DNA from: Clostridiales bacterium
GTDB taxonomy: Bacteria; Bacillota; Clostridia; Saccharofermentanales; Saccharofermentanaceae
DNA length: 51,699 nucleotides
Reading direction: 5' to 3'
NCBI GenBank assembly: GCA_017552455.1
Contig: JAFZPX010000057.1
Span: 1-51,699, forward strand
The translations under genes and the position numbers were made by a program. Below, in pieces: positions 1-51,699 of this stretch. Position 1 is the first letter of the stretch, and every line of letters begins with the position of its first letter. The notes under the pieces are model-generated. The model worked only from the letters and a program-made list of their open reading frames with translations. It was not told the DNA's origin and did not search any database.

Positions 1-2
1 GC

Positions 3-263
3 TTCGGGCTTGACAGCTCGGACCTAATTTGTGTTTGGTCACTAAGTGGGGTTGCCTCCATCTTGCATCACTTCTTACCGTTTGAAGCGGAACAGCTTAC
101 CGCTATATCGGAATCTGCGTACCACTCAAGCGGAATTTGCATGTGGTTACGAGCCACAGCTATTTGTTTACAAAATAGTTTTCGGAGATTAAAAACGAGT
201 TTATATTGCTGGTTTAGACTTGAAGCATTAAACACAGGAGGATACTACTATGTCAGAAGATAA
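3..263 (+). CDS. Possible 3' end of a gene cut by the window edge
   Basis: This frame is open from the left edge of the window to a TAA at 261-263, about 87 codons, and ends 14 bases inside the peptide gene that starts at 250. No start codon can be judged because the frame runs off the edge. The translation is rich in Leu, Ser and aromatic residues with two short hydrophobic stretches, and I recognise no family in it. An open frame of this length can arise by chance. It is listed because a partial upstream gene overlapping the next one by a few bases is a common operon arrangement. Confidence 0.2.
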   Translation, partial: FGLDSSDLICVWSLSGVASILHHFLPFEAEQLTAISESAYHSSGICMWLRATAICLQNSFRRLKTSLYCWFRLEALNTGGYYYVRR

Positions 264-522
264 AATGTTAAATCTTGAAGAACTCGAGAGTGTTGCTGGC
301 GGTGAAAGAATATCCCTTAAAACATACATTAAAAGTGTTGAAGAAATGGAAGCATCTGAAATCTGCACCGGAGCATTGAAAATCGTTAGTGACTGCAAAA
401 CTACCGGCCGCACCGTTTTTAATGCTGTCGTAGAAATAAGACAACTAGCTACTGCGAGCAATATTAGTATTTTTGGTAGTGTGGTTGAAAAGTTCGTAGA
501 CAAGTATTGGAATAGTTTTTAA
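250..522 (+). CDS. Small peptide with a double-glycine (bacteriocin-type) leader
   Basis: A 90-residue protein preceded by a strong ribosome site, AGGAGG, about eight bases before the ATG at 250. Residues 7-18 read LNLEELESVAGG, which fits the double-glycine leader consensus (LxxEELxxVxGG) cut by C39-peptidase ABC exporters in class II bacteriocins, microcins, some RiPPs and signalling peptides. Cleavage after G18 would release a 72-residue core with two cysteines (in EICTG and SDCKT), mixed charge and amphipathic stretches. No C39 exporter, modification enzyme or certain immunity gene lies in the window, so processing would depend on genes elsewhere or left of the edge. The leader is seen directly; a bacteriocin or signal role is inference. 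Confidence 0.7.
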   Translation: MSEDKMLNLEELESVAGGERISLKTYIKSVEEMEASEICTGALKIVSDCKTTGRTVFNAVVEIRQLATASNISIFGSVVEKFVDKYWNSF

Positions 523-783
523 GCTTGTAATGAAAACAAGGTCTTAACACAGATATGCTGCTGTCTGAAACGGATATTGATTATTAGCTTCTGGTTCTTA
601 TCTTTAAGAAAAACGAATCCGGAGGACTGATCATTGTCTGGACTGGTCTCGCTTCTATAGTTCTTAAATATATAACTATAGAGATTTTATCCAAGGTAAG
701 TCCTTGGAGCGGAAAATCCTGAATATAATCTACTAAGAAGCCTGCGAAAAATGACTCGCAGGCTTCAATAATTCTGGGTTGTT
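523..783. other. Intergenic stretch with a possible second peptide remnant
   Basis: No convincing gene is present. GGAGGA at 621-626 is a good ribosome site, and six bases later a frame (633-722) reads IIVWTGLASIVLKYITIEIL and ends at TGA 720-722, a short hydrophobic peptide. It has only an ATT as start codon, with a CTG at 627 further up, and the residues just before it are ESGG. It could be the decayed end of a second double-glycine peptide, or chance. The stretch ends with the hairpin at 737-766. Confidence 0.25.
737..766. terminator. Hairpin, probable terminator
   Basis: A perfect 11-base inverted repeat, GAAGCCTGCGA (737-747) and TCGCAGGCTTC (756-766), with an 8-base loop. The flanks are A/T rich but lack a clean T run on either strand. 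It lies 214 bases after the peptide gene and just beyond a weak minus-strand ORF, so it may serve either strand. Confidence 0.5.
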
Positions 784-960
784 TTATAGCGGGAGATCAT
801 CAATACACATGTAATAGACACCAAGTCTTTTGATCCGCATCGACTCATCATGCTTAATGTGAATCACCTCATAAGGTTTCCTTTTTAGCCTAGCTAGGAG
901 AATTGCCAGCGTTCCGACCCATACGATAGTCGTATTACTTTCCATAAAACTTGATGGCAT
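784..960 (-). CDS. Doubtful small ORF
   Basis: A 58-codon frame on the minus strand with one hydrophobic stretch (TTIVWVGTLAILLARLKRKP) and a basic, aromatic C-terminus. Its ATG shares the CATG at 958-961 with the start of the plus-strand ORF at 959. Neither has a Shine-Dalgarno, so at most one is likely to be real. A hairpin lies 18 bases past its stop, the only supporting feature. I recognise no family. Confidence 0.18.
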   Translation of the reverse strand: MPSSFMESNTTIVWVGTLAILLARLKRKPYEVIHIKHDESMRIKRLGVYYMCIDDLPL

Positions 961-1333
961 GTTTACTTCGGATAGAATAATTGGCATAGATAAGCTGCGT
1001 TCAAGCATTCCTGCAGAACTCCAGTCATGGAGCGTGTTTTGCAACATTATTGAATTGCATTATTACGGGGACATTAATGAGTTCGGTCAGGATGTGAAGT
1101 GTCTGAAGCTTGTACTCTCCGATGCAGAAAGTCGATTTAGGATTGAACTTGATCTTAATAATGTACATGGTGAAGTAAGATTTGATACGTGTAATGGATT
1201 TTGCTCAGGTTTTCAAATTGATGATCTTTCAGATTCAGGCTGCGAAAAGGCAAACACCTTTCATCTGCATTCCTATGAGATGGATATTGAACCCGACTTT
1301 TATTGTGAGTCGATAAAGGTCAGCATGCTATAA
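959..1333 (+). CDS. Hypothetical protein, possibly 5'-truncated
   Basis: A 124-residue, mildly acidic, soluble protein with alternating hydrophobic residues in its centre (CLKLVLSD, FRIELDLNN, GEVRFDTC), typical of a beta-sheet fold. There is no ribosome site before the ATG at 959, and the frame is open upstream to 875 without another usual start, so the gene may have lost its 5' end. In size and strand pattern it resembles small contact-immunity proteins, but no motif proves this. It follows a double-glycine peptide gene, so an immunity role is conceivable; that is inference only. Confidence 0.4.
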   Translation: MFTSDRIIGIDKLRSSIPAELQSWSVFCNIIELHYYGDINEFGQDVKCLKLVLSDAESRFRIELDLNNVHGEVRFDTCNGFCSGFQIDDLSDSGCEKANTFHLHSYEMDIEPDFYCESIKVSML

Positions 1334-1411
1334 TTAGGGTGCTTGAGAGGTAGCTTATGAGCAGTTATTTAACATTAATGCTGAGATTGGTTAAGCGCAG
1401 GGATATAAAGC

Positions 1412-2074
1412 ATGTGGAAAGATCTTACACCTGAGTGGCAAATAGCTTTCGAAGAGGCGTGGCTCGCTTTCAGAAATGGAAGTTACCCTATCGGTGCCGC
1501 CATCTTTGATGCGCAGGGGAATCTTCTCGTAAGGGAGCACAACAGGGGCGCGGAAGCGGATTCTGTAAACAGATATGTAGCCCATGCAGAAGCGGGTGCA
1601 CTCCGCCGCCTTGATACATCTTCTTATAATCCTAAGACAGTAGTTCTTTATACGACCATGGAGCCCTGTCCCATGTGCATGGGTACGGCAGTAATGTCTA
1701 ACATCAAGCATCTGCGCTATGCTGCTAAGGATCCATACTGCGGATGCGTACACTGGAAGGAAGAGGACCCTTATGTAAAGGGGCAGGAACTTGACTATGA
1801 GCTTGAAGCCGGCGAAAAGGAATTTGTCCAGTTCGTAATACAAAGTTACTTTGAACTTAAAGGGATAGAAAGAGGCGTCAGCGACAAGGTGCTTCGTACT
1901 TTCGAATCCTATAACAGTAAAGCAGTAGAGACGGCGAAAGCCTTCTACAAGGATAAAAGATTGGATTCATATGCTGAGGGAAATAACGATTTTTCCGTTG
2001 TTTATGATGAGATAGAAAACTATTTTATTATGCCTTCGGAAGGTTTAAGAAGAATTGTAGGAGACACGGAATGA
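1412..2074 (+). CDS. Nucleoside/cytidine-type deaminase family protein
   Basis: A 220-residue zinc hydrolase of the CMP/dCMP deaminase fold (TadA, guanine deaminase and cytidine deaminase relatives). The catalytic signature is complete: H58-A59-E60 supplies a zinc ligand and the proton-shuttle Glu, and P85-C86-P87-M88-C89 supplies the other two zinc ligands. The N-terminus (WQIAFEEAW, YPIGAAIFD) matches the substrate-pocket part of the fold. After about residue 150 there is a C-terminal extension of roughly 70 residues, mostly helical and charged, beyond the usual 150-160. GCAGGGA upstream is a weak ribosome site. The neighbours do not reveal the substrate; base or nucleoside salvage is the safe guess, and TadA-type tRNA editing is less likely given the divergence. 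Confidence 0.85.
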   Translation: MWKDLTPEWQIAFEEAWLAFRNGSYPIGAAIFDAQGNLLVREHNRGAEADSVNRYVAHAEAGALRRLDTSSYNPKTVVLYTTMEPCPMCMGTAVMSNIKHLRYAAKDPYCGCVHWKEEDPYVKGQELDYELEAGEKEFVQFVIQSYFELKGIERGVSDKVLRTFESYNSKAVETAKAFYKDKRLDSYAEGNNDFSVVYDEIENYFIMPSEGLRRIVGDTE

Positions 2075-2204
2075 CTATCCCACCGTCTCCGCCAAGCTCT
2101 AAACGCCCGTAAACACTGCGTTTGCTGGCTTTCTGTTTTCCCAACTTTTTGCATATATCCGATAAGTCCGGCAATCTAATCCTGACTAATTCCTACTTAT
2201 TAGA

Positions 2205-2213
2205 TGGTATAAT
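2205..2213 (+). promoter_or_regulatory. Extended -10 promoter giving a probable leaderless mRNA
   Basis: TGGTATAAT (TG at 2205-2206, hexamer 2208-2213) is an extended -10 box. Transcription would start about seven bases after the hexamer, which is the A of the ATG at 2220. There is no Shine-Dalgarno in the intervening AACCTC. Confidence 0.6.
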
Positions 2214-2219
2214 AACCTC

Positions 2220-3635
2220 ATGGACCGGTTCTTGGATTTCTGCCGCACATATCAGACTAGTCTGATGCTCTTTTTGCAGGGAGTATGCGTGGCGATTGCT
2301 TTCCTGACGATCTTCATGCGCTACCTCAAGCGCTCTCGTAAGCTCAGCATTATCTTCCTCGAGCTGACGGCAGCGGCGAACCTTGCCGCGAGCAGGTTCT
2401 ATTACCTGAACCGCGTTGTGGACAACACCGCTTACTGGCCGTGGGTCAGGGCCGCGAAATTTCTAGACTACTTCTTCGTTCTCGCCATAATCCTGTGCTT
2501 TAACTTCTACGTGAAAGATCTCCTCCGGAACGAGGGCGGCCTTAAGAGGATACCTCGGATGCTTTTCGCCGTGGATGCCATTCTCGCTACAGGTGCAGTC
2601 ACGCTGTTTATCAACTTGCACACGGGTTTCTACTACTACTTTGATGCCACTAACGTGTACACACACGGCGCGTATAACTTCGTGTGGTACATATTCCCTA
2701 TGACGCCGCTTCTGATACAGCTGCTCGCGATCGTCATCAACTACAAGCACTTCCCGAGGATCATGCGCATTCCGCTCGTGCTCTTCATAGTAATCCCGCT
2801 GCTGATGGCCGTAGCACAGTTCCTCGTGACTGACCTCGCGCCCGGCGTTATCTCCACGGTAGGTATGGCTATCGTGCTCTACGTGTTCTCGATAGAGGAG
2901 ATGAATAAGTCCATAGACCGCGCGCACAAGCGTGAGATTACAATGATGGCGAAATACCAGAAGACACTCGAGGACACGGTCGACCTTCGTACACACGAGC
3001 TTAAGGTGGCGAACGAGAAGGTCGAGAGCCTCCTGCTTAATATTCTGCCTGAGAACATCGCGAGGGAGCTTGCCGAGAATCCCAACAAGACTATCTCCAA
3101 GACTTATCCGAACGCGACGGTTCTCTTCGCGGATATAGTCGGCTTCACGCAGATGAGTGATAAGATGACTGCAGAGGAGACGGTCTTCATGCTTAACAAG
3201 ATGACGATACTCTTCGACGACCGCGCGAAAAGGGCAGGTGTGGAGAAGATTAAGACTATAGGAGATGCCTACATGGCTGCGGCGGGGCTCACGGAAGATG
3301 ATTCCGATGACGGCGTGGAGTTGATGATCAGGTTCGCTCGTGGCATGATCGAGGATGTGGAGCAGGTAGGCCGTGAGATGGGCATTCCGCTTAAGATAAG
3401 GATAGGAATCAATTCGGGTGAGTTAGTCGCGGGTGTAATCGGCAAGACCAAATTTATCTACGATGTCTGGGGTGACACGGTTAACATCGCGAGCCGCATG
3501 GAGTCCACGGGTGACCCGATGAGAATTCACCTGTCGGAGGCTGCGTACTCCAGGATCAGTTCAAGATATCCCGGCCTGTGTTCCGTCCCGGTCGATGTTA
3601 AGGGCAAGGGTACGATGAATGGTTATTTCTTGTGA
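2220..3635 (+). CDS. Membrane-bound class III adenylate cyclase
   Basis: A 471-residue protein that should make cAMP from ATP. About seven hydrophobic helices lie between residues 12 and 226 (for example 12-33, 82-99, 113-132, 157-175, 186-207), followed by a charged helical linker (230-280) and a class III cyclase domain (about 295-471). All catalytic residues of a self-sufficient homodimer are present: metal Asp D305 (FADIVGFT) and D349 (KTIGDAYM), adenine-selecting K345 and D415 (DVWGDT), and transition-state N422 and R426 (NIASR). The Lys/Asp pair predicts ATP rather than GTP. The layout is like a single half of a mammalian-type cyclase, as in mycobacterial Rv1625c. No cAMP-binding regulator lies nearby. 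The start is fixed by the membrane segment; no ribosome site precedes it. Confidence 0.92.
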   Translation: MDRFLDFCRTYQTSLMLFLQGVCVAIAFLTIFMRYLKRSRKLSIIFLELTAAANLAASRFYYLNRVVDNTAYWPWVRAAKFLDYFFVLAIILCFNFYVKDLLRNEGGLKRIPRMLFAVDAILATGAVTLFINLHTGFYYYFDATNVYTHGAYNFVWYIFPMTPLLIQLLAIVINYKHFPRIMRIPLVLFIVIPLLMAVAQFLVTDLAPGVISTVGMAIVLYVFSIEEMNKSIDRAHKREITMMAKYQKTLEDTVDLRTHELKVANEKVESLLLNILPENIARELAENPNKTISKTYPNATVLFADIVGFTQMSDKMTAEETVFMLNKMTILFDDRAKRAGVEKIKTIGDAYMAAAGLTEDDSDDGVELMIRFARGMIEDVEQVGREMGIPLKIRIGINSGELVAGVIGKTKFIYDVWGDTVNIASRMESTGDPMRIHLSEAAYSRISSRYPGLCSVPVDVKGKGTMNGYFL

Positions 3636-3800
3636 GCCGGAATACAGTTGTATAAAGGTGGTTAAACAAAGATGAAACTCATAAAAAGAGACTATTAGCA
3701 TTTTGTTTTGATGAGCTCTAATGGTTTCGTCATCCCATTTATCCTCGCTCTCGCAGATTTTCATCATTATTATATTTAATCGAAGAGCTCTTTACCCAGA

Positions 3801-3809
3801 TGGTATAAT
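3801..3809 (+). promoter_or_regulatory. Extended -10 promoter for the ACT-domain gene
   Basis: TGGTATAAT, the same extended -10 as at 2205, lies about 90 bases before the next start codon. The leader in between holds a small hairpin (AGGGA-GTGA-TCCCT, about 3823-3836) and then GGGAG as ribosome site. Confidence 0.4.
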
Positions 3810-3899
3810 TACCTTGTCTGAGGGAGTGATCCCTTAGTCGAGAAAATAATCATGATACCCGGCTAAGACAAATCGGTATATATATGGGAGAAACTACAG

Positions 3900-4265
3900 A
3901 TGGAACTGAAGAAAATAGATTATAGACTTACTGTTTGTAAAGTGGCAGACGCATCGAGTATCAACACAGAGTCTGATTTCTATTTTATAGGTAAGACGGA
4001 TGAAGAATTGTCGCTTGTATGTAAAACGGAAGATACGCCACAAATCACGCTCGAACGTGATGATGGGTGGAGAGGCTTCCGTATTCAAGGAGTTCTCGAT
4101 TTTTCATTGATAGGAATTCTTTCAAAACTGTCCGGTATACTTGCGGAGCATAAGATAGGAATCTTTGCAGTATCTACATACAACACAGATTATATTCTTG
4201 TGAAAGAAAACAATTATGAAAGAGCGCTGACTATATTAGCTTCTGAAGGATATACAGTGATTTAA
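3900..4265 (+). CDS. ACT-domain protein (COG3603-like)
   Basis: A 121-residue protein. The second half (about 60-121) reads as an ACT fold: GVLDFSLIGILSKLSGILAE followed by IGIFAVSTYNTDYILV, the pattern of aspartokinase-type ACT repeats. The first half appears to be a divergent second ACT unit, as in the small two-ACT proteins grouped as COG3603 or ACT_7. Such modules usually bind amino acids and regulate enzymes, but the stand-alone members have no settled role. A GGGAG ribosome site precedes the ATG. Cytosolic; no operon partner is evident. Confidence 0.75.
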   Translation: MELKKIDYRLTVCKVADASSINTESDFYFIGKTDEELSLVCKTEDTPQITLERDDGWRGFRIQGVLDFSLIGILSKLSGILAEHKIGIFAVSTYNTDYILVKENNYERALTILASEGYTVI

Positions 4266-4383
4266 ATTCAAGTTTGTCAGCATGCTGTGATAGTACGTTT
4301 TATCGACAGTAAATCATTCTATGACGCATGGTTCTTGATTCAGATTCAGGAACGATGAACACATAGTAATTAGGAGATGATAA

Positions 4384-5043
4384 ATGTTTGTAGTTCTTTT
4401 AAATGCAGTTGTGATATCGATTGTGATAGCAATCGCAGTTTTCCTGACGCTCATAGCTATCGGTCTGATCATCGGGTCACTGATAAGAGCCTCGATTGCC
4501 AAGAAGAATAACAAGAAGACTCATAAAGTTGGACTTTGGATAGGTATATTCATGATAGTTATCCCGTGGATCTTTGTCGGAGTGCTCGTGATATGTGCTG
4601 ATATATCCGATGTCAAGAATAACCGGTGGCTTCCCGGGCGTGAAGGCCTTGCGACAGTCATTGCCGAAGAAGATGCCGACGAACTGTACGATATGCTTGC
4701 AGACGATGTCGTCGAGCGTAATGACATCAGTGTCGAAGATGTCGAGACCTTTTTAGAGCAGTGTGACCTTAGCAATGTAGATACGAACGATATCGATGAA
4801 TATACGGATATGAGCTCGCCGCAGACAAATCACTACAGGAATTATACAAGTGAAGAGAACGGCAGAAGACAGACCTGTTTCCAATACACTATGTATGATG
4901 TCAATGACGACGGATGGAAGATATACATAGCCGGAGTAGACGGTGATGCAGAAGGTGAAGAATTCGTCGGCATTTATTATGTCGCATATATGCTGGATGA
5001 CGAGGTCATATTCATAGGAGAGCAGCCGCCCAGGGAAAGATGA
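4384..5043 (+). CDS. Membrane-anchored protein with acidic external domain
   Basis: 219 residues, with ribosome site AGGAGATG before the ATG. Two hydrophobic segments (about 3-38 and 50-73) flank a short Lys-rich cytoplasmic loop (KKNNKKTHK). The remaining 145 residues are acidic and should lie outside the cell. They include a helical stretch (ADELYDMLADDVVERND, then VEDVETFLEQC) and a beta-rich end (FQYTMYDVNDDGWKIYIAGV). This outer part recalls DUF5104-type lipoprotein domains, without certainty. No function can be assigned. Confidence 0.7.
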   Translation: MFVVLLNAVVISIVIAIAVFLTLIAIGLIIGSLIRASIAKKNNKKTHKVGLWIGIFMIVIPWIFVGVLVICADISDVKNNRWLPGREGLATVIAEEDADELYDMLADDVVERNDISVEDVETFLEQCDLSNVDTNDIDEYTDMSSPQTNHYRNYTSEENGRRQTCFQYTMYDVNDDGWKIYIAGVDGDAEGEEFVGIYYVAYMLDDEVIFIGEQPPRER

Positions 5044-5194
5044 GAGTATTACTTTGATTTGGATATTCAGTGATAAAAGAGTTGTACGCAGAGACAAGAT
5101 ATTTAAATGATTGACTCCTTCAAGAACAGAGTGTAAAATTACACCAATAGTAACCAAATGCACACAGGTTGCATGAATGAAGGGGATAAAGATT

Positions 5195-6130
5195 ATGTTA
5201 AACGGAAAAAAGTCTAAGGCTCTTCTAATAGGAACTATGGTAGTTTCTACTCTGTTCAGCGGATGCGGAGTAGAAAAGGACTCTGATGACAGAGTAATGC
5301 TGGAAATTGAAGAATGCATAACAGAGGTCACTTCTGACGGGCAGGAACCCCTTTTGGATACCAATTACGGAAGCTATTGGCAATACGATTCTGATGATAA
5401 TCTTCTCATAGCATCCAACTACTGTACGGAAGTATCAATCTATAACCTGGATACCGGAGACAAAACGGATATCGGCTTTCCGATGATCGATGGCAGGGTT
5501 GGCGAATTCGATTATGAAGGACAGAGGATGTATGGAATTAACACATGGTATGAAGACGGCTATGTGAACATTTATGCAAGTAATATCGCTAATAATACAC
5601 TTGTTGTTTTTACCTTTGACTGCGCCACAGAAGAGCTGGCGGATACAGCTTGCTATGATATACAAAGTTCTATGTTTGTAAGAGATACGGGTAACTCCAT
5701 TGTATATGTAAACTCTCAGCGCGAACTGAATATTTATGATAAAACGACTGGAGAGAATGAAACTGTTGCCGGTGACATTGGATACCTGGGGGCAGGCTTT
5801 GATCTGATCGTATTGAACGGTGACAGAAGCAAAGTCCTGTTTGCGAGAACAGAAGATGAGGTTCCTGTTTTATATGAGTACGATATTCCGTCAGGTGACA
5901 CCCGCGAGGTTTACAGATGCAGCAAAGGGAATTACATAACCGGTTTCACCTATGCTTTAGACAGCAACAAGATTTATCTGAGATACGGAAAGAAATTTAA
6001 TTCGATAGCCGGCTATGGTTGCCTGCCCAATCATACAATGGTCATAACAACAGACGGCCGCAATTATGAGTTGCATTCTTCCTTGATTGACGGATATAGT
6101 TTTTCCAAAACAGGCATTGTCATTTATTGA
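5195..6130 (+). CDS. Lipoprotein with beta-propeller-like repeats
   Basis: I place the start at 5195 rather than 5177 because AAGGGGAT lies eight bases upstream and the Lys-rich signal peptide then begins at once. The 311-residue product has a type II signal peptide ending in LFSGC (lipid-anchored Cys). The body is rich in short strand-turn units such as SIYNLDTGDKTDIGF, NIYDKTTGENETVAG and YEYDIPSGDTREVYR. These resemble the blades of TolB or WD-type propellers and suggest a six- or seven-bladed domain on the outer face of the membrane. Substrate and partner are unknown. It follows another membrane protein of unknown role by 150 bases. Confidence 0.7.
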   Translation: MLNGKKSKALLIGTMVVSTLFSGCGVEKDSDDRVMLEIEECITEVTSDGQEPLLDTNYGSYWQYDSDDNLLIASNYCTEVSIYNLDTGDKTDIGFPMIDGRVGEFDYEGQRMYGINTWYEDGYVNIYASNIANNTLVVFTFDCATEELADTACYDIQSSMFVRDTGNSIVYVNSQRELNIYDKTTGENETVAGDIGYLGAGFDLIVLNGDRSKVLFARTEDEVPVLYEYDIPSGDTREVYRCSKGNYITGFTYALDSNKIYLRYGKKFNSIAGYGCLPNHTMVITTDGRNYELHSSLIDGYSFSKTGIVIY

Positions 6131-6157
6131 TATAATGCAAAGAGGTGGAGTAATACT

Positions 6158-6595
6158 ATGAGAGTTACAAATCTTCTATTGCATATAGCTGCTGTGATCC
6201 TGATGTTGCCGGATCTGTTGTTTGTCGGCATAAACACATTAATGGGTCTCGCCTATTGTAATCTTATTGAGTTAATTGAAGTAGGGTTGGCCAATCTGAT
6301 TATATGTGCTGCGGGCTTGACTTCCTCGGTGGGAGAGGTAATACAGTTTGCCAAATATAAATCAACCAGACCGAACGTATATATGAGACGTCAGCTTATC
6401 AGCCACGGCCTTTCTGCTTTGTGGTTTGCCTTAGCGGTCGGATATATTATTCTGGTACATATTCACTCTACTTATAATCACGAATATGGTTTTAGCTTAT
6501 ATATTAATCTGCTTGGATTTGTTTTGAGTCTTGTCGCGATAGTTCTTAATATAATATTCGGTATCAGAAGAATCAAAAAAGCTAAGCTGCAGTAA
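6158..6595 (+). CDS. Hypothetical four-helix membrane protein
   Basis: 145 residues with four predicted membrane helices (about 5-28, 35-60, 88-106 and 117-138) and a basic C-terminus (RRIKKAKLQ). GAGGTGGAG precedes the ATG. It starts 27 bases after the lipoprotein gene and is followed by a terminator, so the two probably form one transcript. No family is recognised. Confidence 0.65.
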   Translation: MRVTNLLLHIAAVILMLPDLLFVGINTLMGLAYCNLIELIEVGLANLIICAAGLTSSVGEVIQFAKYKSTRPNVYMRRQLISHGLSALWFALAVGYIILVHIHSTYNHEYGFSLYINLLGFVLSLVAIVLNIIFGIRRIKKAKLQ

Positions 6596-6617
6596 ACAGA
6601 CAGATAATAAAACGTTG

Positions 6618-6645
6618 AAAGCCCCTGATAATAGGGGAATTTTTC
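6618..6645 (+). terminator. Intrinsic terminator
   Basis: CCCCT (6622-6626), a 6-base loop, AGGGG (6633-6637), then AATTTTTC. A short GC stem with a T run, placed 25 bases after the membrane-protein stop. Confidence 0.65.
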
Positions 6646-6715
6646 AAAATCCTTCGAATAATTGCGTCTGCTCATGTGTCTTATGAGTAGATGTAATTAT
6701 TAAGGAGGAAAAACT

Positions 6716-7645
6716 ATGAAGAAGACAATTGCAATTATGCTCATGTTTGCAACTGGCTGTATGTCGCTTGCAGGATGCGCTGAGACTGAGGTTATTGAGA
6801 CAGCGGAAGGAACAGAACTTTTCGAGACAGAGGCTGTCGTAGCTGAAGCTTCCGGTACTAATGAGGCCGAAGTCACAGTAGGTGAGACTTACGTAACGGT
6901 TGTCACGGAAAGCAGCGCTGCTGAAGAAACACCTGACGGCGGATATATCCGTTATACATACAGGGCCGATGAGACTACGGGAGAGAGAACTCTTTACAAG
7001 GTGGAGGAGTATGATGCTGACGGTCATCTCATAAGCGACATGAACTATGGTTCGGTCGGCCAGTATGGTGTTACCTATGTTTATGTAGACGGTCGTCTGA
7101 CTGAGGAATGGTATACCAATACTGACGGTGAGACATATATGAGCAGCAGCATAGAGTATGCCGTCTTTGGCGACAACGAGTGCAAGAGTTTCTCTTATCA
7201 TTACGATCACGATGAGCTTATCGGTTACACGGAATACGAATACGATGAGCAGGGTGAGCTTTGTGTCCGTACAAATGAATACGATGCCGACGGAAACCTT
7301 ACGAGCTATAAAGAGTATGTTTATGAGGCAGACGGATCTTGCACCATCACCGAGTATAATGCGGACGGCACAACTACAGGTAACATCACGATAAGAAACG
7401 CAGATGGAGATATGGTCACAAAGATCAGCGGTTACGGTTCTGACGAGCATGTCTACAGAACAGAGTATATCCGTAACGATAACGGCGATGTCATCCGTAT
7501 TGAGCTTTATGAGGATGACGTGCTTCTGGAATACAAAGAATATGAATACTATTCTGCAGGAAGAAGATCTTCGATCACGTCATATCAAGCTGACGGTACA
7601 GTAGTCTATACCAACGTCTGCGAGTACGAGTATCTTGATGGATAA
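6716..7645 (+). CDS. Lipoprotein with YD/RHS-like repeats
   Basis: 309 residues, ribosome site AAGGAGG, and a lipoprotein signal ending in SLAGC. A Thr/Glu/Ala-rich spacer (about 22-80) is followed by tandem units of the type YEYDADGNLTSYKEY, YNADGTTTGN and YQADGTVVYTN, spaced about 20 residues apart. They resemble RHS/YD repeats or toxin-repeat strands that build an elongated beta structure. No toxin domain or transfer signature follows, so this is not an RHS toxin. A surface-displayed lipoprotein that binds polysaccharide or protein is plausible but not shown. It converges with the next gene, with four bases between stops. Confidence 0.72.
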   Translation: MKKTIAIMLMFATGCMSLAGCAETEVIETAEGTELFETEAVVAEASGTNEAEVTVGETYVTVVTESSAAEETPDGGYIRYTYRADETTGERTLYKVEEYDADGHLISDMNYGSVGQYGVTYVYVDGRLTEEWYTNTDGETYMSSSIEYAVFGDNECKSFSYHYDHDELIGYTEYEYDEQGELCVRTNEYDADGNLTSYKEYVYEADGSCTITEYNADGTTTGNITIRNADGDMVTKISGYGSDEHVYRTEYIRNDNGDVIRIELYEDDVLLEYKEYEYYSAGRRSSITSYQADGTVVYTNVCEYEYLDG

Positions 7646-7649
7646 TATA

Positions 7650-8891
7650 TCACTGCACGAAGATGACTACCCAGTCGTCGTTGATCAGCTCATAAGGATT
7701 ACCGCAGTGAGGGCACTTATCGACATGCATGGCATCGAAAGTTGCACCGCATGTGCTGCAGTTAACCGCATGAATGGAGAAGCCTAAGTCATCGTTAGTC
7801 TTCAGGCGGCGGATCAGTTCCATCTTGAAGTTGCGCTGGTGCTTAGAAAGCTTACCGTCGCACCATACTTCGCAAGATACATAATTGATTAGTCTTACAT
7901 GGAGGATGTCACCTACCACGGTGCATCCTTCATACTTGAATCCGCCTCTGTATTCGACGTCAACGACATCGTTCAGGTATCCGAGCTGATCCTTGCCCTT
8001 ATAGATGGAGAGGTTGCTTCTGTCATCGGAGAATATGATCGACCTCAGAAGAGACACTATCTTGCCTTCGAAATACTCATACGAGAAGTCAGGGAAGTAC
8101 ATGCGCATGTCGTTCTCGAACTTTCTCTTGGTAAATCTTGCAGCCTGAATATCAGAAGTGTCGGCAGCCTGTGCGAACATCTTGGAGAAAGCAGTAACAC
8201 CGACAAACAGCGAATAACCAAGATACAGGAAGATCGTGCCGAGCCAGCCTGTCAGAAGACCTGCGATGATACCGAAGAATATTCCGGCGCCCCATGATTG
8301 GTTGGCGATTCCGTTATAGAGACCGACACCGATCGCGACTGCGATCCCGGCGATGATACCGAACTTTACGACACCCTTTAATCCCTTGTCGATGCTGCTT
8401 CTTTCCACGAACTTCGGGAGTGTATAGAAGCTTGTGACGCAGGGGAAGAACTTGAATGTCTTGAATGTTGTTCCGCACATCGGGCAGCCATTAACGAATG
8501 ACCTCGCACCTGCAGAGTGACCGCAGTTAGGACAGCTTATGGTCTCCTCCTGATAATCCTGCTTGTGAAGGATGTTGCAGTAAAGCGTCTCCGTATCGTT
8601 ATCGGACTTTGCCAGCATTACATCATCTTTGTAGTAGTCAGTCTCGAAGTTACATTCCTTGTATGTCATGTCTAGAATGTAAGGCTGCTTTTCCTTGTTA
8701 AAGGTATTGTCGATGTTGTCCTCGATCTTCTCGATTTTCTTTACGGCTCTGATGCCCTTCTGATCGAGTCTTTTACGGTGACATTCAAGATAGTAAGAGA
8801 AGTCGTTCGATGCATATTCAGGCACCGGTCCGCCGTTGTAAAACTCTACATACTGATCGAAGAACTCGTCTCTGATAACCTTTGAATCCAT
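7650..8891 (-). CDS. Membrane protein with two zinc ribbons, Tim44-like
   Basis: The start is placed at 8891, where AAGGAGGAT lies nine bases upstream, rather than at 8939; the product is 413 residues. The middle holds a four-cysteine zinc ribbon (CPNCGHSAGA, then CPMCG) followed by two or three membrane helices (KFGIIAGIAVAIGVGLY, FFGIIAGLLTGWLGTIFLYL). The C-terminal third (NDMRMYFPDFSYEYFEGKI onward) has the pattern of a Tim44/NTF2-like domain, and the last 40 residues contain a second ribbon (CSTCGATF, CPHCG). Proteins of this build occur in Clostridia without a defined role. The Tim44 likeness is an impression from the sequence only. Confidence 0.7.
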   Translation of the reverse strand: MDSKVIRDEFFDQYVEFYNGGPVPEYASNDFSYYLECHRKRLDQKGIRAVKKIEKIEDNIDNTFNKEKQPYILDMTYKECNFETDYYKDDVMLAKSDNDTETLYCNILHKQDYQEETISCPNCGHSAGARSFVNGCPMCGTTFKTFKFFPCVTSFYTLPKFVERSSIDKGLKGVVKFGIIAGIAVAIGVGLYNGIANQSWGAGIFFGIIAGLLTGWLGTIFLYLGYSLFVGVTAFSKMFAQAADTSDIQAARFTKRKFENDMRMYFPDFSYEYFEGKIVSLLRSIIFSDDRSNLSIYKGKDQLGYLNDVVDVEYRGGFKYEGCTVVGDILHVRLINYVSCEVWCDGKLSKHQRNFKMELIRRLKTNDDLGFSIHAVNCSTCGATFDAMHVDKCPHCGNPYELINDDWVVIFVQ

Positions 8892-9000
8892 ATCCCTATC
8901 CTCCTTATCCTTCATCATTTTATCACGACTGGGCGACACATACCGAATAAGCGAAACGGCGTCCTTTTAACTGCCCTGCGGCTTAAAGCTTGAAGCGTAG

Positions 9001-9006
9001 TATAAT
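9001..9006 (+). promoter_or_regulatory. -10 box very close to a start codon
   Basis: TATAAT, 11 bases before the ATG at 9018. Transcription would begin around 9012-9014, leaving at most a five-base leader with no Shine-Dalgarno. No clear -35 box is visible. Confidence 0.45.
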
Positions 9007-9017
9007 TAAATACAACT

Positions 9018-9773
9018 ATGATGTATTTATATGAGACACATCTTCATACTTCTGAAGGCAGTGCCTGCGGTGAAGTTCCGGGCGATGCTTATATTGACTT
9101 CATGAAGAACCGCGGCTTCACGGGCATGATCGTTACGGACCATTTCTTTAACGGCAACTGCGCGGTGGACAGAAGCCTGCCCTGGAGCGAGAAGGTAAAG
9201 CTCTATTCAGCGGGTTTTCATGCAGCAAAGGAAGCGGCGAAGGGCAAGGATTTTGATGTGCTCTTTGGAATAGAGTTTAACTTCAACGGAGATGAGTTCC
9301 TTATCTACGGCCTCGACGAGCAGTGGCTTCTTAACAACGAAGACATTATGGTTCTTGATCGCAGAGGCGTGTACAAGAAGGTTCATGAGGCAGGCGGCAT
9401 CATGGTTCACGCGCATCCTTTCAGAGAGCGTAATTACCTTGTCGATATCAAGCTTACGGTAGATATCTGTGATGCGATCGAAGTTTATAACGCATCCAAC
9501 ACCGACAACCAGAATGCGCTCGCATATAAGTATGCACAGCAGCTTGATCTGCCTATGATCGCAGGCTCCGACATCCACTACTTCCACGAGAAGCCCATGG
9601 GCGGAGTGTGGCTCCCGGAAAGAGTCAACGATACCAAGGATTTCGCGAAGGCTGTTATAGAGGGTAAGGCTGTTCCTGTGCAGGTAAAAGACGGCAAATT
9701 CACGCCTGTAAAGGACCTTCCGGAGCAGACGGATCCCGAAGAGTACCCATCTTTCCCGGTCCTCATAACATAA
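9018..9773 (+). CDS. PHP-domain metal-dependent phosphoesterase
   Basis: 251 residues forming a single PHP domain. The metal-binding motifs are in the usual order: ETHLHTS (H8, H10), TDHF, an acidic GIEFNF site, HAHPFR, and GSDIHY near the end. The family includes histidinol phosphatases, nucleotidases and polymerase-associated phosphoesterases; small free-standing members usually hydrolyse phosphomonoesters or 3',5'-bisphosphates. The substrate cannot be read from the context. The first motif begins at residue 6, so the start is certain even though no ribosome site precedes it. Confidence 0.85.
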   Translation: MMYLYETHLHTSEGSACGEVPGDAYIDFMKNRGFTGMIVTDHFFNGNCAVDRSLPWSEKVKLYSAGFHAAKEAAKGKDFDVLFGIEFNFNGDEFLIYGLDEQWLLNNEDIMVLDRRGVYKKVHEAGGIMVHAHPFRERNYLVDIKLTVDICDAIEVYNASNTDNQNALAYKYAQQLDLPMIAGSDIHYFHEKPMGGVWLPERVNDTKDFAKAVIEGKAVPVQVKDGKFTPVKDLPEQTDPEEYPSFPVLIT

Positions 9774-9868
9774 AATTTTATTTACAAATCTTTCACTTCA
9801 CCCTTATAACGCGCGTTTATAATAAAAGCAGTATTACTGTCGATGATTCCGATGATGGGGGAATATAT

Positions 9869-11407
9869 ATGAAGAAGATAATTGGTCGCGTACTGGTAGT
9901 TTTGCCGCCGATCGCATTGCAGGCGTTCTGGTACTATCTTGCATTCGTCCTTCTCGAAAAGGCTTTCAACGGGTACCTCTCAGACGTCATCACTGTTGTT
10001 TTCACGGTGCTCGCCGTACTCTTTGTTACATACCTTGTAGCCAAGAGAGACGAGAGCTCATATAAGCTTCTGTGGGTGCTAGTTATCGTGGGCTTCCCGA
10101 TACTCGGCGCGATACTGTATCTGACGTTGGGACATAAGAGTACGGGCACCAAGCTTAAGAAGAAACTTACGGCTGCATCCAAGGCTCTTATAGAAGGTCA
10201 GGAGATAAAGTCTGACAAGGAGATCGAAGCTATCAAGAAAGATGATCTTCGTATCGGTCAGACGCTGGATTTCATTAACGATTCCACAGGTTTTCCTATC
10301 TATAAGAATGGCACGTCCAAGTACTATCCGTTTGGCGAGGATATGTTCGCCGATATGTGTGAAGACTTAAAGAAGGCACAGAAGTTTGTCTATATCGAGT
10401 ACTTCATTATCCAGCGCGGAAAGTTCTGGGATACGATGGTTGATATCCTTGCTGAACGAGCGGCTGCCGGTGTCGATGTAAGAGTCATGTACGATGACTT
10501 GGGAAGCATCGCCACTTATTCAGTTAAAGACATAATGGATCTTAAGGATAAGGGTATCATGTGTATTCCGTTTAATCCGTTCTTCCTGATCAAGTCACAG
10601 CTTAATAACAGAGACCACAGAAAGATCATGGTCATTGACGGTCTGGTCGCATACAGCGGCGGCGTCAATCTTGCGGATGAATACATTAACGAGATCCATC
10701 CGTTCAGAAGATGGAAGGATATCGGTTTCCGTATAACGGGTGATGCGGTCAAGAGCTATACGTATATGTTCGTAGAGTTCTGGAATGCATTCGTTAAGAA
10801 GGAAGAGAGCAAGATCGATGCTTTCCTTATCAAGTTCCCTGAGGTCGAACTTACGAAGGAGAACGGCTACATTCTTCCTTACTATGATTCTCCTATGAGA
10901 GAGGAACATACGAGTAATATCCTCTTCTCTGAGATGCTGTCTTCCGCTACAGATTATGTATGGTTCTATACGCCGTACCTGATGTTGGGCGATGCGCTTT
11001 TCGATGCGTTTATAAGGGCTGCAAGAAGAGGTGTAGACGTAAGGATAATCATGCCGGGTATCCCGGATAAGAAGCTTGTCTACAGGCTCTCGAGAAGTTA
11101 CTACAAGGATCTTATTGCTGCAGGTGTTAAGATATATGAGTACACACCGGGCTTCGTGCATGCGAAGGCTTTTATCGCAGATGATAAGATATGTGGTGTA
11201 GGAACGGTAAACCTCGATTACAGAAGTCTTTTCCTGCATTTCGAGTGTAATTCTGTTTTCTACAAGGCGGATGTGCTTGATGCGCTGAAGCAGGACTATC
11301 TTGATTCGCTTGCTGAGTGCAGAACGGTTACTGCCGAGGACGCTAAGAGAGGCCCTGTGGGAACGTTTATCGATAATCTGTTGAGAGTAGCGGCTCCGCT
11401 GCTTTGA
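9869..11407 (+). CDS. cls: Cardiolipin synthase (phospholipase D type)
   Basis: 512 residues, ribosome site GGGGGAA. Two N-terminal membrane helices (about 7-31 and 36-58, with a third hydrophobic stretch near 70-88) are followed by two PLD domains. Each has an HKD active site: H250-K252-D257 (HRKIMVID) and H431-K433-D438 (HAKAFIAD). These form the covalent phosphatidyl-His intermediate that joins two phosphatidylglycerols into cardiolipin at the inner face of the membrane. Length and layout match Bacillus/Clostridium Cls. A lipoprotein gene begins 20 bases after the stop and probably shares the transcript. Confidence 0.95.
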   Translation: MKKIIGRVLVVLPPIALQAFWYYLAFVLLEKAFNGYLSDVITVVFTVLAVLFVTYLVAKRDESSYKLLWVLVIVGFPILGAILYLTLGHKSTGTKLKKKLTAASKALIEGQEIKSDKEIEAIKKDDLRIGQTLDFINDSTGFPIYKNGTSKYYPFGEDMFADMCEDLKKAQKFVYIEYFIIQRGKFWDTMVDILAERAAAGVDVRVMYDDLGSIATYSVKDIMDLKDKGIMCIPFNPFFLIKSQLNNRDHRKIMVIDGLVAYSGGVNLADEYINEIHPFRRWKDIGFRITGDAVKSYTYMFVEFWNAFVKKEESKIDAFLIKFPEVELTKENGYILPYYDSPMREEHTSNILFSEMLSSATDYVWFYTPYLMLGDALFDAFIRAARRGVDVRIIMPGIPDKKLVYRLSRSYYKDLIAAGVKIYEYTPGFVHAKAFIADDKICGVGTVNLDYRSLFLHFECNSVFYKADVLDALKQDYLDSLAECRTVTAEDAKRGPVGTFIDNLLRVAAPLL

Positions 11408-11427
11408 CAGACGGAAGGGGATAGAGA

Positions 11428-13095
11428 ATGAGATATAAGAAGGCTTTGGCTGCGCTGCTTGCTGTGTCGATGCTCGTTGCCGTCGGATGTGGCGTAAAGA
11501 ACACTGATAAGGAAGATACTGAGAAGATAACAGCGGCGACGGAAGGCTTTATTACAGCACTTAAGACTGACGATGCACAGCTGGCTGCCTCGTTGACTGA
11601 CGGGTTTGACATTATGGCAGATACGGAGCTCGACCGTGAACTCTGGGGCGATGATTACGACATCATCATGCATTCGCTTTCTTTTATCGAGATCGCGGAA
11701 TTCGGTGAAGTGGAGTTCGACCGCGAGGATAATACGGCTGTTATGAGTACGACGTTTTCTTTCCTTGATCTCGATAGCATGATCGCGGATCTGCCGACTG
11801 AATATCTGACGCACGATGAATGGATCTCGGCGATGGATGAGTGTGATGAAAGATCCGAGAAGACATTCAGTCTCGAGTTCTCTTATGAAGAGGAATCTGA
11901 GCAGTGGTATCTCGATAATGACAGTGCTGAGAAGATCGCTAAGTTTTTCCGTGACAGAGCTTGTGTGCTCTCGTTCCCTGTGTACATCTCGCAGGAGGAT
12001 GCAAGGGCATACTTTGATGCGTATATTGATGCGATGGTAAGCGGTGACTGCGAGCAGTTCATGGATGAGACGAATGAGGATACATACAGAGCGTATGATC
12101 CCGTCACGGTGCGCGGTGAAGGTGAGCTTACAGAGGAGGCTCTCGAGAATTTCATCAGTGCTTATATGGCTTATGTTATGGATCACGATCCCGAGATAAC
12201 AGAGGATGATCCTTACCACTATACGATCACAGGTCAGGCTCCGTCGTGTGATGAGCTCTCGGATGTGCTCTATACAGAAGAATTCCGTGTTAATTACTTC
12301 ATGAACTTTATACGAAGAGGCGACTGGAGCACATCACTCATAAGCGACCTTTTGTGGGATGAACAGTCTTCGTATATCTATAACTTGCTTGCGGAAACAA
12401 TCCCGCACTGTAGCCCTGAAGACTACACGCTCATGGCTTATATCGATCCGTATGCGGAAAATCCGGAAGAGACATTCACGATCTCTACAGAGCTTATAAA
12501 CGAGCCTTCCAGAACGATCTATGAGGCTGATCACAGCATGACATGGGATGAGACAAGAGAGACGGTCGAGCAGGCGCTGGATAATCTTCTTGAAGCAGGC
12601 GAGATCGATGAATATGAATACGCCGGCTGGATGGCAGGGCTTACTGCAGAGAACTATGGCTTTACTACTAGCGATACGGTAAGTTCATCCGGTCACCCGA
12701 ATCAGGCTGCAGGCACTAATGAGAGTGTGCCTGACTGGTGTGATGACGGAAGCATTATCTATGGCCACTCGAATCCTGACGAGAACGGCGTATGGATGTT
12801 CTACAGCAAAGAGCCCGGTGTGCTCGATACTGCAGGTTATTATATCGGCGACGGCGGCGTGTGGGTAATGAATTTCTTCGAACGTGATTTTGATGCAGGA
12901 ACAACCCTTATCGTCGACTGGTGGATAGATGATGAACTGGTCGTTGATACAGAGACCATCGACATCACTGAAGACGGCACGCAGGAGATTGAAGTCTTCC
13001 TCGATGAGAACCCGCACTCCGGTCAGGTCGTCGAGATGCGTCTGTGGGATGAAAGACACACGCACGTATATTCATACGTTATTCTGTACTTCTGA
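11428..13095 (+). CDS. Large lipoprotein, paralogue of 35073 and 47754 genes
   Basis: 555 residues with ribosome site AAGGGG and a lipoprotein signal ending in VAVGC. Two successive NTF2-like (DUF5105-type) modules of about 170 residues follow; the first contains FLDLDSMIADLPTEYLTHDE and FSYEEESEQWYLDNDSAEKI. Then come a Ser/Asn-rich linker (near 415-445) and a C-terminal beta-sandwich-like domain with paired Trp and Asp residues (VDWWIDDELVVDTETI). The same module order is seen in the lipoprotein at 47754, and the first modules in that at 35073. The role is unknown; it is likely exposed on the cell surface. Its stop abuts the convergent helicase gene with no terminator visible. Confidence 0.75.
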   Translation: MRYKKALAALLAVSMLVAVGCGVKNTDKEDTEKITAATEGFITALKTDDAQLAASLTDGFDIMADTELDRELWGDDYDIIMHSLSFIEIAEFGEVEFDREDNTAVMSTTFSFLDLDSMIADLPTEYLTHDEWISAMDECDERSEKTFSLEFSYEEESEQWYLDNDSAEKIAKFFRDRACVLSFPVYISQEDARAYFDAYIDAMVSGDCEQFMDETNEDTYRAYDPVTVRGEGELTEEALENFISAYMAYVMDHDPEITEDDPYHYTITGQAPSCDELSDVLYTEEFRVNYFMNFIRRGDWSTSLISDLLWDEQSSYIYNLLAETIPHCSPEDYTLMAYIDPYAENPEETFTISTELINEPSRTIYEADHSMTWDETRETVEQALDNLLEAGEIDEYEYAGWMAGLTAENYGFTTSDTVSSSGHPNQAAGTNESVPDWCDDGSIIYGHSNPDENGVWMFYSKEPGVLDTAGYYIGDGGVWVMNFFERDFDAGTTLIVDWWIDDELVVDTETIDITEDGTQEIEVFLDENPHSGQVVEMRLWDERHTHVYSYVILYF

Positions 13096-13695
13096 TTACT
13101 TGATCATCAGGTCGCCTTCAGTAAGCTCACCGAGTTCGAGTGCATATGCTATCGCGCTGTCGCACAGGTCCTTTACTTTTTGAGAGCTTGTCTTGAAGCC
13201 GAGAGCTTTTCCGGTCTCGCGGATCAGTGCGTCGCGCGGCATTCCGAACTGTGAACGTGCAAGCCAGATGGCAGCGCAGGCAGCCTCTTCGACAGGCACC
13301 TGATCAGCTGCTCTGTCTTCGCTGAAGCGCCATTCTTCGGGGATCCTCCAAGGTGCAGAAGTATCTTTCCATACGAAGTTCTTATCGCATTCCGGCGCCT
13401 TGTTGAGCGTGATGTTCTGCATGGTGACAGAGTACTTCAGAAGCTTAATGAGATAATCAACGCGTTCTTTTATCTTCTCTGTCTTACGAGTGATGCCGCA
13501 GGCCTCGCACAGTCTGTCCGTGAGAAGATCAACGCATATCGGCGCCTCAGCATCGACTATAGTCTTTGTCGCTGCTTTAAGCGTGTCGATATTCTGTGCG
13601 TCAGCAAACTGCGCCGCAGTAAGTACGGGTAGCGTGACGGATGCTTTCTTGTAAGGAACGGCAGGATTATCCTGCGGAATTATTCGTTTTTTTTT
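13096..13695 (-). CDS. -1 frame extension of the helicase gene: DUF3320-like C-terminus
   Basis: This frame has no start of its own near the junction. It continues, in the -1 frame, the helicase reading frame from the A9 run at 13687-13695. From the first codon past the slippery site (CGA at 13686) it encodes 196 residues. The segment DAEAPICVDLLTDRLCEACG followed by ITRKTEKIKERV, and later VPVEEAACAAIWLARSQFGM and DALIRETGKALGF, follows the two-lobed winged-helix pattern of DUF3320. That domain normally ends DUF4011-helicase proteins. The 0-frame product would lack it; a shift gives about 1,496 residues. Reading only from the internal ATG at 13422 would give an implausible 108-residue fragment. 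Confidence 0.75.
   Translation of the reverse strand, partial: KKKRIIPQDNPAVPYKKASVTLPVLTAAQFADAQNIDTLKAATKTIVDAEAPICVDLLTDRLCEACGITRKTEKIKERVDYLIKLLKYSVTMQNITLNKAPECDKNFVWKDTSAPWRIPEEWRFSEDRAADQVPVEEAACAAIWLARSQFGMPRDALIRETGKALGFKTSSQKVKDLCDSAIAYALELGELTEGDLMIK
13661..13692 (-). promoter_or_regulatory. Candidate -1 frameshift site (A AAA AAC plus hairpin)
   Basis: On the minus strand the 0 frame reads GCA AAA AAA AAC GAA TAA. This places the canonical slippery heptamer A AAA AAC (13692 down to 13686) in the correct phase, four bases before the 0-frame stop. Ten bases after the heptamer lies a hairpin, GCAGG-ATAAT-CCTGC (13675 down to 13661). The run of nine A also allows transcriptional slippage. 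A missing base from a homopolymer sequencing error would look the same. Confidence 0.55.
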
Positions 13696-16600
13696 GCGTC
13701 CTCAGCGGGCTGCGCGGGAACTTCGGGTGCTTCTTCAGCGAGCGCTTCCGCTTCGGGGGCCGGCGCCGCTTCCTTCGGTGCTTCGACCTTGTTGATCTTA
13801 TCAAGTATCGCCTTAATGACGGACTCGCTGTTTTCCCACCAGTCGATAGACCAGATCTTTATGGTCTTCCAGCCCAAGCCCTTAAGTATCGCAGGCTGCG
13901 CGATCTCGCGTGCGGTTGCCGTCGTGTGGCTGCCCGTGGCGGAGCCGTCGATAAGAATACCGAGACAGTAGCTGTCTGTGTCCTTCTTCCTTACTCCGAT
14001 ATCAACCTTGAAGCCTGACTTACCGATGGACTTCTCTGTCTCATAGCCTGCATCTGCAAGACTCTTGCGTATGCTTTCGATAATACCTGTAGAAGCCTTA
14101 TGAGCACTCTCGGAAGAAGCGTCAGCCTTTAAGTCTTCGCACCACAATTCGTTGCCCTCAGCATACATGAGGAATCTCTTGAATGCCTTTACGCCTTCTG
14201 GTGTTGCTTCGGAGACCTTGATCTGCTCAGGCTCGAGGGAGGAGAAGACCTTCATCTCGCATCTTGATCTCGTGACTGCAACGTTTAATCTTCTCCATCC
14301 GCCGTCTCTGTTAAGCGGACCGAAATTCATCGACACCTTACCCTCAGGATCGGGTCCGTAGCTTACGGAGAAGAGTATCACATCGCGCTCGTCTCCCTGA
14401 ACATTCTCGAGGTTCTTTATAAAGATCGGCTCCTCGCTTCCGAATGCCCATTTCTCGAAGTCCGCGTCTGTCCTGCACGCCTCGTCGATCATGTCCTCGA
14501 TAAGGTTCTGCTGCTGGATATTAAACGTTACGATACCGTGTGTAAGCTTGGAATTAACGGGATCCTTGGAACGTGCTACGAGTTCGTCAACCACGGCGCG
14601 TGCCTCAACTTCATTCGTGCGTGTCTTGCCGCTGTCGAATGTGCCATTACACGGAACAAGAGTAACTCGTGATTTGATGTCATCAACAGACGGGAACGTG
14701 TAGAGTTTGCTGTCGTAGAAGGCACGGTTCGAGAACGTGATGAGACTCTCGTGACGGCTTCTGTAGTGCCACAGGAGTCTGCTCTCGGGCATGCCTACTG
14801 CAAGGCAGTCATCGAGTATGCTCTCGAGGTCTTCCACCTCGTAATTCTCATCGTCAAACACCTGCTCCTTGAAGAAAGATGTCGGCGGCATCTGGTTCGG
14901 ATCGCCTACGACAACAGCATTCTTTCCCCTTGCAAGGACACCTACAGCCTTACATGTCGGAAGCTGGCTCGCCTCATCGAAAATAACCAGATCAAACATC
15001 GGCTCTTCCGAGGGCTCTATGAACTGCGCTGCAGACATCGGACTCATGAGCACACAGGGCGTGAGCTCGAGCACAACGTTGGAAATCTCTCTCATGAGGC
15101 TTCTTATGGATATTCCGCGTCCGTGGCTCTTGATCGCGCGCTGCAGCTTGCCGAGAGCCGAATCTTTATTGGCTGTCTCCATATCCTGCATCATAGAGCG
15201 CTGCATGAGCTTGCGGCGTATATCCTCTCTTGTGATTGTCTCGAATTCGTCAGAGAGCGCCTTAAGCTTCTTGATCTTGTCGTCAAAGATGCTTCCGCTG
15301 AATGTCCTTAACACCTCGGATCCGTCTATCGTCTTGCAGATAAGGAGTTTACTCCATGCCTTCATAAAGGCGGGGATAAGTGTCTCTTCGTTGACATCAC
15401 CCTTACTGAACGCTTCAATCAGCGCATGAAGCTTTAAGTTGTTGCACTTGGCGGAAGCGCCGTTAAGTATGATCCTTGGCCTGATCGAGCTCTCATTCGC
15501 GGTGATGTCATCGATGATGCTTATTACAGAATTAAAGTCTGCAGAAGTTGTTCCGGGTTCGAGGATCTTGATTCCTAATCTGCTGATTACTGCACCTCTT
15601 GCAGCATCGAACTCCTGACGTGCCTGTTTGAATTCTCCCAATACGGCAGGAACTCCCGCGGCTGTGTCGAATCCCATTGCAGCGAACTCGTTCTTATAAG
15701 CAAGAAGTGTATCTATGTGTTTGCCAAGTTCAGGTTCTGCGTTGCCGGACTTATCGTATGTTTTAACGGCAGCGTAGACTTTCTTTAAAGCGCCGGACTT
15801 AAGAGGTCCCCACTTGTTAGAAGCAGCTTCATATGAAGCCTTCAGTGAAGAAGCATCCTGCGCCAGGAACTCCATGGACCATGTCTTCAGGATCTCGGTT
15901 CGAGCGCCGAGGAAACGGTCGATCTTAGCTGCAGTGCGGTCCGCAGCTACGAGATCTGCACCCGCCTCAAGTGAAGGGAAAGAAGCCTTCACGGCATTAA
16001 AAGCCTGTTCGTATTTGTCCGTCGCAGCCTTAAAGGATGAAAGTTCTGCGCCGAGCTTTATCTTGGTATCTTGGCTGTATTCTGTCGCCTTGATATAAGG
16101 CAGCTTTCCTGCAAGTCCGTTTCCTGCGGCAATGAATTCTGCGAGAGCCGTTTCTGATGCGTTGATGCGCTCCTCTGTAAGACCCTCTTCGAAGCCGCTC
16201 TCGAGAATTACATTTGGCGTGCCCTCGTTCTCTGCGTAGATGTTCAGCATCTCGTAAAGAGTGTAGCCGCACGGTCTTACTGCAGTAAGCTCATCCGTGT
16301 ATGAACTGAGCTCTTCTCGTCTTGCGCAGATATCGTCCTGTTTCTTCTGATAGTCAGGATCGGTTACGGTGGTGTGGCGCACCTCGTATGCTTCCTTAAG
16401 CTGGTCGAGGACGTAACCTTTTCGTACTTTGTTGGAGTGAAGTTCGAGGCAGAACGGAGCCAGACCGATCTTGCTTAAACGCGCGTAAACCACGTCGAGC
16501 GCCGCCTTCTTCTCCGCGGCGAAAAGCACTTTCTGCCCGTTCGCGACAGCGTTTGCAATGATGGACGTGATCGTCTGCGACTTACCGGTTCCCGGAGGAC

Positions 16601-17585
16601 CGTGAAGCACGAAGCTTGCGCTTTTTACGGTGCCATCCTCTTCCTTGTGAGAAGCCTTGTAAATCGCGTAGAGCTGGGAAGAATCTGCAGAAATGGGAAG
16701 GTATACACAAGATTCATCATTAAAGCCTTTTCCGTCTTTCTCCATGTCCTCATATTCCCATGTAAGACGGCCTTCGATAAGGCTGTTTACGATCTTGTTG
16801 GATGCGATCTCGTCGCGGTAGTTATGAAGGTCGTGCCACATAACAAACTGCGAGAACTTGAACATGCCAAGTACGCATGCGTCGATTATCTGCCAGTCGG
16901 GCTTACTTGCGAGAGCGCCCTTCAAAGTATCAAATACACCCTGAACATCGATTCCGTGTTCGTCGGGAGGAATCTCTTTCTCGAGCTCGGGGATCAGGAT
17001 GTCAAAGTCCTGCTTGAGCTTCTCGAGAAGCGTGATGTTAACGACCGCATCATCGTCGATCTTACGCATGACGTAGCGGCCGACGCCGAATTTACGTACC
17101 AATTCGACCGGCACAAGGACTACAGGAGCATAGCAGTCGGATTCCTTCTTATCGTCGGTCCACTTAAGGAAGCCGCACGCGAGGAAGAGTGTGCCTGCGC
17201 CGTCCTCATCGAGCGCACTGCGCGACTCTCTGTAGAGTTTCTTGAGTCTGTCTTCGAGATCTTTGGTGGGAAGGGCGGAGTAGAGTTTCTTATCCTCGTT
17301 GCCTTTGTTCAGGATCTCATTGAAGCTTTCTGTATCAACCAGATCTTCGAGTTCATATTCCCTGGCGGGGATAGCCTCTTCGCCGGCTTCTGTTCTAGAG
17401 ATTATCGAGTATTCTTTATCGTCTGAGATATCGTCTTCGACGGTGCAGGAGGAAGTTACCAGCAACGGTACCGTGCTGCCTTTCATCTTCACATTAAGAA
17501 GTGCATTACGTGTCGTGAGATCGAGAAGCTTACGTTCCCACAGATCGAACTTGTCCTTAGCTCTGGAAGATGTGTTCTCAGACAT
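13680..17585 (-). CDS. DUF4011-helicase-nuclease, Hhe-like defence protein
   Basis: The 0-frame product is 1,301 residues. The order is: DUF4011 at the N-terminus (WERKLLDLTTRNALLNVKMK); SF1 helicase with Walker A G329-S336 (GPPGTGKS), a Walker B with D870-E871 (FDEAS), LLWHYRSRHESL, and a late NVAVTRSR motif near residue 1105; then a restriction-endonuclease-like (MTES_1575/Vsr-type) domain at about 1165-1265. Families of this kind unwind and cut DNA. The same order, ended by DUF3320, was reported from memory as the single-gene anti-phage system Hhe. In the nuclease domain the usual GIECDG reads GILIDG, so the expected Glu is missing. AAGGAGA precedes the start. The 0 frame ends in an Ala/Glu/Pro-rich tail just after an A9 run. 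Confidence 0.85.
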   Translation of the reverse strand: MSENTSSRAKDKFDLWERKLLDLTTRNALLNVKMKGSTVPLLVTSSCTVEDDISDDKEYSIISRTEAGEEAIPAREYELEDLVDTESFNEILNKGNEDKKLYSALPTKDLEDRLKKLYRESRSALDEDGAGTLFLACGFLKWTDDKKESDCYAPVVLVPVELVRKFGVGRYVMRKIDDDAVVNITLLEKLKQDFDILIPELEKEIPPDEHGIDVQGVFDTLKGALASKPDWQIIDACVLGMFKFSQFVMWHDLHNYRDEIASNKIVNSLIEGRLTWEYEDMEKDGKGFNDESCVYLPISADSSQLYAIYKASHKEEDGTVKSASFVLHGPPGTGKSQTITSIIANAVANGQKVLFAAEKKAALDVVYARLSKIGLAPFCLELHSNKVRKGYVLDQLKEAYEVRHTTVTDPDYQKKQDDICARREELSSYTDELTAVRPCGYTLYEMLNIYAENEGTPNVILESGFEEGLTEERINASETALAEFIAAGNGLAGKLPYIKATEYSQDTKIKLGAELSSFKAATDKYEQAFNAVKASFPSLEAGADLVAADRTAAKIDRFLGARTEILKTWSMEFLAQDASSLKASYEAASNKWGPLKSGALKKVYAAVKTYDKSGNAEPELGKHIDTLLAYKNEFAAMGFDTAAGVPAVLGEFKQARQEFDAARGAVISRLGIKILEPGTTSADFNSVISIIDDITANESSIRPRIILNGASAKCNNLKLHALIEAFSKGDVNEETLIPAFMKAWSKLLICKTIDGSEVLRTFSGSIFDDKIKKLKALSDEFETITREDIRRKLMQRSMMQDMETANKDSALGKLQRAIKSHGRGISIRSLMREISNVVLELTPCVLMSPMSAAQFIEPSEEPMFDLVIFDEASQLPTCKAVGVLARGKNAVVVGDPNQMPPTSFFKEQVFDDENYEVEDLESILDDCLAVGMPESRLLWHYRSRHESLITFSNRAFYDSKLYTFPSVDDIKSRVTLVPCNGTFDSGKTRTNEVEARAVVDELVARSKDPVNSKLTHGIVTFNIQQQNLIEDMIDEACRTDADFEKWAFGSEEPIFIKNLENVQGDERDVILFSVSYGPDPEGKVSMNFGPLNRDGGWRRLNVAVTRSRCEMKVFSSLEPEQIKVSEATPEGVKAFKRFLMYAEGNELWCEDLKADASSESAHKASTGIIESIRKSLADAGYETEKSIGKSGFKVDIGVRKKDTDSYCLGILIDGSATGSHTTATAREIAQPAILKGLGWKTIKIWSIDWWENSESVIKAILDKINKVEAPKEAAPAPEAEALAEEAPEVPAQPAEDAKKNE

Positions 17586-17623
17586 AGTCTTTCTCCTTAT
17601 TCCACTAAAGTGAACAGTTACAT

Positions 17624-17629
17624 TATAAT
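17624..17629 (+). promoter_or_regulatory. -10 box for the DUF389 operon
   Basis: TATAAT 33 bases before the DUF389 start, within the 76-base divergent gap between it and the helicase gene. No good -35 box is seen. Confidence 0.35.
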
Positions 17630-17661
17630 ATAAAAAACGGTTGATGATTAAAGGGAGACCT

Positions 17662-18426
17662 ATGGAAGATCAAAAGCGCAGAATGTCCATTAAGTCTATA
17701 TTCTCGCTCCACGAAGATGCAGCGAGCCATGAGGAGATCCGCGACAGACTTCTGTCTGGAGGTCGTGTTACCGGAACCAACATGGTCGTCATGATCTGTG
17801 CGATCGGTATAGCATCCGTAGGACTTAACATGAACTCCACAGCAGTCATTATCGGAGCGATGCTCATATCGCCTCTTATGGGAAGTATCCTCGCCATGGC
17901 TTACGGCTCGGTGTCGGGTGATCTGACGATCGCCAAGAACCACACTGTCGGCTTCTTATTCCAGGTCTTTGCGAGTGTTATGGCCGCGACTTTGTACTTC
18001 CTGTTGTCGCCTGTTAAGGAAGCGACACCGGAGATCATCGCGAGAACGAATCCGACGTTTTATGATGTGATAGTCGCGCTTTTCGGCGGGGTGGCAGGCA
18101 TCATCGGCCAGACCCGTAAGGACAAGGCTAACAACATAGTTCCGGGAGTCGCGATCGCGACGGCTCTCATGCCCCCTTTGTGTGTGTGCGGTTATTCCAT
18201 CGCGAGAGGCGACTGGGCCATGCTCGGCGGCGCCGCATATCTGTTCCTCATAAATACATACTTCATCTTCATGTCAGCGTCCATGATCCTCTCGCTTCTC
18301 AAGATCCCGCGCGTCCGCGAGCTTACCGAGAAGCAATGGAAAAGAAGGAAGCGCATCATGATCCGTAACACGATCATTATCATCATCCCGAGCATCATCT
18401 ACGCGATCGGTATGTTCGCAGAATGA
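17662..18426 (+). CDS. DUF389 family membrane protein
   Basis: 254 residues when started at the ATG at 17662, where AAAGGGAG lies six bases upstream; the TTG or ATG at 17641-17644 lacks a ribosome site. Five or six membrane helices include the family hallmarks NSTAVIIGAMLISPLMGSIL and VPGVAIATALMPPLCVCGYS. The protein covers essentially only the DUF389 membrane domain, without the long N-terminal region of some members. No transport activity is established for the family. Its stop overlaps the HAD gene start by four bases (ATGA), so the two are translationally coupled. Confidence 0.88.
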   Translation: MEDQKRRMSIKSIFSLHEDAASHEEIRDRLLSGGRVTGTNMVVMICAIGIASVGLNMNSTAVIIGAMLISPLMGSILAMAYGSVSGDLTIAKNHTVGFLFQVFASVMAATLYFLLSPVKEATPEIIARTNPTFYDVIVALFGGVAGIIGQTRKDKANNIVPGVAIATALMPPLCVCGYSIARGDWAMLGGAAYLFLINTYFIFMSASMILSLLKIPRVRELTEKQWKRRKRIMIRNTIIIIIPSIIYAIGMFAE

Positions 18427-19121
18427 CGGGTATTGTCTTCGACATCGATGACACACTGTACAGCAGGCAGGACCTGTTCGTTAAAGCTGCAGAGAATGTG
18501 CTCGGTATAAGTGTCAGTGATCCGCGCGAATTCGTGCGCATCTTCTATGCCAAGAGTGATCTTAATACCGCTGAACTTGAGGCGGGACTAATCACTACCC
18601 GTGAGTGTAACGGCTGGAGGTTCGAGGAGACATTCATCGAAATGGGACTGCCCTTTGCTCCCGGCGACGGAGTGCTTGCTGCTGATGCTTACCTTGAACT
18701 TCAAAGCCACATGAGCCTTACGGAAGACATGAAGGCTCTTCTGTCTTCGCTTCGCGGGAAGGGTGATGTGATACTCGGAGTCCTGACTGCAGGTGAATCG
18801 GCGCATCAGTGGAATAAGGTTGATATGCTCGGGTTGTGCTCATGGATACCGCGTGAGAATGTAATCGTTGCAGGTGATGTCGGCGTGAGTAAGCCTGATG
18901 TGAAGATCTTCCGTTTGGTGGAGGAGCGTCTTGGTCTGCAGGCTTCTGATATGTGGATGATCGGAGACTCGTATAAGCACGATATAAAGGGTGCTCTTGA
19001 TGCGGGCTGGCATGCGGTATGGCTTAACCGCCGCGGACTGTCTGTTGACGGCCCGATGCCTGACTTCGAAGTCCTCGATGACGAGGACCTTACGGGTACT
19101 TTAAGAAGGGAGTTTCTGTGA
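18423..19121 (+). CDS. HAD-superfamily hydrolase
   Basis: 232 residues. Motif I is DIDDTLY (nucleophile and acid/base Asp near residues 7-9), motif II is the Thr of LGVLTAG, motif III a Lys in GVSKPDVKIF, and motif IV GDSYKHDIKGA. An alpha-helical C1-type cap lies between motifs I and II (about 17-90). Members of this subgroup dephosphorylate small metabolites such as phosphoglycolate, nucleotides or sugar phosphates; the exact substrate is not readable. It is coupled to the DUF389 gene in front and to a small gene behind (TGATG at 19119-19123). Confidence 0.88.
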   Translation: MTGIVFDIDDTLYSRQDLFVKAAENVLGISVSDPREFVRIFYAKSDLNTAELEAGLITTRECNGWRFEETFIEMGLPFAPGDGVLAADAYLELQSHMSLTEDMKALLSSLRGKGDVILGVLTAGESAHQWNKVDMLGLCSWIPRENVIVAGDVGVSKPDVKIFRLVEERLGLQASDMWMIGDSYKHDIKGALDAGWHAVWLNRRGLSVDGPMPDFEVLDDEDLTGTLRREFL

Positions 19122-19333
19122 TGTTTGGAAAGAAGAAAAACAATACGCCTTCTTATGATAAAGAGCATGAAGTTCCCGCGCTTAAAAGCAGTATCTGCAC
19201 AGGTGAACAGACCGCGGGATTTCTTAATCTCGAGACAAATAAATTCCGCGATGTAATGCTCATCAAGTCGCCCGCCGATCTTGAGGTTTTTAAGCACACT
19301 TACGGCGTGGATGAGTTAAAGAAAATCTACTGA
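19121..19333 (+). CDS. Small hypothetical protein
   Basis: About 70 residues. The ATG at 19121 shares its A with the stop of the HAD gene and has AAGAAGGGAG upstream; the GTG at 19118 is less likely. The product starts with a basic tail (FGKKKNN) and contains VPALKSSICTGEQTAGFLN and DLEVFKHTYGVDEL, soluble and without a signal. I recognise no domain. The tight coupling suggests it works with the HAD protein. Its 3' end overlaps the convergent FeoB-associated gene by seven bases. Confidence 0.65.
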   Translation: MFGKKKNNTPSYDKEHEVPALKSSICTGEQTAGFLNLETNKFRDVMLIKSPADLEVFKHTYGVDELKKIY

Positions 19334-19479
19334 TCCTTTGTTGTACACGAATCGCCGTAAGGGCAGGAAGAACAGGAGCCGTGGCAACCGCCCTTCTTCT
19401 TACTGCGGACGATGCTTATAACTGCAAGTACCACGCCGCCTGCGACTATCGCTAATATGATGCAATCCCAGATATTCAT
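19327..19479 (-). CDS. FeoB-associated Cys-rich membrane protein
   Basis: 50 residues. One membrane helix (about 5-25) is followed by a basic stretch (RSKKKGG) and a cysteine cluster (CHGSCSSCPYGDSC), the pattern of the FeoB-associated Cys-rich family (PF12669). It starts seven bases after the stop of the FeoAB fusion gene and must share its transcript. Such proteins probably assist ferrous iron uptake by FeoB at the inner face of the membrane, perhaps by handing on iron; this is inferred from constant gene association. Confidence 0.85.
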   Translation of the reverse strand: MNIWDCIILAIVAGGVVLAVISIVRSKKKGGCHGSCSSCPYGDSCTTKDQ

Positions 19480-19486
19480 GTGAGTA

Positions 19487-21844
19487 TCAGCTCAGTCCGC
19501 ACAACATGCCGATCAGTCTTGCGATAAACGCCATTACCCATGCGAGAGTGCACTGGAATATGACGACGGAGAGTGCCCATTTTCGTCCCATTTCGCGACG
19601 GATGGCAGCGACGGCTGCGACGCAGGGTGTGTAGATCAGTGAGAATACGAGCATCGAGACCGCGGTAAGTGTGCCGAGGGAGGAGACGCTCTCGCCGAAC
19701 ATGGTCGACATGACGGAGACTACGCTTTCTTTTGCCATGAAGCCCGAGATGAGAGACGTGATGATGCGCCAGTCGCCGAGTCCTATCGGTGCCATGACGG
19801 GCTCGAGGATGCCCGCGATGCTTGCAAGCATACTGTTCTGTGTGTCCTGCGTCAGGTTAAGACCGAAGTCGAAGTGCGAAAGGAACCAGACTACGATCGT
19901 CGCGATGAGGATGACGGAGAATGCGCGCTGGATGAAGTCCTTGCTCTTCTCCCACATGAGCTGAGTGACGTTGCGAACGCCCGGCAGACGGTAGTTCGGA
20001 AGTTCCATGACAAACGGGACGGCCTCGCCCTTGAAGATCGTGTGCTTGAAGCCTGTCGCCGCGACTATTCCCGTGATGATGCCGAGGATGTAGATCAATG
20101 TGACGATCAGCCAGCTGTAGCCGGGGAAGAAGACGTTTACGAAGAAGCCGTATATCGGAAGCTTTGCCGTGCACGACATGAAGGGAGTAAGAAGGATAGT
20201 CATCTTACGGTCGCGCTCGGAAGGAAGCGTTCTTGAGGACATAACGGCGGGTACCGTGCAGCCGAAGCCAATGAGCATCGGCACGATACTTCTTCCGGAA
20301 AGACCGATCTTTCTCAGGAGTTTATCCATAACGAAAGCTACACGTGCGATGTAGCCGCTGTCTTCAAGCATCGAAAGGAAGAAGAACAGCAGTATGACGA
20401 TAGGAAGGAAGCTGACGACAGTGCCGACACCCTCGAAGATTCCGTCGAGTATGAGGCTTTGGATCGCGTCGGTGACGTTCGCGGCCACCATGCCTTTTTC
20501 CACAAGGTTGCTTAAGGCTTCGATGCCGTCCGCTATAAGATCCTGGAAGAAAGGTCCTATAAGGAAGAACGTAAGATAGAACACGAGGCCCATGATGAGT
20601 ATGAACATCGGGATAGCGGTGAACTTACCTGTAAGTACGCTGTCGATCTTACGGCTTCTTATGTGTTCGCGGCTCTCGTGAGGCTTGATGACACACTCAT
20701 CGCACAGCTTCTGTATGAAGTCGAATCTCATCTCCGCCATTGCTGCACTGTGATCGAGGCCGCGCTCGTTCTCCATCTGAATGATTATGTGTTCGAGCAT
20801 CTCCTGCTCGTTCTTGTCGAGTTTAAGGATATCTACGAATGACATGTCGCCTTCGAGAAGCTTTGCTGCCGCGAATCTGAAGGGGATGCCTTCACGCTTG
20901 CCGTGGTCCTCGATGAGGTGGCTGACCGCGTGGAAAGCTCTGTGTACAGCGCCTCCGTGATCTTCCGGGTCGCAGTAGTCGTATCTTACGGGGCGCTCCT
21001 GGTATTTCGCGATGTGGATCGCATGACGTACAAGCTCGTCTACACCTTCGTTCTTGGCAGCGGAGATAGGTACTACAGGTACTCCGAGCATAGCCTCCAT
21101 TGAGTTAACGTCGACAGTACCGCCGTTGCCGCGAAGCTCGTCCATCATGTTAAGAGCAACTACCATCGGGACGTTCATCTCGAGAAGCTGCATCGTAAGA
21201 TACAGGTTACGCTCGATGTTAGTCGCGTCTACGATGTTGATTATTGCCTTGGGTTTCTCGTTAAGCACGAAGTTTCTCGATACCATCTCTTCGCTAGAGA
21301 AGGGGGACATCGAGTAAATGCCGGGAAGGTCTGTGATCAGTGTGTTTTCCTGCCCTCTGATCTGACCGTCCTTGCGGTCGACCGTAACTCCGGGGAAGTT
21401 ACCGACATGCTGGTTGGATCCTGTGAGCTGATTAAAGAGCGTAGTCTTACCGCAGTTCTGGTTGCCTACCAGTGCGAATGTCAGAAGTGTTCCGTCGGGA
21501 AGTGGATCGCCGTCACCTTCGCGGTGGAATTTACCTTCCTCACCGAGACCCGGGTGTTCATTGGTCTTGCGTCCGGACAGGGTCTTCTTGTTTACCTGCT
21601 TCTCTGATTCTTCGCCGGGTTCTATCTGTTCTATCTCGATTTGCTCGGCCTCTGCGAGTCTTAGAGTCAACTCGTATCCGTGTATGCGAAGTTCCATGGG
21701 GTCGCCCAAAGGAGCGAGCTTGATCACCGTGACTTCAGCTCCGGGGATCATACCCATATCGAGAAAATGCTGTCTTAATGCGCCCTCGCCGCCGACAGTT
21801 GTGATTCTGGCGGACTGACCGGGCTGTAACGAATTAAGCTTCAT
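19487..21844 (-). CDS. feoB: Ferrous iron transporter, FeoA-FeoB fusion
   Basis: 785 residues. Residues 1-75 are a complete FeoA SH3-like domain (LDMGMIPGAEVTVIKLAPLGD); a charged linker leads to the FeoB GTPase from about 120, with G1 GNQNCGKT, the GNFPGVTV switch region, DLPGIYS (G3) and NMMDE (G4). The membrane part has two Gate-type halves with the conserved cysteines in LIGFGCTVPAVM and TPFMSCTAKLPIYGFF. It imports Fe2+ under anaerobic conditions. The FeoA fusion replaces a separate partner. It follows the DtxR-family gene by two bases and is the second FeoB in the locus. Confidence 0.95.
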   Translation of the reverse strand: MKLNSLQPGQSARITTVGGEGALRQHFLDMGMIPGAEVTVIKLAPLGDPMELRIHGYELTLRLAEAEQIEIEQIEPGEESEKQVNKKTLSGRKTNEHPGLGEEGKFHREGDGDPLPDGTLLTFALVGNQNCGKTTLFNQLTGSNQHVGNFPGVTVDRKDGQIRGQENTLITDLPGIYSMSPFSSEEMVSRNFVLNEKPKAIINIVDATNIERNLYLTMQLLEMNVPMVVALNMMDELRGNGGTVDVNSMEAMLGVPVVPISAAKNEGVDELVRHAIHIAKYQERPVRYDYCDPEDHGGAVHRAFHAVSHLIEDHGKREGIPFRFAAAKLLEGDMSFVDILKLDKNEQEMLEHIIIQMENERGLDHSAAMAEMRFDFIQKLCDECVIKPHESREHIRSRKIDSVLTGKFTAIPMFILIMGLVFYLTFFLIGPFFQDLIADGIEALSNLVEKGMVAANVTDAIQSLILDGIFEGVGTVVSFLPIVILLFFFLSMLEDSGYIARVAFVMDKLLRKIGLSGRSIVPMLIGFGCTVPAVMSSRTLPSERDRKMTILLTPFMSCTAKLPIYGFFVNVFFPGYSWLIVTLIYILGIITGIVAATGFKHTIFKGEAVPFVMELPNYRLPGVRNVTQLMWEKSKDFIQRAFSVILIATIVVWFLSHFDFGLNLTQDTQNSMLASIAGILEPVMAPIGLGDWRIITSLISGFMAKESVVSVMSTMFGESVSSLGTLTAVSMLVFSLIYTPCVAAVAAIRREMGRKWALSVVIFQCTLAWVMAFIARLIGMLCGLS

Positions 21845-21846
21845 GA

Positions 21847-22212
21847 TTACTTCTTATGCTGTGCCTGATGCGCCTTGATCGCATTGAAAGTCTTATCACT
21901 TATATAGTGTTCGATGCGGCATGCGTCTTCGGAGGCTGTCTTCTCGTCTACGCCGATGCTCATGAGCATTTCCGTAAGGACTACGTGACGCTCGTAGATC
22001 TTCTTAGCCTTGGCGGAACCTTTACGTGTGAGCTTGAGAGAACCGTCTTCTTCAACTTTGACAAGGTCGTCTTCCTTAAGTATGCCGAGTGCGCGGCTTA
22101 CGGAAGGCTTGCTGAAGCCCATATAGTTGCCAACATCGATGGCACGGACGTTGGGATTCTCCTGGGAAAGGACATAAATAGTCTCAAGGTACATCTCTCC
22201 GGATTCCTGCAT
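21847..22212 (-). CDS. DtxR/MntR-family metal-dependent repressor
   Basis: 121 residues with GGGGGAG as ribosome site. The N-terminal winged helix (AIDVGNYMGFSKPSVSRALG, then GILKEDDLVKVE) is followed by the dimerisation/metal domain with conserved His and Glu residues (ERHVVLTEML, ASEDACRIEHYISD). There is no SH3-like third domain, so it resembles MntR and short clostridial IdeR-like repressors. It is the first gene of the leftward Feo operon and faces a promoter with three palindromes of the family type, so it very likely controls iron uptake in both directions. Whether Fe2+ or Mn2+ is the co-repressor cannot be told. Confidence 0.9.
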   Translation of the reverse strand: MQESGEMYLETIYVLSQENPNVRAIDVGNYMGFSKPSVSRALGILKEDDLVKVEEDGSLKLTRKGSAKAKKIYERHVVLTEMLMSIGVDEKTASEDACRIEHYISDKTFNAIKAHQAQHKK

Positions 22213-22293
22213 AAGTTTGTCTCCCCCTATTAATAATTCCTACAAGGGTTAGCATATCACAACTGCGTCTGAAGCGCTATATGAAAATAACTA

Positions 22294-22322
22294 TTGACAA
22301 GTTAGCGACCGGTAACTACAAT
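22294..22322 (+). promoter_or_regulatory. SigA-type promoter of the rightward feo operon
   Basis: TTGACA (22294-22299), a 17-base spacer and TACAAT (22317-22322). The first repressor palindrome fills the spacer, so bound repressor would block RNA polymerase. Confidence 0.8.
22301..22316. promoter_or_regulatory. DtxR-like operator 1
   Basis: GTTAGCGACCGGTAAC: arms of six bases with one mismatch around a four-base centre. It lies exactly between the -35 and -10 boxes. Confidence 0.7.
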
Positions 22323-22329
22323 GTGTGCG

Positions 22330-22345
22330 GTTAGCCTCGTCTAAC
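22330..22345. promoter_or_regulatory. DtxR-like operator 2
   Basis: GTTAGCCTCGTCTAAC: five of six arm bases pair. It covers the expected transcription start. Confidence 0.7.
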
Positions 22346-22363
22346 TAATTTATATAAGTGCTG

Positions 22364-22379
22364 GTTAGCGGAAGCTAAC
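22364..22379. promoter_or_regulatory. DtxR-like operator 3
   Basis: GTTAGCGGAAGCTAAC: perfect 6-4-6 palindrome just before the first feoA ribosome site. The half-site GTTAG is the core of the known DtxR/IdeR box. Confidence 0.75.
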
Positions 22380-22396
22380 GTATGGAGGAGACAATG

Positions 22397-22606
22397 ATGC
22401 CGTTGGTTATGGCAGATATGGGAGAGCCTCAGATTATAAAGAAGATCGGCGGAAGTCCTGAAGTAAAGAAACATCTGGAAGACCTGGGATTCAACGTCGG
22501 CGGCGAGGTTAGTGTTGTCAGCAGTCTTAACGGAAATCTCATCGTTAAGGTCAAGCAAAGCCGCGTCGCCGTAAGTGAAGAACTTGCCAGAAGAATCATG
22601 ATCTGA
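22397..22606 (+). CDS. feoA: FeoA-family protein
   Basis: About 69 residues. The start at 22397 is preferred because GGAGGAG (22384-22390) then lies at normal distance; 22382 and 22394 are too close or upstream of it. The protein has the small SH3-like FeoA pattern (HLEDLGFNVGGEVSVVSSLN, ending RVAVSEELARRI). FeoA proteins bind or modulate FeoB. Two consecutive FeoA genes precede FeoB; this one is the more divergent, with MADMGEP at the N-terminus. Confidence 0.88.
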   Translation: MPLVMADMGEPQIIKKIGGSPEVKKHLEDLGFNVGGEVSVVSSLNGNLIVKVKQSRVAVSEELARRIMI

Positions 22607-22623
22607 ATAACAGGAGGAAATAT

Positions 22624-22845
22624 ATGAAGACGTTGAAGGATGTAAAGATCGGTCAGACGGTCAAAGTGGTCAAGCTTCACGGCGGGGGTGCCGTCAAGCG
22701 CCGCATTATGGACATGGGTATCACAAAGAATACCGATGTCTATGTTCGTAAGGTAGCTCCGCTCGGAGACCCGGTCGAAGTAACGGTAAGAAACTATGAG
22801 CTTTCGCTTCGTAAGGCTGATGCCGAGATGATCGAAGTCGAGTAA
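22624..22845 (+). CDS. feoA: FeoA-family protein
   Basis: 73 residues, ribosome site AGGAGGA. A canonical FeoA: VKIGQTVKVVKLHGGGAVKR, then MDMGITKNTDVYVRKVAPLG and YELSLRKADAEMIEV. It matches the fused FeoA domain of the leftward FeoAB protein closely in its RKVAPLGDPVEV segment. Cytosolic partner of the FeoB encoded 22 bases downstream. Confidence 0.93.
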   Translation: MKTLKDVKIGQTVKVVKLHGGGAVKRRIMDMGITKNTDVYVRKVAPLGDPVEVTVRNYELSLRKADAEMIEVE

Positions 22846-22866
22846 AGAAGGAGAGGAATTGGAGTA

Positions 22867-25263
22867 ATGAGTACAGTAATAGCCTTAGCAGGTAACCCGA
22901 ACAGCGGTAAGACAACTCTGTTCAATGCGTTGACCGGTTCCAACCAGTTCGTAGGTAACTGGCCCGGCGTAACGGTAGAGAAGAAGGAAGGTAAACTTAA
23001 GAAGCACGAAGATGTAACTATCACAGACCTTCCGGGTATCTATTCACTTTCCCCTTATACACTCGAGGAAGTTGTAGCAAGAAACTACCTCATCAACGAG
23101 CGTCCCGATGCTATCCTTAACATCATCGACGGTACTAACCTTGAGCGTAACCTCTATCTGACAACACAGCTGACAGAGCTCGGTATCCCGGTAGTAATCG
23201 CAGTAAACATGATGGATATCGTCGAGAAGAACGGCGACAAGATCAATACTGAAGAACTCTCAAGACAGCTCGGCTGCAAGGTAGTAAACATCTCCGCTTT
23301 GAAGGGCGACAATGTTATCTCAGCTGCAGAGGCTGCCATCGAAGCTGCAAAGAACGGTAAGACCGTTCCGATGCATACATTCTCAGGTCCTGTAGAGCAT
23401 GCAATCGCTCATATTGAGGAAGCTGCAGTTCACGGACTTCCTGAAGAGAGACAGAGGTGGTATGCGATCAAGATCTTCGAGAGAGACGATAAGGTTCTCG
23501 AGCAGCTTAGTATCGATCCTTCCACAATGCAGCACATCGAGCATGACATCGCTGCAGCTGAGAAGGAGCTCGATGACGATGCAGAGAGCATCATCACAAA
23601 CGAGCGTTATATTTACATCGCAGAAGTCATCAAGTCCTGCTACAAGAAGAGAAATGCTGGCGGACTTACAACATCCGATAAGATCGATAAGATCGTAACT
23701 AACAGATGGCTCGGTCTTCCTATCTTCGCAGTAATCATGTTCCTCGTTTACTGGATCGCGATGGTAGGTGTAGGTGCACCTGCAACAGACTTTACAAACG
23801 ACTGCATCTTCGGTGACGGATTCCACCTTTTCGGCATGGACGGCGGTTACGGTGAGATCGCAGAAGAGTATGCGGGTGCATCCGCTATCGTTGACGGTTA
23901 CTATGCATATGTAGAAGAGAACGGCGAGGCTCCTGTAGCTGAGTTCACATATGAAGTAGAAGACGAAGAGACACTCGAGATTACAGAAGAGACAGCAACG
24001 ATTGCTGAGTACGAAGATGCTGCAGCTTTCCTTGATGAGATCGGCGATGAGCCGGATCCTGCTGATTACGGAACATGGGTTCCCGGTATTCCTGCACTTG
24101 TTGAGAGCGGTCTTGATAAGGCTAACACTTCCGACTGGCTCAAGGGTCTTATCCTTGACGGTATCGTAGCCGGCGTAGGTGCGGTTCTTGGCTTCGTTCC
24201 TCAGATGCTCGTACTCTTCCTTATGCTCGCATTCCTCGAGGCTTGCGGTTATATGGCACGTATCGCATTCGTACTTGACCGTATCTTCAGAAAGTTCGGT
24301 CTTTCCGGTAAGTCATTCATTCCTATGCTCGTAGGCGTAGGTTGCGGCGTTCCGGGTATCATGGCTAGCCGCACCATAGAAAATGAGCGCGACAGAAGAA
24401 TGACTATCATGACAACAACATTCATTCCCTGCGGCGCTAAGCTTCCTTTCATCGGAATGGTCGTAGGTGCGATCTTCGACGGCAATGCTTGGATCTCCGC
24501 TTCCGCTTACTTCATCGGTATGGCAGCGATCATCATCTCCGGTATCATGCTTAAGAAGACAAAGATGTTCTCCGGTCAGCCTGCTCCTTTCGTAATGGAG
24601 CTTCCTGCTTACCACATGCCTACACTCGGCAATGTTCTGAGATCCATGTGGGAGCGCGGCTGGTCCTTCATCAAGAAGGCAGGAACTATCATCCTTCTTT
24701 CCACTATCGTTGTATGGTTCACAAGCTTCTTCGGCTTCACTGACGAAGGCTTCCGTATGCTTTCCGATGACGAGCTCGATCTTTCTCTGCTCGCTACTAT
24801 CGGTAACGCTATCGCTTGGATCTTCATTCCTCTGGGTTGGGGTAACTGGCAGGCAACTGTCGCATCCATCACAGGTCTTGTTGCTAAGGAGAATATCGTA
24901 GGTACTATGGGCATCCTCTATGGCGGCGGAGAGCTTACTGCATGGCAGACACTTGCTCAGAACTTCAACGGTGTAACGGGTATGTCATTCCTCGTATTCA
25001 ATCTCCTGTGCGCACCTTGCTTTGCTGCTATCGGTGCCATCAAGCGTGAGATGAATAACGCTAAGTGGACATGGTTCGCGATCGCTTATCAGTGCGGATT
25101 CGCTTATGTGATCTCGCTCATGATCAACCAGTTCGGCGGTCTTATCACAGGTGACGTAAATGTTATCGGTCTGATCTTCGCTGTAGCGGCACTCGGATTC
25201 ATTATCTACATGCTGTTTATCAAGAAGTACAAGGAAGCTGATAAGCTTACTAAGGTTTCTTAA
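22867..25263 (+). CDS. feoB: Ferrous iron transporter FeoB
   Basis: 798 residues. The GTPase occupies about 1-165, with GNPNSGKT (G1), GNWPGVTV, DLPGIYS (G3) and NMMD (G4). The membrane domain begins near 285 and carries the Gate motifs GVGCGVPGIMASRTI and FIPCGAKLPFIGMV. Between the first membrane helix and the next conserved part there is an unusual acidic stretch, about residues 307-408, far longer than the usual loop, with segments such as YEVEDEETLEITEETATIAE. It should lie outside the cell. Third gene of the repressor-controlled rightward operon and co-transcribed with a Cys-rich partner. Confidence 0.95.
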   Translation: MSTVIALAGNPNSGKTTLFNALTGSNQFVGNWPGVTVEKKEGKLKKHEDVTITDLPGIYSLSPYTLEEVVARNYLINERPDAILNIIDGTNLERNLYLTTQLTELGIPVVIAVNMMDIVEKNGDKINTEELSRQLGCKVVNISALKGDNVISAAEAAIEAAKNGKTVPMHTFSGPVEHAIAHIEEAAVHGLPEERQRWYAIKIFERDDKVLEQLSIDPSTMQHIEHDIAAAEKELDDDAESIITNERYIYIAEVIKSCYKKRNAGGLTTSDKIDKIVTNRWLGLPIFAVIMFLVYWIAMVGVGAPATDFTNDCIFGDGFHLFGMDGGYGEIAEEYAGASAIVDGYYAYVEENGEAPVAEFTYEVEDEETLEITEETATIAEYEDAAAFLDEIGDEPDPADYGTWVPGIPALVESGLDKANTSDWLKGLILDGIVAGVGAVLGFVPQMLVLFLMLAFLEACGYMARIAFVLDRIFRKFGLSGKSFIPMLVGVGCGVPGIMASRTIENERDRRMTIMTTTFIPCGAKLPFIGMVVGAIFDGNAWISASAYFIGMAAIIISGIMLKKTKMFSGQPAPFVMELPAYHMPTLGNVLRSMWERGWSFIKKAGTIILLSTIVVWFTSFFGFTDEGFRMLSDDELDLSLLATIGNAIAWIFIPLGWGNWQATVASITGLVAKENIVGTMGILYGGGELTAWQTLAQNFNGVTGMSFLVFNLLCAPCFAAIGAIKREMNNAKWTWFAIAYQCGFAYVISLMINQFGGLITGDVNVIGLIFAVAALGFIIYMLFIKKYKEADKLTKVS

Positions 25264-25281
25264 ATCACAGGTTTTACTACT

Positions 25282-25482
25282 ATGGTGCAGTGGCTGGCAG
25301 ACAATCTCGGCAACCTAATAATCTCTCTTGTTCTCATAGCCGTTGTCGCAGGGATCATACGAGGTATAATCAAAGACAAGCGTCAGGGGAAATCGTCCTG
25401 CGGCTGTAACTGCGGTCACTGTGCCATGGCCGGTACCTGTCACTATAAAGCTGGTAAAAATGGATCAACAAAAACAAATTAG
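25282..25482 (+). CDS. FeoB-associated Cys-rich membrane protein
   Basis: 66 residues. An N-terminal helix (about 10-30, NLIISLVLIAVVAGIIRGII) is followed by a basic linker and a cysteine cluster (CGCNCGHCAMAGTC). It begins 18 bases after feoB and is the counterpart of the protein at 19327. The longer N-terminus and different Cys spacing show that the two are not recent duplicates. Confidence 0.88.
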   Translation: MVQWLADNLGNLIISLVLIAVVAGIIRGIIKDKRQGKSSCGCNCGHCAMAGTCHYKAGKNGSTKTN

Positions 25483-25538
25483 AAAATGGCTTATATCTGA
25501 ATTAGGTATGTCTTCTTCTGCAAGTCCTGATAAGGAAA

Positions 25539-25571
25539 ATAGTGAAAAAATAGTGAAAAAATAGTGAAAAA
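25539..25571 (+). repeat. 11-bp tandem repeat, three copies
   Basis: ATAGTGAAAAA repeated three times without error, between the FeoB-associated gene and the Fic gene. Eleven is not a multiple of three, so copy changes shift any reading frame. A short frame from the ATG at 25460 runs into the repeat and stops at 25562. With one or four copies it would instead read through to a TGA that overlaps the Fic start codon (ATGA at 25613). Confidence 0.85.
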
Positions 25572-25612
25572 ACAGAGCGCGGAGATTATAATATAGATGA
25601 GGGAAATCTATT

Positions 25613-26710
25613 ATGATCAGAAGCGTTCTTACTAATGAAATCGTAAAATATATCACTGATATCGATAAGAACAGATATCAGGTCTCGTCAGTAAAACTAT
25701 CAAGATCTGTGGCTAATAAGCTGCGCAAGAATTCGAAGAAGAAGAGCTCTTATGCTTCTAATAAGATCGAAGGCAACCCCTTGTCGGAGCAGCAGGTCGA
25801 TGAAGTAATCGAGCGCGACGAGCATAAGCATTTCCTTAAGCCTGAGCAGGAAGTGCGTAATTACTTTCTTGCACTTGAGTATCTGGAAGAAAAAGCGAAA
25901 TCAAAAGAGAAACTCTCAAAGAAACTGATACTCGCTGTACAGAAGCTTGTCGAAAAGGGGGCATCAAAAGAAAAGATAGGACTCAGAGGTCCTATGCCGC
26001 CAGGTGTTCTGTTTGCTGTTTATGATTCACAGACTGGCAATCCGGAATATATACCGCCTGAGTATAGTGATATCCCCGGTCTTCTTGACGAATTGATCGA
26101 GTATGTAAATACTACTGACGATCATCCGCTGCTCGTTGCCGCTATTGTTCATTATCAATTAGTAACGATACATCCTTTCGAAGACGGTAACGGAAGAACC
26201 GCGAGACTTATATCCGGATACATACTTGATATAAATGGCTATGGCTTTAACGGTATCGGATCTTTGGAAGAGTATTTCGCGTATGATATCAACGAATACT
26301 ACAACTCGATCCAGATGGGATTGCCGGTTCTTTATTATTCGGGAAGAAATGATCCGCCTCATCCTGAGATATGGATCAATTATTTCCTGCGTATGGTTCT
26401 TCTGTATTCCGGCAGAGTGTGCGAATTATCGGAAAGCTCGAATGGAGAAGATATCGAAGGTAGTATCTCTTATCTTAAAACGAAAGAGAGGGAGTTGCTG
26501 CTTCATCTGATCAACAAACATAAAATAGAGTTTACGCCGATCGAGATAAGCCGTGAGACAGGCATTTCCAACAGGACTCTTATTAACAGGCTGTCTGTCC
26601 TCGCCAAAAGCGGCTTCGTAGAGCCGATATTGGTAAATCAGAGAGTAAGATCTTACAAACTCAGTGAGTTTGCTTTAGATAACGTGTCTGCCATCAAAAA
26701 GTTGATTTGA
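25613..26710 (+). CDS. Fic-domain protein (predicted AMP transferase)
   Basis: 365 residues; GAGGGAA is the ribosome site. The Fic core carries the full active motif H187-PFEDGNGRTAR (HPFx(D/E)GNGRxxR), so it should transfer AMP from ATP to a protein hydroxyl. Residues 49-54 (SNKIEG) match the inhibitory helix motif (S/T)xxxE(G/N), with E53 the blocking Glu; being N-terminal to the Fic core, this is a class II, self-inhibited Fic. A C-terminal winged helix (about 300-350, FTPIEISRETGISNRTLINR) suggests DNA or partner binding. Such proteins often serve in stress control or as toxins. It sits between FeoB genes and decayed genes, so it was probably inserted there. Confidence 0.93.
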   Translation: MIRSVLTNEIVKYITDIDKNRYQVSSVKLSRSVANKLRKNSKKKSSYASNKIEGNPLSEQQVDEVIERDEHKHFLKPEQEVRNYFLALEYLEEKAKSKEKLSKKLILAVQKLVEKGASKEKIGLRGPMPPGVLFAVYDSQTGNPEYIPPEYSDIPGLLDELIEYVNTTDDHPLLVAAIVHYQLVTIHPFEDGNGRTARLISGYILDINGYGFNGIGSLEEYFAYDINEYYNSIQMGLPVLYYSGRNDPPHPEIWINYFLRMVLLYSGRVCELSESSNGEDIEGSISYLKTKERELLLHLINKHKIEFTPIEISRETGISNRTLINRLSVLAKSGFVEPILVNQRVRSYKLSEFALDNVSAIKKLI

Positions 26711-27085
26711 AGCAAGAACGATATCGTTATCTACATTATTCTGGCTATCGTTATCGGCGGTGCCATTTGGGGCACCGTAAGAAGGATAAGACACGGCTCT
26801 TCCTGCTGCGGTGAGCATGATCCTGCGCCTAAGAAAGTTAAGGTCTCCGATACCAACAAAAGTCACTACTACTACATATATGAATTAAGCATCGACGGCA
26901 TGCACTGCGCGAACTGCGCAAGGCGCATCGAGAATGCATTTAACAGGAACGACGGATTATGGGCACGCGCCGATATAAGTCAGAAGCGTGTTGAGTTAAG
27001 AAGCAAGCGGGAATTATCGGAAGATCAGTGCAGATCGATAGTTACCGAAGCAGGATACACATTAATCAATATGAGGAGGCTTTAA
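26711..27085 (+). pseudogene. Heavy-metal-associated (HMA) membrane protein lacking a start codon
   Basis: The frame directly following the Fic TGA, and in phase with it, encodes one membrane helix (DIVIYIILAIVIGGAIWGTV), a CC-containing basic linker and an HMA domain with the metal site GMHCANC (26897-26917). It closes with VTEAGYTLINM. This matches a clostridial family of about 115 residues in full except for the initiating Met: no ATG, GTG or TTG lies between the Fic stop and the helix. The ATG at 26900 inside the metal motif is not a sensible start. The gene seems to have lost its first codons when the Fic gene arrived; stop-codon readthrough would give a Fic-HMA fusion. Confidence 0.7.
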
Positions 27086-27186
27086 TGAAGAAGCTGGCAC
27101 AAATGAAGCAGGGGCAGACCGGCGTCGTTACTGCGATCAATGGTGATGCCCGTTACATGAGCAGGATCACCTCGATTATGTCATGA
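27085..27186 (+). pseudogene. 5' fragment of a FeoA-like gene
   Basis: A good ribosome site, GAGGAGG, precedes an ATG that overlaps the stop of the HMA frame (TAATG). The 33 residues (MKKLAQMKQGQTGVVTAI, then NGDARYMSRITSI) match the beginning of a FeoA-like SH3 protein and then stop at TGA 27184-27186 where some 40 further residues are expected. The rest has been replaced by the 3' end of another gene in a different frame. Confidence 0.6.
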
Positions 27187-27284
27187 GCGACATGGGGGGC
27201 GCGTCAACGTTCGTGCGCGAATATACACTCGCATCCGGCGGCCCTTACTGCGACTGCGGATACAAAAAGAGATCTAAAGTCTGA
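27147..27284 (+). pseudogene. 3' remnant resembling L-2-amino-thiazoline-4-carboxylate hydrolase
   Basis: The third frame is open from 27147 to TGA 27282-27284 and reads HLDYVMSDMGGASTFVREYT, followed by LASGGPYCDCGYKK. I recognise this as the C-terminal end of proteins annotated as L-2-amino-thiazoline-4-carboxylic acid hydrolase; the assignment rests on the SGGPYCDCGY ending. There is no start, and it overlaps the FeoA fragment out of frame. It marks a deletion junction between two former genes. Confidence 0.5.
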
Positions 27285-28175
27285 TCATATACCTATGCTG
27301 GAGCCGTGTACGCCGCCGTGAAGGACTCCGTAGACGAAGAAAGCGCCGATAAGAAGAAATACCGCGATTAAGACAATAGAGCCAATAGTTCCTTTTGAAG
27401 ACGGATTCATTATCGATCCCGGGTTGTCCTTGTTGACGCGGATGGTAACGGGGCCTCTTGCAATCTTCGAATCAATACCGGCAGCGAGCGTATCATAGAA
27501 GGCGATCATCTGCTGACCGTCGATCATGTATTTGAAGACGGGTGAGTGATGCCAATGGATATGTGTGTGGTTATCGTTGTCAGTGGATTCAGTTCTTTTT
27601 CTTACATAGCCGATGCACTCAGCATCAACTTCTCTGGTGTATATTCTGATGCCTCTGGTAAGAAACATACCGAGGTCTACTGCTCTATAAACAGCCATAA
27701 CGAGTAAGAAGATGCCTGCCATAAAGTATGAGCACTCCCAGTCAGTAGTGAAAGGGAGGTTGAACCACATAACGAGGATCGCGACAGCCTCGGAAATAAG
27801 AATGATGCCCAATACAGTTTCAGCCAGCTTGTCTTTTAAGTAGTTATACTTATCATACGACTTGCTGCTTGTTAACTTAACGAATCCGATATAGCCGCAC
27901 AGGAAAGCAGCGCCTGTGTGAAAGATAATGTGTTTTCCGCACGGGAGGACGAACATAAGGGCACCTGCGATTATGAGTGAGATGATAAGACCCAAAGCTC
28001 CGATTCCGAATTCTTTAAGGTTATTTACGAGGACAACAGGCTTGCCGTTGTTTGCTTCGCGAACCTGCTCACTGCGTCTTAACATATACTCGCGGGTGAA
28101 GTCGGAATTATAACGCCCAACCTCCTGATTCTCACTGTAGACCAGATCACAATGCTGTACTTTATCGTAGATCAT
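27285..28175 (-). CDS. Hypothetical membrane protein, DUF3592-like external part
   Basis: 296 residues with GGGAGAG before the ATG. The N-terminal 65 residues are soluble; then come helices near 55-77, 82-98, 118-140 and 143-166, a loop with GYVRKRTESTDNDNHTHIHW, and a final helix near 265-285. The HTHIHWHH histidine cluster followed by SPVFKYMIDGQ and VTIRVNKDNPGSIM resembles DUF3592 beta domains. The stop is directly adjacent to that of the remnant on the other strand. It is followed by a lipoprotein gene upstream on the same strand with 14 bases between, so the two are co-transcribed. Function unknown. Confidence 0.7.
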   Translation of the reverse strand: MIYDKVQHCDLVYSENQEVGRYNSDFTREYMLRRSEQVREANNGKPVVLVNNLKEFGIGALGLIISLIIAGALMFVLPCGKHIIFHTGAAFLCGYIGFVKLTSSKSYDKYNYLKDKLAETVLGIILISEAVAILVMWFNLPFTTDWECSYFMAGIFLLVMAVYRAVDLGMFLTRGIRIYTREVDAECIGYVRKRTESTDNDNHTHIHWHHSPVFKYMIDGQQMIAFYDTLAAGIDSKIARGPVTIRVNKDNPGSIMNPSSKGTIGSIVLIAVFLLIGAFFVYGVLHGGVHGSSIGI

Positions 28176-28189
28176 ATATCTCTCCCTTA

Positions 28190-28750
28190 TCAGTCAAAAT
28201 GGAAAGTAACTGTTGTGTTATCCACATCTTCGTATATGTAATTTTCCTGAGCATAGTCCTCATCTTCGACCGTTAATTCGAACAGCACCTGCTCATAGTC
28301 GCCCAATATGTACCACTGATAGATATGAGTATCTTCTGTCTGAATCTCAAACGAAGCGAATCCGGTGTCATTGATTCCGCCCATGCCTGTCATTGTAACC
28401 GCATCTTCTCCATATTCCTCCGTGAGGATGGGATACTCGATGTTGGCGAACGAGTAGCCTTCTTCATGCGAATACTCATTAGTCTCGTGAGTTACTGTCA
28501 CGCTGTAAGGTCGGTCAGGATTGTCGAGATCTGTCTTAAGACAGTAAGAATGAGTGTGCGAATGACCCGATCCGATCTCTGTCCAACCGGGTGAGAAGTA
28601 ATAGTGTCCGAAGGCCTCGCGGCATATCAGCGGCGTTTCAGCTATCCTGCTCTCCTCGGCATTAAGATAACGCTCTCTCGCACGGCAAGCCGTAAAGCTT
28701 AACGCCAATGCCAGTACCATCAGTACGGTGATTACTTTCTTTATATTCAT
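28190..28750 (-). CDS. Lipoprotein of unknown function
   Basis: About 186 residues from the ATG at 28750 (GGGATGG eight bases upstream); the ATG at 28762 would put extra residues before the Lys pair. The signal peptide ends with LSFTAC. The mature part is acidic, with SHTHSYCLKTDL and NTTVTFHFD at the end, and looks like a single compact beta domain. It is the first gene of a two-gene unit with the membrane protein at 27285. Confidence 0.72.
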   Translation of the reverse strand: MNIKKVITVLMVLALALSFTACRARERYLNAEESRIAETPLICREAFGHYYFSPGWTEIGSGHSHTHSYCLKTDLDNPDRPYSVTVTHETNEYSHEEGYSFANIEYPILTEEYGEDAVTMTGMGGINDTGFASFEIQTEDTHIYQWYILGDYEQVLFELTVEDEDYAQENYIYEDVDNTTVTFHFD

Positions 28751-28834
28751 AACAGAATCCATCCCAATCTCAGATTAGTTAGAGTATAACAGCATAAGCG
28801 CGGCGGATGATTTAAGATTTGTTTAATCGTGCAA

Positions 28835-28850
28835 GTTAGATAAGACTAAC
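28835..28850. promoter_or_regulatory. DtxR-like operator upstream of the ZIP gene
   Basis: GTTAGATAAGACTAAC: the same 6-4-6 layout and GTTAG half-site as the three boxes at 22301-22379, with five of six arm bases paired. A TATAAT follows at 28859-28864, so binding would block this promoter too. Confidence 0.65.
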
Positions 28851-28882
28851 TGCGGTGTTATAATCATTTTGGGGAGACGAAA

Positions 28883-29662
28883 ATGGATTTTGCAGTTATA
28901 CAAGGAATACTCATACCGTTCATAGGCACCTCACTCGGTGCCGCTTGCGTATTCTTTCTTAAGAACGCGATAAGCACTAAGACCGAGAAGGCTCTGCAGG
29001 GCTTCGCTTCAGGCGTTATGGTGTCTGCGTCATTCTTCAGTTTGCTGCTCCCTGCGATCGAGCAAAGTTCCGATATGGGAAGATGGGGATTCGCCCCCGC
29101 AGGTATAGGCTTCATGATCGGAATGCTCTTCCTGCTCGTTCTCGATAAACTCGTTCCGCATACACATATGGATAACAGTGAAGAGGGTATGAGAAGCGGG
29201 CTTAAGAAGACGACCAAACTCATACTCGCAGTTACTATTCACAATATCCCTGAGGGCATGGCAGTAGGCGTTATATATGCAGGCTGGATGTACGGCAACT
29301 CCGGTATTACTCTCGCGGGTGCGATCGCTTTGTCTGCAGGTATCGCGATACAGAATTTCCCTGAGGGTGCGATCGTGTCTATGCCTCTTCGTGCGGAAGG
29401 CATGTCCAAGGGTAAGACGTTCCTGTATGGTGTGCTGTCGGGCGCGGTAGAGCCTGTAGGTGCTCTCGCGGTTATACTCGCAGCAAGTATTTTCGTGCCG
29501 GTAATGCCGTATTTTCTGAGCTTCGCTGCAGGCGCGATGATCTACGTTGTAGTGGAGGAGCTGATCCCGGAGATGGGTGAAGGTGAGCATTCGAACATCG
29601 GAACGATATGTTTCGCGATAGGTTTCACGATAATGATGGCGCTCGACGTGGCGCTGGGGTGA
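28883..29662 (+). CDS. ZIP-family metal transporter
   Basis: 259 residues, GGGGAG ribosome site. Eight membrane helices with the two family signatures: HNIPEGMAVGV in helix IV and QNFPEGAIVSMPL in helix V, whose His, Asn, Pro and Glu residues line the metal path. A short His-containing loop (PHTHMDNSEEG) lies between helices III and IV. GufA/ZupT-type members import Zn2+, Fe2+ or Mn2+. The DtxR-like box in front suggests iron or manganese import is repressed when the metal is plentiful. Confidence 0.93.
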   Translation: MDFAVIQGILIPFIGTSLGAACVFFLKNAISTKTEKALQGFASGVMVSASFFSLLLPAIEQSSDMGRWGFAPAGIGFMIGMLFLLVLDKLVPHTHMDNSEEGMRSGLKKTTKLILAVTIHNIPEGMAVGVIYAGWMYGNSGITLAGAIALSAGIAIQNFPEGAIVSMPLRAEGMSKGKTFLYGVLSGAVEPVGALAVILAASIFVPVMPYFLSFAAGAMIYVVVEELIPEMGEGEHSNIGTICFAIGFTIMMALDVALG

Positions 29663-29668
29663 GTAGCC

Positions 29669-29857
29669 TTAAGTAATCTGCTTTAAGGCGACCACTGCAA
29701 GAGGCAGGTACATGAAGACGAGATTCAAGCGCTGCCACAAGCCTTCGTTGTTGACGGCAGTGACCGCGAATTCTTCCTTATCAAACATTACAAACAGCGC
29801 GAAAAACACCATCGCCGCGAGCAGAGCGTACCAACCAAGTTTAATCAATCTATCCAT
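29669..29857 (-). CDS. Small hypothetical membrane protein
   Basis: 62 residues from the ATG at 29857, with two hydrophobic helices (about 7-25 and 45-58) around a charged loop. The longer form starting at 29920 would begin inside the terminator at 29889-29918 and is rejected. There is no clear Shine-Dalgarno. The stop lies six bases from that of the convergent ZIP gene. No family is recognised. Confidence 0.5.
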   Translation of the reverse strand: MDRLIKLGWYALLAAMVFFALFVMFDKEEFAVTAVNNEGLWQRLNLVFMYLPLAVVALKQIT

Positions 29858-29888
29858 GACATCGATTCTATCAGATGCCGGCAGATAA

Positions 29889-29918
29889 TAAAAAGCCCGG
29901 CAGTTGCAGCCGCCGGGC
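29889..29918 (-). terminator. Intrinsic terminator of the ABC transporter operon
   Basis: Minus strand: GCCCGGC, a 10-base loop, GCCGGGC, then TTTTTATT. It begins seven bases after the permease stop. Confidence 0.9.
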
Positions 29919-29924
29919 AAATTC

Positions 29925-32618
29925 TTATTCCACGTTCTTGAGGGCTACATCCATCGGGATCTTCTTGATCCTTATGAAGTCGATCACCGAGACAAACGCA
30001 TAACCGACCAGAAGATAGACCGCCGACAGCACAAGTGATACGGGCTTCATGTAGAACGCGAAATAGCCGTCCATCTGATACATGAATATCTTGAAGATAT
30101 AGATCATCAGTAAGTATCCGACGACAAGACTTATAAGCGTAACAACCGTTACAATGATCGCGGTCGGCAAGATGTAGAGCGAGCCGATCTCTCCGTTATG
30201 GAATCCTAAGATCTTAACCATCGAGATTGCATTCTCATTCTTCTCGATGATGATCTTCGCGAGAAGATAGATCAGTGCGGCCGCGAGTACGATTAGAACA
30301 TACTGGAACACTTCCATCATGTCACCCATCGAGTGCATAAGCTGCGTGGTTACTTTGACGATATCCTTAACCGTGATCACAACGGCGATGTTCTGCTCAT
30401 CAATGTCAGCGATCTCATTACGTGAGAAGAAGCCCGAGAAGTCCCCCTCGTCCATACCGAACACGCGGTTGAAATTATCATTCGGCATGAACACCGCGAT
30501 GCCTCCTTCGTAATCAACAACGCCGACAACGGTAAACTCATAAGACTTGTTCTCGTACTCCTCGTGAAGCGTGATCACATCTCCTTCATCAGTTCCGAAT
30601 TTCGCCGCGAAAGCACTCGATACAAATACACTGGCGTCATCGACCGAACTGTCGATATCGACATAAGCGCTGTCATCGATGATGCCGTAAACAGTAACAC
30701 CCTCATCGCCGCCGCTTCCGAAGCCCTGCATCGCGCCCGACAGATCCTTCGGATACATAAGTCCCTTAGCACTGAAGATCTCGGCGGTGGACTCAGAAGT
30801 TGTGATATACTCTCCGTCGTCATTCTTAGAATTCATCAGCATATACTGATAATCAGCGATAGTCATATTGGGCGCTTCATCAGCATAGTGAGTAAGTGAA
30901 TCAGGAAGACCGAACGCGAAACACAGCATCAGCTCGATGAAGATTACACCGAATACAAGCACAGCGTAATTAGGCATGTTCTGCAGCACGATCCTTAATC
31001 TGAACCTTCCGAGGAAAGACCATGAGGGTATCCTTCTCGCTTTAGACTTACGCGACTTACTGAGATCGTGTCTTAAGAAACGAAGCGGGCTGATCTGAAG
31101 CTTCGTCACGATAACAAACAGATTGATGAAGAACATCAGAACAAGCGGTATTACAGTCGTCTTCACAAGCGCGTCAACACTAAAAACAGCATCGCATGTC
31201 GGGAGGCTGTAGCTGTTGTAATACAGGTCTTTGGCCACTCCCATAAACCATGTGTAACCGATAAGATTACCAAGCAGGGCACCTACAAGAGTAACGATCA
31301 GAGGCATCGACATGTAGTGAACTATAAGCTCGCCCTTGGAGTAGCCTGAAGCGCGCAGAGTGCCAATAACGGACGCCTCTTTCTCGATAGTGGTGTTGAT
31401 AGTGATAGCAAATATAAAAGCGATAACGGCAATCAGGATATAGCACAGGATGGTCGTGCCTGCCGTGTCGTGCCCGATGTCTTCAGGCGCGAAGTTAGAA
31501 GCCTGGCGAAGGTACTCGGGAAGGTAGTCCTCGATGTCATTGTCATACACCAGAGACTGCGAGATCAGCACCTTGAGCATGTTGTCAGCGAAGTTTGCTT
31601 CAGCATTCCTGTCGGCAGGCGCCTCATCATAGAAGTATGCATAACTGTAGTGCAGTCTCGAGTTAAGCTCCCCGAAAGCCTCCGGCGTCACCATTCCGAC
31701 ATCGAAGCTAAAGGCATTGAACATCATGTCTGTGTTGTTCTCGTGGAGTGTCAGGTAGTTAACGTATGAGATGAGGCCGACGATCTCGAACTCTTTGCCT
31801 CCGACCGTAATCCGGTCGCCTATGCCGACGCCGACGTTATCCGCGTGCATTCTGTCTATAGCGATCTCATTCGATGCTTCGGGCGCACGGCCCTCGTTGA
31901 AGTTTGCCATATCGATTTCGGAGTCGCTTCTGTAGATCCTGACGGTGCCGTCTTCAACGCCGTCGTTATCATAGTCCTCAGACTCGTTACGGAAGAAGTG
32001 CTCATAGACAGTTACAGGCACCGGCGCGAAACCATCTTCATTAAGCCCGTAATCATCTGCAATCTCGTCCCATTCTTCGTCGACTGCATCGATGACAGCC
32101 TGATGTGCCTCTTCGTAAGCTTCCGCGACAGCCTCGGTATATTCGTCAGATTCGCGCGCTTCTTCCAGCGCCGCTTCGAGATTCTCCTCCATCGCAGCGT
32201 CTATCTGCGCTTGGATCATCTCTTCATCGGTGATGCCGTAAGCCTCGCACTGCTCGCGCACACCTTCCTCGATGGAGGCAGTCACCTGATTGTTCAGCTC
32301 TTCCTCAACAGCCGCCGCAACCTCTTCGTCAGCTTTTCTCATGCCTTCGTCAATGAAGTACTGCCTTACGTCAGCCATCTCGCCTGACTCGAGCGCCGCG
32401 AGCATCTCCTCGGAGGCTTCGGAAGACAGCTCGAAAGACCCGTGCTCAAGCTTTAGCAGGTCTACATTACGGTCTATAGCGGCAAGCATACTGTCGTGAC
32501 CGACATACATGCCTGAGATAAGTCCGATCATCATTACCATAAAAATGATGATTACCGCATACTTATGCCAATCCGCCGCGAGTTCTTTGGGGATTCTTTT
32601 TACAAGGGGATTTCTCAT
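29925..32618 (-). CDS. ABC transporter permease, FtsX/MacB type
   Basis: 897 residues with AAGGGGGT as ribosome site. One N-terminal helix (about 18-40) is followed by a very large external region, then two blocks of FtsX helices (about 385-510 and 765-880) separated by another external domain. Residues about 70-200 form an unusual acidic coiled coil rich in Glu and Ala (for example EEVAAAVEEELNNQ and EENLEAALEEARESDEY). MacB-like folds with VGIGDRITVGGKEFEIVGLI follow. Such exporters act mechanically on lipoproteins, peptides or drugs outside the membrane. It pairs with the ATPase 12 bases upstream, and the operon follows a probable Mn2+ riboswitch. Confidence 0.9.
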   Translation of the reverse strand: MRNPLVKRIPKELAADWHKYAVIIIFMVMMIGLISGMYVGHDSMLAAIDRNVDLLKLEHGSFELSSEASEEMLAALESGEMADVRQYFIDEGMRKADEEVAAAVEEELNNQVTASIEEGVREQCEAYGITDEEMIQAQIDAAMEENLEAALEEARESDEYTEAVAEAYEEAHQAVIDAVDEEWDEIADDYGLNEDGFAPVPVTVYEHFFRNESEDYDNDGVEDGTVRIYRSDSEIDMANFNEGRAPEASNEIAIDRMHADNVGVGIGDRITVGGKEFEIVGLISYVNYLTLHENNTDMMFNAFSFDVGMVTPEAFGELNSRLHYSYAYFYDEAPADRNAEANFADNMLKVLISQSLVYDNDIEDYLPEYLRQASNFAPEDIGHDTAGTTILCYILIAVIAFIFAITINTTIEKEASVIGTLRASGYSKGELIVHYMSMPLIVTLVGALLGNLIGYTWFMGVAKDLYYNSYSLPTCDAVFSVDALVKTTVIPLVLMFFINLFVIVTKLQISPLRFLRHDLSKSRKSKARRIPSWSFLGRFRLRIVLQNMPNYAVLVFGVIFIELMLCFAFGLPDSLTHYADEAPNMTIADYQYMLMNSKNDDGEYITTSESTAEIFSAKGLMYPKDLSGAMQGFGSGGDEGVTVYGIIDDSAYVDIDSSVDDASVFVSSAFAAKFGTDEGDVITLHEEYENKSYEFTVVGVVDYEGGIAVFMPNDNFNRVFGMDEGDFSGFFSRNEIADIDEQNIAVVITVKDIVKVTTQLMHSMGDMMEVFQYVLIVLAAALIYLLAKIIIEKNENAISMVKILGFHNGEIGSLYILPTAIIVTVVTLISLVVGYLLMIYIFKIFMYQMDGYFAFYMKPVSLVLSAVYLLVGYAFVSVIDFIRIKKIPMDVALKNVE

Positions 32619-32630
32619 GATGACACCCCC

Positions 32631-33338
32631 TTACCACTCGAGCTCGGAAGCAGGTATCTTCTTCTCGTTGATGTCGTTATGACGGACGACACCGTCTCTT
32701 AATTTGACTACGTGATCTGCCATGTACTTGATGGCTTCGTTGTGCGTAACCATGATGATCGTCGTGCCGTACTTCTGATTACAGTCTTCGATAAGCGCGA
32801 GGATCTCCTTACTTGTCTTATAGTCCAACGCACCTGTAGGCTCATCGCACATCAGGATATCGGGATTCTTAACGACAGCTCTTCCGATGGATACTCTCTG
32901 CTGCTGTCCGCCCGAGAGCTGATTGGGATACTTGTACTTGTGGTCCTGAAGTCCCAGGGTGGTGATTACTTCTTCGACATCGAGCGGATCGTCTGAAAGA
33001 TATGCGCCGACTTCGATATTCTCTTTAACGTTCAGGTTAGGGATCAGGTTGTACATCTGGAAGACATAACCGAGATGCTTCCTTCGATAAGTCGTAAGCT
33101 GCTTCTCGTCCATGTCTTCGAGCTTGTCTCCTGCGATGCTGACGTAGCCCGAATCCGGTGTGTCGATTCCCCCGATGATGTTAAGAAGGGTCGACTTGCC
33201 AGATCCCGACGGTCCTAACAGTACGCAGAACTCACCCTTGCCGACGGTGAAGTCCATGCCCCGAAGGACGTCCTGTCTTGCTTCGCCTGTACCGAAGCTC
33301 TTCCGTAAGTCTTTGATCTCCAAGAAATTTTCTGCCAT
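32631..33338 (-). CDS. ABC transporter ATP-binding protein, LolD/MacB type
   Basis: 235 residues, ribosome site GGGAGGAG. Walker A is G42-T50 (GPSGSGKST), the signature [14 protein letters not shown], Walker [14 protein letters not shown] and the switch His lies in [13 protein letters not shown]. Sequence type and length fit the MacB/LolD/BceA class that drives FtsX-like permeases. It is the first gene of the operon, with about 260 bases of structured leader. Confidence 0.95.
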
Positions 33339-33393
33339 TTTTCTCTCCTCCCGGCATTATTTTTCTTGAATTCCCTGAATCTTCCAAACAAAA

Positions 33394-33424
33394 GACCCAA
33401 GCACAGCCGAACTACACTTGGGTC
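33394..33424 (-). terminator. Second leader hairpin, terminator-like
   Basis: Minus strand: GACCCAAG, a 15-base loop, CTTGGGTC, then TTTTGTTT. It stands between the riboswitch and the ATPase gene, 55 bases before the start codon. Its loop (TGTAGTTCG) can pair with the 3' arm of the preceding terminator (CGAACTATACA), so the two hairpins may compete. Confidence 0.7.
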
Positions 33425-33433
33425 ATAATCATC

Positions 33434-33474
33434 AAAAAATATAACATCATGTATAGTTCGTTAAGCTATACATG
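33434..33474 (-). terminator. Riboswitch expression-platform terminator
   Basis: Minus strand: CATGTATAG (33474-33466), a 9-base loop, CTATACATG (33456-33448), then a T6 run (33439-33434). Its 5' arm shares three bases with the P1 stem of the aptamer, so the two cannot form fully at once. Confidence 0.8.
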
Positions 33475-33554
33475 AGTCTCGCGATTTAAAACAAGCCAGA
33501 CCGTTAGGCCAGGATGTTGACTTGCTACGCATTAAGCGCTCGCTACTCCCCCAT
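33472..33554 (-). promoter_or_regulatory. Probable yybP-ykoY (Mn2+) riboswitch
   Basis: The minus-strand RNA starts with AUGGG-GGAGUAGC and closes with GCGAGA-CUCAU, the conserved GGGGAGUAG and GCAAGACC-type ends of the Mn2+ riboswitch, with a five-pair P1 stem (AUGGG/CUCAU, one G-U). Inside are a small stem-loop (GCGC/GCGU) and a second arm in which CAAGUCAACA is answered by GGCUUGUU, as in the family. Metal binding would hold P1 and free the strand needed by the terminator, switching the ABC operon on. A promoter, TTGACA (33598-33593) and TAAATT (33575-33570), lies upstream. Identification is by eye. Confidence 0.68.
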
Positions 33555-33608
33555 GGGAATTACACGGGGAATTTATCATATGTTTCCAAATATGTCAATT
33601 TTGATGTG

Positions 33609-33614
33609 TATAAT
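33609..33614 (+). promoter_or_regulatory. -10 box seven bases before a start codon
   Basis: TATAAT, followed by CTGAATT and the ATG at 33622. The transcript would start at or one base before the ATG and there is no ribosome site. Confidence 0.55.
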
Positions 33615-33621
33615 CTGAATT

Positions 33622-34719
33622 ATGAACAACACGGCCGTTCAACCTAGACAGGATACTTTCAGTAAGGTATTCGAATTCCTGATCGAGAATAGCTTCGCGT
33701 TTACAGTCGGAGTTATGTGTCTTGTGCACGCAGGGTTGATGATATTTATGGGCGTAACAGGGGTTATGCCTTTGTTCTTCTTTAACATCCTGAGTGTTGT
33801 CGTGTATATATTCTGTATTATCCTTTGCAACTTCAGACTAATCATGCCGGCTTATGTAAGCATTATCCTCGAGGTTACGATATACACGGTTATCGCCACA
33901 TATTATGTCGGCCTGAAGTGTGGAACATACTGTTTCCTGTTCTCTATCGTTCCTATTATCATTTACTTCGGAAGTTATCTTTTTAAGGGATCAAAGCGTA
34001 TTAGCGTGGCAATTATGCTTGTGCTGAATTTTGCTGTCTTTATAGCGTTGTATATCAGATTTGGAAATGCAGAGCCGGTCTACAATTTGGCTCCGGCCGC
34101 CAGACTGTTCCTTGTAATCTATTCTGCTTTCGCGATGGTATTCTCGACCATCTTCTACAACGCTATGTACATCTACATGAGTGAGCATGAGGTTACGACG
34201 CTTGAACAGAAGAACAGGCAGCTGGCAACTGATGCACATGAGGATGCTCTTACGAGCCTTCTTAACAGAAGAGGTTTCCTGCCGATAGTTGATGAGCTGA
34301 TGAAGGATAAGAACTCAAGCAAGTTCTGCGTCTCTTTCTGCGACATCGATAACTTCAAGCATATAAACGATTCATACGGTCACGAGGCAGGCGACGAAGT
34401 TCTCAAGCACATCACTCTTCTTATCCGTAAAGAGATGAACGGATGCGAAGTCTGCAGATGGGGAGGAGAAGAGATCGTTATCCTCATGAAGGATCTTGAT
34501 ATCGACGAAGCCCGTGAGAAGATGGAACGCTTAAGAAAGAGCGTTGAGGTAACGCCGACGCTGTTCTTTAACAAGGTTCTGTATGTAACGATCACGATCG
34601 GAGTTGCTCAGAACAATGAGATCTATAAGGAGCCTGAGGACGTGATCAAGGTTGCCGATGAGCGTATGTATTACGGCAAGCAGCACGGCAAGAACATAGT
34701 GGTATACGAAGACAATTGA
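33622..34719 (+). CDS. Membrane-anchored diguanylate cyclase (GGDEF domain)
   Basis: 365 residues. Six hydrophobic helices fill about 17-190, then a short helical linker leads to the GGDEF domain (about 208-365): DALTSLLNRRGF, the metal-binding FCDIDNFKHIND (D241), and active site R279-WGGEEI (GGEEI, a functional variant of GGDEF). It should make cyclic di-GMP from two GTP at the inner membrane face. The inhibitory I-site RxxD, expected five residues before the active site, is replaced by MNGC, so product feedback is not expected. No EAL or PilZ gene lies nearby. Confidence 0.93.
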   Translation: MNNTAVQPRQDTFSKVFEFLIENSFAFTVGVMCLVHAGLMIFMGVTGVMPLFFFNILSVVVYIFCIILCNFRLIMPAYVSIILEVTIYTVIATYYVGLKCGTYCFLFSIVPIIIYFGSYLFKGSKRISVAIMLVLNFAVFIALYIRFGNAEPVYNLAPAARLFLVIYSAFAMVFSTIFYNAMYIYMSEHEVTTLEQKNRQLATDAHEDALTSLLNRRGFLPIVDELMKDKNSSKFCVSFCDIDNFKHINDSYGHEAGDEVLKHITLLIRKEMNGCEVCRWGGEEIVILMKDLDIDEAREKMERLRKSVEVTPTLFFNKVLYVTITIGVAQNNEIYKEPEDVIKVADERMYYGKQHGKNIVVYEDN

Positions 34720-34729
34720 TATAAACGAA

Positions 34730-34756
34730 AAAGGCAGTTCATTACGAACTGCCTTT
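34730..34756. terminator. Bidirectional terminator
   Basis: AAAGGCAGTTC (34730-34740), loop ATTAC, GAACTGCCTTT (34746-34756), with A and T runs on both sides. It serves the converging GGDEF and DUF1858 genes. Confidence 0.85.
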
Positions 34757-34779
34757 TAAGTATCGTTGTTTACTTAAGA

Positions 34780-34992
34780 TTAAGCCTTAGCTGCGAGGAA
34801 CTCGTTTACCTCAGCAACAGTTGAATCTACATCCTCGGGTGTGAAGCCGTGAACGTACATAGCCTGCTCGAGGCTCTCACCGCTTGCAGCCATGCAGCCG
34901 ATGCAGTGCATACCCTTCTGCATGAGGATCTGTGCGATCTCCATGTCCTGCTCGAGAATGTCTGTTATAAGCATATCCTTTGTAATTGCCAT
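34780..34992 (-). CDS. DUF1858 redox-disulfide protein
   Basis: 70 residues with GGAGAGA upstream. The whole protein is one DUF1858 domain (TIGR03980): a helical start (MLITDILEQDMEIAQILMQK) leads into GMHC30-IG-C33-MAASGESLEQA, where the two cysteines probably form a redox disulfide or bind a metal. Such proteins are common in anaerobes, sometimes next to hybrid-cluster proteins, and their exact task is unsettled. Single-gene unit. Confidence 0.92.
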   Translation of the reverse strand: MAITKDMLITDILEQDMEIAQILMQKGMHCIGCMAASGESLEQAMYVHGFTPEDVDSTVAEVNEFLAAKA

Positions 34993-35072
34993 GTTATCTC
35001 TCCTTCTCTGGTAGATTTACCTCAGTCATTATATAACGGCGTTATATTTTTGTGAAGAGGTCAAATCACATC

Positions 35073-36221
35073 TCAATAAATATCTGTTCCCGTCAACTGC
35101 TCGATGTTTGCCAGCTGATCGAAAGTGATGCGTCCTTCGCTGAGAAGACGCGTTACAGCGGGGATGATGTATTCTGTGCGCTCGGTCAGGTCGGGTATCT
35201 CGAGGTCGAGTCCCAGGCCGCTTACAGGTTCGAGGAGCAGATTTCCGTTCTCATCGGCTGTAACCTTGAATACTGTTTCCATGGGGCCGACTTCGGCCTG
35301 AGCTGTTTCTTCTGCCAGTGCTCCGACAAGCTCGGAGGCAATCGCCATGTAGTTAAGTGAATTTCCGTTGATCATGGACTCGATATAGTCAGCATAAAGA
35401 GGAACCATGACGTCTTCGTCATCAAGCACGCTGTTGAGAATTGCCTGCATGTCCGGTCCGGTTCCTGTAGCAGTCACGATAATATAATCGTCAGTAATCT
35501 CAGTAGCCTCAGCGACATAATCGACTCTGGAGAAATATCCTGTCAATACTTCCCCGAAGCCGCTCATCGCACCTGCCATCTGCGCATAATAAGCAAGCTG
35601 GCTGTCCTGGTCGCTGAGCATGGCTGCTGCATCATCGATATTGCCTTCGGAAAGATCGGTCATGAACGTATCAACAAGCTCTATTGCATTTTCTTCAGTA
35701 AGTACAGAGAAGTCCAGATCTGCGATGAGATCTATGAGATGGTTATAGTAATCTTCTGTGGAATCAGGTTCGATGAGCCATGCCTCATCTACTTTGTTAA
35801 GCTCGTAATCAAATGTCTCATCCACCGTATCCTCGAGGTCCGGAATGGCCGCCAGGAACTCTTCGTAAGAATAACCTTCGTCTGCAATGGATTCGATATC
35901 GGGAAGAGTGATCGTAACCTCAGCAGAGGCAGTACCGTCTCCCATATCTATATCGCCGATATCATATTCAGATGCACCCAGAATGGCCGCGATCAGTTCG
36001 GCCTCGGTATCATTCATCTCGGCAGTAAAGAAAGCATCCTGCTCGTCTTCCACACTCTTGCTCGCATATTCGTAATCGGCATCATGAATCGCTTCCATGT
36101 ATTCCGTGAGAGCCTCATATGCGTGAGGTTTCTCAAGATCAGAAAGCAGGCTGCAGCTTCCCAAAGCGCCCGCGATCAGGGCTGAAGCAGTAATAACACT
36201 TAAGATTCTGTTTGTGTGCAT
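35073..36221 (-). CDS. Lipoprotein, paralogue of 11428 and 47754 genes
   Basis: 382 residues with GAGAGGGGAT as ribosome site and a TATAAT box about 35 bases before the ATG. The signal peptide ends in LGSCS (lipidated Cys near 23). Two NTF2-like modules follow, and the first holds DIESIADEGYSYEEFLAAIP and a TVDETFDYELNKVDEAWLIE segment almost matching the lipoprotein at 47754. It ends with SEGRITFDQLANIEQLTG, the position at which the other two paralogues continue into a C-terminal beta-sandwich; that domain is absent here. Role unknown. Confidence 0.78.
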   Translation of the reverse strand: MHTNRILSVITASALIAGALGSCSLLSDLEKPHAYEALTEYMEAIHDADYEYASKSVEDEQDAFFTAEMNDTEAELIAAILGASEYDIGDIDMGDGTASAEVTITLPDIESIADEGYSYEEFLAAIPDLEDTVDETFDYELNKVDEAWLIEPDSTEDYYNHLIDLIADLDFSVLTEENAIELVDTFMTDLSEGNIDDAAAMLSDQDSQLAYYAQMAGAMSGFGEVLTGYFSRVDYVAEATEITDDYIIVTATGTGPDMQAILNSVLDDEDVMVPLYADYIESMINGNSLNYMAIASELVGALAEETAQAEVGPMETVFKVTADENGNLLLEPVSGLGLDLEIPDLTERTEYIIPAVTRLLSEGRITFDQLANIEQLTGTDIY

Positions 36222-36304
36222 AAATTATCCCCTCTCCGATGAGTCTCTATAGATTATAAAACATTCTCCCAGTCTATCCTCTCGTCCTTGTAGAAAACTT
36301 CCTG

Positions 36305-36748
36305 TTAACTACATGTGTCCGATTCAAGATATTTGTACAGTAATCTGTATAATTCCCTCGCTTCTTTCTCGCTTAAAGCAGAGCCCTTGGAGGCGAGTGC
36401 GAGGGGGATATCCTTGCACTTATCCTTAAGTTCATTACCCTTGTCTGTGATGCTGATGATGGTGACTCTCTCGTCTTCCTTCGAGCGGGCGCGGGTGATG
36501 TAGCCGTCCTGCTCAAGGTGCTTCAGGAGGGGAGTTAATGTACCCGCATCAAGATGAAGCGTGCTTCCTAATTGACCTACGGTTACGCTCTCTTTCTCCC
36601 ACAGCACCATGAAGACGATGTACTGCGTGTAGGTAAGCCCCAGAGGCTTGAGGTAAGGGGTGTACGCTGCGACGATCTTTCTGCCGCAAGCATACATCGG
36701 AAAGCATATCTGATTCTTAAGTAAAAGCTGTTCGAATTCCTGTGCCAT
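36305..36748 (-). CDS. OhrR-type MarR regulator (organic peroxide sensor)
   Basis: 147 residues with a MarR winged helix (VGQLGSTLHLDAGTLTPLLK, then wing KEDERVTIISIT). The redox-sensing residues of Bacillus OhrR are all present at the same positions: C15 (NQICFPMYA), Y29 and Y40. Oxidation of C15 by organic hydroperoxides releases the repressor from DNA. It follows the glutathione peroxidase gene by nine bases and very probably represses that operon through the palindrome at 37338-37355. Several Cys are present only near the N-terminus and the end, and no second conserved sensing Cys is evident, so it may be a one-Cys type. Confidence 0.9.
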   Translation of the reverse strand: MAQEFEQLLLKNQICFPMYACGRKIVAAYTPYLKPLGLTYTQYIVFMVLWEKESVTVGQLGSTLHLDAGTLTPLLKHLEQDGYITRARSKEDERVTIISITDKGNELKDKCKDIPLALASKGSALSEKEARELYRLLYKYLESDTCS

Positions 36749-36757
36749 GCCGGTGCC

Positions 36758-37300
36758 TCACAGAAGATCTTCAACGAACTTGGCGACCTTATCCATCTTC
36801 TCCGTAGGCTCGAACCTTGCGACTACACTGCCTCTTCTGTCTACGATGAACTTGGTGAAGTTCCACTTAATCTCAGGGTTATTCTTATAGTCCTTGTCGA
36901 TGGTCGCGAGCATGGCGCTCATGGCCATCGCCTTAGGTCCTTTGCCGAAGCCTTCGAAGCCCTTCTGCTCCTTGAGGTACTTGAAAAGGGGGAGGGCAGT
37001 CTCGCCGTTGACGTCAGACTTCTTCATCTGCGGAAACTGTGTGTTGTACTTCAATGTGCAGAATTCGTGGATCTCGTCGTCCGTGCCGGGGGTCTGACCT
37101 GCGAACTGATTGCAGGGAACGTCGATTACCTCGAAGCCTCTGTCATGGAACTTCTCGTACATGTCTTCGATGTCCTTGTAGTGAGGTGTGAAGCCGCAGC
37201 CCGTTGCTGTGTTAACTATGAGGACGACCTTGCCCTCGAAGTCTCTCATTGACTGTTCTTCGCCGTTTGCCTTTGTTACCGTAAGATCGTAAAAGCCCAT
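36758..37300 (-). CDS. Glutathione peroxidase family (thiol peroxidase)
   Basis: 180 residues, ribosome site GGAGG. The peroxidatic residue is a plain cysteine, C35 in NTATGCGFTPHY, not selenocysteine. The conserved CNQFAGQ (Gln) and WNFTKF (Trp, Asn) segments complete the active-site tetrad. Bacterial Cys-type members usually draw electrons from thioredoxin and reduce lipid and organic hydroperoxides. Its pairing with an OhrR-type regulator fits that substrate. First gene of the operon behind the promoter at 37336-37364. Confidence 0.94.
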   Translation of the reverse strand: MGFYDLTVTKANGEEQSMRDFEGKVVLIVNTATGCGFTPHYKDIEDMYEKFHDRGFEVIDVPCNQFAGQTPGTDDEIHEFCTLKYNTQFPQMKKSDVNGETALPLFKYLKEQKGFEGFGKGPKAMAMSAMLATIDKDYKNNPEIKWNFTKFIVDRRGSVVARFEPTEKMDKVAKFVEDLL

Positions 37301-37335
37301 AGTTGCGGCCTCCTTTGTGAATTGTATTTAGCCAC

Positions 37336-37364
37336 ATTATATTTGGTCAAATATAAAATGTCAA
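37336..37364 (-). promoter_or_regulatory. Promoter of the peroxidase-regulator operon
   Basis: Minus strand: TTGACA (37364-37359), 17-base spacer, TATAAT (37341-37336), a consensus SigA promoter. Confidence 0.88.
37338..37355. promoter_or_regulatory. Probable OhrR operator
   Basis: TATATTTG-GT-CAAATATA, a perfect 8-2-8 palindrome covering the spacer and most of the -10 box. Size and AT-rich form fit MarR/OhrR operators. Confidence 0.7.
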
Positions 37365-37404
37365 TTCACAAAGGGTATGCTGCAAGTACTTTTCGCGAAG
37401 GGAT

Positions 37405-38175
37405 TTACTTTACGGCGTCCACCATAGACTTAACGTATTCGCCGACGTAAGGAGCCGCTTCCTTGCCGTGCTGTGCGAGGATCTTGATGATAGCGGAACC
37501 TACGATAGCACCGTCGGAGATGGAAGACATCTTCGCTGCCTGCTCGGGAGTGGAGATACCGAAGCCGATAGCAACAGGCGTAGAAGTGTTCGCGCGGATG
37601 ACGTCGACTATAGAAGCCAAATCAGTCTTGATCTCGGAACGCACACCCGTTACGCCCAGGGAAGAAACGAGGTAGATGAAGCCTTCAGCTTCCTTAGCGA
37701 TCATGGCGATGCGGTTCTCGGAGGTAGGTGCGATGAGCGAGATCAGATCTACGTCATATTTATGGCAGATATCGAGAAACTCTTCCTTCTCCTCGAAAGG
37801 GAGGTCAGGAAGGATCAGGCCGTCGATGCCGATCTCGTTGCAGATGGAGATGAACTTCTCTGCTCCGTAAGAGAAAACAACATTCGCATATGTCATGAAT
37901 ACCATGGGGATCGTGACGTCGGTTCTAAGTTCACGCACGAGGTCGAAGACCTTATCAGTCGTAACTCCGCCTTCAAGTGCACGAAGGTTCGCGCCCTGGA
38001 TTACGGGTCCTTCAGCGGTCGGGTCAGAGAACGGGATGCCGAGCTCGATCAATGATGCGCCGTTAGCAACAGCTGCACGTACAACAGCGGCTGTTGTCTC
38101 GAGGTCAGGGTCTCCGCAAGTGATAAAAGGGATGAACGCTTTACCGTTCTTAAAAGCTTCTGCGATCTTACTCAT
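37405..38175 (-). CDS. trpA: Tryptophan synthase alpha subunit
   Basis: 256 residues from the ATG at 38175 (GAGGGGAGGAT upstream); the longer form from 38223 lies inside trpB. Splits indole-3-glycerol phosphate into indole and glyceraldehyde 3-phosphate. The catalytic Glu and Asp lie in [17 protein letters not shown], and the phosphate-binding loops are GVTGVR and GFGISTPEQ. It overlaps the end of trpB by eight bases and is the last gene of the operon. No terminator is visible before the peroxidase promoter region. Confidence 0.97.
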
Positions 38176-39358
38176 GGATATCCTCCCCTCTGTAGCGGGC
38201 GATAGCCGCACAGTCCTTGTCACCGCGTCCGGAGATTGTGATGACGATAATCTGATCCTTGCTCATCGTAGGTGCGAGCTTTCTTGCGTATGCCACTGCG
38301 TGTGCGGACTCGATCGCGGGGATGATGCCCTCTGTCTTCGCAAGATACTCGAAAGCGCATACAGCCTCTTCGTCAGTAACAGGTACATACTCCGCGCGTC
38401 CGATGTCATGCAGGTATGCGTGCTCGGGTCCAACGCCGGGGTAGTCGAGACCTGCTGAGATCGAATATACAGGTGCAATCTGACCGTACTCGTCCTGGCA
38501 GAAATAAGACTTCATTCCGTGGAAGATTCCGACTCTTCCTGTGTTAACCGTAGCCGCAGTCTCGAAGGTGTCGATACCTCTTCCTGCAGCCTCGCAGCCG
38601 ATGAGTCTTACATCCTTGTCTTCGATAAAGTTATAGAAGGAACCGATGGCATTGGAGCCGCCGCCTACGCATGCGATAACTGCATCAGGAAGTCTGCCTT
38701 CCTTCTCGAGCATCTGCTCCTTGATCTCCTTACTGATAACAGCCTGGAAGTCGCGGACGATAGTAGGGAAGGGGTGAGGTCCCATGACGGAACCTAAGCA
38801 GTAATGCGTATCGGAGATACGTGAAGTCCACTCACGCATTGCCTCGGATACGGCATCCTTGAGTGTACGCGTACCGGACTTAACAGGGATAACTTCAGCG
38901 CCGAGAAGTCGCATGCGGTATACGTTCAGAGCCTGTCTGATCGTATCCTCTTCACCCATGAAGACTACGCACTCCATGCCGAAAAGCGCAGCTGCAGTTG
39001 CCGTAGCAACACCGTGCTGTCCTGCACCTGTCTCTGCGATGAGACGTGTCTTGCCCATCTTCTTCGCAAGCAGTGCCTGTCCTAATACGTTATTAACTTT
39101 ATGTGCGCCTGTGTGGTTAAGATCCTCTCTTTTAAGATAGATCTTCGCGCCGCCCAAGTCCGTCGTCATTTTCTCTGCATAATACAGATGGGAAGGTCTT
39201 CCTGCATACTCGTTAAAAAGCTCGGAAAGCTCTGCCTGAAACTCCGGGTCATTCTTATACTTGTTGTATGCCTCCTCGAGTTCGATGACTGCATTCATCA
39301 GCGTCTCGGGGATATACTGTCCGCCGTGTATGCCGAAGCGTCCGTTGGGATTAGTCAT
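38168..39358 (-). CDS. trpB: Tryptophan synthase beta subunit
   Basis: 396 residues. The start at 39358 is favoured over 39364 because AAAGGAAG lies six bases in front of it. K87 ([10 protein letters not shown]) binds pyridoxal phosphate, GGGSNAIG holds its phosphate, and E of AETGAGQHG is the catalytic Glu. It condenses channelled indole with serine. The short N-terminus without extension marks the common TrpB1 form that pairs with TrpA. It overlaps trpF by eight bases. Confidence 0.97.
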
Positions 39359-39965
39359 GTTCATCTTCCTTTCTGACAGCCTCGTAAAAGTCTGTCATCT
39401 TCTTAGTATCCTTTATGCCTTCTGTTTCTATCCCTGAGCTCACATCGAGAGCATAAGGATGAAGTTCTCTTATTGCTTCTGCAGCATTGTCGGGAGCAAG
39501 TCCACCTGCGAGAAAAAACGGTCTGTTTACGCCCTTTATGATCTCCCAGTTAAATGTCTTTCCCGTGCCCATTCCTGAGTCGAGCAGTACCCAATCTGCG
39601 GGACTTGTCTGAGCCTTCTTCGCATCATCTTCGCTTCTTATTTTGAATGCTTTGATGACACTCTTACCTGTACTGTTCTTCAGGTCGTTTATGTAAGTCT
39701 CGTCTTCGTTTCCGTGAAGCTGAGCGATGTCGATTATATCATCATTAAGAAGAGCCTTAACAACTTCTATATCTTCATCTACGAACACGCCGACAGCCTT
39801 GATCGAAGGGTCGAGCATGGCCTTAAGTTCCAAAGCCTGCTCGCGCGTAACGACGCGCTTGCTTCGAGGCCAGAACACGAAGCCGATGAACTCAGGTTTA
39901 AGCTCATTAACCGCTTTAATATCACACTTACGTGTAAGTCCGCAGAACTTGATCTTGGTCATCAT
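39351..39965 (-). CDS. trpF: Phosphoribosylanthranilate isomerase
   Basis: 204 residues (or 203 from the second ATG at 39962; AGGAG suits either). A TIM barrel with the catalytic Cys in KFCGLTR (C8) and the catalytic Asp in ALDVSSGIE. It performs the Amadori rearrangement that makes CdRP. The start overlaps the trpC stop by four bases (ATGA), so the two are coupled. Confidence 0.96.
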
Positions 39966-40741
39966 GCACTCCTGAATGATTCAAGCGTTGCCTTCTTGTC
40001 AGACGCTCTCATAAGCGCCTCTCCAACGAGCACAGCATCGACGCCCGCCTTCTTAAGTTCAGAGACATCAGATGCATCCTTAACTCCGCTTTCGGATACG
40101 AAGATAATATCATCTCTGACAAGCTCCTTAAGCCTCATGCTGTTGCCTGTATCAACAGAGAAATCCTTGAGGTTTCTGTTATTAACTCCGATGATTCTCG
40201 CACCTGCATCAAGCGCCATCTTAACTTCGTCCGCATCGTGTGTCTCCACGAGTGCAGAGAGACCCAACGCATCGCAGATTCCGATGTATTCGCGGATCTG
40301 ATCTGCACTTAATATCGAGCAGATAAGAAGCACCGCGGATGCGCCGAGAAGCTTCGCCTCGTAGATCATGTATTCGTCTACGGTGAAGTCCTTCCTGATA
40401 CAGGGTGTACTAACAGAAGAAGTGATCTCCTGAAGATACTTATCGCTTCCGAGGAACCACTTTGGTTCTGTCAGAACCGAGATGCAGTCAGCGCCAGCCG
40501 CCTCGTACGCTTTGGCAATCTCGAGGTACGGAAAATCCTCTGCGATGATGCCCTTCGACGGAGACGCCTTCTTGCACTCGCATATGAACGACAGTCCCGG
40601 CTTACGAAGAGCCTTCTCGAAAGGGAAGTCGCCCTTGGGCAAAGCCAGAGCGGCAGCCTTGACGTCCTCGAGGGGACGGATGGCTTTGGCTTCTGCAACG
40701 CGCTTGTGTGCGTGATCTGCTAACTGGTCTAAGATCGTCAT
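39962..40741 (-). CDS. trpC: Indole-3-glycerol phosphate synthase
   Basis: 259 residues, TIM barrel. Catalytic E55 and K57 in [11 protein letters not shown], the lysine of [11 protein letters not shown], and GVNNRNL and SESGV near the end are all present. It closes the indole ring from CdRP. It is not fused to TrpF, unlike in enterobacteria. It overlaps trpD by four bases. Confidence 0.97.
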
Positions 40742-41769
40742 GCTTCTGCCTCGGGACGGTTGCTGACTTCGATCATCTTTTGCAGTGTCTCGAATGCCTT
40801 GCCGGAGTCGAGGATCTCGCCTGCGAGCTTAATGCCGTCTGCAAATGTCTCAGCCTTGCCGCCGATGTAGAGTGATGCGCCCGCGTTCATAAGAACTGCG
40901 TCTCTCTTAGGTCCCTTCGCGCCCTTCAGGATGTCGATGGTGATCTGCGCATTCTCTGCAGGATCGCCGCCCTTAAGGTCATCCTTAGTGCAGCGTGAAA
41001 GACCGAAGTCCTCAGGTGCGATAGTGTATGTCTTGTACCAGCCGTCGCGGATCTCGCTGACCTTTGTAGGTGCGCTCATGGAGATCTCGTCGAGTTTATC
41101 CATGCCGTAGACGACCATGCCTCTCTTAACGCCGAGGCTTACGAGAACCTGTGACAGAGGTTCTACGAGGTACTCATCATAAACACCGAGAAGCTGCATT
41201 GTAGGCTTACCGGGGTTTGTGAGGGGGCCAAGGATATTAAATACTGTTCTTACACCGAGTTCCTTACGGATGGGTCCAACGTACTTCATTGATGTGTGGT
41301 ACTTCTGTGCGAAGAAGAAGCACATGCCTGCTTCGTTAAGCATCTCGATGCAGCGTGCGGGACTCTGGTTGATGTTAACGCCCAAAGCCTCGAGACAGTC
41401 TGCAGTACCACATTTGGAAGAAGCTGCGCGGTTACCGTGCTTTGCTACCTTCATGCCTGCTGCGGCAGCAACGATCGCGGAAGTTGTGGAGATGTTAAAG
41501 CTTTGAGCGTTGTCTCCGCCTGTACCTACGATCTCGAAGATATCCATGCCTGTCTCAACGGGTGTAGCGTGATCTCTCATGGCTGCAGCACAGCCTGCGA
41601 TCTCGTCTCTTGTCTCAGCCTTAGCGCTCTTAGTGGACAAGGCTGCGAGGAAAGCCGCGTTCTGTGTAGGTGTTGTCTCTCCGTTCATGATCTCGTTCAT
41701 TACGGCGAATGCCTCGTCATATGTGAGATCTTCCTTGTTTACGATTTTTACGATTGCTTCCTTGATCAT
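40738..41769 (-). CDS. trpD: Anthranilate phosphoribosyltransferase
   Basis: 343 residues. PRPP-binding GTGGDN (G82-D86), the [14 protein letters not shown] loop and [12 protein letters not shown] are conserved. It transfers phosphoribose to anthranilate. It is free-standing, not fused to TrpG, and starts four bases after the trpG stop. Confidence 0.97.
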
Positions 41770-41773
41770 TGTC

Positions 41774-42340
41774 TTATGCCTCCTTAATGAAATTGGTTAA
41801 CATCTTTTTGCCGTCGGGTGTCATTATCGATTCCGGGTGGAACTGCACACCGTAGATCTTGTATTCCTTGTGCTGCACTGCCATGACTTCGCCGTCTTCC
41901 GTTAAAGCCGTGACCATGAGCTCGTCGGGGATAGTCTCGGGGTCAGCCGCGAGAGAGTGGTATCTTGCCACCTTGCCCAGCGGTATCCCGTCGAAAAGCT
42001 TACATCTTCCGTCGAATCTTACCACGGACTGCTTGCCGTGCATGAGCTCCTTCGCGTATGTGATGGTCGCGCCGAATGCAGCGCAGATAGCCTGGTGGCC
42101 AAGGCACACACCGAGGATAGGGAAGTCCTTGCCAAGCTCCTTAACTACATCGATGATGACACCCGCATCCTCAGGCCTTCCGGGACCGGGTGAGAGGATG
42201 ATGCGGTCGGGGTTCAATGCCCTGATCTGATCGACTGTCATCTCATCGTTTCTGATCACCTTGATGTCGGGTTCGATCGCACCGATGAGCTGATAAAGGT
42301 TATAAGAAAAACTGTCGTAATTATCTATAAGCAGGATCAT
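41774..42340 (-). CDS. trpG: Anthranilate synthase component II (glutaminase)
   Basis: 188 residues, class I glutamine amidotransferase. The nucleophile is C79 in GVCLGHQ and the His-Glu pair is in VQFHPES. It supplies ammonia to TrpE. In some bacteria the same subunit serves PabB; no pab gene is seen here. It overlaps the trpE stop by four bases. Confidence 0.97.
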
Positions 42341-43803
42341 AATTCATCCTCCTGTGCGAGCTCGAGTGCCTTGAGTGAAGCTCTTGCTTTGTTGAGGCAC
42401 TCCTGATATTCCTTCTCGGGATCGGAGTCGGCTACGATGCCGGCGCCGGATCTTACGAAGACCTTGCCGTTCTTCTTGAATACGAGTCTGATCGCGATGC
42501 ATGTATCCATGTTGCCTGCAAAATCAATATATCCGATCGCGCCGCCGTAGATGCCGCGCTTGTTGTTCTCAAGTTCGCCTATAAGCTGGCAGGCTCTGAT
42601 CTTAGGCGCACCTGAAAGTGTACCTGCAGGAAGAACTGCCTCGATGGCATCGAATGCATCGTGGTCGTCCGTGATCTCTCCTCTTACCGTGGAGCCGATG
42701 TGCATGACGTGTGAGAATCTCTCGATGGAGTGAAGCTTCTCTACCTCAACGGAACCGAACTTGCTGATCTTGCCTAAGTCATTTCGACCTAAGTCTACGA
42801 GCATGTTGTGCTCTGCAAGTTCCTTCTCGTCAGCAAGAAGCTCTGCCTCAAGTGCCTTGTCCTCTTCGGGTGTCTTGCCGCGCGGTCTTGTGCCTGCAAG
42901 AGGGAATGTGTGAAGGATGCCGTCCTGAAGCTTTACGAGTGTCTCCGGAGAAGCGCCTGCAACCTCAACATCCGTTCCTGAGAAATAGAACATGTAAGGT
43001 GAAGGGTTGATCGTTCTTAATACTCTGTATGTGTTAAGAAGGCTGCCCTCGAAGGGTGCGGAAAGTCTGTTGGAAAGAACGATCTGGAATATGTCGCCTT
43101 CCTTGATGTGGTGCTTGCCACGCTCGACCATGTCGCAGAAAGCGTCCTTCGCGAAAAGAGGCGTAACCTCGCCCGTAAGCTTACCGCTTTCTTCCTCGAG
43201 CTTCTTTCCGTTGTGGAGAAGGTCTACGAGTCCCTTAAGTGTTTCAACAGCTCTTCTGTAGCCGTCTTCACCCTCGTTAAGCTTCATGTTCTCGATGACG
43301 ATGATCTTCTGCTTTAAGTTATCGAATGCGATTACCTTGTCGAAGAGCATCAGGTCAACATCCTTGAAGCCCTCTTCGTCTTCGACATTGCACTTGGCTG
43401 TGGGCTCGCTGTATGTCAGGTAATCGTATGAGAAATAACCTACGAGACCGCCTGCGAAAGGAGGGAGGTAGTCGAACCTCGGGCTCTTGTAGCCTGCCAT
43501 AATTCTTCTAAGTTCAGCGGAAGGATCCTTTGTCTCGATCTTCTCGTCGCCGATCTCAAGGATGCCGTCCTTGCATGTGATGAGCTCCCTGGGTTTGTAA
43601 CCTAAGAATGTATAGCGGCCCCATGTCTCGTTTGCCTGTGCCGACTCGAGCATGTAGACGTGGTCTGAAGCGTTCTTCAGAATCTTCAGTGCTTCGATCG
43701 GTGTCGTGAAGTCGGATAAGATCTCGAGGCTTACGGGAAGTACGTCGTACTTGCCTTCAGTTGCGATCTTCATGGCCTCTTCAAGAGTAGGTCTGATCTG
43801 CAT
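42337..43803 (-). CDS. trpE: Anthranilate synthase component I
   Basis: 488 residues from the ATG at 43803, with AAAGGAGG in front; the upstream ATG at 43869 lies in the T-box terminator. It converts chorismate and ammonia into anthranilate. M51-LES (MLES, normally LLES) marks the tryptophan feedback site. The chorismate-binding half (about 220-485) has PSPYMFYF, GTRPRG, LVDLGRNDLG and GAPKIRA. First gene of trpEGDCFBA. Confidence 0.97.
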   Translation of the reverse strand: MQIRPTLEEAMKIATEGKYDVLPVSLEILSDFTTPIEALKILKNASDHVYMLESAQANETWGRYTFLGYKPRELITCKDGILEIGDEKIETKDPSAELRRIMAGYKSPRFDYLPPFAGGLVGYFSYDYLTYSEPTAKCNVEDEEGFKDVDLMLFDKVIAFDNLKQKIIVIENMKLNEGEDGYRRAVETLKGLVDLLHNGKKLEEESGKLTGEVTPLFAKDAFCDMVERGKHHIKEGDIFQIVLSNRLSAPFEGSLLNTYRVLRTINPSPYMFYFSGTDVEVAGASPETLVKLQDGILHTFPLAGTRPRGKTPEEDKALEAELLADEKELAEHNMLVDLGRNDLGKISKFGSVEVEKLHSIERFSHVMHIGSTVRGEITDDHDAFDAIEAVLPAGTLSGAPKIRACQLIGELENNKRGIYGGAIGYIDFAGNMDTCIAIRLVFKKNGKVFVRSGAGIVADSDPEKEYQECLNKARASLKALELAQEDEL

Positions 43804-43833
43804 TGTTGTTGTCCTCCTTTTTTCGCTGAGGGC

Positions 43834-43874
43834 AAAAGAAAACGCCCTCAACAGAATTACTTCTGTCAAGGACG
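43834..43874 (-). terminator. T-box terminator in front of trpE
   Basis: Minus strand: a 14-pair stem from CGTCCTTGACAGAA and TTCTGTTGAGGGCG (three G-U pairs) with a GTAA loop, followed by TTTTCTTTT. It forms when uncharged tRNA is absent. Confidence 0.9.
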
Positions 43875-43888
43875 AATAATTACATTAT

Positions 43889-44095
43889 CCGCGGTGCCAC
43901 CTTGATTTACGGTTTACCGTACGCTTTAAGCAGGATACCATCATATCCCCGGCTGTTAACGGTGCCTGCCGTCGCAGCATTTGACTGCGCCCTCAACGGT
44001 CCATTTGATAATCCGTTTCCTACCTGACTCTCAGCACCACAGGCTCTCTGTAAAGGCGTTTATTATCTTTATCTCCGCATCAACGGTTTGCGTTA
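43889..44095 (-). promoter_or_regulatory. Tryptophan T-box riboswitch
   Basis: The minus-strand leader ends with AAGGTGGCACCGCGG (43903-43889), the T-box sequence that pairs with the NCCA end of uncharged tRNA. Stem I carries AGATAAAGATAA and GAGAG-type loop motifs. The specifier lies in AAATGGACC, where TGG (complement of 44001-44003) is the Trp codon, agreeing with the operon it controls. Uncharged tRNA-Trp would permit read-through into trpE. The 5' limit is approximate. Confidence 0.9.
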
Positions 44096-44103
44096 TGGCG
44101 GTA

Positions 44104-44131
44104 ATTTAACACATGATTACCTTCTTGTAAA
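44104..44131 (-). promoter_or_regulatory. Probable trp operon promoter
   Basis: Minus strand: TTTACA (44131-44126), 16-base spacer, TTAAAT (44109-44104). Transcription would start just before the T-box. Confidence 0.5.
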
Positions 44132-44164
44132 GTGGGTTTAGAATTCAAGCTGAAAAAATACTGA

Positions 44165-44194
44165 TTGACTAAAATATGCATATGAGAGTAAAAT
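44165..44194 (+). promoter_or_regulatory. Promoter of a possible small RNA
   Basis: TTGACT (44165-44170), 18-base spacer, TAAAAT (44189-44194), pointing away from trp into a stretch with no plus-strand gene. Confidence 0.45.
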
Positions 44195-44200
44195 TCCTTT

Positions 44201-44307
44201 GATGATTATTCATCCACAATAAAAGAACCTTACAGCGGAATTGCAAACCGACCGCTGTTTCAGGTAATTACTCTAACGGGAACTGCGGTCACTGACCGCA
44301 GTTTTTG
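44201..44307 (+). ncRNA. Candidate small RNA
   Basis: About 107 bases between a plausible promoter and a strong terminator on the plus strand, with no ORF. It contains a first hairpin, ACAGCGG (44232-44238) with CCGCTGT (44252-44258), followed by TTTC, and a second, the terminator. I do not recognise a known RNA family. The neighbours on both sides lie on the minus strand, so the T run of the terminator must serve a plus-strand transcript. Confidence 0.4.
44281..44306 (+). terminator. Intrinsic terminator, plus-strand orientation
   Basis: AACTGCGGTCA (44281-44291) and TGACCGCAGTT (44293-44303), followed by TTTG with T5 counting the stem end. On the minus strand the same hairpin is followed by CCCG, so it does not suit the adjacent minus-strand gene. 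Confidence 0.75.
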
Positions 44308-44311
44308 CTTA

Positions 44312-44704
44312 TCAGAAATTTACAGTTCTGGGTGCTTCTGTGAAAGAAGAGAAAGTAGCTGTCGCATTCTTGAAGTACAGAACTTCAGTATTGTCGTCGT
44401 CAGCGGAATACATGCCCTTGAGACTCGGGTAGTTATCGAGCATGTGAGCCTTTGCCTCGACTCTGTCGTCTCTTACGAGTTCACCTGAGACGCGCAGCCA
44501 CTTACCATCCTTAAATGCACATACCTCAACCTTCGGGTTAGCCTCGATCTGCTTGGATACGGCCTTGATCTTACCTGTTTGGATGTAGAGCTTATCCTCG
44601 AAGATGTCTACCGTGCCGAACGGTCTTACTCTGGGCTGATCGCCCTCAACAGTTGCAAGGTAATAAGTCTGTGCTTCCTTAAGAAATTCATAAACTTCGT
44701 TCAT
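44312..44704 (-). CDS. Pyridoxamine 5'-phosphate oxidase family, flavin-binding
   Basis: 130 residues; GGAGG lies about nine bases before the ATG. A split-barrel of the PPOX type: YYLATVEGDQPRVRPFGTV (first strands and FMN phosphate site), TGKIKAVSKQIEANPKVEV, and a Trp-containing strand (GKWLRVSGEL). Members bind FMN or F420 and reduce small molecules; anaerobes often carry several. True PdxH function is unlikely at this length. Single gene, 20 bases downstream of the MATE gene on the same strand. Confidence 0.9.
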   Translation of the reverse strand: MNEVYEFLKEAQTYYLATVEGDQPRVRPFGTVDIFEDKLYIQTGKIKAVSKQIEANPKVEVCAFKDGKWLRVSGELVRDDRVEAKAHMLDNYPSLKGMYSADDDNTEVLYFKNATATFSSFTEAPRTVNF

Positions 44705-44724
44705 GGGATAACCTCCGTTTTTTC

Positions 44725-46119
44725 TTATTGTACCTCATTGTTGACGATGTTCTTAGCCCAGATGCCGCTTCTTACCATATATTCGCCGACAGCGCACTTG
44801 ATAAGTTCCGCCCACTGCACCGAGAACATCATGACAGGCACACTTGCTGAGGTATAACGGCTGAGGCAGTACGCCAAAGGCACGACGATGACCCATGTAT
44901 ATCCGCAGTCGAAGATGAACGTAATCAGGGTATTTCCGCCGGATCTTATGATGAAGTACGATGCGTGCGTGAAAGCCATCAACGGCATGACGATTCCCGA
45001 TATGAATATCAGTATGGTCGCAAGAGACCTGACTTCGTCCGTGGTCTTATAAGCCAGAGGGAAGAACGGCGACAGGATCATCATTATCACGCCGCAGACA
45101 GCAGCGAAGAAAACGGTAAGAGCACGCATCTTCCGTGCATAATCCTTGGCGGTCTCGATCTGTCCCGCGCCGAGTCTTTGCCCGACTACGATACCGATAC
45201 ATTCTCCTGTCGCGACGAAAGCGACGGTAAGCAGGTTCCAAAGAGTACTCTCGATATTAACCGCTGCGACTGCTGCAAGGCTTCTTACCGAGTAGCACTG
45301 ATTCAGTACCGTCATGCCGAAAGCCCAAAGTGTCTCGTTTGCCATCAGCGGCAGCGACTTCAGTATAAACTGCGACACAAGATTAAGCGGTATGCGGAAG
45401 CTTCGGAAAGCTCCGATAATGAACGGATTCGCAGAAGAGTGTGAGCCCGTGTAGATCATGAGAACAAGAAGCTCTACATAACGTGAGACTACGGTCGCGA
45501 CGGCAGCACCGCTTGCACCCATAGCAGGGAGTCCGAACAGACCGTAGATAAGAATGGCATTTCCTATGAGGTTAACGAAGATGGCGATGATGGTCGCGAC
45601 CATAGGGACCCTGGTGTTGCCCGTGTCTCTTAATGTGCCGGCATACGCATAGCTTAAGCCTATCGGCACGAGGCTTGAGATGATGATGTTGATGTAGGTG
45701 ACGCCGATCTCGAGAGTCTCGGCAGCATCTTCAGGTGTGCCGTCACCTTCTAAGAACCATGACACCATCGTAGGTGCCATCAGATAGTAGATGACGCCTG
45801 CTGCTACTGCGAGTACTGTGTTCGCGATAAGCTTGAATCTGAATGTATCGCGCACACCCTGTGTATCGCCCTTGCCGAAGAACTGCGCAGTAAAGATGCC
45901 GACACCGCATGTCGCGCCGAACATGAGAAGCCAGAATACGAATATCAGCTGATTGGCGATCGCGACACCTGATATCGCGTTCGTTCCCACGCCGCCGATC
46001 ATGACATTATCAAGCAGGCTGACGAAGTTCGTCAGACCGTTCTGAATGATCATTGGTACCGCGATGGCAAGTACCATGGAATAGAATTTACGATCGCCTA
46101 TAAGTGATCTGATGTTCAT
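44725..46119 (-). CDS. MATE-family efflux transporter
   Basis: 464 residues, twelve membrane helices, typical MatE halves (MIIQNGLTNFVSLLDNVMIG; later GECIGIVVGQRLGAGQ). Such proteins export drugs or metabolites using a sodium or proton gradient. There is no ribosome site; the ATG follows the stop of the preceding gene (46123) by three bases (TAATTTATG), so it probably relies on translational coupling. Confidence 0.95.
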   Translation of the reverse strand: MNIRSLIGDRKFYSMVLAIAVPMIIQNGLTNFVSLLDNVMIGGVGTNAISGVAIANQLIFVFWLLMFGATCGVGIFTAQFFGKGDTQGVRDTFRFKLIANTVLAVAAGVIYYLMAPTMVSWFLEGDGTPEDAAETLEIGVTYINIIISSLVPIGLSYAYAGTLRDTGNTRVPMVATIIAIFVNLIGNAILIYGLFGLPAMGASGAAVATVVSRYVELLVLMIYTGSHSSANPFIIGAFRSFRIPLNLVSQFILKSLPLMANETLWAFGMTVLNQCYSVRSLAAVAAVNIESTLWNLLTVAFVATGECIGIVVGQRLGAGQIETAKDYARKMRALTVFFAAVCGVIMMILSPFFPLAYKTTDEVRSLATILIFISGIVMPLMAFTHASYFIIRSGGNTLITFIFDCGYTWVIVVPLAYCLSRYTSASVPVMMFSVQWAELIKCAVGEYMVRSGIWAKNIVNNEVQ

Positions 46120-46122
46120 AAA

Positions 46123-47649
46123 TTAATTAGGTGCTGCAGCACTCCCTGATCTTATTCCGTAAGAGGTGCATAAATGATACCACTCAATCGAATTAATGAA
46201 ACCGTTAATTACATCCTGTCGGCTCATGCCGTTCTGGAGGTTATTGACCCAGTACTGAAGTCCGGGTGCATCAGGTTCTCTGTCGAAGAATGTGTGGTAA
46301 AGCACAGTAACAAATTCTTCGTTGGTTGTGTTCTTTCCGAGGAACTCCTGTGAGAACAGGAAGCCTCTTGCAAGGTCGCCTCCCGTTGATGATCCGCTCA
46401 TGACTTTCTGGAGCCAGTACTGTGCGCCTGTGGGGTCGCTCGCTCTGCCTAATGCAACTGTGTAAAGCCTCTCGATGAAGCTCTGTGCGCCCGAAGGGTC
46501 AGACGGGATATTAACGTTATAACCTCCTGCGACTGGAGCATAGTCCGTGCCGTGGATCGTCAGTGCGCCTGCGTTAAACAGACGGACGAACTTGGAGTCA
46601 TAAGTGAAGTAAGCATTACCGTTGTTGATGATGTAGCTGTATCCGCCCTGAACACTTCCGTTGGCGCCTGAAAGGAACGGACTCGCGCTTCCGTAAGAGC
46701 CTTCATCAGCATTTGTAAGATCGACAATGTAGTTAGAGCCGTCATCCATTCTAATGACGTTGATCATGTGCGGTCCTGACTCATACGGATCGCTGATATT
46801 GCCGCCTACCGTATAGCATGCGATGGAACTGTTGTTGAATGTCGTCAGGTCACAGAGGTACTTGAAAGCCTTAGAGTATCCCTCGCATACAACGTTGGTA
46901 TTGGGGTCGCCGTCGAAGACGCTTATGAGCTGCCACGGATCGCCGTAAGCGCGTCCCGAAGAAGAGTAATCGTAGCTTACGAGTGCACATATCTCATCTC
47001 TGTAGTGAACGAGCTTATCGTAGTCAGATAGCCCTGCATAACGTGCGACGATTGCACGCGCATTGTTAGCCGCAGCCTGCGCTCTTGCGATGGCATTGGG
47101 GCTGACCTGGTATGAACCTGCAGCATAGTCACCTGCCACGCCGAAATAGTAATACACGTTGCTCTCTACAGATATGACATAGTTGCCTACAGAAGGTTCG
47201 TAGTGGTAGTACACTGAGCAGTTGATGCTGACTCCGTTCTTGTCATACCAGAACAGTTCGTAGGGACAGTCTTCGAGAAGTGTTGAGATGACGAGGTTGT
47301 AGTCGCCTGCGACCTTGTTGAGTACTGCGTTCTTTGCTTCAGAACTTATCTGTCCTCCTGACAGCAGGGAGCTGACATTAAGATCAGCAGCTGTCCATGA
47401 ACATGAGCCGAGTCCGAGTGAAGACAGAGGTACTTCATAAACGGTAGAAAGATTGGCGCCTGAAGCGGTGTTTATTATCTGTGATCTTAAGCTGTCGAAT
47501 GTAGCCATCTCGACACCCGAAAGACCATTGAGGGAGCTCATCGGAACGCTTGCCGGGCTTGCGAACACACTTGCGCCGTTTGCAAGAATTATCGAGCCCA
47601 TTAAAGCTGCAGTAAGTATAGTTCTGGCTATTTTTGATAAAACTTTCAT
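46123..47649 (-). CDS. Secreted transglutaminase-like protein with DUF4214 domain
   Basis: 508 residues from the ATG at 47649, which has GGGGGATAAGGG upstream and begins a typical Sec signal peptide (about 1-31, cut near VFAS). The earlier ATG at 47763 has neither. The middle is a transglutaminase-like thiol fold with triad C255 (VVCEGYSKAF), H294 (GPHMINVI) and D310 (YIVDLTNAD). The last 110 residues are a DUF4214 domain (FIERLYTVALGRASDPTG, then FFDREPDAPGLQYWVNN), usually linked to surface or extracellular matrix proteins. It may cross-link or cleave cell-surface proteins or bind glycan. Coupled to the MATE gene. Confidence 0.9.
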   Translation of the reverse strand: MKVLSKIARTILTAALMGSIILANGASVFASPASVPMSSLNGLSGVEMATFDSLRSQIINTASGANLSTVYEVPLSSLGLGSCSWTAADLNVSSLLSGGQISSEAKNAVLNKVAGDYNLVISTLLEDCPYELFWYDKNGVSINCSVYYHYEPSVGNYVISVESNVYYYFGVAGDYAAGSYQVSPNAIARAQAAANNARAIVARYAGLSDYDKLVHYRDEICALVSYDYSSSGRAYGDPWQLISVFDGDPNTNVVCEGYSKAFKYLCDLTTFNNSSIACYTVGGNISDPYESGPHMINVIRMDDGSNYIVDLTNADEGSYGSASPFLSGANGSVQGGYSYIINNGNAYFTYDSKFVRLFNAGALTIHGTDYAPVAGGYNVNIPSDPSGAQSFIERLYTVALGRASDPTGAQYWLQKVMSGSSTGGDLARGFLFSQEFLGKNTTNEEFVTVLYHTFFDREPDAPGLQYWVNNLQNGMSRQDVINGFINSIEWYHLCTSYGIRSGSAAAPN

Positions 47650-47753
47650 ACCCTTATCCCCCTCTACAGATACATAAAGATTATATGCGTGTGTGATTTT
47701 TGTCAAAAAACGTTTATAATAAGGCGAATATTTTATTAGGAAAGGGGATTCCC

Positions 47754-49643
47754 ATGAACACAAAAAAATTCGTAAGTTTGGTCACTGCGACTTCTGTTCT
47801 GGCTGTATCTTTTGCCGGCTGCTCACTTCTGGGCGGTAAGGATAAGGCAGCTATCGAGGAAGTTGCTACAAGTTACATTGACTACATCAAAGACGGCAAG
47901 CTTAACAAGTCTGCAGCTTTGGTAGTTGATGAGGAAGATTATTTCCAGGAGAATGCATTCCCCGTTCAGCAGGAAGATCTCCTGAGTGTTGTTCTGGCAT
48001 CTACTGAATTCACAGTAGAGAACATCGAGGTCAAGAAGGATTCAGGTTCGGCTGACATCGTATTCACAATGCCTGATCTCGATTCCATCGCAGACGAGGG
48101 CTATTCATTCGATGAATTCCTCGATGCTATCGAGGATATTGATGATACAGTCGAGGAAGAAGTAAGCTTCGAGTTCTCAAAGGACGGAGAGGACTGGCTC
48201 ATCGAGGGTGATTCTACAGAGGATCTGTACAATTTCTTCTTGAGCATCGGTGAGGATCTCGAGTTTGCAGGACTTTCTGAAGCAGCAGCTCTTGAAGCAG
48301 TAGACACATTCATGTCCTACCTTGCTCAGGGCGATGTTCAGGGTGTTCTTGCCATGAGCCCTGAAGGCGCAGACATCTTTGATAATTTTGATGAGATCGA
48401 AGAGGCTATGGGTTCTGACAATACTGTCTACAGCGACCTGTTCTCAAGCTACTTTGCAAACGTAGATTATGAGTCATCCATCTCCAGCGTAACTGAGGAT
48501 GCTATCGTTGTTAATCTTACAGGTACAGCTCCTGACGCTGAGACTGCTATCACAACAGCTGTTCAGGATAACGAAGTAATGGTTCCGATCTTTGCCGATT
48601 ATATCGAGTCTTTGATCAACAACACATTCGACATTAATACTCTGATGGTTCAGATCCTCGGAGTAGTAAACGATTCTGTAGCACAGACAGATCTTACTGT
48701 TCCTTACAATGCAAGCGTAACTGTTACAGCTGATGATGACGGTAACCTCTACGTAGATCCTGACGATCAGGGTTTCTTCTATGACTTTGAATTCCCTGAC
48801 TTGGCTAACGCAGACGATTTGATGGTTGATGCTCTTGATCTCCTCCTCGAGCAGGGCAGAATCTCTCAGAGCGATTACGACATGTACATGGCTGCTTACG
48901 GCGGCGGTTCAGTTCCTTCCGGTGATTATGATGTAACAGATGTTATTGTTACTGAAGGTGATGACCTCTTCGGCTACGATTACTCAGTTACAGACGATAT
49001 GATCTATGTCGATGTACAGACATGGGATTACTATGACACAGGTGATACATTCAATTATGAGGTTTCTGTTAATGGCGCCGATGGTGCTATCACAGGTCAG
49101 TATGTAATACCTGAAGACTTTGATGATATGATCAACATCATGATCCCTGTCGTTGACCCTAACGGTCCTTCCGGATCTTATGCGGTTACAGTATACGATG
49201 AGGGTTCTTCCTCTTCTGTACTTATCGAGGTTGAGATCATCATCATCACAGAGGGTGCTCCGGTTGTTCCCGCTTCAGTACCTGAGTTCGGTGAGTCAAT
49301 GTCCTATGGCAATGAGGGCGATGATTTCTATGTATTCCACTTCACAGACGGTAACGGCGAGTGGTTCGAAGATTCCACATATCCTTCCAACAGAGGTGCT
49401 GTAGACTTCTATGTAATCACATGGGGTTACTACGATGTAGGATCCGGTGTTGATTGTGATGTATTCCTTGACGGTGAGTATGTTGATACGATCACAGGTT
49501 TCAACAGCAGAGGCGCTACAGATACATTCACATTCTCTTATGAGCCTTCAAGACTCGAGGATGGCGACTATGTATTCAGACTCCATGATGTAGAGGGCAA
49601 CGGTATCATCTGCGATGCATACTGCACAGTAGTTACAGATTAA
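47754..49643 (+). CDS. Large lipoprotein, paralogue of 11428 and 35073 genes
   Basis: 629 residues from the ATG at 47754 (AAAGGGGA upstream); the ATG at 47700 precedes the promoter box TATAAT near 47711. The signal ends in SFAGC. Two NTF2-like modules (about 25-370; DLDSIADEGYSFDEFLDAIE, SFEFSKDGEDWLIEGDSTED) are followed by two beta-sandwich-like domains (about 400-510 and 520-629; VDVQTWDYYDTGDTFNYEVS, FYVITWGYYDVGSGVDCDVF) that resemble each other. The protein is strongly acidic. Codons are highly biased, suggesting strong expression. The function is unknown; a major surface lipoprotein is likely. Confidence 0.82.
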   Translation: MNTKKFVSLVTATSVLAVSFAGCSLLGGKDKAAIEEVATSYIDYIKDGKLNKSAALVVDEEDYFQENAFPVQQEDLLSVVLASTEFTVENIEVKKDSGSADIVFTMPDLDSIADEGYSFDEFLDAIEDIDDTVEEEVSFEFSKDGEDWLIEGDSTEDLYNFFLSIGEDLEFAGLSEAAALEAVDTFMSYLAQGDVQGVLAMSPEGADIFDNFDEIEEAMGSDNTVYSDLFSSYFANVDYESSISSVTEDAIVVNLTGTAPDAETAITTAVQDNEVMVPIFADYIESLINNTFDINTLMVQILGVVNDSVAQTDLTVPYNASVTVTADDDGNLYVDPDDQGFFYDFEFPDLANADDLMVDALDLLLEQGRISQSDYDMYMAAYGGGSVPSGDYDVTDVIVTEGDDLFGYDYSVTDDMIYVDVQTWDYYDTGDTFNYEVSVNGADGAITGQYVIPEDFDDMINIMIPVVDPNGPSGSYAVTVYDEGSSSSVLIEVEIIIITEGAPVVPASVPEFGESMSYGNEGDDFYVFHFTDGNGEWFEDSTYPSNRGAVDFYVITWGYYDVGSGVDCDVFLDGEYVDTITGFNSRGATDTFTFSYEPSRLEDGDYVFRLHDVEGNGIICDAYCTVVTD

Positions 49644-49670
49644 TCTCTGATACAAACTAACCACTTAAAG

Positions 49671-49699
49671 ATGCCCCTGCCGTAAGGCGGGGGCATTTT
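49671..49699 (+). terminator. Intrinsic terminator
   Basis: ATGCCCCTGCC (49671-49681), loop GTAA, GGCGGGGGCAT (49686-49696), then TTT. It ends the lipoprotein transcript. Confidence 0.9.
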
Positions 49700-49701
49700 C
49701 C

Positions 49702-49710
49702 TGTTATAAT
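49702..49710 (+). promoter_or_regulatory. Extended -10 promoter close to a start codon
   Basis: TGTTATAAT ends eight bases before the ATG at 49719; transcription would begin at 49717-49719. No ribosome site is present. Confidence 0.55.
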
Positions 49711-49718
49711 GTGCCGGT

Positions 49719-50603
49719 ATGAAAAGACACATAGCGGCGGTCCTCGGCGCCGGCATATGCTGGGGAACAATGGGATTCTTCACAAGAAATCTCGCACAGA
49801 TGGGAATCGGTTCCGACGGTGCGATCATCGTAAGATGCGCCGTTGCTGTCGTTTGCTTCGCGCTAGTCATGCTTCTTAAGGACCCTTCGTCATTCAAAGT
49901 TAAGCCCAAAGACTTCTGGTGCTTCATAGGTTCAGGACTTCTTAGCTTTCTTTTCTTTACGTTCTGCTACTTTACGGCAATCTCCATGATGAGCCTCTCG
50001 GCTGCCGCGATCCTTCTTTATATCGCGCCTATCGTGGTCACTTTACTGTCGGCGTTGCTCTTTAAAGAGAAACTCACGCCGATCAAGATCGTCGCTGTCA
50101 TAACGGCTTTCGCGGGCTGCTGCCTTGTCTCCGGCCTTATGGGCGGCATCAGCATTACGGGTAAAGGGTTGCTTTTCGGAATAGGTTCCGGTGTAGGCTA
50201 CGCGCTGTACACGATCTTCTCGAGATTCGCGCTGCAAAGGGGATACACGAGCAACACCATAAACTTATACTCGTGCCTGCTTGCCGGTGTAGGTGCCGTG
50301 ATCATATGGCACCCGCATGACCTTGTCGAAAACGTTTTCGCTTCTGCGGGCAACGTTGCTTTCTGCATCATCGCGGGCATAGTCACGTGTTTCGTGCCGT
50401 ACCTTCTGTACACGTACAGCCTTACGGGACTCGAGAACGGCAAGGCTTCGGTGCTTGCTTCGATTGAGCCTGTGGTGGCGTCACTCGTGGGTGTGCTCCT
50501 CTTCGGCGAGACTCTCGGTGCGGCCAACATCGCCGGTGTTATACTCGTACTTGCAGCAGTGGTCCTGCTCAACATCAAGAAAAAGGACGTGGAATCAAAA
50601 TGA
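49719..50603 (+). CDS. EamA/DMT-family transporter
   Basis: 294 residues with ten membrane helices in two EamA halves (AAVLGAGICWGTMGFFTRNL at the start; ASIEPVVASLVGVLLFGE near the end). These carriers export amino acids, nucleobases or other metabolites; the substrate is unknown. The start is fixed by the first helix although no ribosome site precedes it. It overlaps the DUF4250 gene by four bases (ATGA). Confidence 0.93.
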   Translation: MKRHIAAVLGAGICWGTMGFFTRNLAQMGIGSDGAIIVRCAVAVVCFALVMLLKDPSSFKVKPKDFWCFIGSGLLSFLFFTFCYFTAISMMSLSAAAILLYIAPIVVTLLSALLFKEKLTPIKIVAVITAFAGCCLVSGLMGGISITGKGLLFGIGSGVGYALYTIFSRFALQRGYTSNTINLYSCLLAGVGAVIIWHPHDLVENVFASAGNVAFCIIAGIVTCFVPYLLYTYSLTGLENGKASVLASIEPVVASLVGVLLFGETLGAANIAGVILVLAAVVLLNIKKKDVESK

Positions 50604-50776
50604 ATATGCCTAACGACCCTGTTATGCTCCTAAGCTTTATCAACACTCAGCTTCGCGATAATTACAGCTCGCTCGACGAATTAGCGGCGGCTTACGGCGT
50701 AAATGCCGAGGATATTAAGGCCAAACTTGGAAATATTGACTATACATACGACGAAGAATCGAATCGCTTTGTATAA
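50600..50776 (+). CDS. DUF4250 protein
   Basis: 58 residues. The whole protein matches DUF4250: PNDPVMLLSFINTQLRDNY, then LDELAAAYGVNAEDI and DYTYDEESNRFV. This small helical domain is common in Clostridia and has no known role. Its start codon overlaps the transporter stop, and no separate ribosome site is needed. Confidence 0.9.
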   Translation: MNMPNDPVMLLSFINTQLRDNYSSLDELAAAYGVNAEDIKAKLGNIDYTYDEESNRFV

Positions 50777-50859
50777 ATAATAATGTTGAATGACAGACGC
50801 CGACAATATAAAATCGGTGTTGGTGAATTTTTGTATATTTTAAGACAGGAGATATAAAT

Positions 50860-51699
50860 ATGAGACAGAAACCTGTAGTAATGATGGTTCTCGACGGCTA
50901 CGGCATCACAGAGAAGGAAGAGGGTAATGCCATCAAGATGGCTAACACACCCGTTATGGATAAGCTGATGGCCCAGTGCCCTTATCAGCTCGGATATGCT
51001 TCCGGTCTTGCTGTAGGACTTCCCGACGGACAGATGGGTAACTCCGAGGTAGGTCACATGAATATCGGTTCCGGCCGAATCATCTACCAGGACCTCACAT
51101 TGATCACAAAGTATATCGAGGATGGAGTTTTCTTTAAGAACGAAGAGCTCCTCCGCGCTATCGAGAACTGCAAGAAGAACAATTCAGATCTTCACATCTG
51201 GGGTCTTCTTTCAGACGGCGGCGTTCACAGCCACAACACACATCTCTATGCTTTGATCGAGATGTGCAAGAAGAACGGTCTCGAGAACGTTTATGTTCAT
51301 CCTTTCTACGATGGCCGTGATACTCCTCCGGCATCCGGTAAGGATTATCTCCAAGCTCTTATCGACAAGATGAATGAGATCGGCTGCGGTAAGGTAGCTT
51401 CCATGTCCGGCCGTTACTACGCTATGGACAGAGATAACAACTGGGATCGTATCCAGAAGGCATACGATGCATTGGTTCTCGGCGAGGGCGTTAAGGACAC
51501 AGATCCTGTTGCAGCTATGCAGAAGTCTTACGATAACGGCGTAACAGACGAGTTCGTACTTCCTACAGTCATCACAGATGCTGACGGCAAGCCCCTCTCT
51601 GTTGTTAAGCCTAACGACTCCGTTATCTTCTTCAACTTCCGTCCTGACCGTGCACGTGAGATCACAAAGGCATTCTGCTTCTCCGATGAGGATATCGCA
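50860..51699 (+). CDS. gpmI: 2,3-bisphosphoglycerate-independent phosphoglycerate mutase (5' part)
   Basis: 280 residues are inside the window; the full enzyme has about 510 and continues past the edge. ACAGGAGA precedes the ATG. It interconverts 3- and 2-phosphoglycerate in glycolysis. The manganese-binding D12 (LDGYG) and the phosphorylated nucleophile S62 (GNSEVGHMNIG) are present, as are SDGGVHSH and HPFYDGRDTPP of the transferase domain. Codon choice is strongly biased, as expected for a highly expressed enzyme. A weak promoter, TTGAAT-17-TAAAAT, lies at 50786-50814. Confidence 0.98.
   Translation, partial: MRQKPVVMMVLDGYGITEKEEGNAIKMANTPVMDKLMAQCPYQLGYASGLAVGLPDGQMGNSEVGHMNIGSGRIIYQDLTLITKYIEDGVFFKNEELLRAIENCKKNNSDLHIWGLLSDGGVHSHNTHLYALIEMCKKNGLENVYVHPFYDGRDTPPASGKDYLQALIDKMNEIGCGKVASMSGRYYAMDRDNNWDRIQKAYDALVLGEGVKDTDPVAAMQKSYDNGVTDEFVLPTVITDADGKPLSVVKPNDSVIFFNFRPDRAREITKAFCFSDEDIA

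Follow-up and report, generated by a model that had tools for sequence, protein, structure and literature searches.

Slippage that yields two products from one gene is already known for dnaX, tssM, and transposases. In the cited accounts of Thermus dnaX, a run of nine A residues (A9) with close stops in both other frames gives rise to tau and gamma through polymerase slippage (PMC1088944; PMC5009743), and polymerase insertions are described as predominating in A/T runs and as increasing with run length (PMC5574713). In Citrobacter rodentium tssM1, slippage is reported on an A11 run with a stop just past the poly-A; it restores a C-terminal domain, and the long and short products are both required, as is the ratio between them (PMC4256274). 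A published rule states that orthologues needing a shift in one uniform direction indicate ribosomal frameshifting, whereas differing directions indicate transcriptional slippage (PMC3711429, section 10). In the literature searched (open-licence papers, from incomplete lists), we found no report of recoding in the DUF4011 helicase–nuclease family. Here, we describe a gene of this family in which a conserved A9 run probably undergoes slippage, most likely by RNA polymerase, yielding a short helicase–nuclease and a long form with a predicted tandem winged helix.

In the window (i.e., the whole 51,699-nucleotide stretch of DNA that was analyzed), the 0 frame of the gene runs from 17585 to 13680 on the minus strand, comprises 1301 codons and ends GCA AAA AAA AAC GAA TAA, and its 1301-aa translation, the short form, ends AKKNE. 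By profile matches, this open reading frame (13680..17585, −) carries DUF4011 (PF13195; residues 19–190, 17016..17531, −; 134 bits), an SF1 helicase in two parts—AAA_11 (PF13086; best stretch residues 301–375, 16461..16685, −, containing GPPGTGKS) and AAA_12 (PF13087; residues 933–1115, 14241..14789, −; 54.1 bits)—and a Vsr-like nuclease domain (REase MTES_1575, PF18741; residues 1170–1264, 13794..14078, −; 71.8 bits). The A9 run, our candidate slippage site, lies at 13687..13695 (−) and holds both A AAA AAA and A AAA AAC in phase; GAA is the sole codon between it and the 0-frame stop (TAA, 13680..13682, −). The −1 frame (13096..13701, −) stays open for 201 codons, of which the 196 beyond the run reach down to 13099, ahead of a stop at 13098..13096, and would supply the tail of the long form, with DUF3320 (PF11784; residues 28–76 of the −1 translation, 13465..13611, −) matched at 43.3 bits against a gathering cut-off of 25. 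Re-reading of the frames and the profile match bore out what the initial annotation had described from the letters: a 0 frame closing just past A9, a 196-codon −1 frame with DUF3320, an A AAA AAC heptamer in phase for a −1 shift (13692..13686, −), and a hairpin beginning 10 nt past that heptamer (13661..13675, −), though its stem is one pair longer in RNAfold than had been drawn (stem GCAGGA/TCCTGC, loop TAA, i.e., GCAGGA-TAA-TCCTGC; −8.5 kcal/mol, z = −2.8 against 100 shuffles). Also in the window, a convergent 555-aa open reading frame lacking a Pfam match (11428..13095, +) ends right against the stop codon that closes the C-terminal frame (13096, −), two FeoB iron transporters, one with a fused FeoA domain, lie close together (19490..21844, −; 22867..25260, +), and a Fic/DOC-family protein is encoded at 25613..26707 (+).

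Across the genus, the C-terminal part was detected in 69 of 85 genomes; 70 loci were fetched, and with L074 (no match with the query used) and L077 (a fragment) dropped, 68 genes with both parts were compared. In 25 of these the reading frame breaks where it does in the window; the other 43 are unsplit. Besides the window, the split thus recurs in 24 other genomes, 23 times in −1 and once in +1, so that the C-terminal part lies in −1 in 24 of the 25 split genes and in +1 in one (L014). The window genome is a draft (2,038,078 bases, 69 contigs, 69% complete) and homopolymers are prone to sequencing error, yet this recurrence excludes the sequencing error that the initial annotation had considered. 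Among split-gene pairs, dN/dS of the C-terminal part is 0.05–0.14 in 9 of 13 pairs (dS is saturated in the other four), which argues that the sequence behind the run is translated and kept; with both observations in hand, we find it barely credible that the split stems from faulty sequencing or assembly or from decay into a pseudogene.

The run itself is not confined to split genes. Exactly A9 stands at the same junction in 36 of the 43 unsplit genes, usually coded CAA AAA AAA ACn inside an acidic linker, while the other seven have no run and form one clade of the genus tree (a quick maximum-likelihood tree of 68 rows, midpoint-rooted for drawing only); these seven genes count against the slippage reading. 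Among split genes, the run is A9 in 21, A7 in three (L060, L070, and L073) and A10 in L014, giving a length of exactly nine in 57 of the 61 run-bearing genes. On the tree, run presence changes once and run length only four times, but six switches between split and unsplit are counted (no fewer than five are forced by starred branches), and these changes of frame arise via indels beside the run, with A9 retained. The initial annotation had proposed recoding that gives products with and without the C-terminal domain, and this is now well supported; the conserved element, however, is A9, found in all three codon phases among the run-bearing genes and in most unsplit genes, rather than the A AAA AAC heptamer. 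In keeping with the initial annotation, the close relatives retain both A9 and the split, and the outcome in which all relatives encode the protein in one frame without a run did not arise.

These same patterns disfavor a second suggestion made at the outset, namely phase variation at the DNA level, in which replication slippage at the run would toggle the long form between cells. Such a switch would have its homopolymer of nine at the switch point, L014 does carry A10 and the other frame, and two protein clusters—P0048 (1478 aa, QKKKH) and P0055 (1713 aa, 108 members, QKT)—suggest, at the protein level only, rare A11 and A6 relatives. Against it, the length stays at nine while the downstream frame changes through adjoining indels, and the eight closest database clusters listed (66–95% identity; 141 member sequences) all end at the same place without DUF3320 and include no long variant, although clustering at 90% could hide some. 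We regard phase variation as very unlikely.

Constraint on the run extends to its codons and to the frames around it. Gln-Lys-Lys is coded CAA AAA AAA AC at 44 of 44 run sites read in that phase, at an expected fraction of 0.0021, in genes that otherwise prefer AAG over AAA for Lys (3706 vs. 937) and CAG over CAA for Gln (1980 vs. 105); loci were recognized by the run, yet no gene lacks it except those of the seven-gene clade, and this count therefore omits no miss. All 36 unsplit A9 genes meet a −1 stop no later than 1 codon past the run and a +1 stop no later than 5 codons past it; elsewhere at codon boundaries in these genes, the corresponding baselines are 0.162 and 0.210 (0.024 for both frames together). 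Relatedness inflates these closure counts, but the early −1 stop is spelled by 13 different post-run heptanucleotides. All 21 split A9 genes meet a +1 stop within 5 codons, and 20 of them a 0-frame stop within 9, the remaining one reaching its 0-frame stop at codon 21. The window run is the sole exact nine-A run on either strand of its 2,038,078-base assembly, for which a model of independent bases predicts about 12 (the count took exactly nine A's, with longer runs outside it), and the median across the 85 genomes is 4 exact A9 runs per genome. Run length, codon-level conservation, a single open frame behind the run, fast closure of the others, and purifying selection on the C-terminal part of split genes can be read from the sequences themselves.

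How the C-terminal part would come to be translated in split genes is a separate matter, and one possibility is that it is a gene of its own, begun by reinitiation or at an internal start. In 22 of the 25 split genes, the stretch from the run to the DUF3320 signature contains at least one ATG, GTG, or TTG, and gene callers begin the C-terminal part at such codons (P0003, P0012, and P0016). In the window and in L044, however, none lies in that interval (L014 is listed as a third such gene through a false early motif match): the first in the window −1 frame is codon 93 of 201, beyond the DUF3320 match, and L044 has none in its whole C-terminal part, so an ordinary internal start ahead of DUF3320 cannot supply this domain in the window. 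Separate genes would also not need a frame that always overlaps and lies in −1 in 24 of 25 cases, and they leave the A9 of unsplit genes unexplained. We consider this reading highly improbable.

In our preferred reading—slippage on A9—the frame encoded in the DNA would determine only which form is the default. In the window, the DNA frame would give the short form, and the long form would come from transcripts with one additional A (or from a −1 shift of the ribosome); in the 36 unsplit relatives with A9, the DNA frame would give the long form and slippage the short one. If both forms are made from either starting state, the encoded frame could wander as long as the run is retained. The layout resembles that of Thermus dnaX (A9 with nearby stops in both other frames), and we place polymerase first for the A9 genes, though loosely. 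An inserted A leads into the −1 frame, and the predominance of insertions would account for −1 being the direction required in most split genes. A stretch of about nine or more A/T in the coding strand, as transcriptional realignment calls for, is found at the window A9 and in 57 of the 61 run-bearing genes plus the A10 gene, but not in the A7 genes, and both non-productive frames close soon in the A9 genes, as the closure counts above attest. That slippage on A9 is frequent enough to be useful, that in the A9 genes it would be the work of polymerase and not of the ribosome, and that both forms would be needed are steps we infer from these patterns; for a useful role of the short form, this sequence-only analysis found no direct evidence.

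Programmed −1 ribosomal frameshifting of the Escherichia coli dnaX type is the most substantial rival to polymerase slippage. The encoded frame among genes compared for direction is 0 in 36 A9 genes, −1 in 24 genes, and +1 in one (L014), and by the published rule the shared direction of 24 of 25 split genes points to ribosomal shifting, the opposite case being a single assembly. All 24 genes split in −1 (24/24) have A AAA AAA or A AAA AAC in phase; any A9 contains such a heptamer automatically, however, which leaves phase uninformative for the A9 genes. Upstream, an SD-like motif is present in 21 of 25 split genes vs. 3 of 36 unsplit genes, with mean anti-SD duplex values of −6.4 and −3.0, respectively, yet the tree leaves no more than 5 independent pairs for this association, which does not reach significance. 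Sequences downstream of the run fold weakly in A9 genes (mean z −0.84 in split and −0.42 in unsplit genes), the hairpin described above being present in the window and in the two relatives nearest to it. An A7 run is enough for a ribosomal slippery site, yet A9 is kept exact in nearly all run-bearing genes, and the +1 frame, whose closure a −1 shift does not need, is also shut at once in A9 genes but open for 14–24 codons in the three A7 genes. Those three genes look like ribosomal −1 frameshifting sites: the heptamer is in phase in 3 of 3, and each is followed at 5 nt by a stem of 8 bp (−16.8 kcal/mol, z −3.4 to −4.4). As an account of the second form in all genes of the genus, ribosomal frameshifting seems unlikely to us. 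Rather, on the question of mechanism that the initial annotation had left open, the evidence points to polymerase in the A9 genes and to the ribosome in the three A7 genes. One clade holds both kinds of site, L067 and L075 with A9 and a weak or decayed hairpin and L060, L070, and L073 with A7 and a strong hairpin, as though either feature could stand in for the other.

We extend polymerase slippage to a broader conceptual model, to which we give an even chance: that A9 may act as a frame-blind isoform dial in 61 species, in which the run would be selected rather than the frame, the encoded frame would shift from long to short and back, the mix of long and short forms would be fixed, and A7 plus a hairpin would substitute for A9. 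By analogy with TssM, the long:short ratio would set when the nuclease acts, and the C-terminal part may dock on or sense nucleic acid or a partner. This part was modeled with AlphaFold (21 sequences; pLDDT 85, pTM 0.76) as two helix-helix-helix-strand units, i.e., a predicted tandem winged helix, with weak matches in the structure database; a published account places a tandem wHTH over DUF3320 in MTES_1575 (PMC3710099).

Judging by its profile matches, the gene belongs to a helicase–nuclease family that is likely used against phages. It shares DUF4011, an SF1 helicase, and a Vsr-like nuclease with ProA, PDC-S37, and Hhe, and ProA and PDC-S37 both also match the DUF3320 part. Scores fall below the curated cut-offs of ProA (NF058533; 1297.8 bits for the short form, 1332.3 and 1363.2 for unsplit L032 and L033; cut-off 1500) and Hhe (NF042953; 700.7, 699.8, and 717.1 bits; cut-off 2000), and the profile of the PADLOC candidate PDC-S37, for which no curated cut-off is given, is matched at 949.1 bits by the short form, 62.9 by the −1 part, and 1018.3 by L032. 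Unlike genes of anti-phage islands, this one is near-core—present in 71 of the 85 genomes of the genus—and sits amid housekeeping-type genes. Beyond the genus, the C-terminal part was found in 0 of 30 other genomes of the family and 7 of 73 further genomes of the order, and sporadically in a sample of the class (30 of 391, 9 of these from the same genus). No run or split at the same place was found among the relatives outside the genus that match the ProA, PDC-S37, and Hhe models. Two relatives beyond the genus, L154 (G162) and L156 (G435), have frame breaks within or upstream of DUF3320, away from A-runs.

If the proposal is true, slippage on a helicase–nuclease of anti-phage type would add or omit a predicted winged-helix part, and this would be the first recoded effector of that type with a sensor domain dosed by slippage. 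A practical consequence concerns annotation, as gene callers file split genes as truncated DUF4011 proteins; among the 120 nearest clusters listed, 42 end before the C-terminal part, 40 of these in the Lys-Lys tail. Two short-form clusters, P0123 and P0124, end SENEGEGG without such a tail, possibly at another junction. The genus also offers a natural series—one run, three encoded frames, and a contrast between A9 and A7 plus hairpin—and its paired native A9 and A7 sites make the roles of polymerase and ribosome at A-runs testable.

Compared with known systems, the unsplit A9 genes come close to Thermus thermophilus dnaX as the cited accounts portray it, with a late A9, an encoded long form, nearby stops, and products with or without a C-terminal domain (PMC1088944; PMC5009743). 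The Thermus gene, however, encodes a polymerase subunit rather than a helicase–nuclease, and here slippage is predicted and the encoded frame changes six times on the genus tree while A9 is kept. Escherichia coli dnaX combines an A-rich heptamer, an SD-like element upstream, and a stem-loop downstream, of which the three A7 genes have the heptamer and a strong stem; its shift leads to the short form, whereas that of the A7 genes would lead to the long form, and the A9 genes have no consistent stem-loop. Citrobacter rodentium tssM1 likewise has its stop just after the poly-A run, and at both loci slippage would regain a C-terminal domain (PMC4256274), but the run there is an A11 in a secretion gene, while here it is an A9 that is genus-wide and occurs in both polarities.
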